From contig CAMDOM010000018.1 of assembly GCA_945903645.1 (NCBI GenBank), positions 1-50,705 of the forward strand: 50,705 nucleotides of DNA. Direction: 5' to 3'. The DNA is from Chryseobacterium gleum (GTDB lineage: Bacteria; Bacteroidota; Bacteroidia; UBA10329). The translations under genes and the position numbers were made by a program. Shown here one piece after another: positions 1-50,705 of the stretch. How positions within the stretch are numbered: position 1 is the stretch's first letter; every line of letters starts with the position of its first letter. Under the pieces are notes generated by a model, which was not told where the DNA came from, did not search any database, and saw nothing but the letters and a program-made list of their open reading frames with translations.

Positions 1-2
1 TG

Positions 3-725
3 GCCGCTGCCACGCCTGCCGATTGTTTTATTATGGCATTTGAAGCGTGCCGCATCGCGGTGCAACACATGACGCCTGTGTTTTTCCTTTCTGATGGCTA
101 CTTGGCTAACGGTTCCGAGCCATGGAAATTCCCAAAAGCCGAGGAATTACCAACGTTTAAAGGAGATTTTGCAACAGCTAACGACCTCGTTGATGGTATA
201 TTTCAACCATACAAACGCAATGCTGCTTTGGTTCGCAAATGGGCAGTTCCAGGCCTTGCGGGATTGGAGCATCGCGTGGGCGGCATCGAGAAGGAGGATG
301 GTACAGGCAACATCAGTTATGACCCAAAGAACCACGAACATATGGTGCACACCCGCGCCAAGAAAGTGGCCAACATTGCCGATAACATTCCTTTACAAGG
401 TATTGAACTTGGAGAGGCAACAGGCAAAGTGCTTGTGCTGGGTTGGGGCAGCACATTCGGAGCCATCAAGGCTGCGGTGAAAGAGCTCCGCGAAGAAGGC
501 CATGCCGTTTCCCACGCTCATGTGCGCTACCTCAATCCATTCCCAAAGAATTTGGAAGAAGTGATGAAAGGTTTTGAGAAAGTGCTTATTCCTGAAATGA
601 ACATGGGCCAATTGCGGATGCTCATCCGTGCCGAGTTCCTTGTTCCTGCTATAGGATTGAACAAGGTTCAGGGAATGCCATTCACCAAGGGAGAAGTGAA
701 GAGTAAGGTGTTGGAGTTGCTTTGA
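3..725 (+). CDS. korA: 2-oxoacid:ferredoxin oxidoreductase, alpha subunit (partial, C-terminal end)
   Basis: This is the C-terminal part of the alpha (pyruvate/2-oxoglutarate-type) subunit of a 2-oxoacid:ferredoxin/acceptor oxidoreductase, which oxidatively decarboxylates a 2-oxoacid to an acyl-CoA with thiamine diphosphate and Fe-S clusters. The reading frame is already open at base 3, before the first Met at 33, so the gene begins outside the window; full-length fused gamma-alpha subunits are usually near 600 residues. Visible family features are the ALVRKWAVPGLAG stretch, the GTGNISYDPKNHEHMV segment and a C-terminal domain with VLGWGSTFGAIKAAV. The stop lies 24 bases before the ATG of the beta subunit, so the two are co-transcribed. 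The exact substrate cannot be fixed from this fragment; 2-oxoglutarate is the usual one in aerobic Bacteroidota. Confidence 0.9.
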   Translation, partial: AAATPADCFIMAFEACRIAVQHMTPVFFLSDGYLANGSEPWKFPKAEELPTFKGDFATANDLVDGIFQPYKRNAALVRKWAVPGLAGLEHRVGGIEKEDGTGNISYDPKNHEHMVHTRAKKVANIADNIPLQGIELGEATGKVLVLGWGSTFGAIKAAVKELREEGHAVSHAHVRYLNPFPKNLEEVMKGFEKVLIPEMNMGQLRMLIRAEFLVPAIGLNKVQGMPFTKGEVKSKVLELL

Positions 726-749
726 TTAGTGGATAATAGACAAAAGATT

Positions 750-1775
750 ATGCAAGAAACACTCACACCACCAATGACTTCAAAGCAACTTGAGACAGAT
801 CAGGAGGTTAGATGGTGCCCAGGATGCGGAGATTACTCCATCCTAAAACAAGTGCAGAACGTGATCCCGGAACTGGGATTGAAGCGTGAGGAAATCGTTT
901 TTGTATCGGGTATCGGATGTTCAAGCCGGTTCCCTTATTACATGAACACCTACGGAATGCACAGCATCCATGGCCGCGCACCAAGTGTGGTGAGCGGATT
1001 GAAGGCGGTGCGTCCAGAGCTGAGCGTGTGGATTATAACTGGCGATGGCGACTCAATGTCCATTGGCGGCAATCACCTTATTCACATGCTGCGCAGGAAC
1101 TTCGATACGAACATTCTGCTGTTCAACAACCAGATTTATGGATTGACCAAGGGCCAGTATTCGCCCACTTCTGAAGAAGGCAAGCTGACCAAGAGCACAC
1201 CTATGGGATCGTTGGATCATCCATTCAATCCTGCTGCATTGGCGTTGGGTGCCGAAGCCACGTTCTTTGCACGCACTATGGACCGCGACCCTAAACATCT
1301 TCGCGATGTATTGAAAGTGGCAAATGATCACAAAGGCTCATCATTGGTGGAGATCTACCAGAACTGTAACGTGTTCAACGATGGTGCCTTCTTTGGAATG
1401 ACCGACAAGGATACCAAGTTGGAGCAAACGCTGTTTGTAGAACAGGGAAAACCTTTAATCTATGGCCCGCAGCGCGAATGGGGCATAGTGCTCGATGGGC
1501 TGACACCGCGCAAGGTGGCCACATCAGAAGTGAGTGCCAACGACCTTTGGATTCATGACGACCGTGATCGAACAAAAGCTACGATTCTGGCTCGTTTCTT
1601 TGGCGACCCAAATGTGGAAGGCAACTTCCCACGCCCATTCGGTGTGTTTTATCAATCGCAGCGTGCTACGCATGACGACCTAATTAACGCACAGGTGAGC
1701 CGTGCAAAAGAAACATTGGGCGCAGGCGATTTAGATAAGCTGCTGAGCGGACGGAATACGTGGACCATTGCTTAG
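750..1775 (+). CDS. korB: 2-oxoacid:ferredoxin oxidoreductase, beta subunit
   Basis: This is the thiamine-diphosphate-binding beta subunit partner of the preceding gene, cytosolic, 341 residues. It shows the CPGCGDYSIL motif at residues 23-32 (Cys for the Fe-S cluster), SGIGCSSR near 53-60, and the ThDP motif TGDGD at 97-101 followed by NNQIYGLTKGQ, which binds the cofactor. The ATG at 750 is preferred; an in-frame GTG at 729 would add seven residues with no family support. A strong terminator follows directly, so korAB is the end of its operon. It is a typical-length, intact family member. Confidence 0.92.
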   Translation: MQETLTPPMTSKQLETDQEVRWCPGCGDYSILKQVQNVIPELGLKREEIVFVSGIGCSSRFPYYMNTYGMHSIHGRAPSVVSGLKAVRPELSVWIITGDGDSMSIGGNHLIHMLRRNFDTNILLFNNQIYGLTKGQYSPTSEEGKLTKSTPMGSLDHPFNPAALALGAEATFFARTMDRDPKHLRDVLKVANDHKGSSLVEIYQNCNVFNDGAFFGMTDKDTKLEQTLFVEQGKPLIYGPQREWGIVLDGLTPRKVATSEVSANDLWIHDDRDRTKATILARFFGDPNVEGNFPRPFGVFYQSQRATHDDLINAQVSRAKETLGAGDLDKLLSGRNTWTIA

Positions 1776-1795
1776 AATTGAAATGACGAAATAAG

Positions 1796-1829
1796 AAAGG
1801 CCGATAGAAATTAACTATCGGCCTTTTTT
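1796..1829 (+). terminator. Rho-independent terminator after korB
   Basis: A 9-bp perfect stem GGCCGATAG / CTATCGGCC (1799-1807 and 1815-1823) closes a 7-base loop and is followed by six T. It lies between korB and the convergent ispG. Three A precede the stem, so it has some capacity to act in the opposite direction as well. Confidence 0.9.
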
Positions 1830-1846
1830 ATTTGTAGTTTTTTGTG

Positions 1847-3787
1847 TCAAGCGGTTATCGGCTCCACCCAATCTCCATACTCGCGGATTAGGTCAATAAG
1901 CTCATCTAAGGCATTTTCTGAGGAGATGCTTTTCTTAACCACTTCGCGGCCTTTGTAGAGAGTGATCTTGCCTTTGCCAACGCCAACATAGCCATAATCG
2001 GCATCCGCCATTTCACCTGGTCCGTTGACGATACAACCCATAATGCCGATCTTGATGCCTTTGAGATGCTGGGTTCGGCTGCGAATCATGGCGGTGGTCT
2101 CCTGTAGGTCAAATAGCGTGCGGCCGCAGCTTGGGCAACTGATGTACTCCGTCTTTGAAATGCGCATGCGGGCGGCTTGCAATATGCCGAAGGCGGTGCT
2201 GTTGAGCAATTTGTCGCTGCCACACTCCACCGCTGCGATGAATACGCCATCACCGAAACCATCAATGAGCAACGCGCCCATGTCCGTAGCGCTGAAGAGC
2301 TGTAACCGCTCTTCGCTGAGGCTTTCATAATATCTGCCAATGATGACGGGAACATCGCATTCATTTTCCATCAATCGGAAGAACAACCTGCGTTGTTCGG
2401 CCATGCCATGTGGATGCCAAGTGTCAATTAGGAGTACTGCTGTGGGGTCGGACTTCAGCTTGGCGATGAGCACATCGGTGAGGTCGGGTAGGGTGCAATA
2501 GACCAGATTGAAGTCGGGATGCAGGTCGCTTTCCTCCAGATATTCCTTGGGTTGAAGATGTGGGTATCTGCGGGGGCGATGGCCTTCGTTTCTCCAAGTC
2601 TTTAGATTATAGAATATGCCGAGAGTGCCGGGAATCTCGAAGTCTGCCACACGGTCTCCGAGATAAACGAAGTCGCAGGCCTGATCCGTAAGGTTCCATT
2701 TATCCAACGGAACGGAGTAATGATAGCCTAACGCAAAAAACGAAGCGGGCGAAATGTTTTCTCTAGCACTCAAATCGGCCATCACCCGCGGCACATTGCC
2801 ACCACCTATATTTACCACTTCGCGGGTCTTTCTGCGGATGTGTTCGAAGGGATTTATTGGGAGGTTAGCAATTGTAGGGATGGGCCATTTGCCTTTGCGG
2901 TCGGTGGAGTAGCGTTCCACCAAGGCCTTCGCCACGGGGATTTCAAATTCGGGGTCTTCCGTGAGAGAAACGCGGACGGTGTCACCTAACCCATCTTCTA
3001 GCAAAGTTCCAATTCCTACAGCAGATTTTATACGTCCGTCTTCGCCCTCACCAGCTTCCGTAACACCAAGGTGGAGTGGATAGTCCATATTCTCAGCAAT
3101 CATTTTAGACACGAGGAGGCGGTATGCTTCCACCATCACCTGCGTATTGCTCGATTTCATGGAAAGCACAATCTCGTGGAAATCCTCTTCGCGGCAGATG
3201 CGCAGGAATTCCATGGCCGATTCTACCATGCCGAGTGCGGTGTCGCCATAGCGGCTCATTATGCGGTCGGAGAGCGATCCATGGTTAGTGCCAATGCGCA
3301 TGGCAGTGCCGTGTTTCTTGCACAGATTGACCAATGGAAGAAATCTTGATTTGATGCGTTCCAACTCCATAGCGTAGGAGGCATCGGTGTAATCTATCTC
3401 TTCAAATTTCTTTTTGTCGGCATAGTTTCCAGGATTAACACGCACCTTCTCTACAATAGTAGCGGCCACCTCAGCAGCGTTTGGGGTGAAATGAATGTCG
3501 GCACAGATGGGAGTGTCATAGCCGCGCTTTCGCAGTTCGGCTTTGATATTGGCGAGGTTGTGGGCTTCGTTTATACTTGGAGCGGTGATGCGCACCAGTT
3601 CGCAGCCAGCCTCTATCATGCGGATGCTTTGCGCCACGGTGGCCTCGGTATCCATCGTGTCGGTGGTGGTCATACTCTGCACCCTGATTGGATTGCCACC
3701 ACCAATGCCAATACTCCCAACCTTCACTTCCCGCGTGCGGAAACGGCTGTATTCAACTAAGCTATTGCAATAAGCGGGATGCGGCAT
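1847..3787 (-). CDS. ispG: (E)-4-hydroxy-3-methylbut-2-enyl-diphosphate synthase, large form (IspG/GcpE)
   Basis: IspG is the 4Fe-4S enzyme that converts methylerythritol cyclodiphosphate to HMBPP, the penultimate step of the MEP isoprenoid pathway. At 646 residues it is the large form found in Bacteroidota, Chlamydiae and plants, which carries an extra middle domain between the TIM barrel and the Fe-S domain; the E. coli-type enzyme is about 370 residues. The N-terminal barrel has NPIRVQSMTTTDT. The cluster ligands are seen as CPSC (C551, C554) and GIMGC (C585), the latter followed by IVNGPGE. ATG at 3787 gives MPHPAYCNSL, close to flavobacterial homologues; an upstream in-frame start at 3817 is possible. 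dxr of the same pathway lies at 31255. Confidence 0.93.
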   Translation of the reverse strand: MPHPAYCNSLVEYSRFRTREVKVGSIGIGGGNPIRVQSMTTTDTMDTEATVAQSIRMIEAGCELVRITAPSINEAHNLANIKAELRKRGYDTPICADIHFTPNAAEVAATIVEKVRVNPGNYADKKKFEEIDYTDASYAMELERIKSRFLPLVNLCKKHGTAMRIGTNHGSLSDRIMSRYGDTALGMVESAMEFLRICREEDFHEIVLSMKSSNTQVMVEAYRLLVSKMIAENMDYPLHLGVTEAGEGEDGRIKSAVGIGTLLEDGLGDTVRVSLTEDPEFEIPVAKALVERYSTDRKGKWPIPTIANLPINPFEHIRRKTREVVNIGGGNVPRVMADLSARENISPASFFALGYHYSVPLDKWNLTDQACDFVYLGDRVADFEIPGTLGIFYNLKTWRNEGHRPRRYPHLQPKEYLEESDLHPDFNLVYCTLPDLTDVLIAKLKSDPTAVLLIDTWHPHGMAEQRRLFFRLMENECDVPVIIGRYYESLSEERLQLFSATDMGALLIDGFGDGVFIAAVECGSDKLLNSTAFGILQAARMRISKTEYISCPSCGRTLFDLQETTAMIRSRTQHLKGIKIGIMGCIVNGPGEMADADYGYVGVGKGKITLYKGREVVKKSISSENALDELIDLIREYGDWVEPITA

Positions 3788-3849
3788 GTGAAGGTAATTT
3801 GCCGCGAATTTAGCCAACGACCGCTATCATTCTTGCAGAAAATCCAACA

Positions 3850-4566
3850 CTAGCGCTGCACTAACAACCTTGCACTATATGTGCTACCCAATATTGTTGT
3901 AGTGTGAACTGTATAAAAACCAATTGGAAGGGTTTCTGTATTCACAATAACCGAAGCGTCTTTTGCCTCCAACACAATTCTTCCCATTACATCCGTGATT
4001 CGAACTGTGTGTAAAACTTCGTTTGCAGGCAAACGAAGTTCAAACAAATTGTTACTTGGATTTGGGAATAATCGGAGCATTTCTCTCTTTACGTCATCCG
4101 AAGGATTGATGCCCAAAGGCTCGGCCAAATAAAAATGTGCCGTGCCTTTGTTTATAACCTCTTGCGGAGGAAATACAGGTCCTGAGCTAATCCGTGGCCA
4201 AACCACTACCACATTGTCGCCAATAGAAAGATTGTTTCCATCCGAAGTAAACAGGTGGGTTACAGCAACCACCGTTTGACTTTGAGCTTGAACAAAAGCA
4301 TTATCCCAAGTCGTGGAGTCAGCTTGAATCGAATCTGCCGTGCCTTGAGCCTGTATCCAAGTATCTACTGCTCCTTGGAAACCAAGATTACTAACGTTAC
4401 TGAACACCATAGAAAAAGTCACAGTCGACCCATCATAGATAGTATCTGGTATGCCAATTATGGAATCTACATTTAGAAAGTAGGTCTGCTGAGCCTTAAT
4501 TTGGTTCACACCAAAAAGCGATAAAAGAGCAATTCCTAACGTACGGAGGAGGAAGTTATGGTTCAT
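3850..4566 (-). CDS. T9SS type A sorting-domain protein, secreted, function unknown
   Basis: A secreted protein of 238 residues with an N-terminal signal peptide (hydrophobic run ending near QIKAQ) and a C-terminal type IX secretion sorting domain of about 80 residues: the LRLFPNPSNNLFELRL start, a RITDVMGRIV strand and a final ARLLVQR. Such domains direct passage through the T9SS and attachment to, or release from, the cell surface. The central part is a beta-rich segment of roughly 100 residues with no recognised fold. The ATG at 4566 is chosen over an upstream in-frame TTG at 4584, because a promoter -7 element overlaps the TTG. Confidence 0.8.
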   Translation of the reverse strand: MNHNFLLRTLGIALLSLFGVNQIKAQQTYFLNVDSIIGIPDTIYDGSTVTFSMVFSNVSNLGFQGAVDTWIQAQGTADSIQADSTTWDNAFVQAQSQTVVAVTHLFTSDGNNLSIGDNVVVVWPRISSGPVFPPQEVINKGTAHFYLAEPLGINPSDDVKREMLRLFPNPSNNLFELRLPANEVLHTVRITDVMGRIVLEAKDASVIVNTETLPIGFYTVHTTTILGSTYSARLLVQR

Positions 4567-4581
4567 GGTCGTTCTTTTGGT

Positions 4582-4589
4582 CAAAGGTA
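4582..4589 (-). promoter_or_regulatory. -7 element upstream of the T9SS protein gene
   Basis: On the minus strand this reads TACCTTTG, a full match to the Bacteroidota -7 consensus TAnnTTTG, 15 bases upstream of the ATG at 4566. No TTG -33 element is visible at the usual distance, so the call rests on the -7 box and its position. Confidence 0.45.
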
Positions 4590-4652
4590 TTGTAGTGTTG
4601 TTCTGGTAGTTTTTGGAATTTTCACTAATCTTACGTTTCCAAATGCGATAGT

Positions 4653-6110
4653 ATGGAGATTTTAGAACAAATGATTGCCCGATTGGAGAAAGAAGAAATT
4701 CGCTTTTTCAAGGTGTATGCAACACGAATGGATGTGAAAGAGCCGCGCAAGGACATTGAACTTTTGGATATCATACGTAAAGAACGTGAAGCATTTGATG
4801 AAGCTTCAGCAATTGCAAATCTTTATTCTGACGGAAATAGAAATGCCTATTACCGATTGAAAAATCGCCTAAAAACAGAGCTTGGAAAAAGCCTCATGCT
4901 CCAGCATATGGACCATGAAGACACATCTCACGTGGTGCACTTGTTGCATCTTGCTAGGCATTATCAGGCAAGAAATGCATATTCGTTAACCGAACATTTT
5001 TTATCCAAAGCAGAGCGCAAGGCCGATGCGTTGGAGAGTTACGAGTTGCTCGATTTGATTTACACCGAGTTTATTCGTTTGTCGCAAGAAATCGTAACTA
5101 TCAACCCGGAAACTTACATCCTCAAGCGGAAAGATAATGAAAATCAGTTGGCAACACTAAGGCAAATTGATGATATTCTGGCCTCTGTGAAGTATCGACT
5201 TAAGGTGACTCAGAATTTTTCGCCCGTTGATAATCCTGTAGTGGAAGTGCTTCGCGAAACTTTGGAACGACTTGCGGTGGACGATCGTGTGAGACGTGGA
5301 GCCCAGTTGCGATTCAAGGTGTATCAGGCGGTTAGTCAGATTTTGTTACAGCAGCACGATTATCCCAACTTAGAGGATTATCTGCTTCAAACGTTTGCCC
5401 AGTTTGATGGAGAGAAGCTTTTCAACAAGGCCAACCATCAAACCAAATTGCAGATGTTGACTTACATCGTCAATTCACTGTTCAAGAATGGGAAAATTGA
5501 TTTGTCGCTGGAGTGGGCAGAGCGACTGCGCGTGGCCATGGAAGAGTTTGATGGTTTGCACTACGACCGCTTTCTATTTTTCTACTACAACTCATTGGTT
5601 ATCAATTATACCAAGACGGATATGAACCGCGCTATTGCGCTGTTGCTTGAGTTGGAAGAGCATCCCAAACTGAAGGACACACCATACTATCTCATTTTCG
5701 TACACCTAAACTTAGCCATTTTCTATTTCGAAAAGGGAGATTATCGCCAAGCGGTGCGCAGGTTAAATCAATTGTATCATCACGAGCGATTTGCACTAAC
5801 TGCCGTTGCCCTGCGATTTAGAATTGGTGTGTTTGAATTGATGGTCCGCATAGAAATGGGCGATGGCGATTTCCTAGAACAGCGATTAAAACAAGTGCGT
5901 CAAGAATTTGTAGAGCAGCTGCTCCTTTCTGAGAATAAACGCGAGGCGGTGTTTATTCCACTAATCGAAGATTTGTTCTTAAAAGCCCTATCGCCACGCG
6001 ATTTGAGCATGAGAAAGCGATTGGAAGAATTTAAAAACCAAGCTACCGTGGAAGAACAAGATTCCGAATTGGTTAATTACAACCGCTGGCTCGAAAAGAA
6101 ATTGGGGTGA
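4653..6110 (+). CDS. conserved helical (TPR-like) protein of unknown function
   Basis: A 485-residue soluble protein without signal peptide or membrane segment. It is almost entirely amphipathic helix, with paired helices such as LALRFRIGVFELMVRIEMGD and YLIFVHLNLAIFYFEKGDYR, typical of tetratricopeptide-like scaffolds. No catalytic motif is visible. I do not recognise a named family; it resembles long alpha-solenoid proteins common in Bacteroidota. It is followed directly by the small GreA-like gene, with which it probably forms an operon. A weak promoter-like pair (TTG at 4613-4615, TACGTTTC at 4632-4639) lies upstream. Confidence 0.75.
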   Translation: MEILEQMIARLEKEEIRFFKVYATRMDVKEPRKDIELLDIIRKEREAFDEASAIANLYSDGNRNAYYRLKNRLKTELGKSLMLQHMDHEDTSHVVHLLHLARHYQARNAYSLTEHFLSKAERKADALESYELLDLIYTEFIRLSQEIVTINPETYILKRKDNENQLATLRQIDDILASVKYRLKVTQNFSPVDNPVVEVLRETLERLAVDDRVRRGAQLRFKVYQAVSQILLQQHDYPNLEDYLLQTFAQFDGEKLFNKANHQTKLQMLTYIVNSLFKNGKIDLSLEWAERLRVAMEEFDGLHYDRFLFFYYNSLVINYTKTDMNRAIALLLELEEHPKLKDTPYYLIFVHLNLAIFYFEKGDYRQAVRRLNQLYHHERFALTAVALRFRIGVFELMVRIEMGDGDFLEQRLKQVRQEFVEQLLLSENKREAVFIPLIEDLFLKALSPRDLSMRKRLEEFKNQATVEEQDSELVNYNRWLEKKLG

Positions 6111-6136
6111 TTGAGACACAAAACATATCGAGCAAC

Positions 6137-6580
6137 ATGAAGGGTGCATTATTAAATCATTGCCTCCAATTGGCTAGGGAAAAGGTTCATGCGCTGCAAG
6201 CAGAACTCAGCTCTACCCACGAATCGGCTACTTCAGAAGGTAAAAGTACCGCGGGCGATAAGCACGAAACAGGCCGTGCCATGATGCATTTGGAACAGGA
6301 AAAATTGCACAAACAACTTGCCGAAGCACAAATTTTAGTGGCAGAATTGGAGCGAATAGATTCAACCTTAAAGCACACAAAAGCTGGGTTGGGTTCCCTA
6401 ATTGCTACCAACAAAGGATTGTTTTTTATTGCTGCTGGTTTGGGCAAAGTTCAATTTGACGGAACATCCTATTTTGTGGTTTCGGCCATGGCTCCTATTG
6501 CAGCGCAGTTTATTGGCAAATGCTCTGGTGAAAAAGTGAAGATGAATGAGGTGGTGTATGAGATTTTGGGAGTGGAGTGA
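6137..6580 (+). CDS. small GreA/GreB-like protein (coiled coil plus FKBP-like domain)
   Basis: A 147-residue cytosolic protein with two parts: an N-terminal helical hairpin (residues about 1-75) containing the conserved loop SAGDKHETGRAM-like motif (here STAGDKHETGRAMM), and a C-terminal beta domain ending in APIAAQFIGKCSGEKVKMN. That arrangement matches GreA/GreB transcript cleavage factors, whose C-terminal domain ends in a similar P-x-G-x-x-L-x-G-x-x-x-G-D segment. The acidic tip of true GreA is replaced by the GDKHETGR loop, so RNA polymerase binding is an inference. Homologues are often mislabelled 3-oxoacyl-ACP synthase. ATG at 6137 is preferred; an in-frame GTG at 6107 overlaps the upstream stop. 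Confidence 0.7.
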   Translation: MKGALLNHCLQLAREKVHALQAELSSTHESATSEGKSTAGDKHETGRAMMHLEQEKLHKQLAEAQILVAELERIDSTLKHTKAGLGSLIATNKGLFFIAAGLGKVQFDGTSYFVVSAMAPIAAQFIGKCSGEKVKMNEVVYEILGVE

Positions 6581-6648
6581 AAGGGATGCTTTTTCTTACA
6601 TCCTAAATTGGGATTCAATTTCTTAAGAGGAATAACATTTAGGTTTTA

Positions 6649-9600
6649 TTAAAAAAACGCCCTCACTTGCACATTCCCGGTATGAATTGCGGCATTTTCC
6701 CCACTTTTTCGTCCGTTGTATTGCAGATTTAGTTGCATGTTTTTGCCCAATTTGGTTTGGAATAGTACTGCCCAAGTATAGTTTGCTCCGTTTTTCAGGC
6801 CATCGAGCATTTCAAATTCCACGGTGTTGCCAACTGTGCCATCGTAGGTAATGCTTATAAAGTTGAAGCTCGCATTGATGCTTCCGCGCTGAAGAATGTT
6901 GTATTTAGCTTCAACACCTGCATTGCGCACAAAGGCGCGTTGACCAATATTTTCTGCAAGTTGATTGTCTTTTTCGGTGTAGCGAAACGAGCCACGAACT
7001 CGAAACTTTGTGCCTGGCTGAAATATCAATTGTGGTTCCAAGAAGTAGTAGTGTATTTCGAAGTTATTGAAATTGATAAAATCGGAAATGCTGCTTTTAA
7101 TTCCGGGTTCATATTCCATATTGAAGGTGAAACTCTTGGTAACATTCCACCGCAGTTTGAGGGTGTGCGACACGCGCGTTCGAGATTCAAATCCATTGGC
7201 TAGTAGTGTTTTGGTTCGAGTGTCTTGATAGGTGTAATCGCCACCAATTTTCGAACTGCTGCGGTTAAAGAAAAACGTATTTCGGAAACTGGAAGTAAGC
7301 GTAACCAAAGAAGTATCGGCTATGGAACTGAAGAACGGGTCGAAGGCCAACAACAAATCCGTGCGCTGGATTTTCCGGTCAATGCTATACACGAACTGAT
7401 TGCTAAGCCGCGATAGGAATTTTAGAGCGCCTTTTTTGTTAGCCCAAAGCACACGTGGATTGATGTTAATTGCTTCCGAAAACTGCGTGGTGTAAACCTT
7501 TATGAATTCGTTGGTAGGTATATACACCCTAATATATTTGGCGGTGTCTTGAAAAATAGCAGGCACATATTCCACCACTTCTTTTATCCCATTGGCATTT
7601 TGGTCTATCCAACTCCAAGCGCCTTGGCCGGGCGTCACCTCAACAAAAACATAATCTTTTTTGCTTTCGAGGCCCGAACCCACTTCGTAAAACGTGCTCG
7701 AAGTGATGGTGCCTTTCAGCACTGAAAGCGAATATTCAATACGGTTGATGAGGGTGTTGTCGGGTTTTTGAGCTGTCAGCAGCGTATCTTTTATATCCAA
7801 TCTGCGGTAGGTGATGGTGACTTTGAGAATGCTGTTTGGGTTTTTGCCCATCATGCCGCTGATGCCAAAACTTTCGCCCACACTACTATAGGCCAATTCG
7901 CCCAGTTTGGGTAGGCGGTCGTCTCTGCGTTGGTAGAAAACCGAATAAGTGTTTTTCCATCCGTCAGGACTGCGCACATAAACCTTAGCATCGTTCCACG
8001 CATAGCTTGTGGCGCCCAATGAATCTTTGCCACTGGCAAAAAACCGGTTGTTCTCGAATATGTTTTGTCCGCCTACCACAAGCCATTTGAACTTTTGCTC
8101 TAAGTCGAGGGTGAACCGACCAAACTGGTTGTCCAATACTTCGCCATCAGAATTGATAAGGCTGCCATTGAGCCTGAATAAAAATCCTTTGCGTACAATG
8201 CTGGCATCCACCGCATGTTGATAGGCGTTGAAAACCGTTTGATTTACAAACGAGCGAAAGGTGTAATTCAGTTCGCCCCAATCTTTGCGCACCACACCCA
8301 AGCGGGCTGAGGAGATGTATTGATTCACTGGTTTTACAGCAGCATTCAGATTCCAATCGCGTTCAAATTCCACCGTTCTATAGCGTTCTATAGGGCGAAA
8401 ATTGCTATCCAAATGCTCGAAATCTACACCTGAGTTCAGCGCCCATTTGGCCGAATCGCCTCCGCCACCAAGCGGTATACGTTGGTCGTAACGCAGCTTC
8501 ACGCCATACCCTAAATCGTCATCACTATCCGCGCTCGAATAACGGTTTAGGTCGGTATTCGAGAGTGCACCCTCCACCATCACCTTGCCGTTTTTGCCGA
8601 TTTCGTATTCGGCACCCAGAGTGAAAAGCTGATTTTGCTTGGGCGTAATTATTTTCTGAACGGGCATAAATCGTCCTTGCCGCACGCCCGTTATAGAATC
8701 GGGAGCAATCCACTGAAACACGCGGCCGTTGGCGGTGCTTTGCGCTTGGATATAATCGGCATTGCCAAGGCCAACATCCGAAAAACCTACCTGATACACA
8801 GCCGAATCGGGGTCGTAGCTCTGCACAAAAATCTCTGGGTAAAAAACTGGCACGCCATTCACCGAAACGATAGTGTCCGTTTTGCGATAGCGCACCTCAT
8901 CGGCAGAATAACCCACAGAATCGGCACCGGGCAATATGGCCAAATCGAGATTGTCGCCAATGGAATCGAGCAAACGGAATTGGTCGTCCGTAATGTTGAG
9001 GTTCGAAAGTTGGTCTGTCCCATCTTGCTCGGAATACAGATTGAACCGCACTTTCACTTTACTTTTCTCGAAGTTGATGCCTGCATGGAAAAGCGAACGC
9101 GAGTAGTTGCGCTCGGAGTATTGAAACTCCACCACAATTCGCGAATCTTTGTTAATCATTTTCTTGGTAGTGAAAATGAGCTCGGCCGAGTTGTAGTTGA
9201 TGATGTAATCGTTTTCTTGCCCACGTACCAACAATTTCCCATCAATAAATACTCGCTCTGTTCCTGCAATAATGATGATAAATGGCTCTTGTTCGGCCCC
9301 GCGCAAAATGTAGGGCCCTTGGTTGCCTTCGATGCCTTGCACCACTTGGCGGCTAAATTTTCCTTTAGACAATGCCCCACTTCCATCCACTTCCAATATG
9401 CCCGGGTGGAGTTCGGTAATTTTCGATTTTTTGATGGCGAATGTGTGTTTTAAGCGCAAACCTTGGGCGCGTTTCAAGAAATTCATGAAATAACTTTTGG
9501 GCCTATCAATGCGAAAATCGCCAGCCGTTAGTTCGGTTTTATCCGTAAAAAGTTGAATGTATATCTGATCGAAATCCTGCAATTGCTGGGTGTTTCCCTC

Positions 9601-10173
9601 AGGTTGAAACGGGATATTATTGTCCGTTATCACCGCACGGATGCCAATCTGTGGCGTAATCTGTCCACTCAAATTGAGATTTAAGCTCGATGTAACTCCC
9701 AAATCTTGGTTGTTGCCTACTTGCACTCCGCGCGATATGGACCCGCTTTTGGTCAAGGTTCCAAGGTCGAATAACTCATCAATAGAGCGTTTTTTAACGG
9801 TGTAGGTAAATGGATTTATCGGCTCGCTAATTTTCGCTTGAATCAGGCTAGGGTCTTTATTGAAGGTGCGTTCTGAAAACAAAATGGAGAACACCCGATA
9901 GCTGGCCGATAGCGATCGGCCGCGCAGTTCGGGCTGCACAATGAGCTTGCCCGAAAACCATTCGAGGGTGTAGAGTTCAGGCTTTACAGGGCTTCCATCA
10001 GGATAAAGTATGCGAAATCCATCTGGGATAATGCTCAGCGTGTCGAGGGTAAGGGTGTCGGCATCCACTTCCACATCATGTGCGCGCAAATTGCTCCATT
10101 CTTGCGCATGGCCCATGGTTGCTTGGCCCACAAGCAAGACAAAAAACACACCCACATGCCGCCAAAAACCCAT
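6649..10173 (-). CDS. large outer-membrane beta-barrel protein, function unknown
   Basis: A 1174-residue exported protein. The ATG at 10173 gives a textbook signal peptide (MGFWRHVGVFFVLLVGQ, cleavage after GHAQ); an in-frame TTG at 10329 would add 52 unlikely residues. The rest is rich in alternating polar/hydrophobic strands with aromatic girdle residues, and the chain ends in VRAFF with a terminal Phe, as in outer-membrane barrels. A segment with ELTAGDFRIDRP followed by YFMNFLKRAQGL resembles motifs in large Bacteroidota surface proteins of the SprA type, but this protein is far shorter than SprA. It stands alone on its strand. The function is not known. Confidence 0.75.
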   Translation of the reverse strand: MGFWRHVGVFFVLLVGQATMGHAQEWSNLRAHDVEVDADTLTLDTLSIIPDGFRILYPDGSPVKPELYTLEWFSGKLIVQPELRGRSLSASYRVFSILFSERTFNKDPSLIQAKISEPINPFTYTVKKRSIDELFDLGTLTKSGSISRGVQVGNNQDLGVTSSLNLNLSGQITPQIGIRAVITDNNIPFQPEGNTQQLQDFDQIYIQLFTDKTELTAGDFRIDRPKSYFMNFLKRAQGLRLKHTFAIKKSKITELHPGILEVDGSGALSKGKFSRQVVQGIEGNQGPYILRGAEQEPFIIIIAGTERVFIDGKLLVRGQENDYIINYNSAELIFTTKKMINKDSRIVVEFQYSERNYSRSLFHAGINFEKSKVKVRFNLYSEQDGTDQLSNLNITDDQFRLLDSIGDNLDLAILPGADSVGYSADEVRYRKTDTIVSVNGVPVFYPEIFVQSYDPDSAVYQVGFSDVGLGNADYIQAQSTANGRVFQWIAPDSITGVRQGRFMPVQKIITPKQNQLFTLGAEYEIGKNGKVMVEGALSNTDLNRYSSADSDDDLGYGVKLRYDQRIPLGGGGDSAKWALNSGVDFEHLDSNFRPIERYRTVEFERDWNLNAAVKPVNQYISSARLGVVRKDWGELNYTFRSFVNQTVFNAYQHAVDASIVRKGFLFRLNGSLINSDGEVLDNQFGRFTLDLEQKFKWLVVGGQNIFENNRFFASGKDSLGATSYAWNDAKVYVRSPDGWKNTYSVFYQRRDDRLPKLGELAYSSVGESFGISGMMGKNPNSILKVTITYRRLDIKDTLLTAQKPDNTLINRIEYSLSVLKGTITSSTFYEVGSGLESKKDYVFVEVTPGQGAWSWIDQNANGIKEVVEYVPAIFQDTAKYIRVYIPTNEFIKVYTTQFSEAININPRVLWANKKGALKFLSRLSNQFVYSIDRKIQRTDLLLAFDPFFSSIADTSLVTLTSSFRNTFFFNRSSSKIGGDYTYQDTRTKTLLANGFESRTRVSHTLKLRWNVTKSFTFNMEYEPGIKSSISDFINFNNFEIHYYFLEPQLIFQPGTKFRVRGSFRYTEKDNQLAENIGQRAFVRNAGVEAKYNILQRGSINASFNFISITYDGTVGNTVEFEMLDGLKNGANYTWAVLFQTKLGKNMQLNLQYNGRKSGENAAIHTGNVQVRAFF

Positions 10174-10384
10174 CACATTGCGAGGCTTACCATAATGAAC
10201 AAGTATAGTGGTTCTCAAAGCGTTTCTGCTACTGGGCTTGGGTGTTTCTTGTACGGGCGAAGTTCGCGTATGCGACAATGCCAACTGCATACAACGCAAA
10301 ATGTGGAAGAATGTGTGCCATTTGGTCAAAACTTTCCACCTTCGGGGCGTTAACTCAAATCATTTTATCCATTAACATACTTAC

Positions 10385-10765
10385 ATGAAACCAACGCAAC
10401 AATCGCTATTTGCACTTGCTATTCTTATGCTGTTTGGGGGCTTTGTGCTCACCGTGGCCAACTGGAAAGGCAAAGAGGCCCTGTCTATTGCAGGCAGCAT
10501 AGGCGTGCTGTGGTTTCATTTTAGTGCCCATTTTGGCCAGCACGGTAGCAAATGGAAGGCATGGCCGCAGCACCTGCTAATCGTTAGTTTCATATGTGCC
10601 AACCTGCTGCGCGGGTTTAATGTGGCCTTTGCACCTGTGTTTTTTATTCTTGTAATAGTGGCTTTGCTGGCTACTATCTTGGTGAGCGGAATGGTATTAT
10701 TGCCTAAAGAAACCTCCTTAAACAAGTACTCGGAGGAGGATTATCTACCCAAAAAATCTGAATAA
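10385..10765 (+). CDS. small integral membrane protein, function unknown
   Basis: A 126-residue protein with about four hydrophobic helices (residues roughly 8-26, 32-50, 62-80 and 84-105) and a charged C-terminal tail ending DYLPKKSE. No family was recognised. Its last 25 bases overlap, in antiparallel orientation, the last codons of the convergent GDP-fucose synthase gene, so the two 3' ends code on both strands. Confidence 0.65.
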
Positions 10766-11664
10766 GCCATGCGAATGCCTTCTTCAAGGGCAATGCGGTG
10801 GTTCCAGCCTAGGCTGTGCACGCGCGATACATCGAGCAGTTTGCGTGGGGTTCCATCGGGCATGGTGGTGTCCCAAATTAGGGTGCCGTCAAACCCTACA
10901 ATACTGCGAATAAGTTCGGCCAATTGGCAAATGCTAAGGTCTTGTCCGGTGCCAATATTCACGGTTTCGTGGCCGTTGTAGGTTTGCATAAGGTGTAGGC
11001 AGGCTTCGGCAAGGTCGTCTGCGAAGAGAAATTCGCGTTTTGGGGTGCCACTTCCCCACAGAGTTACACTGGGCAAACCGAGGGTTTTAGCCTCATGAAA
11101 CTTGCGAATGAGCGCAGGCAACACGTGCGAGTTTTTTAAATCGTAGTTGTCGCCATAGCCATAGAGGTTGGTGGGCATCACGCTTATAAAATTGCTGCCG
11201 TATTGGTCGTGGTAGGCTTGGCAAAGTTTGAGTCCTGCAATTTTAGCAATCGCGTAGGGTTCGTTAGTAGGTTCTAGGGCACCTGTAAGCAGGTATTCTT
11301 CCTTAAGCGGTTGCGGAGCAAGTTTTGGATAGATGCAAGATGAGCCGAGAAACATCAGTTTTTGCACCTCAAAGCTGTGGGCAGCATGAATAACGTTGGC
11401 TGCAATGGCGAGGTTATCGTAGAGAAATTCGGCCCGAAACGAGTCGTTGGCATGAATTCCGCCCACTTTGGCTGCTGCCAAAAACACATGGTGAGGTTGT
11501 TCAGTGGCAAAAAATGCCTGCACAGCACCTTGGTTGCGAAGGTCCAGTTCTGCGGATGTTCGGGTAATGATGTTATTGAAACCCTGCGCCTGCAAGGTGC
11601 GGCACAATGCCGAGCCTACCATACCCCGATGACCTGCCACATAGATTTTGTCTGATTTCTCCAT
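10741..11664 (-). CDS. fcl: GDP-L-fucose synthase (GDP-4-keto-6-deoxymannose epimerase/reductase)
   Basis: This enzyme makes GDP-L-fucose from GDP-4-keto-6-deoxy-D-mannose with NADPH, for surface polysaccharides. The 307-residue chain is an extended short-chain dehydrogenase: Rossmann motif GHRGMVG at 11-17, active-site GSSCIYP (S108, C110) and YAIAK (Y137, K141). These match the S, C, Y and K of the E. coli enzyme. The ATG at 11664 is chosen because an upstream extension to 11796 would overlap deoC and its promoter. A partner GDP-mannose dehydratase (gmd) is not in the window, so the gene is separated from the usual operon. Confidence 0.93.
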
Positions 11665-11693
11665 TTTGTATCGAAAGAATTTGAATTTAGGCT

Positions 11694-11701
11694 CAAACTT
11701 A
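11694..11701 (-). promoter_or_regulatory. -7 element for fcl
   Basis: The minus strand reads TAAGTTTG, a full TAnnTTTG match, 29 bases upstream of the fcl ATG. No convincing -33 TTG is present at the standard spacing. Confidence 0.45.
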
Positions 11702-11727
11702 CGGCACCAATATGGAAGTGACAGTAT

Positions 11728-11759
11728 TTGGTGTGTTTCGCGCAGCAATTCTACCTTTA
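11728..11759 (+). promoter_or_regulatory. candidate promoter of the deoC operon
   Basis: TTG at 11728-11730 is followed after 21 bases by TACCTTTA at 11752-11759, one base off the TAnnTTTG consensus. It sits 24 bases upstream of the deoC ATG, in the divergent region with fcl. Confidence 0.45.
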
Positions 11760-11783
11760 GCCCAATTCTAAAGTAGATTATGC

Positions 11784-12677
11784 ATGGCAGCCACACTAAG
11801 GCACACCACTGTTGACCAAGTAGGCGTTGAGGAACGCGTGTCCCGCTTCACCAAGCGCAGCATCAAAAACGAAGCAAAGGCGCAAGGTCTGCGCATGGCG
11901 CTCAGCATGATAGACCTCACAACATTAGAAGGCAAGGACACCGAGGGCAAGGTGCGGCAGATGTGCTACAAAGCAGCTCATTTGCACGATGCATTACCTG
12001 GATTGCCAACCGTGGCTGCAGTATGCGTGTATCCCAACCACGTAGCAACGGCTGTAAATGCCCTCAAAGGCACAGGCATCAAAGTAGCATCTGTGGCTAC
12101 GGCATTCCCATCGGGAAATTCTTCACTAGATATAAAATTGGCGGATACAAAAATTGCAGTAGATGCTGGTGCCGATGAGGTGGACATGGTCATTTCGCGT
12201 GGTCGTTTCCTGCAAGGCGATCATGGTTTTGTGTTTGACGAGATAGCGGCCATCAAAGAGGCATGTGGCACAGCACGGCTCAAGGTGATTCTCGAAACAG
12301 GCGAACTCTGCACGCTCGACAACGTGCGCCAAGCTTCGTTCATAGCTATGGATGCAGGAGCCGATTTTATAAAAACATCTACCGGAAAAATTTCGCCAGC
12401 TGCTACTATGCCTGTTACGCTGGTGATGTTGGAGGCCATCCGCGATTTCTATTATGAAACAGGGAAGATGGTAGGAATGAAACCTGCTGGCGGAATTTCC
12501 AAAAGCAAACTTGCCTTGCATTATTTAGTGATGGTAAACGAGACGTTGGGCGATGCCTGGCTCAATAACGAATGGTTCCGTTTCGGTGCCAGCAGCCTTG
12601 CCAACGATGTGCTGATGCAACTGTCCAAAATGCAAGACGGCAGATATCAAGGATTGGAGTATTTCAGTAAAGACTGA
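11784..12677 (+). CDS. deoC: deoxyribose-phosphate aldolase
   Basis: DeoC cleaves 2-deoxyribose 5-phosphate into acetaldehyde and glyceraldehyde 3-phosphate, a class I aldolase reaction in deoxynucleoside catabolism. The 297-residue chain shows the TIM-barrel core with [10 protein letters not shown] (residues 128-137), the Schiff-base lysine in [10 protein letters not shown] (K197) and the second lysine in MKPAGG (K233). An N-terminal extension of about 40 residues is typical of the longer DeoC group. The stop overlaps the start of the aldehyde dehydrogenase by one base (TGATG), so acetaldehyde made here can be oxidised by the next gene product. Confidence 0.93.
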
Positions 12678-14149
12678 TGACACAGAAAAAGAAACCAGAA
12701 TTGACTTTCGGCACCGCATGGAGTTATTCTCCAGCACCAGAAGGAACGAGCAATGTCGCCATCCAAAAGGAGTATGGACTCTACATCAATGGCAAATGGG
12801 TGAAAGCTGAGGGCGGAAAAACTTTCGCTTCTGAGAACCCTGCGACTGGCGAACACATCGCGTTGTTTGCGGAAGCGTCAGATAAGGATGTGGACAAGGC
12901 GGTGAAAGCTGCCCGCAAAGCCTATACTGATGTTTGGAGCAAATTACCTCCTAAGGAACGGGCGAAGTATATCTTCCGCATCGCGAGACTCATTCAGGAG
13001 CGGGCGCGTGAATTTGCCATCTGCGAAAGCATGGACGGTGGCAAGCCTATTCGCGAAAGCCGTGACATAGATGTGCCGCTGGCAGCAAACCATTTCTTCT
13101 ACTATGCAGGCTGGGCGGACAAACTGGAGTATGCCTTCCCAGGAAAAAAAGTACAATCGCTTGGCGTGGCAGGACAGATAATCCCGTGGAACTTCCCGCT
13201 GCTAATGGCTGCGTGGAAGATTGCCCCAGCATTGGCATGTGGCAATACCGTTGTGCTCAAGCCGGCCGAGACCACCCCGCTCACCGCCATCAAACTGGCC
13301 GAACTAATCCACGATGCTGGACTTCCAGCAGGTGTGGTGAATATTGTGACTGGTGCAGGTGCCACGGGAGCTGCTTTGGTCAACCACTCAGATGTGGACA
13401 AGATTGCTTTCACAGGATCGACCAACGTGGGGAAGATTATTCAGAAAGCCATAGCTGGAACACACAAGAAAGTGACGCTAGAACTGGGCGGCAAGGCGGC
13501 CAACATCATCTTTGACGATGCGCCTATCGATCAAGCGGTTGAGGGCATCATCAACGGCATTTTCTTCAATCAGGGTCATGTTTGTTGTGCGGGTTCGAGA
13601 TTGTTTGTACAGGAAAGCGTCTACGAAACGGTCATCCAAAAACTGAAAGACCGTATGGCCACCCTTCGCGTTGGCGACCCGCTTGATAAGAACACCGACA
13701 TAGGGGCTGTAAATAGCAAGGAGCAGTTGGCCACCATCGATAAGTATCTGAAACTGGGCGTGGAAGAAGGCGCGGCCATCTATCAGCCCGAATGTGTTTT
13801 ACCTAAGAAGGGCAACTGGTGCCGCCCAACGTTGTTCTTGGAAGCATCCCAAAGTCATCGCATTGTGCAGGAAGAAATCTTTGGGCCCGTGCTTGCGGTT
13901 CAGACCTTCCGCACCATTGACGAAGTGATTGAGAAAGCCAACAACACTCCATTTGGACTAAGCGCTGGTGTTTGGACCGACAAAGGCAGCCGCATTTTTA
14001 ACCTTACCACACGACTAAAGGCAGGAGTAGTTTGGGCAAATACCTACAACAAATTCGACCCGACCTCACCATTTGGGGGCTACAAGGAAAGCGGCTTCGG
14101 TAGGGAAGGAGGGATACAGGGGTTGGGTGCATATGTTAAACTCATTTGA
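12677..14149 (+). CDS. NAD-dependent aldehyde dehydrogenase (catalytic member of the pair)
   Basis: A complete aldehyde dehydrogenase of 490 residues. The general base is E269 in LELGGK, the nucleophile is C303 in NQGHVCCAGSR (aligned on the ALDH2 motif), and the cofactor region has IPWNFPL (169-175) and FTGSTNVG. It most likely oxidises the acetaldehyde released by DeoC to acetate or a related product. It is translationally coupled to deoC and followed after two bases by a truncated paralogue. Together they resemble the two halves of ALDH16, in which a catalytic domain is followed by a dead one. Confidence 0.9.
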   Translation: MTQKKKPELTFGTAWSYSPAPEGTSNVAIQKEYGLYINGKWVKAEGGKTFASENPATGEHIALFAEASDKDVDKAVKAARKAYTDVWSKLPPKERAKYIFRIARLIQERAREFAICESMDGGKPIRESRDIDVPLAANHFFYYAGWADKLEYAFPGKKVQSLGVAGQIIPWNFPLLMAAWKIAPALACGNTVVLKPAETTPLTAIKLAELIHDAGLPAGVVNIVTGAGATGAALVNHSDVDKIAFTGSTNVGKIIQKAIAGTHKKVTLELGGKAANIIFDDAPIDQAVEGIINGIFFNQGHVCCAGSRLFVQESVYETVIQKLKDRMATLRVGDPLDKNTDIGAVNSKEQLATIDKYLKLGVEEGAAIYQPECVLPKKGNWCRPTLFLEASQSHRIVQEEIFGPVLAVQTFRTIDEVIEKANNTPFGLSAGVWTDKGSRIFNLTTRLKAGVVWANTYNKFDPTSPFGGYKESGFGREGGIQGLGAYVKLI

Positions 14150-14151
14150 AT

Positions 14152-15030
14152 ATGACACGCTTGAACGTTCAGAAAACATATAAGATTTATATTGGAGGTC
14201 AGTTTCCTCGTGGCGAATCAGGGCATTATTATCCCGTTGCATTGAAGGATGGAACCGTGACCAACATCTGCCTGTGTAGCCGTAAGGATTTGCGCGATGG
14301 AGTGGTAGCCGCCCGAAATGCGTTCTCTGGTTGGAGCGAACGTACAGCTTTCAATCGCAGTCAGATCCTCTACCGCATTGCGGAAATGCTGGAAGGAAGA
14401 AAGGCGCAGTTCGTTGAGGAATTGAAGCGGGGTGGCGCCTCTTCATCAGCAACCATGAAGGAAGTAGAGGCATCCATTGACCGCTGTGTGTATTATGCAG
14501 GCTGGTGCGACAAATTCACTCAGGTGTTCAGCAGCGTGAATCCCGTGGCATCTTCCCATTTCAATTTCAGTGTGCACGAACCAACGGGTGTAGTCACTAT
14601 CATCGCGCCTGAGAGCCCGGCATTGCTCGGATTGGTGAGCGTAATTCTTCCCGTGATTGCGGGTGGGAATACTTGTGTAGTGCTTGCATCAGAAAAACAG
14701 CCGCATGTGGCCGTCACCTTTGCGGAGGTGCTGAATAGCAGTGACCTGTCAGGCGGTGTGGTCAATATATTAACGGGCAAGGCTGATGAACTGGTGGCAC
14801 ATTTTGCATCACACAAGGATGTGAATGCCACCATCTACGCTCGTGGCAACGCCACCCATTTCAAAAAAATGCAAGAGGAGGCATCATCCAATGTGAAACG
14901 CGCTTTCGATTGGAGCCAACGCGATTGGATTAAGGAAGGAGAAGACCCGTATTTAATTCTAGATGCTCAGGAATTGAAGACAACGTGGCACCCCATTGAG
15001 AATATCAGTGGAGGCAAGGCGGGGTACTAA
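14152..15030 (+). CDS. truncated, non-catalytic aldehyde dehydrogenase-like protein
   Basis: A 292-residue protein that aligns with the N-terminal, NAD-binding half of aldehyde dehydrogenases (IYIGGQFPRGESGHYYP, then VVNILTGKADELVAHF at about 200-215) and then stops. The LELGGK glutamate and the catalytic cysteine region are absent; the last 50 residues end in WHPIENISGGKAGY. The frame is intact and starts two bases after the active enzyme, so it is not a decaying pseudogene. ATG at 14152 is used; a TTG two codons earlier overlaps the upstream stop. The likely role is a structural or regulatory subunit of the preceding dehydrogenase, as inferred from ALDH16, where a dead C-terminal domain plays that part. 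Confidence 0.8.
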   Translation: MTRLNVQKTYKIYIGGQFPRGESGHYYPVALKDGTVTNICLCSRKDLRDGVVAARNAFSGWSERTAFNRSQILYRIAEMLEGRKAQFVEELKRGGASSSATMKEVEASIDRCVYYAGWCDKFTQVFSSVNPVASSHFNFSVHEPTGVVTIIAPESPALLGLVSVILPVIAGGNTCVVLASEKQPHVAVTFAEVLNSSDLSGGVVNILTGKADELVAHFASHKDVNATIYARGNATHFKKMQEEASSNVKRAFDWSQRDWIKEGEDPYLILDAQELKTTWHPIENISGGKAGY

Positions 15031-15037
15031 AGACGGC

Positions 15038-15877
15038 TTAGAATTTGTAACCCGAGAATTCGGTTGTAAATTCCTCTGGTTTTATCGGAGGGTTAATCTT
15101 CACATTCTTGTACTCATACACCCCTATCAAGCCCTTTGCGTCATACATTTTTTGATAAATCGGTAGTGAATTTTGCTGATCGATATACATCTCAATCTTT
15201 TTACAATACGAGTTTGGCACTTTAATAATTTGTCCTGCCTTTACCTTATCGTATCCGCCTAACTTGTTTATTTCCAAAAGCTCATACTCATTTGTATGTG
15301 TTTTTCGTGCAATATCAATTACGGTCTCACCTGCTTTTACGGTGTAATTATTCAGTGCATATTCCTTGTTGTTTAAGGTCACATTCCAGCACTTTCTGCC
15401 ATCGTAAGTAACCTCTCCGTTCACAGTTACATAGTCATCAATTTTGGCATTAAACGTTTTGTATACGTGATTTAGAACCTTACCAGTGTAGGAGAATCCA
15501 AGTTGACGAACACTATGATGCTGGTCTTTACGCAAAATAGAACCTTCTGGGTCAAGATTTAGCGTCATAAAAGGAAATGCATTCGGATTCACTTTAGATT
15601 GATTTCCATTTGCACCTTCAATAAATAGGACTTCTGCACCTTTGTTCGGAGCATGAATTTTTAGATACGTTTTAAAAGGAGAAGCTTGCAGTTTCACATC
15701 TTGAGATCCTGGAATCATTTTCCCATCAATCCGTTCAGATTTATCCAATCTGAAGGTCATGGTTTTAATGCCATCAATTGTGATCATCATATTTTTGAAT
15801 AATTGATGTTTATCCACGTTCTGCGAATATGCAGGTTGAATGGAAAGAAGTACAACTAGTACAAGAGCGAAACGCAT
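15038..15877 (-). CDS. DUF1571-family envelope protein with an embedded LysM domain
   Basis: A 279-residue exported protein (signal peptide MRFALVLVVLLSIQPAYSQ). Residues about 25-170 match the DUF1571 pattern, a LolA-like beta sheet, including TMTFRLDKSERIDGKMIPGS and LNLDPEGSI. A LysM module occupies residues 178-221 (YTVKAGETVIDIARKTH to AGQIIKVP) and would bind peptidoglycan. The DUF1571 sheet then resumes (KIEMYIDQQNSLPIYQ onward), so the LysM is inserted inside the fold rather than attached at an end. The protein probably acts between peptidoglycan and the outer membrane; substrate unknown. Confidence 0.8.
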   Translation of the reverse strand: MRFALVLVVLLSIQPAYSQNVDKHQLFKNMMITIDGIKTMTFRLDKSERIDGKMIPGSQDVKLQASPFKTYLKIHAPNKGAEVLFIEGANGNQSKVNPNAFPFMTLNLDPEGSILRKDQHHSVRQLGFSYTGKVLNHVYKTFNAKIDDYVTVNGEVTYDGRKCWNVTLNNKEYALNNYTVKAGETVIDIARKTHTNEYELLEINKLGGYDKVKAGQIIKVPNSYCKKIEMYIDQQNSLPIYQKMYDAKGLIGVYEYKNVKINPPIKPEEFTTEFSGYKF

Positions 15878-15966
15878 GGATTAAGGATTTATGGAAGGTA
15901 CAAATTTAAGGAATGCAATAGAGCTTCCCACGAAATTCATACCATAAAATACCACGCTAGTTTTCT

Positions 15967-16875
15967 TCAGGGCGTCAACCGAATAGAAATAGCGTAATGG
16001 TCAGAAAGATGCTTGTGTTTACTGGACCATTGTGAGGTAAATGTTTTTAGCATTCTTTCAGCCCAAAGTGGAGTTGGTTTTACTTTTGGTCTAGGATTAC
16101 GAATCAATGCATAATCAAGAAGCGAGCTTTGACCTTTGTATTTGTTAGCAATCAAAGAATTGTTTTGACATCCCCAAGTAGTAGGTTCCAAAGACGCGCA
16201 ATAGGTATCCTCGGGCATGCATACCTCACCATCAACGCCATGCATCAGAGAAATCATTTCTTGGTAGTCTTTTTCATTATTCCTCGATGTATTCATATCG
16301 CCAGCAGCCAATTGAGGCACTCCAAGTTCGGCATGTGCCTCTAGCAATTCATGCATTTGAATGAATTGCTTTGACCGTACCTGAGAGTATTTCTTGCCTT
16401 CTTCTGCTTGAAGATGGGTGTTAAGAAGCTGGTAAGTAAATCCGTCTTTTTCAACTTCAAAAAACACTGCGCCTTTGCTTGCACCACAATCGAAACCAGC
16501 ACAGGCATTAAAAAAGATGGATTGTATGTTTTCAATTGGAATTCTACTCAAAACCCAAAGTCCATTATTGAAGAATTTTCCATCACCCAATGGTTTTATT
16601 TCATAAGGAAATTCTTCTTTTAATGCTTCACGAAGTACGCGACTACTTGCCTTCCCAAAGGCTTCTTGGAAAAGGATTACATCATATTCTGAGTCTTTCA
16701 ATAAAGCTCCAATGTGCTTGGCACGGTCCATTTGTCCATTCCAAAAGAAAGCAGCTGGCCGCATATAGATATTCCAACTCAACACATTTAAAATCCCTTT
16801 TGGTTCCAAATCTTGAGCAAAGCAAGAATTGGCAAAAAAGACTACAAGGAGCGGAATTACTACTGGTTTTTTCAT
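15967..16875 (-). CDS. endonuclease/exonuclease/phosphatase-family enzyme, sphingomyelinase-like, secreted
   Basis: A 302-residue exported enzyme (signal peptide MKKPVVIPLLVVFFANSCFAQ) of the EEP superfamily. It has all core motifs in order: NVLSWNIY, the metal-binding Glu in VILFQEAF, NTHLQAEEG, AGDMNTSRN and the C-terminal LSDHYAI. The motif spacing and the GMPEDTYCAS-like region (here CMPEDTYCAS) fit the neutral sphingomyelinase/phospholipase C subgroup, so a lipid phosphodiester is the likely substrate, but this is inferred. Its ATG overlaps the stop of the upstream metallo-hydrolase by four bases, so the two are translationally coupled. Confidence 0.8.
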   Translation of the reverse strand: MKKPVVIPLLVVFFANSCFAQDLEPKGILNVLSWNIYMRPAAFFWNGQMDRAKHIGALLKDSEYDVILFQEAFGKASSRVLREALKEEFPYEIKPLGDGKFFNNGLWVLSRIPIENIQSIFFNACAGFDCGASKGAVFFEVEKDGFTYQLLNTHLQAEEGKKYSQVRSKQFIQMHELLEAHAELGVPQLAAGDMNTSRNNEKDYQEMISLMHGVDGEVCMPEDTYCASLEPTTWGCQNNSLIANKYKGQSSLLDYALIRNPRPKVKPTPLWAERMLKTFTSQWSSKHKHLSDHYAISIRLTP

Positions 16876-17507
16876 TGTAAAAATGGGTTGTGCTTGCGCT
16901 CGTTCCCAATTGTCGTTTTAGGTCCATGTCCTGAAAAAACAGCAACAGAATCTTCTAAACTGAGCAGTTTACTCTTAATGGATTGGATAAGTTGCATATG
17001 GTTTCCTCCTGGCAAGTCAGTTCGACCTATACTACCGTAAAACAAAGCATCACCTGATATAACTTGAGCACTTTCTTTGTGGTAAAAACAAATACTACCT
17101 GGAGAATGACCAGGCACATGGAGTATCTCAAAGTTCAATTTCCCAACAGAAACAGCATCACCATCACGCAAAAAAATGGAAGGTTGAATCATTTCTCCCG
17201 TTTCAAAACCATAATGCCGAGCATAGTTTGGAACCGCATTTAGCACGGGAAGATCGTTTTCGTGCATTTCAAGCTTCAGTCCGTATTTCTCAGAAACAAA
17301 ACGATTTCCCAACACATGATCTACATGGCAATGTGTATTGAACAATTTTGTTGGGGTTAATCCCATTGTTTCAATAAACTCAACCAATTCTTGACGCTCA
17401 AAAGCATCGTAGCATCCCGGATCTATGATAGCGCATTTTTTTTCATCATCCCACACCAAGTAGGTGTTTTCTTGAAATGGATTGAAGGTAAACGAGTGAA
17501 GATGCAT
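16872..17507 (-). CDS. metallo-beta-lactamase-fold hydrolase (glyoxalase II-like)
   Basis: A 211-residue cytosolic hydrolase. The two-metal site is visible as THCHVDH (H59, H61, D63, H64), PGHSPGS, the bridging Asp in SGDALF and a last His in SGHG. The order and length fit short GloB-like thioesterases such as hydroxyacylglutathione hydrolase relatives; the real thiol substrate is unknown. It is the first gene of a two-gene operon with the EEP enzyme. A run of eight A in the coding strand near 17437-17444 could be prone to slippage. Confidence 0.88.
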   Translation of the reverse strand: MHLHSFTFNPFQENTYLVWDDEKKCAIIDPGCYDAFERQELVEFIETMGLTPTKLFNTHCHVDHVLGNRFVSEKYGLKLEMHENDLPVLNAVPNYARHYGFETGEMIQPSIFLRDGDAVSVGKLNFEILHVPGHSPGSICFYHKESAQVISGDALFYGSIGRTDLPGGNHMQLIQSIKSKLLSLEDSVAVFSGHGPKTTIGNERKHNPFLQ

Positions 17508-17735
17508 TACAGTCTGCTTGGCGTAAAGTTATGGAAAGACATGCCTTATTGCGTATCGAGTTAGCCCGTCTCCATGCATTTATCAATTTCTTAAAATTCA
17601 CTAAACCTAATGGAATACAATGCTGTAAACCTCTCCATAATTCGTAATGATTTAAATTTTGTAGGAAGGACAAGACGTTATTTTCTGTAAGAAGATTGAA
17701 ATATCTAAATTTACACTCCAATTTATTTAAAGGTG
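17508..17735. other. divergent intergenic region, no gene seen
   Basis: A 228-base AT-rich spacer between the metallo-hydrolase and the lipoprotein gene, which are transcribed away from each other. A possible -7 box for the minus-strand operon (TAACTTTA, 17524-17531) is the only signal noted. No open frame, RNA gene or repeat was recognised. Confidence 0.5.
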
Positions 17736-18191
17736 ATGAAATTTTCTAAGTTATTACCACTCTTTTTGCTCGGTTTGGTTGTTTTATCAGCGCCATCATG
17801 TAGTCAAACCGAAATTGCCCAAGTGCAGGGACAATGGAAGTTATTCTTCCTGAATCATTTGGAAGACCCGGATATTTATGTTTGGAATTTTACTGAAGAC
17901 GGTCAGTTAATAATCACCGCTTATCCTTATCCTACAGATAGCGTTCCTAATCCTCCATCAACTATTAGAGGAACAGGTAAATATGAAACTTCCGCGGAGT
18001 TTCTTGATGCAGTAGTTGTTATTTCCGATATGTTGACAACCGACTCGGATGTATACGTGCAATTGAGCAGTTGTTGCATGGAAGGGAATTCAGCCGCTTG
18101 GACCATTCATGTTATTGATGATGAGGTTCTTCGATTAGGCACAGCTGATGCTGGTGGTTATGTAATTCGCGAATTTACTAGAGTGCGTTAA
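17736..18191 (+). CDS. lipocalin-like lipoprotein, function unknown
   Basis: A 151-residue lipoprotein: a hydrophobic N-terminus runs into the lipobox LSAPSC. The mature part is short and beta-rich, with QGQWKLFFLNH and VWNFTEDGQLII, a pattern of small lipocalin-like Bacteroidota lipoproteins. Two adjacent Cys (SSCCME) are present. No catalytic residues are evident. ATG at 17736 is used rather than the GTG one codon upstream. It ends 22 bases before radA and may be co-transcribed with it. Confidence 0.7.
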   Translation: MKFSKLLPLFLLGLVVLSAPSCSQTEIAQVQGQWKLFFLNHLEDPDIYVWNFTEDGQLIITAYPYPTDSVPNPPSTIRGTGKYETSAEFLDAVVVISDMLTTDSDVYVQLSSCCMEGNSAAWTIHVIDDEVLRLGTADAGGYVIREFTRVR

Positions 18192-18213
18192 TTGCCTCAT
18201 CTTTGGGGCTTGA

Positions 18214-19569
18214 ATGAGTAAGGCACGTACCGATTTTCTATGTCAGAGTTGTGGTTACAACTCGCCCAAGTGGGTGGGCAAATGTCCGTCATGCGGTGAA
18301 TGGAACACTTTGGTAGAAGAGGTGGTGTCCAAGTCCAAAGCTGCGTTGGCAAGCCGAGTGAGCGATGCAAAACCATTGCCACGCAACATATCTGAAATTG
18401 AACATCTCTCGGAAGCTCGGCTTGTTTCGCCCGATGGGGAATTTAACAGAACGGTCGGTGGAGGCATTGTCCCAGGTTCAGTAATCCTTATTGGTGGCGA
18501 GCCGGGTATAGGCAAATCCACCTTGTTGCTGCAATTGGCCTTACATTGGACAGGACTGCACGTGCTCTATGTCTCTGGTGAAGAAAGTGAGCAGCAAATT
18601 CGGATGCGGGCCGAGCGAGTGGGAATTCGCAATGCGGAATGTGTCATTCTCACTGAGACCTCGACCACGTTGCTTTTCAAGCATTTCAAGCAAGTAAAAC
18701 CTGACCTGATTATAATTGATTCCATTCAGACGGTCTATTCTGAGTTGATTGATTCCACACCAGGCAGCGTATCGCAAATCAGGGAATGCACAGGGGAGTT
18801 TGTGCGCTTTGCAAAAGAGACAGGCACGCCAATCATCCTCGTGGGGCACATCACCAAAGATGGCAGCATCGCAGGGCCAAAGATTTTGGAGCACATGGTG
18901 GATACCGTGCTTCAGTTTGAGGGTGACCGCCACTATCTGTTCCGTATTGTGCGCGCCATCAAGAACCGATTCGGCAGCACGCCCGAATTAGGCATCTATG
19001 AGATGAACAACAGCGGATTGGAGGCTGTTTCCGACCCATCGCGCATTCTTGTTCCCGACCGAGATGAGCAATTGAGTGGTGTTTCCATCTCAGCTATGTT
19101 GGAAGGTATTCGGCCCATGTTGATTGAGACCCAATCGCTTGTTAGTTCTGCTGTTTACGGCACTCCTCAGCGTTCGGCCACGGGCTTCGATTTGCGCAGG
19201 ATGAACATGCTTTTGGCTGTTTTGGAAAAAAGATGTGGATTTAATTTGGGTGCCAAAGACGTATTTTTAAACATCACTGGTGGAATGAAAGTAGATGATC
19301 CCGCACTTGACCTCGGGGTAATATGTTCGATGTTGTCGTCCAACGCGGATTTACCGATTCCTGTGGGTTCGTGCTTTGCGGGTGAAGTTGGTTTGAGTGG
19401 TGAAATCCGACCTGTGAGCCGTATTGAACAACGTATTGACGAAGCCGCAAAAATGGGTATGAAGCAAATCTTCGTTTCCGACCGTAACCCTATAAACGCC
19501 ACTATCAAGACTATCCGTGTCATTCAGGTAGGCAAGGTGGGCGAGGTGTTTGCTCATCTATTCGGCTAA
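18214..19569 (+). CDS. radA: DNA repair/recombination protein RadA (Sms)
   Basis: RadA is a RecA-like ATPase that drives branch migration in recombination and repair. The 451-residue chain has the N-terminal zinc finger CQSCG...CPSCG (C10, C13, C24, C27), the Walker A motif GGEPGIGKST (94-103), the RadA-specific KNRFG motif (250-254) and a C-terminal Lon-like domain (DVFLNITGGMKVDDPALDLG). It is of typical length and intact. marC follows after 14 bases. Confidence 0.96.
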   Translation: MSKARTDFLCQSCGYNSPKWVGKCPSCGEWNTLVEEVVSKSKAALASRVSDAKPLPRNISEIEHLSEARLVSPDGEFNRTVGGGIVPGSVILIGGEPGIGKSTLLLQLALHWTGLHVLYVSGEESEQQIRMRAERVGIRNAECVILTETSTTLLFKHFKQVKPDLIIIDSIQTVYSELIDSTPGSVSQIRECTGEFVRFAKETGTPIILVGHITKDGSIAGPKILEHMVDTVLQFEGDRHYLFRIVRAIKNRFGSTPELGIYEMNNSGLEAVSDPSRILVPDRDEQLSGVSISAMLEGIRPMLIETQSLVSSAVYGTPQRSATGFDLRRMNMLLAVLEKRCGFNLGAKDVFLNITGGMKVDDPALDLGVICSMLSSNADLPIPVGSCFAGEVGLSGEIRPVSRIEQRIDEAAKMGMKQIFVSDRNPINATIKTIRVIQVGKVGEVFAHLFG

Positions 19570-19583
19570 GTTCATTCAAAAAA

Positions 19584-20156
19584 ATGACCATGAATTTTGA
19601 TGTAAAAGAAATAGTCACTGCGGGCATGGTTTTGTTTGCTGTAATCGACATTGTTGGCAGCGTTCCAATTATCATTGAACTGCGCAATAAGGCTGGTCAT
19701 TTGAAGTCGGAAGTGGCAACAATCGCTTCACTTGTTATTATGATAGCATTTCTTTTTTTGGGAGAAAGCATGCTCAAACTTATTGGTATAGGAGTTGGCG
19801 ACTTTGCAATTGCAGGCTCATTAGTGTTGTTTTTTATCGCCTTAGAAATGATTTTAGGCATTAAGCTTTATAAAGGAGAAACACCTTCGACCGCGTCCAT
19901 CGTTCCGCTGGCTTTTCCGCTAATTGCGGGAACTGGAACGCTGACTACGCTGCTTTCTATCCGTGCAGAGTATCATGTGGAGAATATCATTGTTGCCATA
20001 CTGTTGAACATGATTCCCGTTTATCTCGTACTGAAGAATACGCAACGCCTTGAACGTATTCTTGGGCCAGGCGGCATTGGTGTGCTACGCAAAGTATTCG
20101 GGATAGTGCTGCTGGCAATTGCGGTGAAATTGTTCCGGACGAACTTGGGCATCTGA
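19584..20156 (+). CDS. marC: MarC family integral membrane protein
   Basis: A 190-residue inner-membrane protein with six predicted helices, of the MarC/UPF0056 family. Characteristic segments are VLFAVIDIVGSVPIIIEL in the first helix and PLAFPLIAGTGTLTTLLS in the middle. The family's biochemical function is not established; it was once linked wrongly to antibiotic resistance. Position directly after radA suggests co-transcription. Confidence 0.88.
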   Translation: MTMNFDVKEIVTAGMVLFAVIDIVGSVPIIIELRNKAGHLKSEVATIASLVIMIAFLFLGESMLKLIGIGVGDFAIAGSLVLFFIALEMILGIKLYKGETPSTASIVPLAFPLIAGTGTLTTLLSIRAEYHVENIIVAILLNMIPVYLVLKNTQRLERILGPGGIGVLRKVFGIVLLAIAVKLFRTNLGI

Positions 20157-20173
20157 GCGTTCTTCGCAATCCT

Positions 20174-20181
20174 TACCTTTG
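20174..20181 (+). promoter_or_regulatory. -7 element directly before the HYC_CC_PP gene
   Basis: TACCTTTG matches TAnnTTTG exactly and ends only four bases before the ATG at 20186, so a transcript from it would be leaderless or nearly so. No -33 TTG is found at standard spacing; the nearest TTG is 26 bases upstream. Confidence 0.45.
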
Positions 20182-20185
20182 CACC

Positions 20186-20590
20186 ATGCGTCTGCTGAAA
20201 CTCATCATATCCCCGTTGCTAGCTTTGCTGGTATTGCTTTCGGGCATGGGGTTCTTTGTGGATCACATGGTATGCAGCATTAGCGGCAAACATCGCTTGG
20301 CCATCAACGCGCAGGTTAGCGAGTGCTCAGATTCATGTTCTCGTAAGGCCGATATACACACTCTTCAACGTGAATGCTGCGATTTTGACTCCAATTATTT
20401 CAAAGAGGATGTACTTGCGCAATACAAAGAAGAGCAGCAGAAAAGTATTGTAGCCTTATCGGATTATATTCCTGTGCGCGGACTGTTGGCCTTGCCTGTT
20501 GCGCTTTGCAAAGCGGCATTTTCACCTTTCGCAGACCTGCCTCCACCTCATGTTCGTTGGCATTTGCTACTTCAGGTTTTTGTAATCTGA
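20186..20590 (+). CDS. HYC_CC_PP family protein (metal-uptake associated)
   Basis: A 134-residue exported or membrane-anchored protein with an N-terminal hydrophobic segment. The diagnostic pieces are present in order: a His/Cys cluster after the leader (DHMVCSISGK), paired cysteines (ECCDF) and a di-proline near the C-terminus (DLPPPHV). Genes of this family usually precede a TonB receptor thought to handle copper or another soft metal, as here. Cys and His are plentiful enough for metal binding, but binding is inferred. Confidence 0.72.
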   Translation: MRLLKLIISPLLALLVLLSGMGFFVDHMVCSISGKHRLAINAQVSECSDSCSRKADIHTLQRECCDFDSNYFKEDVLAQYKEEQQKSIVALSDYIPVRGLLALPVALCKAAFSPFADLPPPHVRWHLLLQVFVI

Positions 20591-20606
20591 TACCCGTTCT
20601 GTTTTT

Positions 20607-20620
20607 CCCGAAGCTTCGGG
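20607..20620. repeat. 14-bp perfect palindrome CCCGAAGCTTCGGG
   Basis: A perfect palindrome in the short gap between the HYC_CC_PP gene and the TonB receptor gene. It is preceded by five T and could form a small hairpin. Similar palindromes recur between genes in Bacteroidota genomes; this is the only copy noticed here. Confidence 0.6.
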
Positions 20621-20657
20621 ATTGGACTTTCTTTTTCCTTTAACAGAACTATATCTC

Positions 20658-22940
20658 ATGAAAACTCTCATCAATGCCTTTGGCCGCCTTAGGTTCAAGG
20701 TTCCGGGTTCTAGACCTGAATCTCAACATCAATTTCACATACTCTTTCTTCTTCTTTTTGGCGGTTGTCTGTTACCCTTTGCCTCTTTTGCCCAAACTCT
20801 CAAAGGCGTTATCTACGGCCATGCGGATGAAGGCAGTGTGGCGCTTGTGGGGGCTAATGTCATCTGGTCGGGCACCACGGTGGGCACGGTGACGGATGCA
20901 GACGGGCGATTTTCACTTGCCGTAAATGAAGGACTGCCCGCCTTGTTGGTAGTGAGCTATGTGGGTTACACACCAGATACTATCACCATCACCTCCACCG
21001 CGCGAACGCTCGAAGTGGACCTCGAACCTTCGGTGTTGCAGGGCGTCACTATTTCCGAGCGGCAATCCGGGGTCGATTTCAAGCTGATGGACCCCATTGT
21101 GGCGGAGAACATCAACAGTTGTGAGCTGCGCAAAGGGGCATGTTGTAATCTTTCGGAGAGCTTCGAGACCAACGCCTCGGTGGATGTGGTGTTCAACGAT
21201 GCTGTGTCGGGTGCCAAGCGCATTCAGATGTTGGGATTGGATGGCGCGTATGTGCAGATACAGGCCGAGAATGTGCCATTGGTGCGCGGGTTAAGCACGA
21301 GCTACGGCATGGATTTTATTCCCGGAACTTGGATTGAGAGCATCCAGATTATAAAAGGACCTGGCTCGGTGGTTAATGGGTATGAGAGCATGGCAGGGCA
21401 GATTAACTTGGAGTATTTCAAACCCAATAAGGCTGAGAAGCTGTTCATCAACGGATATGCGAATACAGGGGGACGGCTAGAGCTGAATGTGCAGACCGCT
21501 AAGCAGTTCACCGAGAAAGTAGGCACGCAGTTGAATTTGCATCTCAGCGGTATCCTGGCGGAAAATGACATGAATGACGATGGCTTCATGGACATGCCTA
21601 AATCAACTCAGATGAACATGTTCAACCGTTGGACGATTGATGGTAAGCACACCTTTGGGCAGTTCGGCATCCGTGCCCTGTATGATGATAAGGTGGGAGG
21701 ACAGCTAGGTTTCCGACCGGGAATGGCACGCACGGAGACTACACCTTACGGCATCGGCATCACCACGCGGCAAGTGGACCTGTTCACCAAGACAGGTTTT
21801 TTCCTTCAGAAGGTGGACAACATGAGCATTGCGCTAATCACCAACTGGCGCTACCACAATCAGGTGTCGTTCTTTGGGATGAAGGATTATGATGGCGTGC
21901 AGCGAAGCATCAACCTCAATATGCTAACGCGCAAAGGCTGGGACGAAGACCGCCACGAATTGAAGGCCGGACTTTCGCTCCTCTACGACAATTTTGATGA
22001 GGTGTATAACGATAGTGCTTTTGCCCGTATCGAGCAGGTGCCTGGGGCGTTTGCGGAGTATGCGTTCAATATCCCAGAGAAGTTCTCTGTGCTGGCGGGA
22101 TTCCGGGCAGATTACCACCTGCTCTATGATTGGTTCCTCACGCCACGCTTGCACCTTCGCTACAATCCTACTAAGAATACAGTAGTTCGCCTGACCGGTG
22201 GACGCGGCTACCGTACGGCCAATGTATTTGCCGAGCATGGCGCGGTACTGGCCAGTTCGCGTATCGTGATGGTGTTGGAGGCTTTGCAGCCCGAGCAGTC
22301 CTGGAATGTGGGAGTTAGTGTGTCGCATAACTTCAAAGTATTGGGCCGTCCTGCTTCGGTTTATGGCAGTTTTTACCGCACCGATTTTGTCAATCAAGTA
22401 GTGCTGGACCTCGATGCGGATGTGCGCGAGGTGCGATTCTATAATCTGAATGGAAGCTCCTATTCAAATGCATTGCAACTAGAAATTTCCTACGAACCTG
22501 TTAAACGATTGGAACTGAAGGCCGCCTACAAATGGAACGATGTGTGGGTCACCACCGCAGGGCAATTGCAAAAGGGGGTTTTAGCTCCCCAACATTCTTT
22601 GCTTGGAACGATTCATTATGCCACCAATTTCGACAAATGGCAGTTCGACCTCACTGTGCAAGGCCATGGCCCACGCAGATTGGCAAATACCTCGGCCAAC
22701 CCCGAACAATATCGCTTGCCCGATACCTCGCCTTGGTACCTGACCATGAATCTGCAAGTGACCAAGAAATTTAAGTGGTTCGAGGTGTACGTGGGTGCCG
22801 AAAACTTGACCAACTTTGTACAAAAGGATGCCATCATTGCCAGCAGCGACCCACATGGCTCGTTCTTTGATGCATCGCAGGTTTGGGGGCCTACAATGGG
22901 AATTAACCCGTATCTCGGCTTTCGATATTCACTAAAGTAA
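20658..22940 (+). CDS. TonB-dependent receptor with carboxypeptidase-like domain, probable metal receptor
   Basis: A 760-residue outer-membrane receptor. The ATG at 20658 gives an export signal ending FASFAQ; the in-frame TTG at 20622 is rejected. Residues about 47-125 form the carboxypeptidase-regulatory-like beta domain (GANVIWSGTTVGTVTDADG). The plug follows, with QMLGLDGAYVQIQ and IKGPGSVVNGYESMAGQIN, then the barrel. Just before the plug is an unusual C-x6-CC motif (SCELRKGACCNLSESFE; C155, C162, C163), which fits soft-metal handling. It lies between a HYC_CC_PP gene and a heavy-metal-associated protein gene, so copper or a similar metal is the likely cargo. Confidence 0.88.
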   Translation: MKTLINAFGRLRFKVPGSRPESQHQFHILFLLLFGGCLLPFASFAQTLKGVIYGHADEGSVALVGANVIWSGTTVGTVTDADGRFSLAVNEGLPALLVVSYVGYTPDTITITSTARTLEVDLEPSVLQGVTISERQSGVDFKLMDPIVAENINSCELRKGACCNLSESFETNASVDVVFNDAVSGAKRIQMLGLDGAYVQIQAENVPLVRGLSTSYGMDFIPGTWIESIQIIKGPGSVVNGYESMAGQINLEYFKPNKAEKLFINGYANTGGRLELNVQTAKQFTEKVGTQLNLHLSGILAENDMNDDGFMDMPKSTQMNMFNRWTIDGKHTFGQFGIRALYDDKVGGQLGFRPGMARTETTPYGIGITTRQVDLFTKTGFFLQKVDNMSIALITNWRYHNQVSFFGMKDYDGVQRSINLNMLTRKGWDEDRHELKAGLSLLYDNFDEVYNDSAFARIEQVPGAFAEYAFNIPEKFSVLAGFRADYHLLYDWFLTPRLHLRYNPTKNTVVRLTGGRGYRTANVFAEHGAVLASSRIVMVLEALQPEQSWNVGVSVSHNFKVLGRPASVYGSFYRTDFVNQVVLDLDADVREVRFYNLNGSSYSNALQLEISYEPVKRLELKAAYKWNDVWVTTAGQLQKGVLAPQHSLLGTIHYATNFDKWQFDLTVQGHGPRRLANTSANPEQYRLPDTSPWYLTMNLQVTKKFKWFEVYVGAENLTNFVQKDAIIASSDPHGSFFDASQVWGPTMGINPYLGFRYSLK

Positions 22941-22961
22941 ACGTTCACTAATACCATTTTC

Positions 22962-23297
22962 ATGAAACCAATTTTCATTCTTACCGCAATTCTGCTTTCT
23001 TTCGGAACTTCATTTGCTCAGAAAAAAGGAGTAGAAACTGCTCAAATTAAAACTTCGGCTGTTTGCGAAATGTGCAAAGAGACCATTGAAAAGCAAATGA
23101 GTTTTACCAAGGGAGTTACCGCTGCTTCGCTCGATGTGAAATCGGCCGTGTTAACTGTTTCTTTCCGCAGTGCCAAAGCATCAGTAGAAACTATTCGAAA
23201 AGCAATAAATGCTATTGGCTATGACGCGGATGAAAGCCCAGCAACTCCAGAAGCATACGAAAAGCTGCATGGTTGTTGCAAAAAGGACAGCCATTAG
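22962..23297 (+). CDS. periplasmic heavy-metal-associated (HMA) domain protein
   Basis: A 111-residue exported protein (signal peptide ending SFAQ) with one HMA domain. The metal-binding CxxC is CEMC (C35, C38) in the usual place after the first strand, and the ferredoxin-like fold follows (AVLTVSFRSAKASVETIRKAI). The C-terminal tail HGCCKKDSH gives further thiol and His ligands. It probably takes metal from the upstream TonB receptor in the periplasm; the gap to that gene is 21 bases. Confidence 0.85.
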   Translation: MKPIFILTAILLSFGTSFAQKKGVETAQIKTSAVCEMCKETIEKQMSFTKGVTAASLDVKSAVLTVSFRSAKASVETIRKAINAIGYDADESPATPEAYEKLHGCCKKDSH

Positions 23298-23308
23298 AGC
23301 GATTCTAG

Positions 23309-23650
23309 GTGAAGGAGCTAACCATCACATTTGAGGATTTTCAACTTCTGAATATTCGGATTGGCACAATTTCTTCCGTTTCCGAATTTCCGAAGGCGAA
23401 TAAAACTGCTTATCAACTTATCAAAGACTTAGGGCCGTTGGGCAATCGAAAGTCAAGTGCGCAAATCACGCATCTATATAGGAAGGATGATTTGGTGGGA
23501 AAGCAAGTTTTGGCGGTGGTTAACTTCTTACCAAGGCAAATTGCCAATTTTGTAAGTGAGGTTTTGGTGCTTGGCGTGGTTGACCCAGCTAGCAAAGTAG
23601 TGTTGCTTCAAGCGGATAAGCCCATCCCGAATGGAGGCTATATTCGTTGA
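23309..23650 (+). CDS. CsaA-like tRNA-binding domain protein
   Basis: A 113-residue stand-alone OB-fold tRNA-binding domain, as in CsaA and the C-terminal part of methionyl-tRNA synthetase. Typical features are the first strand LLNIRIGTISSVSEFPKA, a central KQVLAVVNFLPRQIAN and the C-terminal PIPNGGYIR. The start is GTG at 23309, with no in-frame ATG nearby. The function is RNA binding or chaperone-like, not known in detail. A terminator follows. Confidence 0.85.
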   Translation: MKELTITFEDFQLLNIRIGTISSVSEFPKANKTAYQLIKDLGPLGNRKSSAQITHLYRKDDLVGKQVLAVVNFLPRQIANFVSEVLVLGVVDPASKVVLLQADKPIPNGGYIR

Positions 23651-23670
23651 TTAAGCCCACATCCTAAACA

Positions 23671-23698
23671 AAAAAAGCACCCGTTTAGGTGCTTTTTT
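23671..23698. terminator. bidirectional Rho-independent terminator
   Basis: An 11-bp perfect stem AAAAAAGCACC / GGTGCTTTTTT closes a 6-base loop (23682-23687). The A and T tracts lie inside the stem, so it can stop transcription from the CsaA-like gene on the plus strand and the zinc peptidase gene on the minus strand. Confidence 0.9.
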
Positions 23699-23719
23699 GA
23701 ATCTATATGGTAGAAGAGG

Positions 23720-24427
23720 TTACTCGTCTCTACGTCCCATGTAGCTCATAACGAAATAGGCCAAAGTAGCGATAGAAGCAAGTGCGGCTACAATGTATGT
23801 GCGACCTGCCCATTTCAATGCAGTAGAGGCGCCATCCATTTCGGCTCCCGATGTGGCCACTCCACTGCCGCGCAACCAAATTAATGCGCGGTTGCTGGCA
23901 TCCATTTCCACTGGAAGTGTAATCACAGTAAATAGCGTAATTGCGGCTTGCAGAATGATAATTGCCAAAAGCGCTTGATTGTAAAGATTGGCGCTAAAAG
24001 CAAGAAAAATCATAGCGATATACACCCAATTCAATGCTTTAGAGCTAAAGTTTACGATTGGCACCAATTGCGAACGCATCTGAAGCCATGGGTATTGCTT
24101 GGCATGTTGCACTGCGTGGCCGCATTCGTGGGCTGCCACCGCTGCGGCACTAATGCTTCTACCCGAAAAAACCTCTGGGCTAAGGTTTACAGTTTTATTC
24201 ATCGGATTGTAGTGGTCGGTAAGTTTGCCAGGAACCGATTCGATGGTCACATCAAAAATGCCGCTATCGTTTAGCATGCGTTGCGCCACTTGTGCCCCAG
24301 TAAGATTGGAACGCAATCCTTCTTCTGAGTATTTTTTGAAAACACTTTTTAAACGGGCACTCACGGCCATGCCTATTCCAGCAAAGACCAGAGTAATTAT
24401 TAGTAATGAGGGATCAAATCCAAACAT
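23720..24427 (-). CDS. membrane zinc metallopeptidase (YugP family)
   Basis: A 235-residue membrane protease with an N-terminal helix (LLIITLVFAGIGMAV), the zinc motif HECGH (H100, E101, H104) in VAAHECGHAVQHAK, then about three further helices toward the C-terminus. This order is the signature of the YugP-like neutral zinc metallopeptidase family. Its substrates are not known. It has its own promoter in the divergent region with hsp20. Confidence 0.9.
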   Translation of the reverse strand: MFGFDPSLLIITLVFAGIGMAVSARLKSVFKKYSEEGLRSNLTGAQVAQRMLNDSGIFDVTIESVPGKLTDHYNPMNKTVNLSPEVFSGRSISAAAVAAHECGHAVQHAKQYPWLQMRSQLVPIVNFSSKALNWVYIAMIFLAFSANLYNQALLAIIILQAAITLFTVITLPVEMDASNRALIWLRGSGVATSGAEMDGASTALKWAGRTYIVAALASIATLAYFVMSYMGRRDE

Positions 24428-24492
24428 GGTAAGAGAGTTTTAGTTTTTGGTTAGGTGTTGGGTATAGCAACTGATATTCCAAAGCCACAGCA

Positions 24493-24521
24493 CAAAGGTA
24501 CAATTGGCAGTAGCTGTCCAA
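24493..24521 (-). promoter_or_regulatory. promoter of the zinc metallopeptidase gene
   Basis: On the minus strand TTG (24519-24521) is followed after 18 bases by TACCTTTG (24493-24500), a close match to the Bacteroidota sigma-70 pattern. The start codon is 65 bases further on. The remaining sequence up to hsp20 (24522-24677) shows no gene. Confidence 0.6.
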
Positions 24522-24677
24522 TTGACGTTTCAAGTGTTAATTGCTCATAATTTTTCCGCCATTATGACCGATTAGTTTCTGCGAGAATGACATTATGGCG
24601 CTAAACAATAGTGTTTTTTCTAGTGGCACAAGTTCTGCTGAGCGAAAAACATGTTTAACCTTAAAAACTCAAACACC

Positions 24678-25097
24678 ATGACACTTGTAAAATTTAAAAG
24701 ACCTAATGTATTGTTTCCTAGCATTATGGATGATTTTTGGAAGGATTTGCCTTCCATGGAAACTGCTTCTTTTGTGCCATCGGCCAACATAAAGGAGGAA
24801 GAAAACGGCTTTGTGCTCGACCTTTCTGCTCCAGGATACAACAAGACTGATATAACCATCGCTGTGGAAAATGAAGTGCTCATCATTAGCGGAAATCATC
24901 AAGAACAAGCGGAGGAGAAAAAAGAAAATTTCTTAACCCGCGAGTTCCGCACAGGAAGCTTCAAGCGTTCGTTTAATCTTGGAAAATTGATTGACACAGA
25001 GAAAATCAATGCCAAGTATGAGAACGGAATTTTGCGTGTAGAACTTCCAAAAGTGGAAACCACAGTGCGCAAAACAAAAGAGATTACTGTGGCCTAA
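24678..25097 (+). CDS. Hsp20/alpha-crystallin small heat-shock protein
   Basis: A 139-residue small heat-shock protein that holds unfolded proteins in the cytosol. The alpha-crystallin domain spans residues about 35-135, with the family strands GFVLDLSAPGYNKTDI and ENEVLIISGNH, and the signature AKYENGILRVELPK. ATG at 24678 (MTLVKFKRP) fits flavobacterial homologues better than ATG 24651. A terminator follows. Confidence 0.93.
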   Translation: MTLVKFKRPNVLFPSIMDDFWKDLPSMETASFVPSANIKEEENGFVLDLSAPGYNKTDITIAVENEVLIISGNHQEQAEEKKENFLTREFRTGSFKRSFNLGKLIDTEKINAKYENGILRVELPKVETTVRKTKEITVA

Positions 25098-25120
25098 GGG
25101 TTAGGACACCAACACAAAGC

Positions 25121-25155
25121 AAAAGCTCTACTGGCCTCTGTCAGTGGGGCTTTTT
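25121..25155 (+). terminator. Rho-independent terminator after hsp20
   Basis: A 13-bp stem (AAAAGCTCTACTG with CAGTGGGGCTTTT, three G-U pairs) around an 8-base loop, ending in five T. On the opposite strand the G-U pairs become A-C mismatches, so it works mainly for hsp20. It overlaps the last codons of the convergent DUF6624 gene. Confidence 0.8.
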
Positions 25156-25815
25156 GTTATTGTTCAAGCTTCCAAAGTATCGGTCATTCATCACTTGTAT
25201 GTACGCTTCTATAGTGTTTAGACCAATGCTCTGACGTCTTTGATTCAGAAACTCTGGCTCGAATACTGGTTTTGGTTCATAGGAGTTCGAATCTGCGTTC
25301 AATTGCATTTGAGTGCCATATTCCTGAAGTTGTCCTTTGTTCACTTTGACTCTATCGAAGAGATACGCGTAGTCTGCCCCAGAGACGGAACCTAGTACTA
25401 CAAGATTTTTCATTTGCGCAAGCACGCTATCTTGAAATGGAACGTGCAAATCTTGATGCTGAACGAGTAACCAGAAGTCATGAGCTCCCGCCTTGCCCAC
25501 CAATTGAAAGGTTGGGAATCCAAATTGGTTGAAAATACTTTCGAGACCGAAGTAATTTAGACTGTCTGTTTCATGAATCTTGTTTCTAATTTCGGTCAAG
25601 GAGATAGAATCTTTTGGAAGTTGTCCGTTGATGAATTTAGTATGCAAATTTCTCCACAACTGATCCTCGGTCACCATACTATCCAATATCTGAACTAAAG
25701 ATAGGCTTATCGCTGGTTCAGTAGAGTTCTTGTTTGGGGTTGGCATTTGAGCTAGTGCACCTGACAGGTTAAGCACAAACACTAATGACAGCATCCATTT
25801 TGGCATTACTCGCAC
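25141..25815 (-). CDS. DUF6624-family exported protein
   Basis: A 224-residue exported protein (signal peptide ending SGALAQ). The conserved pattern of DUF6624 is seen: FGFPTFQLVGKAGAHDFWLL, VQHQD, AYLFDRVKVNKG and QEYGTQ. The family's role is unknown. It lies three bases after the reductase gene and is the second gene of that pair. Confidence 0.75.
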   Translation of the reverse strand: MRVMPKWMLSLVFVLNLSGALAQMPTPNKNSTEPAISLSLVQILDSMVTEDQLWRNLHTKFINGQLPKDSISLTEIRNKIHETDSLNYFGLESIFNQFGFPTFQLVGKAGAHDFWLLVQHQDLHVPFQDSVLAQMKNLVVLGSVSGADYAYLFDRVKVNKGQLQEYGTQMQLNADSNSYEPKPVFEPEFLNQRRQSIGLNTIEAYIQVMNDRYFGSLNNNKKPH

Positions 25816-25818
25816 AAC

Positions 25819-26862
25819 CTAATCCTCAAACCCTTTCTCCGAAAATCCAACAATCAGATCTTTGCCAAAGACAAGGCTTGGCGTTTGAAAGCCTGATTTA
25901 GAGTGGCCTTTTAGAATTTCGTTGGCAATGTGAACAGCCGTTAGCGCAGTTAGCGTATAGCCTTCGGGTGTGCGGATGGAAGAGGTCATTTTTTCGCCCT
26001 TGGCGTTGGTTACAAACCCGGTGAGGTGCATAAAACTCTTGGCGCGCTCATCATCCGTAGGTCCCGGTTTTCCTGCTCTTATTTTTTTTCTCAATCGCTC
26101 TTTGAACCATTCTGTGCCAGTAAACCAGCTAAAATAGCGCCCTAATTTCATGCCCTTGGCGAGCTTTTCTGGCATGGCCATATACACCCGGATGTTTGGA
26201 ATTCCCGTGCTGAAATAAGCCGTGAAAACATCGCCCCAAGGAATAGTGACGGCCGTGAGGTTCTTTCCTCCAAAATTGAAATGTTGAATGTCAAACGCAT
26301 CAGGCACCGACTTTAACGCCCCATTTTCGCGGATGGTGCCGCCATTGCCCATGCCTTCTACAACGGTAAGACTGGTGCCCCGCGAGCTTTTTCCCGAACT
26401 ATAAAATGCCATGACGAGGCTTTGCGCATCGGGCATTCGTGATTTCAAATGAGCAGCCAAGCAATCACTTGGCACCACATCGAAGCCTGTGCCGGGCAGC
26501 AGCATCACGCCTTGATTTTTCGCTTGTGCGTCATAGGTCTGTGCTTGTTGGAACACAGCAATTTCACCTGTAATGTCGGTGTAATGCACTCCGTTTCTAA
26601 TGCAGGCTTCCACCATCGGTTTGGAAGTGTGGATGAACGGCCCAGCGGCATGAATTACCACCTTGGCACCTGCTAAGAGCGCGTCAAGTTCAGAAGGGAT
26701 AAGGTTGCACGCTTTAAATGGTAGATTATACACCTTGGCCAATGCAGCAAGTTTTGATTCGCTTCGTCCACTCAATAGTGGTTTCATTCCAAGTTCAATC
26801 GCTTGTTTAACAATGAGTTCGCCCGTATATCCGTATGCTCCGTAGATGATGATTTCAGCCAT
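25819..26862 (-). CDS. saccharopine dehydrogenase-like NAD(P)-dependent reductase
   Basis: A 347-residue cytosolic protein with an N-terminal Rossmann domain (IIIYGAYGYTGELI) followed by ALLAGAKVVIHAAGPF and YTDITGE, the pattern of the saccharopine-dehydrogenase/trans-acting enoyl reductase group. These proteins reduce diverse substrates, so the reaction cannot be assigned. It is the first gene of a two-gene operon and is divergent from the permease gene. Confidence 0.8.
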   Translation of the reverse strand: MAEIIIYGAYGYTGELIVKQAIELGMKPLLSGRSESKLAALAKVYNLPFKACNLIPSELDALLAGAKVVIHAAGPFIHTSKPMVEACIRNGVHYTDITGEIAVFQQAQTYDAQAKNQGVMLLPGTGFDVVPSDCLAAHLKSRMPDAQSLVMAFYSSGKSSRGTSLTVVEGMGNGGTIRENGALKSVPDAFDIQHFNFGGKNLTAVTIPWGDVFTAYFSTGIPNIRVYMAMPEKLAKGMKLGRYFSWFTGTEWFKERLRKKIRAGKPGPTDDERAKSFMHLTGFVTNAKGEKMTSSIRTPEGYTLTALTAVHIANEILKGHSKSGFQTPSLVFGKDLIVGFSEKGFED

Positions 26863-26919
26863 AATTTTTCTGTTGAATTAAGGTTGCAAGTTGACCATAG
26901 TTTTTGAACTTGCGCACTG

Positions 26920-28278
26920 ATGGAAATCCAATCAAGTTCCCCCAAACTAGAACGCACCCTTGGCCCTGTGATGCTCTGGGGGCTTGGTGTGGGCTACGTT
27001 ATCAGTGGCATGTATTTCGGGTGGAATCTCGGGCTGGCCGAGGGAGGCACGCTGGGGCTGGGCATCGCCACGCTGTTCATCATCGTAATGTATGTCACCT
27101 TCACATTCAGCTACACAGAACTGGCCTGCGCCATCCCGAAAGCGGGTGGGGCATTTGACTATGCCGACCGCGCCTTGGGCCGCAAATGGGGATTTTTGGG
27201 CGGCATGGCTCAAATCATTGAGTTTGTGTTCGCTCCGCCCGCTATCGCTGCCGCTATTGGGGCCTATTTTCAGCTTTTCATCAAAACAGAGCCCGTTATT
27301 CTGTCCTTAGCCGATTGGAGTATTGAATTTCCGTGGATGGCCATTCTCGCCTACTTCGCGTTCACCGCCCTCAACATTGCGGGGGTCAAAGCGGCCGCCA
27401 TGTTCGAGCTGGTGATCACCATTCTGGCTGTGGCCGAACTTCTCATTTTCGCAGGTGTAACGCTACCATCGTTCGAAATGGTGCATCTCACCACCAATGC
27501 CTTGCCCAACGGTATTTCGGGCATTTTCGCGGCCATCCCGTTCGCCATTTGGTTCTTCCTCGCCATAGAGGGCGTGGCCAACGTGGCTGAGGAAACCGTG
27601 AACCCGCAGCGCAATGTGCTGCTCGGTTTCGGGTCGGCCATCCTCACGCTGGTCATTCTATGCATCCTCACCTTCGTGTCGTCTGTCGGGGTTGCTGGCT
27701 GGGAGGCGGTGGTCTATGATGCGCAGGGCAACCCTTCCGACAGCCCGCTGCCATTGGCCTTGGCGCACATTGTAGGCGATAGTGGATTGATGTATCATCT
27801 CCTACTCACCATCGGGCTGCTGGGGCTGGTGGCCTCCTTCCACGGCATCATCCTCGCTGCGGGACGCGCCACCTACGAGTTTGGCCGAAACGGCCTCGCT
27901 CCAAAAGCATTAGGACAAGTGCATTCCAAGTTTCGCACTCCCGCTAATGCACTTTTCTTTAATATGGTGATAGGTATAATTGCATTGATGACGGGTAAAA
28001 CGGGCCAAATTATCACCATCGCATGTTTTGGAGCGCTGATGCTCTACATCATCAGCATGGTATCTTTTTTTGTGCTGCGCAAAAAAGAGCCCAACATGGA
28101 GCGGCCATTCAAAGTACCGTTCTATCCGTTGTTTCCAGCATTGGCATTGAGTATTGCCACATTCAGCATCATTGCCATGGCATGGTACAACGCTCAATTG
28201 GCATTAATTTTTCTTGCGATAATGGCATTTTCATTCCTTGCGCACACCGTAATTCAATCCAAACCAAATGGAAACTAA
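26920..28278 (+). CDS. APC-family permease, ethanolamine type
   Basis: A 452-residue inner-membrane transporter with about 12 helices. The first helix region WGLGVGYVISGMYFGWNLGL and the segment ELACAIPKAGGAFDYADRAL are typical of the Eat ethanolamine permease branch of the amino acid/polyamine/organocation family. The 3' end overlaps the glutamine-synthetase-like gene by 11 bases. Substrate assignment rests on this resemblance and on the neighbour, which could gamma-glutamylate an imported amine. Confidence 0.8.
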   Translation: MEIQSSSPKLERTLGPVMLWGLGVGYVISGMYFGWNLGLAEGGTLGLGIATLFIIVMYVTFTFSYTELACAIPKAGGAFDYADRALGRKWGFLGGMAQIIEFVFAPPAIAAAIGAYFQLFIKTEPVILSLADWSIEFPWMAILAYFAFTALNIAGVKAAAMFELVITILAVAELLIFAGVTLPSFEMVHLTTNALPNGISGIFAAIPFAIWFFLAIEGVANVAEETVNPQRNVLLGFGSAILTLVILCILTFVSSVGVAGWEAVVYDAQGNPSDSPLPLALAHIVGDSGLMYHLLLTIGLLGLVASFHGIILAAGRATYEFGRNGLAPKALGQVHSKFRTPANALFFNMVIGIIALMTGKTGQIITIACFGALMLYIISMVSFFVLRKKEPNMERPFKVPFYPLFPALALSIATFSIIAMAWYNAQLALIFLAIMAFSFLAHTVIQSKPNGN

Positions 28279-29641
28279 AAACAATGACCGCGAAAGTATC
28301 TTAACTGAAATCCGCAATTCTCCTCACCTCAAGGTGAAGGTAGCGGTGGCCGATATAGACGGCATTTTGCGTGGCAAAGTGATGCGTAAGGACAAGTTTC
28401 TTTCTGCTGTAGAAAGCGGTTTCGGCTTCTGCGATGTGGTATTTGGTTGGGACAGCACCGATGCGGCTTATGACAACGTTTCCTACACCGGCTGGCATAC
28501 TGGCTATCCAGATGCTCAAGCCCGCATCGACCTCGCTACATTTCGAAAAGTGCCATGGCAAGACGATATGCCTTTTTTCTTAGCCGACTTTCGCGATTCC
28601 AAGGGAGGCCCGTTGCAAGTATGCCCCCGCAGTTTGCTAAAAACCGTTCGCGACCGTGCCGAGTCAATGGGATACAAGCCGTTTTTCTCCCAAGAATTCG
28701 AGTGGTTCAATTTTCGAGAGGATGCCGATAGTTTGAAGGAGAAAGGCTACGCCAATTTACAGCCACTTACTCCTGGCATGTTCGGCTATTCAATCGTCCG
28801 CAGCTCGCAGAATAGCGAGTTCTTCAACGACCTATTCGACCTCTTGGAAGATTTCGATGTGCCGATTGAGGGACTGCACACCGAAACTGGTCCAGGAGTG
28901 TATGAAGCGGCCATTCTTTATTCGGACATCCTAACCGCTGCCGACCGCGCTGTGCTGTTCAAAACGGGCGTAAAGGAAATCGCTCATCTGCATGGCATCA
29001 TGCCCACCTTCATGGCTAAAATCAGTCCGAGCTTGCCCGGTTGCAGCGGCCACGTTCACCAGAGTCTATGGGACATCAAGGCCAAAAAGAACCTCTTTTT
29101 CGATGCCAAAGGCCGCAAAAATATGAGTCCGCTTATGGAGAGTTACATGGCGGGCCAACTGCACTGCCTGCCACACATCTTGCCGATGATTGCGCCCACC
29201 ATTAACAGTTACAAGCGTTTGGTAGAAGGCGCGTGGGCACCTACCACGCTCACTTGGGCAACGGACAATCGAACCGTGGCTCTACGGGCCCTTCCCGAAG
29301 GCGAAAAGAGCTGTAGAGTGGAAACACGTGTGGTAGGTTCGGACACCAACCCCTATCTCGCCATGGCCGCCTGCCTCGCTGCTGGGCTATATGGTATCAA
29401 GCACAACTTGAAGCTCTCCGTTCCCGAAACCATAGGCAGCGGTTATCGAGACAAAGGCGCTGGCATTTTGCCCCGCAACCTCTGGGAAGCAACGCAGACC
29501 ATGAAAGACTCTGAAATTGCCACCGAGCTGTTTGGTGCCGATTTCGTAGCCCACTTCACCGCCACCCGCGAATGGGAATGGCGCGAGTTCTCCAAAGCTG
29601 TTACTGACTGGGAAACGAAACGGTATTTTGAGATTATCTAA
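28268..29641 (+). CDS. glutamine synthetase family ligase, gamma-glutamyl-amine type
   Basis: A 457-residue member of the glutamine synthetase superfamily. The catalytic layout is kept: FSQEFEWFNF and GLHTETGPGVYEAAI carry the metal-binding Glu residues, HGIMPTFMAKISPSLPGCSG with HVHQSLW is the ATP/metal His region, and NSYKRLVEGAWAPTTLTWAT holds the glutamate-binding stretch. The sequence lacks the adenylylation-loop Tyr of classical GlnA and resembles gamma-glutamyl-polyamine or ethanolamide synthetases. With the overlapping amine permease gene it would trap an imported amine as its gamma-glutamyl amide. The later enzymes of such a pathway are not beside it. Confidence 0.82.
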   Translation: METKNNDRESILTEIRNSPHLKVKVAVADIDGILRGKVMRKDKFLSAVESGFGFCDVVFGWDSTDAAYDNVSYTGWHTGYPDAQARIDLATFRKVPWQDDMPFFLADFRDSKGGPLQVCPRSLLKTVRDRAESMGYKPFFSQEFEWFNFREDADSLKEKGYANLQPLTPGMFGYSIVRSSQNSEFFNDLFDLLEDFDVPIEGLHTETGPGVYEAAILYSDILTAADRAVLFKTGVKEIAHLHGIMPTFMAKISPSLPGCSGHVHQSLWDIKAKKNLFFDAKGRKNMSPLMESYMAGQLHCLPHILPMIAPTINSYKRLVEGAWAPTTLTWATDNRTVALRALPEGEKSCRVETRVVGSDTNPYLAMAACLAAGLYGIKHNLKLSVPETIGSGYRDKGAGILPRNLWEATQTMKDSEIATELFGADFVAHFTATREWEWREFSKAVTDWETKRYFEII

Positions 29642-29644
29642 TCC

Positions 29645-30598
29645 TCACCCCCTTTTCCGCTTCCTATTCTCCACATATTCCTTGATGGCCGTTTCCGTAG
29701 TAAACCAATTTCGGCCTTCCTTGTAGGCATCAATCTTGCCCTGTCGCGCCAGTAGGCTCACATATTCTTGCCCATAGCGCAACGGGCTTTCAGACACAAT
29801 ACTCGATATTGAGCGATAATCCTCCATTTCTGGATAAAGACTGAGATGAATATCCAACGAACGTTCCATGGCCTGCACCATCAGCAGCACCAGTTTCACA
29901 TACGACCCACCGTTTGCTCTGTTGAGCGCATCATAATACTTCTTCCGGTCATTTTTGAGAATGATGGCAGGCGGATAGCCCTTCCGCATCAGTAATAGGT
30001 TCATGACCAAACGCACGGTGCGACCATTCCCATCAAAGAAAGGATGAACCCAAACAAACCTATGATGGAACACCGAGGCCAGCACAATAGGACTTAACCC
30101 CATCTCATTTGTATTAACGAAAGCGATAAGCTCGGTGAGCAAATCAGGCACCTTTAGCGCATTGGGCGGAGTGAAATTCGCCCCGACTATTCGCACACCC
30201 GAATTGCGAAGCCGACCTGCAAAGTCTTTTTCCAAGCGCAGCATCACCATCGAATGAAGGTGCAATATCTCGTGCTCCAAAATGGGCGTATCCGATAATA
30301 CGAGCTGCTCCAAATGCGAAATGGCATCGTGGTGGTTGGTCACTTCAAAATGCTCGCGCATTGATTTGCCTTTCACCGTCATGCCGTCTTCTAGCACAAT
30401 TCTGGTCTCATTTAGTGTAAGTGTGTTGCCTTCAATGCTGTTGGAATTGTAAGTCCACTCTACGTTTAAGGCAACGCGAAGCTTTTCTAGAGCAACTTGC
30501 ACCATCGGTCGCTTCGCATCAAGGATTTTCTTTTTATCCTCAAGGCGTTCGATGCTTGCTTGCAGGTCATTAATATCGGATAGCTCTACTTTCCACAC
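29645..30598 (-). CDS. Fic family AMP-transferase with C-terminal DNA-binding-like domain
   Basis: A 317-residue Fic protein that would transfer AMP (or another nucleotide part) to target hydroxyl groups. The catalytic motif HPFFDGNGRTVR is complete at 185-196. An inhibitory helix motif of the S-x-x-x-E-G type is seen N-terminally (S52 to E56-G57 in NSNSIEGN), so activity is held off in cis. The last 70 residues (YGQEYVSLLARQGKIDAYKE to YVENRKRKRG) look like a winged-helix or excisionase-like DNA-binding module. The start is GTG at 30598. Two inverted 13-bp sites flank its start region, which suggests autoregulation. Confidence 0.87.
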   Translation of the reverse strand: MWKVELSDINDLQASIERLEDKKKILDAKRPMVQVALEKLRVALNVEWTYNSNSIEGNTLTLNETRIVLEDGMTVKGKSMREHFEVTNHHDAISHLEQLVLSDTPILEHEILHLHSMVMLRLEKDFAGRLRNSGVRIVGANFTPPNALKVPDLLTELIAFVNTNEMGLSPIVLASVFHHRFVWVHPFFDGNGRTVRLVMNLLLMRKGYPPAIILKNDRKKYYDALNRANGGSYVKLVLLMVQAMERSLDIHLSLYPEMEDYRSISSIVSESPLRYGQEYVSLLARQGKIDAYKEGRNWFTTETAIKEYVENRKRKRG

Positions 30599-30650
30599 AA
30601 CCCCACAAATATATATCGTTTATTTCAAATTTTATATCTATCCGATATTA
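30571..30650 (-). promoter_or_regulatory. pair of inverted 13-bp operator-like sites around the fic promoter
   Basis: TAATATCGGATAG at 30571-30583 (inside fic codons 6-10) and its perfect inverse CTATCCGATATTA at 30638-30650 flank the fic -7 box and GTG start. Each arm itself contains a 9-base dyad TATC-N-GATA. Centre-to-centre distance is 67 bases. The layout suits repression by looping or by two bound dimers; the Fic protein's own C-terminal domain is the obvious candidate binder. Confidence 0.6.
30606..30613 (-). promoter_or_regulatory. -7 element of fic
   Basis: The minus strand reads TATATTTG, a full TAnnTTTG match, ending seven bases before the GTG start, so the transcript would have almost no leader. 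No -33 TTG lies at the standard distance. Confidence 0.45.
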
Positions 30651-30714
30651 GTTTTAATTCAACAATGATTTAAAGCCGCTTTTCTGTAGTCTGTAAGTGC
30701 TTTGAAACTTTAAG

Positions 30715-31122
30715 TTAACCCACCCAACGGGAAATGAAATATCCTGCTGTGCTTACCAGCGCTGTGAGTACCACGCCCCAAATAATGTCAATGAATACAA
30801 TGGGTAATGGCCAATCTTTCAGCGTGGCAAGATTGGTAAGGTCATAGGTAGCGTATGTGAAGAACCCAAACAATCCGCCATAGATGATTGCCATTTGCAA
30901 CGATTCCTTTTCTACTGCGGGTACTATGGCAAAGATGAAAATGCCGATAATGAAGAGTAAATAAAACACTAATGCCGCTGTCCAATTGATGTTTGGCGAA
31001 AGGAAGCTGCCAAGGTATTTTGCATAGATTCCTTTTGCTAAAAAGCCCAGCCAGACCATATCAATAGCGAAGAAAACGAGGGTGGTTAAGAGATAGCTGA
31101 GGAGTAGAGTTTTGACCGACAT
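30715..31122 (-). CDS. DUF2177-family small membrane protein
   Basis: A 135-residue membrane protein with four helices. The family landmarks are present: FFAIDMVWLGFLAK in the first helix, TYDLTNLATLKDWPLPIVFID in the loop and DIIWGVVLTALVS in the last helix. The role of DUF2177 is unknown. ATG at 31122 gives the usual start; ATG-less extension to 31161 is not needed. Confidence 0.85.
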   Translation of the reverse strand: MSVKTLLLSYLLTTLVFFAIDMVWLGFLAKGIYAKYLGSFLSPNINWTAALVFYLLFIIGIFIFAIVPAVEKESLQMAIIYGGLFGFFTYATYDLTNLATLKDWPLPIVFIDIIWGVVLTALVSTAGYFISRWVG

Positions 31123-31208
31123 GATTTTGAAAAGTTGAAGTAAAACAATCAAAACAGCCAAAATTAAGTCTTGTTCTTGGTTAATACGAATCCATTTGAA
31201 TTACATCA

Positions 31209-31238
31209 TTGCCCATCCTTTGCTTTGAGGTACTTTTG
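31209..31238 (+). promoter_or_regulatory. promoter of dxr
   Basis: TTG (31209-31211), 19 bases, then TACTTTTG (31231-31238): an exact match to the Bacteroidota consensus TTG-N19-TAnnTTTG, with the ATG 16 bases downstream. Confidence 0.75.
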
Positions 31239-31254
31239 CATCTTGCCTTTTTGC

Positions 31255-32424
31255 ATGGAAAAGAACGAAAACAAACGCCATATTGCCATACTTGGCTCCA
31301 CGGGTTCCATAGGAATTCAAGCTTTACAAGTAATAGCGGCTAATCCAGATTCTTTTCAGCTTGAAGTGCTTACGGCCAACGGCAATGCGGATTTACTCAT
31401 AACGCAAGCGTTACAGTTTCGGCCTAATGCGGTTGTTATTGGCAACGAACAGCATTACTCTAAGGTGAAAGATGCGCTGTTTGACGAAGGCATCAAGGTC
31501 TTTGCTGGTGAGGATGCCTTGGCACAGATTGTAGAAATGGAGGATATCAACGTGGTTCTTACTGCGTTGGTAGGCTATGCAGGATTGCGACCAACTTTGG
31601 CTGCTATCAGGGCGGGTAAGCACATTGCTTTAGCCAATAAGGAAACACTTGTTGTGGCAGGTGAATTAGTCACTGCCTTGGCACAAGAAAAAGCAGTGAA
31701 CATCTATCCAGTGGATAGCGAGCATTCTGCCATCTTCCAATGTTTGGTTGGCGAATTCCACAATCCCATTGAGAAAATTTATTTGACTGCTTCAGGTGGG
31801 CCATTTCGTGGCAAAAAACGCGATGAACTGATGCTGGTAAACAAAGCACAGGCACTCAAACATCCCAACTGGGATATGGGAGCCAAGATTACAATCGATA
31901 GCGCCAGTATGATGAACAAAGGCTTGGAAGTAATAGAGGCCAAATGGCTTTTTGGACTGAAAACCGAGCAGATTGATGTAATCGTTCATCCACAGAGCAT
32001 TGTGCACAGTATTGTGCAATTTGAAGATGGAAGTATGAAAGCCCAAATGGGACTGCCCGATATGAAGCTGCCCATTCAGTTCGCTTTAGGCTATCCCAAC
32101 CGATTAAAAAACGATTTTCCACGATTCAATTTTCTGAATTATCCTGCGCTAACATTTGAACAGCCAGACAAAGAGTCGTTCCGAAATCTGGCATTGGCTT
32201 TCGAGGCATTGAATAAGGGCGGAAATATGCCGTGCATTCTTAATGCTGCAAACGAAATAGCGGTCGAAGCATTTTTGCAGGATAAAATCTCCTTTCTAGG
32301 CATGTCAGATCTTATTGCCGAATGCATGGCAAAGGCCACATTCATAGCCAAACCAAGCTATGAGGATTACGTGGCTTCGGACGCTGAAACACGCATCATA
32401 GCAAAAGCCAGCATTAAGGTTTGA
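31255..32424 (+). CDS. dxr: 1-deoxy-D-xylulose 5-phosphate reductoisomerase
   Basis: Dxr makes methylerythritol 4-phosphate from DXP with NADPH, the first committed MEP-pathway step. The 389-residue chain has ILGSTGSIGIQALQV (NADPH binding), LANKETLVVAG, the metal-site stretch YPVDSEHSAIFQCL, ASGGPFRG and HPNWDMGAKITIDSASMMNK. ATG at 31255 sits correctly behind the promoter; an extension to 31171 does not. rseP follows on the same strand, a common pairing in bacteria. Confidence 0.96.
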   Translation: MEKNENKRHIAILGSTGSIGIQALQVIAANPDSFQLEVLTANGNADLLITQALQFRPNAVVIGNEQHYSKVKDALFDEGIKVFAGEDALAQIVEMEDINVVLTALVGYAGLRPTLAAIRAGKHIALANKETLVVAGELVTALAQEKAVNIYPVDSEHSAIFQCLVGEFHNPIEKIYLTASGGPFRGKKRDELMLVNKAQALKHPNWDMGAKITIDSASMMNKGLEVIEAKWLFGLKTEQIDVIVHPQSIVHSIVQFEDGSMKAQMGLPDMKLPIQFALGYPNRLKNDFPRFNFLNYPALTFEQPDKESFRNLALAFEALNKGGNMPCILNAANEIAVEAFLQDKISFLGMSDLIAECMAKATFIAKPSYEDYVASDAETRIIAKASIKV

Positions 32425-32469
32425 GTATTAAAGCCAAAAACTTTTTCGATTTTTAAGTGATTAATAGTC

Positions 32470-32497
32470 ATTCGTAATTCATCATTCGCAATTCATA
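32470..32497 (+). repeat. short direct repeat before rseP
   Basis: Two 14-base copies in tandem, ATTCGTAATTCATC and ATTCGCAATTCATA, differing at two positions. Similar ATTCGTAATTC strings are frequent between genes in Bacteroidota; no function is known. Confidence 0.6.
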
Positions 32498-32506
32498 ATT
32501 TCATAA

Positions 32507-33829
32507 ATGGATATTTTAATTCAAGCATCACAATTCTTCCTTAGTCTTTCAATTTTGATTGTGCTTCATGAATTTGGCCACTTCAGCGCGGCCAAGTTTT
32601 TTGGAATGCGTGTGGAGAAATTCTACCTATTCTTCAATCCATATTTCTCCCTTTTCAAGAAAAAAATAGGCGATACTGTATATGGTATTGGATGGTTGCC
32701 CTTGGGAGGCTATGTTAAAATTGCTGGCATGGTGGACGAAAGCATGGATAAAGAGCAAATGGCTCAACCTGTTCAGCCGTGGGAGTTTAGAGCCAAACCA
32801 GCATGGCAGCGTCTTATTGTTATGATTGGTGGAGTAACAGTCAACGTGATTCTTGGCGTAGTTATTTATTGGGGGATTCTCTTTGTGTATGGAGACAGTT
32901 ATTTGCCAACCAAGAATGTGAAGTATGGTATTATGTGCGATTCGTTGGCACTTGAAATGGGGCTTCGCAATGGCGACAAAATCTTGACTTTGGATGGAAA
33001 AGAGGTAGAGAATTTCTCTCAAATTCCGATGGAAATTGTTTTGGATGGAGTGAAAGTGATTTCTGTAGAACGCGATGGACAAGCAATGGAGGTACCTGTG
33101 GCTGCCGAAATGCACAGTAAATTGATGCGTGCTAAAGGGCTTATTTCGGTACGGGTTCCCTTTCATGTAGACCGCTTTGCCCCCGGCTCTGTTGCAAAGG
33201 ATGCTGGATTTGCCAAGGACGATGTAATTGTGGGCCTCAACGATAGTTCCATTGTGTATTTCGATGCGTTTAAAGACGCCCTTCAATCTTTCAAAGGACA
33301 GTCCGTTGCTGTAAATATTGAGCGCGAAGGCAAGCCAATGACCATTACGTTAGATGTCCCTGAATCGGGCTTATTGGGCATTTATCCTGCTGGCGATTTG
33401 AAGGAATTTTTTGAATTGAAAGAAGTGAATTATGGCTTTTTCGAAAGTTTACCCAAGGGAATGGAAAAAGCGTATGGCACGTTTGAGAACTATTTGCGCC
33501 AAATGAAACTCATTTTTTCTCCAAGTTCGAAAGGATACGAGAGTTTGGGTGGGTTTATCACCATTGGTAGTATTTTTTCTACCGAATGGAATTGGCTTCA
33601 ATTCTGGAATATCACTGCTTTCCTCAGTATCGTGCTTGCGGTAATGAACATTTTACCAATTCCAGCCTTGGATGGCGGCCACGTTGTATTTCTTCTTTAT
33701 GAGATGATAACCGGCAAGCAACTTCCTGAAAAAGTGCTTGAAGTGGCGCAATACATCGGTATGATATTGCTATTTGGCTTACTCATCTTTGCCAACGGCA
33801 ACGATATTTTTAAGCTGTTTACGAAGTGA
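32507..33829 (+). CDS. rseP: RIP metalloprotease RseP (site-2 protease)
   Basis: An inner-membrane zinc protease of 440 residues that cuts within the membrane, typically anti-sigma factors or signal peptide remnants. The first helix holds HEFGH (H21, E22, H25). One or two PDZ domains lie between about residues 110 and 310 (DSLALEMGLRNGDKILTLDG; AKDAGFAKDDVIVGLND). The C-terminal LDG motif NILPIPALDGGHVV supplies the third zinc ligand. It overlaps the next gene by four bases. Confidence 0.95.
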   Translation: MDILIQASQFFLSLSILIVLHEFGHFSAAKFFGMRVEKFYLFFNPYFSLFKKKIGDTVYGIGWLPLGGYVKIAGMVDESMDKEQMAQPVQPWEFRAKPAWQRLIVMIGGVTVNVILGVVIYWGILFVYGDSYLPTKNVKYGIMCDSLALEMGLRNGDKILTLDGKEVENFSQIPMEIVLDGVKVISVERDGQAMEVPVAAEMHSKLMRAKGLISVRVPFHVDRFAPGSVAKDAGFAKDDVIVGLNDSSIVYFDAFKDALQSFKGQSVAVNIEREGKPMTITLDVPESGLLGIYPAGDLKEFFELKEVNYGFFESLPKGMEKAYGTFENYLRQMKLIFSPSSKGYESLGGFITIGSIFSTEWNWLQFWNITAFLSIVLAVMNILPIPALDGGHVVFLLYEMITGKQLPEKVLEVAQYIGMILLFGLLIFANGNDIFKLFTK

Positions 33830-34611
33830 TTAATCTAAGGGGATTACTTTTTTTGGTTGGGTTAGTTCTTGTAGGGTTTGGTGCATTTGCCCAAGCGCCA
33901 ATCTCTAGCGACAGCACAAAAACACTCAAGTCTTCTTCTAAAGTACTCGTAGTTCCATTTGAAGACCGCATGTTTTTCACGGACATCATGCGCGAACTTT
34001 CGCAGGGCAGTGGAATGCTACCGCAAGAGGTGGTAAATTCACTGCGAACGGGAATTATAAAAAGTATTGGAGTTAAACTTAGCGATGCAGATAGCAGCAC
34101 TTTTCTGCATCCCGATTCGTTAGACAGAGCCGCTCTTGAGTCCATCTACGAGCAGTTGGCCTATCAGTTCACCCCAGTTCGCATCAGTCCGAAAAACCTT
34201 GAAAAGGAACCAATAGGTATTTATGAAGGACAAGTGCGCACGTTGCGCGATACCACTACACGCTACATGGCGGCAAGCATAAAAGACGCAGCAATTTTGG
34301 GCAGATTGCGTTCTGACTTAGGGGTGCAGAAGTTCATTTTTCTAAATCAAATGGAAGTGAAAATGGACTTGAGCGACCCAGATATGCTAGCCCTCGATCC
34401 GCACTACATTGTGGCTGTGCATTACTCTATTTTGGATGCAAAAGGGACTAGTCTTGCCAGTGGATTGGTGTCTCGAAAATTTAGCAAAGGCGACCACAAT
34501 ATCTGTTTGATGATGTTTGCCACTTTCCCGGATATTGCCAAAACCATTGTTACTTCAGAAAAGAAGTCAATATTGGCGAAGCCTAAATCGAGCAAAAAAC
34601 CGCAGAATTAG
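33826..34611 (+). CDS. exported protein of unknown function, coupled to rseP
   Basis: A 261-residue protein with a signal peptide (LLFLVGLVLVGFGAFAQ). It starts with GTG at 33826, overlapping the rseP stop (GTGA), so translation is coupled. The mature part is mixed alpha/beta with KVLVVPFEDRMFFTDI near the start, a phrase like those of periplasmic proteins that sense or assemble envelope parts, and a Lys-rich tail KPKSSKKPQN. No family was recognised. Its last four bases overlap the convergent lolA-like gene. Confidence 0.7.
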   Translation: MINLRGLLFLVGLVLVGFGAFAQAPISSDSTKTLKSSSKVLVVPFEDRMFFTDIMRELSQGSGMLPQEVVNSLRTGIIKSIGVKLSDADSSTFLHPDSLDRAALESIYEQLAYQFTPVRISPKNLEKEPIGIYEGQVRTLRDTTTRYMAASIKDAAILGRLRSDLGVQKFIFLNQMEVKMDLSDPDMLALDPHYIVAVHYSILDAKGTSLASGLVSRKFSKGDHNICLMMFATFPDIAKTIVTSEKKSILAKPKSSKKPQN

Positions 34612-35324
34612 AGATTTTTCTGATTCGTTTCCTCAGTGAAAATGGAGTCGGATAGTTTTTTATTCATCTCTACTTCGGTTAGTGTCATTATTATCTTGCC
34701 CGTTTCGAAACCATTTTTCGCGTCCTTTTCAGTGGGTTTTTCTGTCGCACCACCAATATCTCCACTTAGTGCTTTTGGCATTTTGAATTTCCGGAAATCA
34801 GCCTCAAACACAATGGTGGAAGGAATAATTCCAGTGGCAGAAGCATAGGTATTGTAATACGTTACAGTGCCCTCTCGTTTTAAGGTTAGTTGAGCTTTGT
34901 AAATGCGATTGTCTGCTTTTCCAATACTCAACTTCATCACCATCAAATCGTTGCTGTTATTAGGAATAATGGTGATGATGTTGCACAGCTTACTTCCCAC
35001 GGTTTCTGGACCAGTGTATACAGCCACATAGGTTGTAGTATCTACCAAGGTTTCGAGCTGCATAAAAGGGCTTTGCTTAGGCACGAAAATCAGTCCTTTG
35101 GCATTCACACGAAATTTGCCCGGTTTTTTATAGAAAAGACTTCCGGAAATGCGTTTCAGTTTCACGCCAGGAATCTCAAATTGCAGTGCAGCATTGCATT
35201 TGAGGTCGTTAATCCGCTTGAATCCAGTGCGAACTTCCTTCAGCATGGCGTATGGATTTTGAGCATACGACTTTTCAATTGGCACAAGGACAATCAACAA
35301 GAAAAATAGATAGTAAATTCTCAT
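34608..35324 (-). CDS. LolA-like outer-membrane lipoprotein carrier family protein
   Basis: A 238-residue periplasmic protein with a signal peptide ending KSYAQ. The LolA-type open beta barrel is suggested by the pattern LKRISGSLFYKKPGKFRVN and the following strands. LolA ferries lipoproteins; many Bacteroidota paralogues carry other lipids. It overlaps the ABC permease gene by four bases, so it is the third gene of an exporter operon and may take over the exported lipid. Confidence 0.75.
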   Translation of the reverse strand: MRIYYLFFLLIVLVPIEKSYAQNPYAMLKEVRTGFKRINDLKCNAALQFEIPGVKLKRISGSLFYKKPGKFRVNAKGLIFVPKQSPFMQLETLVDTTTYVAVYTGPETVGSKLCNIITIIPNNSNDLMVMKLSIGKADNRIYKAQLTLKREGTVTYYNTYASATGIIPSTIVFEADFRKFKMPKALSGDIGGATEKPTEKDAKNGFETGKIIMTLTEVEMNKKLSDSIFTEETNQKNL

Positions 35325-36160
35325 TCCAATATGTCTTTTTTGCGGAAATGATATAACGTTATGCCTACGAATGCAGCAATATGCAAGGAAAGCACACCTG
35401 CCGAACGCGCGATTTCCATGAAAGGAATAGGGTCGGCAAAAAACTTACGCCACAGCATCATGTGGTTGGTAAACAGTAAGGGAAGAACAGGGTTGAAGAA
35501 ACTCATTTCGAACGAAGAAATGATGGTGAAAGTGATAACCACTAGCATGGTGAGCACAATTGGGCCAATACTGTTGCTGGCAAAAGCCGAGAACATAAGG
35601 GAAAGTGATGCAATTGTAATGAGGCTAAGAAATGCGTAGCCCAACGCCATTGCAAAGCGCCATGGCAGTTCCGAATTGCGCAGTATGACCAAACCATCGG
35701 AGTTGAGCACCATCAGGTCGCCCAATCCGAAAATGGCAAGGCTACCTAAGTAGGCAAATAAGCCCAACAAAAGCAGAATTGCCATACAATACAGCACAGC
35801 CGTGAGCCATTTCACCAACACCAATTGGGTGCGGCTTATGGGCCGGGTAAGCACATAGCGCATGGTTCCCATTGCCGATTCGCCCGAGAGCAAATCGCCA
35901 GTGATTAGTGCTACAAGCAAAGGCAAATGAATTATTAGCGTTTGGAGAATTATGAAGCAGAGCAGATTGCCATTCACAATATTGCCTTCTAGACGAAATA
36001 CAGGGTCGAACGATTGGAACAATAGCCCAATGTATTCTTGCCCGCCAAACCAAAATGCAACATCGATAAGCCCGGTTAGCAATACAATTGCACCCAACCC
36101 GATGTAGCTTCTTGGTCGTGAGAACGATTTAATTATCTCGGCTTGAAGTGCGCGTATCAT
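35321..36160 (-). CDS. ABC-2 type transporter, permease subunit
   Basis: A 279-residue membrane protein with six helices (for example YIGLGAIVLLTGLIDVAFWF and FLSLITIASLSLMFSAFAS). The cytoplasmic loop GTMRYVLTRPISRTQLVLVK is the hallmark of ABC-2 exporter permeases. Four-base overlaps on both sides tie it to the ATPase and LolA-like genes. Confidence 0.9.
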   Translation of the reverse strand: MIRALQAEIIKSFSRPRSYIGLGAIVLLTGLIDVAFWFGGQEYIGLLFQSFDPVFRLEGNIVNGNLLCFIILQTLIIHLPLLVALITGDLLSGESAMGTMRYVLTRPISRTQLVLVKWLTAVLYCMAILLLLGLFAYLGSLAIFGLGDLMVLNSDGLVILRNSELPWRFAMALGYAFLSLITIASLSLMFSAFASNSIGPIVLTMLVVITFTIISSFEMSFFNPVLPLLFTNHMMLWRKFFADPIPFMEIARSAGVLSLHIAAFVGITLYHFRKKDILE

Positions 36161-37068
36161 TGCGAAGTAAGTTTCAAGAAGAAATCTTCTAATTTTCTTC
36201 TGTGGTCAAGGCGAAAAATGTCGAGCCCTGCATTAGACAGGCAATTCACGAAATGCGGAATTCCATTTTTGGAGGATACAATTACAATCGCTTCTGTAGA
36301 GCTCGAAATAATGTTAGCACCTGCGCTCACCAGCACATCGTTTGCCTTGCTGTTGTCATTGGTTTCTATCGTCACTTGAAGCAGGTCTTCGCTAAGCAAT
36401 TCGCTCACATTACCTTGTGCCACGCATTTGCCTTGGTGTATAATGGCCATGCTATCTGCCATTTGCTCCACTTCCGATAAAATATGGGAGGAGACAATCA
36501 CCGTTTTGCCCATTTCTTGCTTTAGGCGAATAATCAGTTGTCGTAATTCAATAATGCCTTGAGGGTCGAGGCCATTTGTTGGTTCATCCAAAATCACCAA
36601 TTCTGGGTCGTGAAGCATGGCAGCAGCAATACCCAAGCGTTGGCGCATCCCTTGAGAATAATTACTCACGGGGTCGTTGGCTCGGTTTTGAAGGCCTACT
36701 AAATCAAGCACTTTTTCAATTCTTCCTGCCACCCGTTCTTTGGGATAATAAAGACTGGCTAACATCAAATTTCTTCGGCCATTCAGGTAGGGATAAAATC
36801 TTGGTTCTTCTATGATGCAACCAATGCGAGGCAGCACATGTTGCATTTGGCTCGAATCGTATTTTCCAAAATAGGATACGCTGCCGATACTTGCTTTAAT
36901 GAGACCCACTAGAATACGGATTACCGTGGTTTTTCCTGCTCCATTCGGACCCAATAAACCAAATATCTCGCCCTTGTTCACGCTCAAATCCACGCCTTTC
37001 AGGGCCTGAAAACTACCGTAGGATTTAGCTAAGGCTGTTGTGGAAAGAAGTGAGTTCATCGTTGACAT
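36157..37068 (-). CDS. ABC transporter ATP-binding protein
   Basis: A 303-residue ATPase: Walker A GLLGPNGAGKTT, signature NYSQGMRQRLGIA, Walker B LVILDEPTNGLDP and the switch His in VIVSSHILSEVEQMA. The C-terminal 90 residues are the regulatory extension common in exporters of this class. It is the first gene of the operon. ATG at 37068 (MSTMNSLLS) is used; an extension to 37131 looks non-coding. An ATG three codons downstream is also possible. Confidence 0.92.
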   Translation of the reverse strand: MSTMNSLLSTTALAKSYGSFQALKGVDLSVNKGEIFGLLGPNGAGKTTVIRILVGLIKASIGSVSYFGKYDSSQMQHVLPRIGCIIEEPRFYPYLNGRRNLMLASLYYPKERVAGRIEKVLDLVGLQNRANDPVSNYSQGMRQRLGIAAAMLHDPELVILDEPTNGLDPQGIIELRQLIIRLKQEMGKTVIVSSHILSEVEQMADSMAIIHQGKCVAQGNVSELLSEDLLQVTIETNDNSKANDVLVSAGANIISSSTEAIVIVSSKNGIPHFVNCLSNAGLDIFRLDHRRKLEDFFLKLTSQ

Positions 37069-37163
37069 GGCGACAAGAACAAAAAGAATGGAGGTATGTT
37101 CGCGCCCTCTATTAAAGAAAGTTCCGTTCAAGGCTGAAAATCTCGGTGAATTGTATTTTCATG

Positions 37164-37194
37164 GCGCTGAAAGACGACTTTAGTCGTTTTTTCA
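37164..37194. repeat. stem-loop with core CGACTTTAGTCG upstream of the cytochrome operon
   Basis: A long hairpin: GCTGAAAGACGACT pairs with AGTCGTTTTTTCAGC around a TT loop, with one bulged T. It lies in the divergent spacer between the ABC operon and the cytochrome genes and has no T-tract in the right place for a terminator. It looks like an intergenic palindromic repeat. Confidence 0.6.
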
Positions 37195-37231
37195 GCTTTA
37201 CCATCTTAGATAATTAGTTACTTCGCCCAAA

Positions 37232-37897
37232 ATGATTCGACTTATTTCGTTCGTAAGCCTTGTATTGATTGGATGCGGTAATGCTAGCACCAACAAACCT
37301 TTGGAAGACGCAGCCCAAGCGATAGACCATTCAAAAGGAAAATCCATTTTTTCCGCTCAATGCGCTTCATGTCATGGCGCCAATGCGGAAGGGTTGTTGG
37401 CTTTGAACGCTCCAGCTTTGGCCGGACAAGAAACATGGTATGTGCAACGTCAGTTGCGCCATTTTAAAAGCGGAGTTCGTGGTGCCGATGCTGCTCATGT
37501 GCCTGGCACTCAAATGGCCACCATTGCAAAAACGCTTACTTCTGATTCGGACATTGCTGCGGTCGCAGATTACCTCGCATCGCTGCCCATTCATAAAAGT
37601 GGGATTACTTTGAAAGGCGATACCTTGAATGGAAAAGCGCAGTTCAATACCGTTTGCACCGCGTGTCACGGCAATTTGGCAAATGGGAACAAAGCGTTGA
37701 ACTCTCCTCGCTTATCTGGTCTCAACGACTGGTATATCGCTGCCCAAATGGAGCAGTTTATTCATGGTTCAAGGGGCACCCATGCTTTGGACACATTTGG
37801 TCAACAAATGCGACCAATGGCCATGACTGTTTCAGATACACAGTCGGTGCTCGATATTGCCGCATACATTACTACGTTGCAAAGCGCTGAGAAATGA
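37232..37897 (+). CDS. di-haem cytochrome c lipoprotein (cytochrome c4-like)
   Basis: A 221-residue exported electron carrier. The N-terminus has a lipobox (VLIGC), then two class I cytochrome c domains with haem motifs CASCH (44-48) and CTACH (142-146). Repeated pieces GQETWYVQRQLRHFKSG and NDWYIAAQMEQFIHG mark a tandem duplication as in cytochrome c4. Met ligand candidates follow each motif (PGTQM, QQMRPM). It overlaps the peroxidase-like gene by four bases and is its likely electron partner. Confidence 0.88.
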   Translation: MIRLISFVSLVLIGCGNASTNKPLEDAAQAIDHSKGKSIFSAQCASCHGANAEGLLALNAPALAGQETWYVQRQLRHFKSGVRGADAAHVPGTQMATIAKTLTSDSDIAAVADYLASLPIHKSGITLKGDTLNGKAQFNTVCTACHGNLANGNKALNSPRLSGLNDWYIAAQMEQFIHGSRGTHALDTFGQQMRPMAMTVSDTQSVLDIAAYITTLQSAEK

Positions 37898-39057
37898 AAC
37901 TGGCCATAGCTTTTGCCTTTAGTGTGGCTTTAGCTTTGGTTGGGGTGATGGCTATGGGGCCGTGGCAGCCCACGCTTCAAGAGTTTGTGCTTGCGTGCAA
38001 TTGCCCACCAGGGTTCGAATTGGTGGAAGGCAATAGATGCGTTAATCGCAATTTATATCAAATGTATGCCTCATTGCAGGATAAGGGTGTTGGTGGTTTG
38101 CATACTGCTTTGCCTGAGGCGATTGATGGGTTTAGTCCACAGCAAATAGACTTAGGGCGCTATCTTTTTTTTGATCCAATACTTTCAGGAAACGGCACAT
38201 TATCTTGTGCTTCATGCCACCAACCTGATAAAGGTTTTTCAGATGGAATGGGCCGAAGTGTGGGGATAACTGGCGAACCGGTGAAACGTTCAGCTCCTAG
38301 TTTGTGGAATGTGGCCTACCTCAAGCGCTTTTTTTGGGATGCGCGAGCTACTTCGCTCGAAGAACAAATGAAGGGCCCATTGTATGCCCATGACGAGATG
38401 GGAAATACTCCTCAACAATTGGAGATATCGCTTAATGAAAACCAGAATTATCGTCAGCTTTTTGCGCAAGCATTTAATCGCAACGCATCTGTGGCCATTA
38501 CGCAAGATGAAGTTTACAAAGCTATTGCGGCTTTCGAGAGCAGTCTCATTTCTCTCAATAGCCGTTATGATCACTATGCTCATGGGCATCATGAGGCACT
38601 AACCCAACGCGAAATTGATGGGTTGAATGTGTTTCGCTCTTTTGTGGCGCGCTGTGCCGAATGCCACACCCCACCCTTATTTACCAACCAGCAGATTGCA
38701 GTGCTTGGTACGCCCGAACCCGATGGATTGCCCTTTGATAATGGGGCCGAAACACCCTCTGCCGATTCTACCATGCGTGCAGGATTTAAGGTGCCGAGCT
38801 TGCGAAATGTAGCCCTCACTGCACCCTACATGCATTCGGGAAGGTTTACCACGCTGCGCGAAACGGTGGAGTTTTACAACAAGGGTAGGGGCCATGCCGC
38901 GCCCAAAGACCAAAACCTCATTTTGCATTGGCACATTTGGGAACCTGAACTCAGCGCGAACCAACTAGATTTGTTGGTGGCATTTCTTAAAACCCTTACA
39001 GACGAATCGTTCAAGCCTATTGCACCACACAAGCTTCCCTCAGGCAAGCCTGTCTAA
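37894..39057 (+). CDS. di-haem cytochrome c peroxidase / MauG family protein
   Basis: A 387-residue periplasmic protein with two haem sites, CASCHQPDKGFSDG (C105-H109) and CAECHTPPLFTNQ (C254-H258), and the C-terminal VPSLRNVALTAPYMHSGRF of the CCP/MauG family. Members reduce peroxide or oxidise protein and small-molecule substrates. Before the first domain is a short Cys-rich stretch CNCPPGFELVEGNRC (C35, C37, C49), which looks EGF-like and is unusual in this family. It is coupled by a four-base overlap to the cytochrome c4-like gene. Confidence 0.9.
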   Translation: MKLAIAFAFSVALALVGVMAMGPWQPTLQEFVLACNCPPGFELVEGNRCVNRNLYQMYASLQDKGVGGLHTALPEAIDGFSPQQIDLGRYLFFDPILSGNGTLSCASCHQPDKGFSDGMGRSVGITGEPVKRSAPSLWNVAYLKRFFWDARATSLEEQMKGPLYAHDEMGNTPQQLEISLNENQNYRQLFAQAFNRNASVAITQDEVYKAIAAFESSLISLNSRYDHYAHGHHEALTQREIDGLNVFRSFVARCAECHTPPLFTNQQIAVLGTPEPDGLPFDNGAETPSADSTMRAGFKVPSLRNVALTAPYMHSGRFTTLRETVEFYNKGRGHAAPKDQNLILHWHIWEPELSANQLDLLVAFLKTLTDESFKPIAPHKLPSGKPV

Positions 39058-39102
39058 GATTTTATCACGTATTTCACCTTTTTACGACACACATCCAGTT
39101 CA

Positions 39103-40641
39103 ATGAAAAAAGTACTTATCGCCATCGGCATTATTGCCCTATTCGGAATAGGGATAGTTATTGGTGGAAAATTCTTTCCCAATGTAAGCGAACAGCCCGC
39201 CATGCCCAATGTGTCGCCCTTGGTAGGTCTAGGCGATTCGGTTTCATCCTCAGGAGCGATGGCTAGTTTCTTCTCGGGAGAAATAATTGAGGTCAACGAT
39301 GGTCAGTCCATTCAAGACGCTGTAGGTAAGGCCAAGCCTGGTGACCTCATTCGCGTGTATCCCGGCACTTACAAGGAAACCGTGTACATCGACAAGGACA
39401 GCATTGCTTTGCAAGGTGTAATTCGCGAGGGCAAATGGCCTGTACTTGATGGCGGCAAAGAATTGAACGATGGCATTCTCTATTCGGGCAGCGGCATCCT
39501 CATCGAAAATTTCAAGGTAATTAACTACAAAGGGAATGGCATTATGGGCCAGGCGGGCAATAACTTCGTTATTCGCAACAATTGGGTAATTGATACGGGT
39601 GTCTATGGTATTTTTCCAGAATTTGGAAAAAATGGAGTGATAGACCACAATGTGCTTTCGGGCATAGAAGATGCGGCTATTTACGTTGGCATGTGCGATA
39701 ATATGGATGTGCGCAATAATGAAGTGTTTAATAGCGTGGCGGGCATCGAAATAGAAAACTGCCGCTACAGCCTAGTAGAGCACAATTATGTGCACAACAA
39801 TACGGGCGGCATCTTGGTATTCATTACCCCAGGTTTGCCCATCAAAACATGTGCTCACACTATTGTTCGCGACAATTTTATTCTGAATAACAACCATGAA
39901 AATTTTGGGCAAGAAGGCTCGATAGTGGCAGCCTTACCTCCGGGCACTGGCATAATTGTGATGGCTGCCGATGATGTAATTATTGAGAACAACATCATCT
40001 CGGGCAACGATAATGTGGGCATTGTAATAACCGATTTGAGCTTTGGCGCTCAAGCTTCAAAAGACCCCGATTCGGAACCCAACCCCGACCGCATCATTAT
40101 TCTTGATAATTTGATGACCGATAATGGTAAGAATCCGGTGAAGGAAGTGAAGATTGCCATGACTACCAAGTTTTCTACGCTAGGACCTGATGTATTGGCG
40201 GTGGGCAACAGTTCGGGCTGCTTTCGAAACAAAGCCGCTTATCGCACCTTTGGGTTGGATAGTTACGCGCGCTGCGAGCATCCGGGCACTTCCGATATTC
40301 GTTCATTTCTGCTCCACGAACCCGTAAAACCTCGCGCTATTGGGGAATTTGAAAAAGGAAAGTTGGCGTACTACGGAGTTTGTTCTGGCTGCCATGCCTA
40401 TGATATTCGCATGATTGGCCCGCCCACACAAGTTATTCAAGCCCTTTACAAAGGCAACCCAAAAGGCATTGCCGATTATATTGCCAACCCTGTGCGTAAG
40501 CGCGAAGACTATCCTGAAATGCCCCCACAAGCTCATCTTTCAGAAGAAACTCGTTTGGCCGTAGCCAACTATTTACTCAACATTCAGAGGCATGCCCCAA
40601 AAGGGATGGGGCGCCTCAATTATCACAAAGAGGCAGAGTAG
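39103..40641 (+). CDS. right-handed parallel beta-helix protein fused to a cytochrome c domain
   Basis: A 512-residue exported protein with an N-terminal anchor helix (VLIAIGIIALFGIGIVIG). Residues about 65-370 are parallel beta-helix turns of the NosD/pectate-lyase type (SIQDAVGKAKPGDLIRVYPG, then VIRNNWVIDTGVYGI, VRNNEVFNSVAGIEI and VIIENNIISGNDNVGIVI). Residues about 415-495 form a class I cytochrome c: haem motif CSGCH (427-431) and Met ligand in YPEMPPQ (M473). The fold suggests carbohydrate or copper-related binding, and the haem adds electron transfer. It follows two other cytochrome genes with a 45-base gap. The role of the fusion is unknown; pectate lyase catalytic residues were not verified. 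Confidence 0.82.
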   Translation: MKKVLIAIGIIALFGIGIVIGGKFFPNVSEQPAMPNVSPLVGLGDSVSSSGAMASFFSGEIIEVNDGQSIQDAVGKAKPGDLIRVYPGTYKETVYIDKDSIALQGVIREGKWPVLDGGKELNDGILYSGSGILIENFKVINYKGNGIMGQAGNNFVIRNNWVIDTGVYGIFPEFGKNGVIDHNVLSGIEDAAIYVGMCDNMDVRNNEVFNSVAGIEIENCRYSLVEHNYVHNNTGGILVFITPGLPIKTCAHTIVRDNFILNNNHENFGQEGSIVAALPPGTGIIVMAADDVIIENNIISGNDNVGIVITDLSFGAQASKDPDSEPNPDRIIILDNLMTDNGKNPVKEVKIAMTTKFSTLGPDVLAVGNSSGCFRNKAAYRTFGLDSYARCEHPGTSDIRSFLLHEPVKPRAIGEFEKGKLAYYGVCSGCHAYDIRMIGPPTQVIQALYKGNPKGIADYIANPVRKREDYPEMPPQAHLSEETRLAVANYLLNIQRHAPKGMGRLNYHKEAE

Positions 40642-40743
40642 GCAGGTGTATACAGGCTAAATATTGGGGTCGTTCCAACGTAGTGCTACCCTTTATTATA
40701 CCAAAACGTAAGATAATCTTCGACTCTGCATGCTAGATTTATA

Positions 40744-42105
40744 TTACAAATCAGTAATTGGTTTGTAAACAGGAACTAACGATTTTATAACTAACCATGC
40801 AATCAGATAGGCCAGTGCACAAAAAGTGAACATAATGGTATATCCAGTTTCTATATGACCAGCCTCCTTGTAAAAATCGAAAAGCGAGCCGCCTGTTTTG
40901 GTAATGATAACCCCACCTATGCCACCAGCCATGCCTCCAATTCCTACTACTGACCCTATCGCTTTTTTGGGAAACATATCAGATACAGTAGTGAATATGT
41001 TAGCACTCCATGCTTGATGAGCGGATGCCCCTATCCCGATAAGCAGCACCGGCATCCAAAAACTGAAATGCCCAAGAGGCTGGGCGGCAAGCACTACTAG
41101 AGGAATGAGTGCAATAAATAACATGGCTTTCAACCGCGCATCATAAGGTTGATAACCCTTTTTGATGAAATACATAGGAAACCATCCTCCATTGATACTT
41201 CCGAACATGGTCATGCTGTATAGAACCGCAAGCGGCAACATAATGTCTGTACCTGTCATGCCATATTGGTCGTTAAGATAAGCTGGCAACCAAAAAAGAA
41301 AAAACCACCATACGCCATCTGTCATAAACTTACCAAAGCTAAAAGCCCATGTTTGTTTGTAACTCAGTAGTTGGAACCAGCTAGTTTTTTCAGTAGGAGG
41401 CACGTCCTTCTCATCACTATCAATTAAGATGTAGTTCTTTTCCAAGTTGGAAATGCGCACTTGCTCGTGTAAAGGGGCGTAGAAGCGAAGCCAGAAAAAT
41501 AACCATACAAAACCCAAAGCTCCAATAATGATAAAGGCGGATTCCCATCCCCAATTTTGGGCAATCCAAGGCACGGTTAGAGGGGCTAGAATAGCCCCAA
41601 CATTGGCTCCAGAATTAAAAATTCCAGTGGCAAGCGATCGTTCCTTTTTTGGAAAATACTCAGCTACCGTTTTAATTGCAGCTGGAAAGTTTCCCGCCTC
41701 ACCAAAAGCCAAAATTGCCCGAGAAAACATAAAACCTAACACAGATACTGGCAACACGGCTATACCGACCCAACCCAAACCTGCTACCAACCCTTGACCA
41801 ATGGGTATGGCAAGTGCATGAATCAAGGCGCCTATAGACCATATTATGACCGCCCATGCAAAACCCTTTTTGGTTCCCAGTTTATCAATAAATCGCCCAG
41901 CAAATAGCATAGAAATAGCATACGTGAACTGGAAAACGGAAGCGATACTAGCATATTGGCTATTGCTCCACCCAAATTGTTCCTCCAACATTGGCTTGAG
42001 TAGGCTTAGTACCTGCCGATCAAGGTAATTTATGGTGGTGGCAAAAAACAGAAGGGTGCAAATCGTCCAACGGTAGTTTTCGATAGTTTGTGCTGTCTTA
42101 TTCAT
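40744..42105 (-). CDS. exuT: MFS hexuronate transporter (ExuT-like)
   Basis: A 453-residue major facilitator with about 12 helices. The first helix region FFATTINYLDRQVLSLLKPM and the following FAGRFIDKLGTKKGF are characteristic of the ExuT/anion:cation symporter branch that imports hexuronates. It is the last gene of the uronate operon and overlaps kdgA by four bases, which supports uronate or unsaturated uronate uptake across the inner membrane. Confidence 0.85.
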   Translation of the reverse strand: MNKTAQTIENYRWTICTLLFFATTINYLDRQVLSLLKPMLEEQFGWSNSQYASIASVFQFTYAISMLFAGRFIDKLGTKKGFAWAVIIWSIGALIHALAIPIGQGLVAGLGWVGIAVLPVSVLGFMFSRAILAFGEAGNFPAAIKTVAEYFPKKERSLATGIFNSGANVGAILAPLTVPWIAQNWGWESAFIIIGALGFVWLFFWLRFYAPLHEQVRISNLEKNYILIDSDEKDVPPTEKTSWFQLLSYKQTWAFSFGKFMTDGVWWFFLFWLPAYLNDQYGMTGTDIMLPLAVLYSMTMFGSINGGWFPMYFIKKGYQPYDARLKAMLFIALIPLVVLAAQPLGHFSFWMPVLLIGIGASAHQAWSANIFTTVSDMFPKKAIGSVVGIGGMAGGIGGVIITKTGGSLFDFYKEAGHIETGYTIMFTFCALAYLIAWLVIKSLVPVYKPITDL

Positions 42106-42764
42106 TTGGTGATGGATTGAACTAACTCCAATGTTTTGCGACTTTCCGTTTCAATGGTAGAATAGTCTTTACAGTCCATTAACTTTTGACTCACCAGTTT
42201 GCTGCCCATTCCTACGGCACATACTCCAGATTTGAACCAGCTTTCGAGATTGTCTTTGTTCGCCTCAACACCTCCAGTTACCACAAAATCGACCTTGGGA
42301 AATAGGTCCTTTATGGCGTTTACGAACGCGGGGGATAACAAATGACCCGGAAAAAGTTTTATCAGTGAGCAGCCCGCAACTTCGGCAGTATGAATTTCAG
42401 TTGGTGTCATACAACCTGGAATCCAAATTTTATTAAGGCGAAGGGTTGTATTGTGAATGGCTGAATCAAAAATGGGGCTGACTAAAAAATCAGCTCCAAC
42501 TTCAACAAAAGCATTCACTTCTTCCACACTTCTAATGGTGCCAACGGCCAACAACAAATCTTTCATGCTCTTATTTCTTTCCGCCACGATGGCTTTGAAA
42601 TTTTCAAGAGCAAATTCCCCTCGGTTGGTGAATTCTAGTATTCGAACGCCCGATACGTACAATGCTTTCACTACTCCTAAGCAAACGGTTGCATCGCTAT
42701 GGTAAAAAAGCGGCAACATCTTTTGTTGTTTAATCAGGTCAACGATGGTTTTACGTGAGTTCAT
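42102..42764 (-). CDS. kdgA: 2-keto-3-deoxy-6-phosphogluconate aldolase
   Basis: A 220-residue class I aldolase (Eda/KdgA) that splits KDPG to pyruvate and glyceraldehyde 3-phosphate. The Schiff-base Lys is K136 in CSLIKLFPG, with catalytic E44 in RILEFTNRG and a GTIRSVEE loop. The phosphate site VTGGVEANKDN is present. The gene overlaps both kdgK and exuT by four bases, and is the fourth step of the local pathway. Confidence 0.93.
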   Translation of the reverse strand: MNSRKTIVDLIKQQKMLPLFYHSDATVCLGVVKALYVSGVRILEFTNRGEFALENFKAIVAERNKSMKDLLLAVGTIRSVEEVNAFVEVGADFLVSPIFDSAIHNTTLRLNKIWIPGCMTPTEIHTAEVAGCSLIKLFPGHLLSPAFVNAIKDLFPKVDFVVTGGVEANKDNLESWFKSGVCAVGMGSKLVSQKLMDCKDYSTIETESRKTLELVQSITK

Positions 42765-43765
42765 GAGTTGTTCATGTTTTTTAATACTTCTTGAACCGTC
42801 TGATCTGAGGCATCGCCAAATTCAGACATTTTGCCAACAGCAGCGGCCGATGCAAAGTCAACAACTTCTTGAGGGCTTTGAAAATGATTTAGTCCATAAA
42901 TTAAACCAGCCATAAAGCAATCGCCACTTCCAACTTGATCTTTTACGTTGTGCAGAGAAAATTCTTTCGAAATAGTCACCATACCATCACTATCCAGCAA
43001 AACACCAAAATAGCGTTCTGATAATCTAAATGTGTATGCTAAAGTTTGGATGCTCGGATACTGAACTTTCATTATTCGCATACTTTTTTCTGCTGATGCA
43101 ATTAGTTGTTCGTTCGATTTTCCTGAACTTTCATGAATGTCACATGGAATGTCGAGAAGTTGTTCTGCCGACCACATATTTCCCATCACCACATCGCAAT
43201 ACGGAAGCAACAACGACATCATTTCCAGAGGTCGTTTCCCAAACTGCCACAATTTTCCTCGAAAATTAAGGTCAATGGAGGTAGTCATTTGTAGTGCAAA
43301 AGCCGCCTTCAGAGCTTCTAAACATACCAACGCTGTTTGTTCACTCAACGCAGGGCTAATGGAGCTAATATGTAGCCACGAACAATCGCTCAATACCTCT
43401 TCCCAATTAATGGTGCCGGGTTTCAATTCAGAAAACGATGAATGAGCACGGTCGTAAATAACCCCTTTATGCTGCAAATCCTGACCTTGCGGAAGATAAT
43501 AGGTTCCTATTCGGCTACCCGAAAATCTAACAGGAGATGTATCGATGCCTTTCTCCGTTAAATGCGCCACAACTTCTTTGCTCAGGTAATTGTCAGGCAA
43601 AGCAGTGCAATAGGCAGATGACATATCCCATTTTGCCAAGGCTGTAGCCACATTTAGCTCTGACCCACCGAGATAAATAGCAGTTTTAGAATCGCGAATC
43701 CATTGTCTGTCCAACTCTGGAGATATCCTAAATAATAGCTCTCCAAACGAAAGGACCTTTTTCAT
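42761..43765 (-). CDS. kdgK: 2-keto-3-deoxygluconate kinase (PfkB family)
   Basis: A 334-residue sugar kinase that phosphorylates KDG to KDPG with ATP. The N-terminal YLGGSELNVATALAKW substrate site and the PfkB catalytic motif VGSGDCFMAG (GSGD 279-282, with D282 as base) are clear. Spacing of two bases after kduI and a four-base overlap with kdgA mark an operon. Assignment to KDG rather than another sugar acid rests mainly on this context. Confidence 0.9.
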   Translation of the reverse strand: MKKVLSFGELLFRISPELDRQWIRDSKTAIYLGGSELNVATALAKWDMSSAYCTALPDNYLSKEVVAHLTEKGIDTSPVRFSGSRIGTYYLPQGQDLQHKGVIYDRAHSSFSELKPGTINWEEVLSDCSWLHISSISPALSEQTALVCLEALKAAFALQMTTSIDLNFRGKLWQFGKRPLEMMSLLLPYCDVVMGNMWSAEQLLDIPCDIHESSGKSNEQLIASAEKSMRIMKVQYPSIQTLAYTFRLSERYFGVLLDSDGMVTISKEFSLHNVKDQVGSGDCFMAGLIYGLNHFQSPQEVVDFASAAAVGKMSEFGDASDQTVQEVLKNMNNS

Positions 43766-43767
43766 TC

Positions 43768-44598
43768 TTATTTCAAGTCAGATAACTGAAGCGCATCCAT
43801 ATCGGTGAATGCCTTGTTCTCTCCAGCCATTGCCCAGATAAAACCATAATTGGACGTGCCACTTCCGAAATGAACCGACCAAGGAGGAGAAATCACTGCT
43901 TCATGGTTGGCCATCACGATATGCCTGGTTTCTTCAGGTTCGCCCATAAAATGGAATGCACGGTGCATTTCAGGCAAGTCAAAATAGAAATAGACCTCCG
44001 TTCTTCGTGTGTGTGTGTGTGGAGGTACCGAATTCCAAACACTACCATCCTCCAATAAAGTTAAACCCATCACCAACTGGCAACTTTGCGCTCCATCCTC
44101 GTGGATGTATTTATAAATGGTTCGTTTGTTTGCCGTAGTGGTATCGCCAAGTTTTACTGGAGATGCTTGTTCTTTCGAGATTTTTGTTGCTGGATATATA
44201 TGATGTGCTGGTGCCGACATCAAAAAGAAATACGCAGGATTTTCTTTAGATTTACTAGCAAAACTAACCGTTTGAGTTCCTTTTCCTAGATATAAAGCAT
44301 CCAGTTTATTCAGGTCATAAAGCACTGCATCGGCTTCCACTATGCCAGCACCTCCCAAATTGATAATACCTAGCTCTCGTCTCTCTAAAAAATAATCAGC
44401 TCTTAACTCTGGTTCATTTGGCAGAGATATTTTTTGATTTATCGGATTCACTCCTCCAACAATGACGCGGTCGTAGTGCGAATACGTCAAGTTAATCTCA
44501 TCCGATTTCATCATGTTGGAGAGTAAAAACGAAGCACGTAGGCGCTCCGTGCTCATTCCTTTCACTTCAGTTGGACTGGATTGAAATCGTATTTCCAT
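43768..44598 (-). CDS. kduI: 5-dehydro-4-deoxy-D-glucuronate isomerase
   Basis: KduI isomerises the linear product of unsaturated uronates, in pectin and glycosaminoglycan breakdown. The 276-residue cupin has its zinc site in PPHTHTRRTEVYFYF (H194, H196, E201) and H243 in PPWSVHFG. The HTHT portion is encoded by a (CA)7 run, listed separately. kduD lies 59 bases upstream and kdgK 2 bases downstream. Confidence 0.94.
   Translation of the reverse strand: MEIRFQSSPTEVKGMSTERLRASFLLSNMMKSDEINLTYSHYDRVIVGGVNPINQKISLPNEPELRADYFLERRELGIINLGGAGIVEADAVLYDLNKLDALYLGKGTQTVSFASKSKENPAYFFLMSAPAHHIYPATKISKEQASPVKLGDTTTANKRTIYKYIHEDGAQSCQLVMGLTLLEDGSVWNSVPPHTHTRRTEVYFYFDLPEMHRAFHFMGEPEETRHIVMANHEAVISPPWSVHFGSGTSNYGFIWAMAGENKAFTDMDALQLSDLK
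44007..44020 (-). repeat. (CA)7 dinucleotide run within the zinc motif of kduI
   Basis: Seven GT units on the plus strand, read as CA on the coding strand, encode the HTHT zinc-binding stretch of KduI (H194, H196). The run sits exactly at the active site, so a slippage of one unit would cause a frameshift there. Confidence 0.8.
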
Positions 44599-44657
44599 CT
44601 ATTCCTTGTTTAATGTTTTTGATGCTGAAAGGTATAACAACGATACGAAATAAAGAA

Positions 44658-45422
44658 TCATCTCCCAATCCAGCCACCATCTACGACCAAGATTGTGCCG
44701 TGAACATAATCGGAAGCATGCGATGCCAAAAACACTGCAGGCCCTTTAAAGTCATCTGGGTTGCCCCATCTTCCTGCAGGTATCCGCGAAAGTATAGATG
44801 CGCTTCGCTCGCTATCGTTTCGCAGCGCTTCGGTGTTATCTGTCGCAACATAGCCAGGGGCAATACCATTCACATTCACTCCTTTCGAAGCCCATTCGTT
44901 TGACAGAGCCATAATCAAACTGCTCAGTGCTCCTTTGCTTGCCGCATACCCTGGCACGTTTATCCCTCCCTGAAAACTTAGTAGCGAACAGGTGAAAATG
45001 ATTTTCCCGCTGCCCCGCAAAAGCATTGTTTTTCCTATTTCTCGGGCCAAAATGAATGGTGCGTCTAAATTTATAGACAGCACTTTATCCCAGTATTCAT
45101 CCGGATGGTCTTGGGCAGGCATCCTCATAATGGCGCCCGCATTGTTCATCAAGATGTCAATGGCTGGATTCTCATTTATTACTCTTGAGATAAACTCATA
45201 CAACGCATCTCTGTTGGAAAAATCTGCTGCGTAAGCTTTGAAATTTCGCCCCAATGAGTTGATTTCTTTCTCTATTGCGCTTCCCGAAATTTCTAACGAG
45301 GACGAAACCCCAATAATGTCGGCACCAGCCTCTGCCAAACCAATGGCAATGGCTTTTCCTATTCCTCTGCTACAACCGGTTACTAATGCTGTTTTTCCAG
45401 AAAGATCAAACGATGATATCAT
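44658..45422 (-). CDS. kduD: 2-dehydro-3-deoxy-D-gluconate 5-dehydrogenase (SDR)
   Basis: KduD reduces 2,5-diketo-3-deoxygluconate to KDG, the step after KduI. The 254-residue short-chain dehydrogenase has the cofactor motif TGCSRGIG (15-22), NNAG (93-96), catalytic S146 and YAASK (Y159, K163), and VDGGW near the C-terminus. It is the first gene of the operon, with an operator-like dyad 44 bases upstream. Confidence 0.93.
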   Translation of the reverse strand: MISSFDLSGKTALVTGCSRGIGKAIAIGLAEAGADIIGVSSSLEISGSAIEKEINSLGRNFKAYAADFSNRDALYEFISRVINENPAIDILMNNAGAIMRMPAQDHPDEYWDKVLSINLDAPFILAREIGKTMLLRGSGKIIFTCSLLSFQGGINVPGYAASKGALSSLIMALSNEWASKGVNVNGIAPGYVATDNTEALRNDSERSASILSRIPAGRWGNPDDFKGPAVFLASHASDYVHGTILVVDGGWIGR

Positions 45423-45465
45423 GTAAATGGGTACGGAGAGAAATTATTTTTGTGGGGGGCGATAA

Positions 45466-45480
45466 GCGAAACAGGTTCGC
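45466..45480. promoter_or_regulatory. operator-like dyad upstream of kduD
   Basis: GCGAA-ACAGG-TTCGC: two 5-base inverted arms around a 5-base centre, in the 83-base spacer between the NTF2-like gene and kduD. It is a plausible site for a uronate-responsive repressor, but no regulator gene is next to it. Confidence 0.4.
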
Positions 45481-45505
45481 AAAATATCACTAATTAGCTT
45501 AGTTA

Positions 45506-45940
45506 TTACGTCACTTTCACTGCTTGACGCGCAATTAAAATCCATCTTGCTTTTTCCTTTTGAAAAACCAGAAGTACCTTCAACCTAATTGTGTTCGGAT
45601 TGCCCCCATCAAGGATGTCCGCATGTAAAGTGTGCCTCACAATGGCCACTTTTTTGTCGGTGATAGAAATAATCTGTTCGAAAAGATTCATGGTCACAAA
45701 GTCAGATTTTCCGCTTGCAATATTTTCTATGAATTCGCTTTTGTTTTCCACCCTTCCGTTGGAGTGTCCATAACTCAGGAATTCACAGGTCACTTTTTCA
45801 AGAGTCGTCTTGTCACCATCAATCATGGCAGTTCGAAAAACTTCCACTGCTTCCAAAACTTCTTTTTCAAGCGGAGATTGGCCTTTTGTTGAAAAGGAAG
45901 CTGTTAAAAATGCAAATAATAGAACTAGGTGTTTTAACAT
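45506..45940 (-). CDS. exported NTF2-like (DUF4440-type) protein
   Basis: A 144-residue exported protein (signal peptide ending STKGQ) with the small NTF2/SnoaL cone fold: VLEAVEVFRTAMIDGDKTTLEK, then LSYGHSNGRVENKSEFIENI and the last strands LLVFQKEKARWILIARQAVKV. Members bind or turn over small ligands; catalysis is not shown. It is transcribed toward kduD with an 83-base gap and may belong to the uronate cluster. Confidence 0.8.
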   Translation of the reverse strand: MLKHLVLLFAFLTASFSTKGQSPLEKEVLEAVEVFRTAMIDGDKTTLEKVTCEFLSYGHSNGRVENKSEFIENIASGKSDFVTMNLFEQIISITDKKVAIVRHTLHADILDGGNPNTIRLKVLLVFQKEKARWILIARQAVKVT

Positions 45941-45965
45941 TTTGACTGTTATTTATCGAAACGAG

Positions 45966-45978
45966 ACCGTTGCACGGT
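45966..45978. promoter_or_regulatory. palindrome ACCGT-TGC-ACGGT upstream of the NTF2-like gene
   Basis: A perfect 5-base inverted repeat around TGC, 26 bases before the start codon of the NTF2-like gene. It has the form of a LacI-type operator half-site pair. It differs from the dyad before kduD. Confidence 0.4.
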
Positions 45979-46051
45979 ATTATTTGATTAACTAATTGAT
46001 GTGCAATAGTATAATGTGTATTTCGGGTATTTTTTGTACTTTAGAAGCATA

Positions 46052-46180
46052 AAAAAGATAGAACTTATAGGATTTGCAGATTTAGCTGTTCAAAAGCGTA
46101 AGGTGAAGTCGGTATTCTTCGATCAGGTTAATACCATTGTAGACTGGCGTCCGAATAGCAATATTATCAATAAACATTGA
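46052..46180 (+). pseudogene. remnant of an IS5-type transposase (N-terminal end)
   Basis: An in-frame stretch of about 42 codons translates to KKIELIGFADLAVQKRKVKS followed by VFFDQVNTIVDWRPNSNIIN and a stop. This is the start of Bacteroidota IS5-family transposases, in which the WRP-x-S-N-x-I-N-K segment leads into the DUF772 domain. The rest of the transposase is missing and no start codon remains (ATA in its place), so it is a decayed fragment. Terminal inverted repeats were not identified. Confidence 0.7.
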
Positions 46181-46257
46181 GATTGTCGCTCATTTAAGGT
46201 TGCACTTGTTCTGGTTTCAATTGCCGAACTTACGACAATGGTTCTGATTGTTGGTAA

Positions 46258-46548
46258 CCTGAGTTCGGGATTAGGAACAAAATCTTCAATCTAATTATCT
46301 CACTTAAATCAATCACATACTATTGCATTAGCTACCGAGTAGAACCATAAAAGACATCTTATTGCCACAGAAACACTCAATATCACAGACTTTGCACTGA
46401 ACCGACCAACGGGTTCCGAAGTCTCGTAATCATTGCGGAACGCAATAAATTCCGTGTTTTTTCAGTGAAGTTCTGTGTTTCTGTGGCTGTCACCCTGTTT
46501 TTTAATTTGGAAGTTCAATCTTGGCCTTTCGCTTATCCCGAACTCAGG
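46258..46548. repeat. outer inverted repeat pair in the gene-free region
   Basis: CCTGAGTTCGGGAT (46258-46271) and its perfect inverse ATCCCGAACTCAGG (46535-46548) face each other and enclose the inner hairpin element. The 45941-46687 stretch holds no intact gene beyond the transposase remnant. Confidence 0.65.
46364..46487. repeat. inner 124-bp imperfect hairpin element (MITE-like)
   Basis: GCCACAGAAACAC (46364-46376) and GTGTTTCTGTGGC (46475-46487) are perfect 13-bp inverted ends. Inside, CACTGAA (46395-46401) pairs with TTCAGTG (46461-46467), and a small ATTGCG-GAA-CGCAAT hairpin (46432-46446) lies within. The whole can fold as one long branched hairpin. No open frame is inside. Confidence 0.65.
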
Positions 46549-46687
46549 GTGTTATTAAGTTCCGTTATATCCCTAATATGTCTAGGCAACTATTTAAAAA
46601 ATTATTGTCTTTAGAGTGCGTAGTTTAAGTGCTCTCATGTTACTAGGTTATAGCTGATTGATTATCAAAAACAATGAGATTCATTTT

Positions 46688-47104
46688 ATGAAAAATAAAT
46701 TATTAAATCCGGCTGTTTTAAGCCTGCTTTTTCTGTTTAATCTAACTTTTTTCGCAGCTTCGGCTCAGAATCGTTCCTTAATTGAAAAGGAAAACGAGAC
46801 GTATAAAATCACTAATCCTGAGTTAACAACCGATTTAGGTTCTTACACAAGAGCACTTGATAAGGCAAATCTTAGTTTATACCGCCTTCAAAATAAATCC
46901 TTCACCATCAAATTTGAAAGTGGCGTAGTTGTAGAAGTCTTTTCTGCAGACTCTCTATTATCCAAAAATATCATAATCGATCAATCCTACGAATACCCAC
47001 AAGATTTTTCTTCCGAACGATATGAATCTGTTTTCAGTCTAGCCGAGAACGATATAATTGTTGAAATACGCCCAGTTTCTATTGCAAAAAAAATATCTAA
47101 ATAA
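46688..47104 (+). CDS. small exported protein upstream of the giant adhesin
   Basis: A 138-residue protein with a signal peptide (LLFLFNLTFFAASAQ). The mature chain contains YKITNPELTTDLGSYTRALD and a short beta region (KSFTIKFESGVVVEVFSADS). No family was recognised. It ends one base before the adhesin ATG, so they are co-transcribed; it may assist the adhesin. ATG at 46688 is used instead of a TTG ten codons upstream. Confidence 0.7.
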   Translation: MKNKLLNPAVLSLLFLFNLTFFAASAQNRSLIEKENETYKITNPELTTDLGSYTRALDKANLSLYRLQNKSFTIKFESGVVVEVFSADSLLSKNIIIDQSYEYPQDFSSERYESVFSLAENDIIVEIRPVSIAKKISK

Positions 47105-47105
47105 A

Positions 47106-50100
47106 ATGAGAAGGTTGATATTCAACTTAATCATTGCATTCGGTCTCATTTTATCTGGAGGATTTAATGCTGCTTTTGCGCAACCCTCAAATGATACACC
47201 TTGTAGCGCAACTAACATGGGTACGCTACCCACTCCTGGAGCCTGTTCTGCTGGCTTACAAAATGGCGCAGCAACTACACTTAACAGTCAAACAACCGTT
47301 GGAGCAACTGGGGCAAGCCCTTATGTTTATCAAGCGGGATGCAGTGGTGGTGGCCAGCAAGCGGCACCAGCATTAGATACTTGGTATACTTTTATTGCAT
47401 CTGGTTCAACTGTTAATACTTCTATCACTGGTTTCCCAAGTGCAAGCGTTGCTATGTGGACAGGAACATGTGGTAATTTACAAGCTTGGGGTTGTATGAA
47501 TGTACCCTCTGGTGGTTCAGCTTCTTTTACTGTTCTTCAAACAGTAGTCGGTCAACAATATTGGATACAGGTAAGTGGTAATAATGCTACTGCCACAGAT
47601 GCTAGCTTTTCTATTGCTGTTGATAATGATATTGACTGTAATGACTGTTTAACATCTGCTTCTATCACTGCTTCTCCTGCGCCAGTTAATGGAGGATATA
47701 CTGCCGGACAAACGGTTACCTTTTGTTATACTATAACTGGTTGGACTACTGTAAATACAAATTGGTTCCATGGTGTTCAAATAACTTATGGTGCAGGTTG
47801 GGCTGGTGGAATTACAAGCACGGTTCCAGCCGCTACAGTTCAAAACATTGCAGGACCTGGTTCTGATGGTGATTGGCTTTATTATTCTGCAGGAATTCCT
47901 GGCTTTGGACCTGGTTTCTATTTTGATACCCCGGATGCAGGTACAGCAGCCGACAATAATTTTGGAGATAACTGTAATGGAAGTACTTGTTCTTGGACAT
48001 TTTGTTGGGACATGACAGTGGGTACTTGTACTGCTGGTGCAAGTTTGAATGTTGCGGTTAATACGAGTGGTGATGGTGAATCAGGCTCTTGGACAAATAA
48101 CGGATGTAATGATGATAATGCAACTAATTTTTCTGCAATAGAAATTTGTTGTTTACCTCCAACAATTGCTCAAACAAATGTTTTGTGTAACGGAGCAGCG
48201 ACAGGAACTGCAACTGCTACAGGTGCTGGATCAAGTCCTTGGGATTATGTTTGGGTAAATGGCGCAGGAACTACTATACAAACTGTAAATAATGTTGCCG
48301 GTGCAAATACCGTTTCGGGCCTTGCTGCAGGTATTTATACAGTAACTGTTACTGATAATGCCAGTTGTGTTTCGAGTGCAACAGTTACAATACTTCAACC
48401 TACATTAACAACTGCCACCCAAACGCATACCAACCCATTATGTTTTGGAGGAACAACTACTGCAACCATAAGGGCCGCAGGAGGAACTCCCGGCTATAAT
48501 GTGAGCTGGACAGGAACAACCTCAGGTAATCCTGCTGGAACTGAAATTGCCGCCTCTGGTGGAACCTACAATATGACCGGACTTGGAGCAGGAACTTATA
48601 ACGTTAGTGTTACTAATGCCAATGGATGTATTGCCACAACTACCGTTGTTATAACCGTTCCAACGGCAGTTGTAGTTTCCAATGTTCCTACGGCTGTAAC
48701 ATGCTCGGGTTTGTTGAATGGTTCAGCTGTAATTACCGCCTCTGGAGGCACACCTGGCTATAACGTTAGCTGGACAGGAACAACAACAGGTAATCCTGCA
48801 GGAACAGAAATTGCCGCTTCGGGCGGAACTTTTAATATGACAGGTTTAGGTGCTGGAACATACAATGTAACCGTAACTGATGCTAATGGTTGCACTGCAA
48901 CTACTACAGTTACTATAAATCCAGGTGTTGTTATTGATGCTAATATTTCTCCTATTGCTGCACAGTGTTTAGTTGGAAATAGTTTTTCTTTTTCTGGATC
49001 TACTTCAACCATTTCTAGTGGATCGATTACTTCTTATTCTTGGAATTTTGGAGCAGGTGCAACTCCGGCAACAGGAACGGGCGTAAATCCTCCAGCAGTT
49101 ACCTATAGTGCTGCAGGTACCTCCACTTTGACATTAACCGTTTCAAATGGTACTTGTACTAATGTGGAAACTTTAAATATTAGTATAAATGCTAATCCAA
49201 CCATAATAGCACCCGCAACACCTCCATTATGTTTTGGTGGAAGTAATGGATCAATTTTAGTTACAGCGTCTAATGGAACTCCAGGATATAATGTAAGTTG
49301 GACTGGAACTTCATCAGGTAATCCTGCAGGAACGGAAATTGCGGCTTCTGGTGGGACTTTTAATATGACAGGTTTAACTACAGGCTCATATACTATTACA
49401 ATTTCTACTTCGAATGGTTGTACTGCTACATTGGTAGTTCCTGTGTCTCAACCTGCGGCAGTGACAGCCTCTGATGTAGAAACGAATGTGGTTTGTAATG
49501 GTGGTTTAACGGGATCTGGATTAATAACCGGTTCGGGGGGAACAGCACCATACAATGTAAGTTGGACAGGAACAACCACTGGAAATCCAGCGGGAACAGA
49601 AATTTCTGCTTCTGGTGGAACGTTTAATATGACTGGTTTAGGTGTTGGAACCTATAATGTCACAGTTACCGATTCACAAGGATGTACAGCAACGACTACA
49701 GTAAATATTACTCAACCTACTGCAGTTGTCACTTCAGATGTTGAAACAAATGTTTTATGTTTTGGAGGAACAACCGGATCAGCTGTCATTACTGCTTCTG
49801 GAGGTGCTCCAGGGTATAATGTAAGTTGGACAGGAACCACAACAGGAAACCCAGCAGGAACAGAAATTGCTGCAAGCGGTGGAACCTATACTATGACAGG
49901 ATTAGGTGCGGGCACATATAATGTAACTGCAACTGCTGCCAATGGCTGTACAGCAACAACGATTGTAACCATAACGAATCCAGCGGCTGTTACCGCTGCC
50001 AACACACCAACTCCTGCAACTTGCAATAGTGCAACTAACGGTTCGGCTGTTATTACTGCAAGTGGCGGAACGGCTGGTTACAACGTTAGCTGGACAGGTA

Positions 50101-50705
50101 CTACATCTGGTAACCCAGCTGGAACTGAAATCGCTGCTAGTGGTGGAACTTATTCTATGACAGGATTGGGTGCGGGGGCGTATAATGTAACCGTAACGGA
50201 TGCTAATGGTTGCACTGCAACTACTTCTATAACAATTACAGCTCCTATAATTCCACCAGCACCTATAGTTTTATGTTATCAAACCGCCATCTGGAACGCC
50301 ACCACCTGCGTGTGGGATGTAACCGGAACACAGCCCGCTGCTCCGACCGTGCTCTGCTATGAGACCGCTACTTGGAACGCCATCACCTGCGTGTGGGACG
50401 TGACCGGAACACAGCCTGCCGCTCCTACCGTGCTCTGCTACGAGACCGCCACTTGGAATGCCATCACCTGCGTGTGGGACGTGACCGGAACACAGCCTGC
50501 TGCCCCGACCGTGCTCTGCTACGAGACCGCCACTTGGAACGCCACCACCTGCGTGTGGGACGTGACCGGAACGCAGCCCGCTGCTCCTACCGTGCTCTGC
50601 TACGAGACCGCCACTTGGAACGCCACCACCTGCGTTTGGGACGTGACCGGAACACAGCCCGCTGCTCCGACCGTGCTCTGCTATGAGACCGCCACTTGGA
50701 ACGCT
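47106..50705 (+). CDS. giant SprB-like repeat surface adhesin (partial, runs off the window)
   Basis: The frame opens with ATG at 47106 and was followed to the window edge without a stop noticed: at least 1200 residues. A signal peptide (IIAFGLILSGGFNAAFAQ) leads into a Cys-containing beta domain (residues about 20-190, ALDTWYTFIASGSTVNTSI), then a second non-repeated beta region. From about residue 350 come SprB-type repeats, each with a Cys near the start (LCFGG, VCNGG), GTPGYNVSWTGTT, GNPAGTEIAASGGTYNMTGL and NVTVTDANGCTATTTV. One PKD-like domain (ITSYSWNFGAGATPA) interrupts them. It ends here in 27-residue repeats with CYETATWN and TCVWDVTGTQP. SprB carries gliding motility in Flavobacterium and is exported by the T9SS; that role is inferred. 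Confidence 0.85.
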   Translation, partial: MRRLIFNLIIAFGLILSGGFNAAFAQPSNDTPCSATNMGTLPTPGACSAGLQNGAATTLNSQTTVGATGASPYVYQAGCSGGGQQAAPALDTWYTFIASGSTVNTSITGFPSASVAMWTGTCGNLQAWGCMNVPSGGSASFTVLQTVVGQQYWIQVSGNNATATDASFSIAVDNDIDCNDCLTSASITASPAPVNGGYTAGQTVTFCYTITGWTTVNTNWFHGVQITYGAGWAGGITSTVPAATVQNIAGPGSDGDWLYYSAGIPGFGPGFYFDTPDAGTAADNNFGDNCNGSTCSWTFCWDMTVGTCTAGASLNVAVNTSGDGESGSWTNNGCNDDNATNFSAIEICCLPPTIAQTNVLCNGAATGTATATGAGSSPWDYVWVNGAGTTIQTVNNVAGANTVSGLAAGIYTVTVTDNASCVSSATVTILQPTLTTATQTHTNPLCFGGTTTATIRAAGGTPGYNVSWTGTTSGNPAGTEIAASGGTYNMTGLGAGTYNVSVTNANGCIATTTVVITVPTAVVVSNVPTAVTCSGLLNGSAVITASGGTPGYNVSWTGTTTGNPAGTEIAASGGTFNMTGLGAGTYNVTVTDANGCTATTTVTINPGVVIDANISPIAAQCLVGNSFSFSGSTSTISSGSITSYSWNFGAGATPATGTGVNPPAVTYSAAGTSTLTLTVSNGTCTNVETLNISINANPTIIAPATPPLCFGGSNGSILVTASNGTPGYNVSWTGTSSGNPAGTEIAASGGTFNMTGLTTGSYTITISTSNGCTATLVVPVSQPAAVTASDVETNVVCNGGLTGSGLITGSGGTAPYNVSWTGTTTGNPAGTEISASGGTFNMTGLGVGTYNVTVTDSQGCTATTTVNITQPTAVVTSDVETNVLCFGGTTGSAVITASGGAPGYNVSWTGTTTGNPAGTEIAASGGTYTMTGLGAGTYNVTATAANGCTATTIVTITNPAAVTAANTPTPATCNSATNGSAVITASGGTAGYNVSWTGTTSGNPAGTEIAASGGTYSMTGLGAGAYNVTVTDANGCTATTSITITAPIIPPAPIVLCYQTAIWNATTCVWDVTGTQPAAPTVLCYETATWNAITCVWDVTGTQPAAPTVLCYETATWNAITCVWDVTGTQPAAPTVLCYETATWNATTCVWDVTGTQPAAPTVLCYETATWNATTCVWDVTGTQPAAPTVLCYETATWNA
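48405..50259 (+). repeat. six SprB-type repeats and one PKD-like unit in exact 264-bp register
   Basis: The Asn codon of the YNVSW motif falls at 48498, 48762, 49290, 49554, 49818 and 50082. All gaps are 264 bases (88 codons), except one of 528 that contains the PKD-like domain, which therefore takes exactly one unit length. An earlier divergent repeat (48156-48404) is outside this register. Confidence 0.85.
50268..50705 (+). repeat. 81-bp GC-rich tandem repeats at the 3' edge
   Basis: Five full copies and part of a sixth (starts at 50268, 50349, 50430, 50511, 50592 and 50673) encode a 27-residue unit with CYETATWN and CVWDVTGTQPAAPT. The first copy is AT-rich only in its first few codons. 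The copy at 50349-50429 has 50 G/C of 81 bases, against 26 of 60 in the upstream stretch 49551-49610. The array continues outside the window. Confidence 0.92.

What the first reader, a model, noticed from the sequence alone, without database searches (positions are those of the whole stretch)
29645..30650. Fic gene whose start is bracketed by two perfect inverted 13-bp sites, with a DNA-binding-like tail: probable self-regulated Fic switch
The sites TAATATCGGATAG (30571-30583) and CTATCCGATATTA (30638-30650) are exact inverses, each with a TATC-N-GATA dyad, and they enclose the -7 box TATATTTG and the GTG start. Fic itself has a complete catalytic motif, an N-terminal inhibitory motif and a C-terminal tail that looks like a winged helix. 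A Fic enzyme that represses its own gene, and perhaps loses that grip when it or its DNA-binding tail is nucleotidylated, would be a compact control device.
Basis: partly seen in the sequence, partly recalled or inferred. Interest (0 to 1): 0.72.

Follow-up and report, generated by a model that had tools for sequence, protein, structure and literature searches.

The report
Fic enzyme that represses its gene
This gene makes a Fic enzyme (a protein that tags other proteins) with a DNA-binding tail, and a paired DNA site in front of it, kept in relatives from several phyla, indicates that the protein switches off its own gene, as one other Fic protein is known to do.

Summary
The two 13-bp inverse sites exist exactly as stated and are unique in the 3.2 Mb genome. 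It sits upstream of 55/65 tail-bearing orthologs at 1 mismatch or fewer (60/65 at 2 or fewer; the exceptions are mostly explained). Flanking tiles give 1/1701, and tail-less relatives 0/12 plus 0/11. Searched in reverse, the strict operator occurs 7 times in 395 Bacteroidota genomes, 5 of them directly before a tail-bearing fic and 2 inside ORFs. The intragenic site is kept only in the three nearest relatives. The tail is predicted to be a winged HTH of the HTH_17/excisionase type. Best reading: a class II Fic, FICD-like in its core, that binds its promoter as a dimer and represses itself. CccR of Yersinia pseudotuberculosis is an experimental precedent (PMC9755527), so this is a new, widespread variant, not a new kind. 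A nucleotidylation link remains untested.

The parts
29645..30598 (-). fic gene, GTG start, 317 aa: FICD-like class II Fic core plus C-terminal HTH tail
   Evidence: orthologs
30614..30650 (-). operator TAATATCGGATAG...ACGATA: two inverted arms, TATCGG (30647-30642) and ACGATA (30619-30614), 22 nt apart
   Evidence: conserved upstream of tail-bearing orthologs; coordinates
   Evidence: the A variant of the first base is seen in 26% of loci
30606..30613 (-). -7 box TATATTTG (Bacteroidota TAnnTTTG type; a consensus match)
30571..30583 (+). intragenic copy of the arm in codons 6-10 (LSDI); secondary, kept only in L031-L033
30425..30445 (-). codons 52-58, inhibitory motif SNSIEGN (class II position)
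   Evidence: S52, I55, E56, G57, N58 invariant in 44 orthologs
30020..30046 (-). codons 185-193, catalytic motif HPFFDGNGR
29666..29815 (-). codons 262-311, C-terminal winged HTH (predicted recognition helix 277-285, wing 291-300)

Best explanation
fic encodes a class II (self-inhibited) Fic nucleotidyltransferase whose C-terminal winged HTH binds TATCGG-N21/22-CCGATA in the fic promoter as a dimer, one tail per arm. Bound there, it covers the -7 region and shuts off its own transcription. This keeps a potentially harmful enzyme at a low level and lets the level recover when binding is lost. Shown here: the operator, its conservation, its near-exclusive link to the tail-bearing gene and the predicted DNA-binding fold. 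Inferred: that the tail is what binds, that binding is dimeric, and that the effect is repression.
For: Operator upstream of 50/59 non-training tail-bearing orthologs at <=1 mismatch of 12 (54/59 at <=2), against 1/1701 and 12/1701 flanking tiles of the same length; tail-less relatives 0/12. Within Bacteroidota, 5/5 further tail-bearing genes against 0/11 tail-less ones. Reverse search: 5 of 7 strict operators in 395 genomes lie directly before a tail-bearing fic, the other 2 inside ORFs. In 28 genomes, 28 of 52 looser matches are fic promoters; 20 of the 22 others that I read lie inside ORFs, so no wider regulon is seen. Operator kept in orthologs of 43-49% identity in Anaerolineae, Spirochaetes and Nanohalarchaeota MAGs. 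Arms and gap stay fixed while the distance to the start and to the -7 box shifts, with the -7 box after the arms in 31 loci and between them in 10. Tail: HTH_17 in 31/44 members, pLDDT above 90 over the HTH core, weak Foldseek matches that include lambda Xis-DNA, BldC-DNA and TraN. Precedent: CccR represses its own gene through two 10-bp inverted boxes 26 bp apart (PMC9755527).
Against: No binding or expression data. The window's own HTH_17 score (16.8 bits) is below Pfam's cut-off of 27, and the best Foldseek E-value for the tail is 0.13. The window's proximal arm is a one-mismatch variant. L094 carries a divergent tail and no operator. Dimerisation was not modelled.
Confidence: 0.85

Rival explanations
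1. The tail binds the operator but activates fic, in the manner of MerR-type activators.
For: The tail is of the HTH_17/excisionase kind, akin to MerR-type DNA-binding domains, and the operator lies at the promoter.
Against: The operator takes at least two registers relative to the -7 box (after the arms in 31 loci, between them in 10) and reaches the start codon in L092, L093 and L095. That suits steric blocking better than activation, which needs fixed geometry. CccR represses.
Confidence: 0.07
2. Another host regulator binds the sites, and the Fic tail does something else.
For: No direct binding data for the tail.
Against: The site is nearly exclusive to tail-bearing fic promoters in genomes from several phyla and is absent from tail-less relatives. 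A host regulator would need further targets and would not travel with the gene.
Confidence: 0.05
3. One reading: the operator is the pair 30638-30650 and 30571-30583, bracketing promoter and start.
For: Exact 13-bp inverse pair, unique in the genome; the intragenic site is kept in L031-L033 with shared TCC-GAT-ATT codons.
Against: Most tail-bearing orthologs lack the intragenic site but have the -7-adjacent arm; the distance between the two named sites drifts from 62 to 68 nt, whereas the conserved pair keeps a gap of 21 or 22.
Confidence: 0.1
4. The inverted sites are chance or a coding coincidence.
For: The intragenic copy encodes LSDI, so protein constraint could keep part of it.
Against: Operator in 50/59 non-training loci against 1/1701 flanking tiles; reverse search returns tail-bearing fic.
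Confidence: 0.01

Closest known systems
CccR (Yersinia pseudotuberculosis, PDB 7XUX)
   Same: Class II Fic with a C-terminal HTH; far-spaced inverted boxes near the promoter elements; autorepression shown by gel shift, footprint and reporter (PMC9755527). Sequence similarity over residues 49-240, E = 2.7e-21.
   Different: Boxes AGATAATCAT-N26-ATGATAATCT, not TATCGG-N21/22-CCGATA. According to PMC10628234 it has an N-terminal DUF4172 domain, which no listed match in this family shows. CccR is a secreted toxin acting on FtsZ; neither property was tested here.
CbFic2 (Coxiella burnetii, PDB 8CIL)
   Same: Fic with a C-terminal HTH that binds DNA (PMC10628234).
   Different: No operator or autoregulation reported in the passages read; assays used random DNA; DUF4172 architecture; weaker sequence match (E = 8e-5).
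SoFic (Shewanella oneidensis, PDB 3EQX and others)
   Same: Class II Fic with a C-terminal winged HTH; PADLOC SoFic model matches residues 50-263.
   Different: DNA binding not shown according to PMC10628234; the NCBIfam SoFic equivalog score is far below cut-off (43.8 against 550 bits); the tail is not covered by the match.
FICD/HYPE (human, PDB 6I7G and others)
   Same: Closest solved Fic core by sequence (E about 3e-38) and by fold, with the same inhibitory and catalytic motifs.
   Different: Eukaryotic enzyme without the bacterial HTH tail or operator.

Membership tests
Fic/DOC family (PF02661) | Profile score above cut-off and the HPFxxGNGR motif | tested here: met
   69.4 bits against a cut-off of 24; motif conserved
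Class II Fic | Inhibitory (S/T)xxxE(G/N) motif N-terminal to the Fic motif | tested here: met
   S52-N-S-I-E56-G-N, core residues invariant in 44 orthologs
Class II Fic | Self-inhibition of activity by that motif | not testable with these tools
   needs an enzyme assay; the AlphaFold2 model is poor over residues 46-60
HTH_17 (PF12728) tail | Profile score above Pfam's cut-off | tested here: inconclusive
   16.8 bits against 27 for the window, but 31 of 44 members match at E <= 1, best 1.3e-5
HTH_17 (PF12728) tail | Winged HTH fold | tested here: met
   helix, recognition helix, two-strand wing, helix; Foldseek support weak
CccR-type autorepressing Fic | Inverted boxes in the gene's own promoter | tested here: met
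CccR-type autorepressing Fic | Direct binding and repression | not testable with these tools
   needs gel shift and reporter
DUF4172-Fic-wHTH (SoFic, CbFic2, CccR) | N-terminal DUF4172 domain | tested here: not met
   DUF4172 is not among the 18 families matched by any of 44 members at E <= 1
SoFic anti-phage defence | NCBIfam SoFic equivalog score above cut-off | tested here: not met
   43.8 bits against 550

The most novel reading that the evidence does not exclude
Enzyme state and repression are coupled: opening of the inhibitory helix, self-modification, a dimer-monomer change or target engagement releases the tails from the operator, so the Fic senses a condition and raises its own level. 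The operator-tail pair has been kept over phylum-level distances and would be a one-gene sensing switch.
Probability: 0.2. Interest if true: 0.72.

Novelty: new variant of a known kind. Interest (0 to 1): 0.5.

Why it matters
PMC9755527 states that class II Fic proteins make up about 80% of Fic proteins and that nearly nothing is known of their functions or control. CccR was a single case. Here a different Fic-HTH fusion, with another tail type, operator and lineage, keeps one operator across Bacteroidota and into Chloroflexota, Spirochaetes and DPANN-labelled MAGs. That makes autorepression a likely general strategy for Fic enzymes without a separate antitoxin, and gives a ready 37-bp test site.

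Tried and rejected
A wider regulon: stray matches of TATCGG-N21/22-CCGATA lie almost all inside ORFs. A conserved partner gene or antitoxin: neighbours are shared essentially only among close relatives. Solved-structure search with the tail profile: nothing useful. The shuffle test with gaps 8-35 is too loose (about 10% background), so with gaps fixed at 21/22 is used. PADLOC SoFic hit: covers the Fic part only, so no defence role is claimed.

Full report
Observation. No other exact inverted 13-mer pair within 80 bp exists in the window, and the 13-mer occurs nowhere else in the 3.2-Mb genome without a mismatch. The gene is a Fic/DOC protein (PF02661, 69.4 bits) of 317 aa with a GTG start.

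Which sites matter. In the first five loci (the window and orthologs of 60-89% identity) the upstream site is kept, the intragenic one only in the same genus, and a further half-site lies next to the -7 box. A scan of genome contigs gave 80 more loci. Nearly all loci with the C-terminal tail show a form of TTAATATCGGATA-N~16-TATCCGATATTAA upstream. In 62 scored loci ATCG is invariant in the distal arm and nearly so in the proximal arm; the gap between TATCGG and CCGATA is 21 (33 loci) or 22 (26 loci); 26% carry ACGATA in the proximal arm as the window does. In the window the arms are 30642-30647 and 30614-30619, gap 22, and the -7 box TATATTTG (30606-30613) adjoins the proximal arm.

Statistics. 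With the criterion fixed at gap 21/22, non-training tail-bearing loci hit 33/59, 50/59 and 54/59 at 0, <=1 and <=2 mismatches of 12, against 0, 1 and 12 of 1701 flanking tiles of the same length, and 0/12 tail-less relatives. The five misses at <=2 appear to be a contig edge (L067), a perfect operator 224 nt upstream (L088), gap 13 (L074), gap 20 (L091), and L094, whose gene follows closely on another reading frame and whose helix reads YLAFLAR. Five loci that the parser skipped also carry the operator (one with gap 20). Loci are related by descent, so counts are not independent events.

Reverse test. The strict form AATATCGG-N21/22-CCGATATT occurs in 7 of 395 Bacteroidota genomes. Five copies lie directly before a tail-bearing fic and two inside unrelated ORFs; the reversed control pattern gives one genome. 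In 28 genomes searched with the looser form there are 52 sites: 28 before fic; of 22 others read, 20 lie inside ORFs. A separate protein search in 198 genomes gave 5/5 further tail-bearing genes with the operator (two of them already seen) and 0/11 tail-less relatives.

The intragenic site. It is fixed at codons 6-10 in the window and L031-L033, while its distance to the upstream arm drifts (62-68 nt). The TCC-GAT-ATT codons are shared although codons at conserved residues agree only 40-63% between the window and these relatives, and only 1 of 13 shared serine codons agrees between window and L032. This hints at some DNA-level constraint but is a post hoc count.

The tail. Pfam HTH_17 matches 31 of 44 members; the window is sub-threshold. 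AlphaFold2 gives a helix, a recognition helix, a two-strand wing and a helix, with pLDDT of 90 or more for 38 of 71 residues (full chain mean 82). Foldseek matches are weak (best E 0.13) but include many DNA-binding proteins: TraN, lambda Xis-DNA, Pukovnik Xis, BldC-DNA. Y275, Y279, L283, A284, R285, G287, A291, K293 and W298 are invariant in 35 tails, in line with one shared operator.

The core. FICD is the closest solved relative by sequence and by fold. The inhibitory S-x-x-x-E-G-N and the catalytic motif are kept. The AlphaFold2 model is poor over residues 46-60, the inhibitory region, so its position is not modelled.

Helix and operator. Candidatus Chlorohelix (L165) has a related Fic whose helix reads YLGWLVR. 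Its promoter lacks TATCGG but carries another inverted pair, AGATAATTACTACGAAT-N16-ATTCGTGGTAATTATCT. A viral contig (L166) with another HTH tail has another, weaker pair. These are single cases that fit a tail reading its own operator; they are not a test.

Mechanism. Fixed arms and gap, with a start codon and -7 box that slide relative to them (-7 after the arms in 31 loci, between them in 10), point to a protein bound at two half-sites that blocks RNA polymerase. Where the -7 box lies after the arms, the operator is upstream of the expected transcript, so an RNA hairpin is unlikely there. Repression and not activation is inferred. No conserved neighbour was found across most genera, so the gene seems self-contained.

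Known work. CccR represses its own gene by binding AGATAATCAT-N26-ATGATAATCT near -35 and -10 and needs dimerisation, and its authors describe the regulatory and toxic activities as independent (PMC9755527). CbFic2 binds DNA through its HTH with nanomolar affinity, tested on random sequences (PMC10628234). Kinch et al. 2009 already proposed that HTH domains fused to Fic may regulate fic (PMC2686095). Searches of the held papers found no report of this family or operator; only open-licence papers are held.

Verdict.

Noticed in passing
L098, L105, L108 (upstream of fic): Fic relatives from Bacilli MAGs carry an HTH of similar type at the N-terminus instead of the C-terminus, and their promoters show imperfect inverted repeats, such as TATACCGATAACGG / CCGATTCCGGTATA in L105, around TTGACA and TATAAT-like boxes: possibly an independent self-regulated arrangement.
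   Followed up: partly
L165:1379-1428: A Chlorohelix plasmid fic with an altered recognition helix has a different 17-bp inverted pair (94% complementary) upstream.
   Followed up: partly
L078, upstream of fic: Two complete operators in tandem in front of one fic gene, 57 nt apart start to start (G463:C7).
   Followed up: no
L144 (same genome as L091): A second tail-bearing fic with its own perfect operator in the genome of L091, an Anaerolineales MAG.
   Followed up: no
window 30288-30300: A third, two-mismatch copy of the arm inside fic; likely a coding coincidence.
   Followed up: no
window 28268-29641 and 30715-31125: The upstream neighbour is a DUF2177 membrane protein on the same strand; a glutamine synthetase-domain gene converges on fic from the other side, and a neighbour at that place is shared with L031.
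   Followed up: partly
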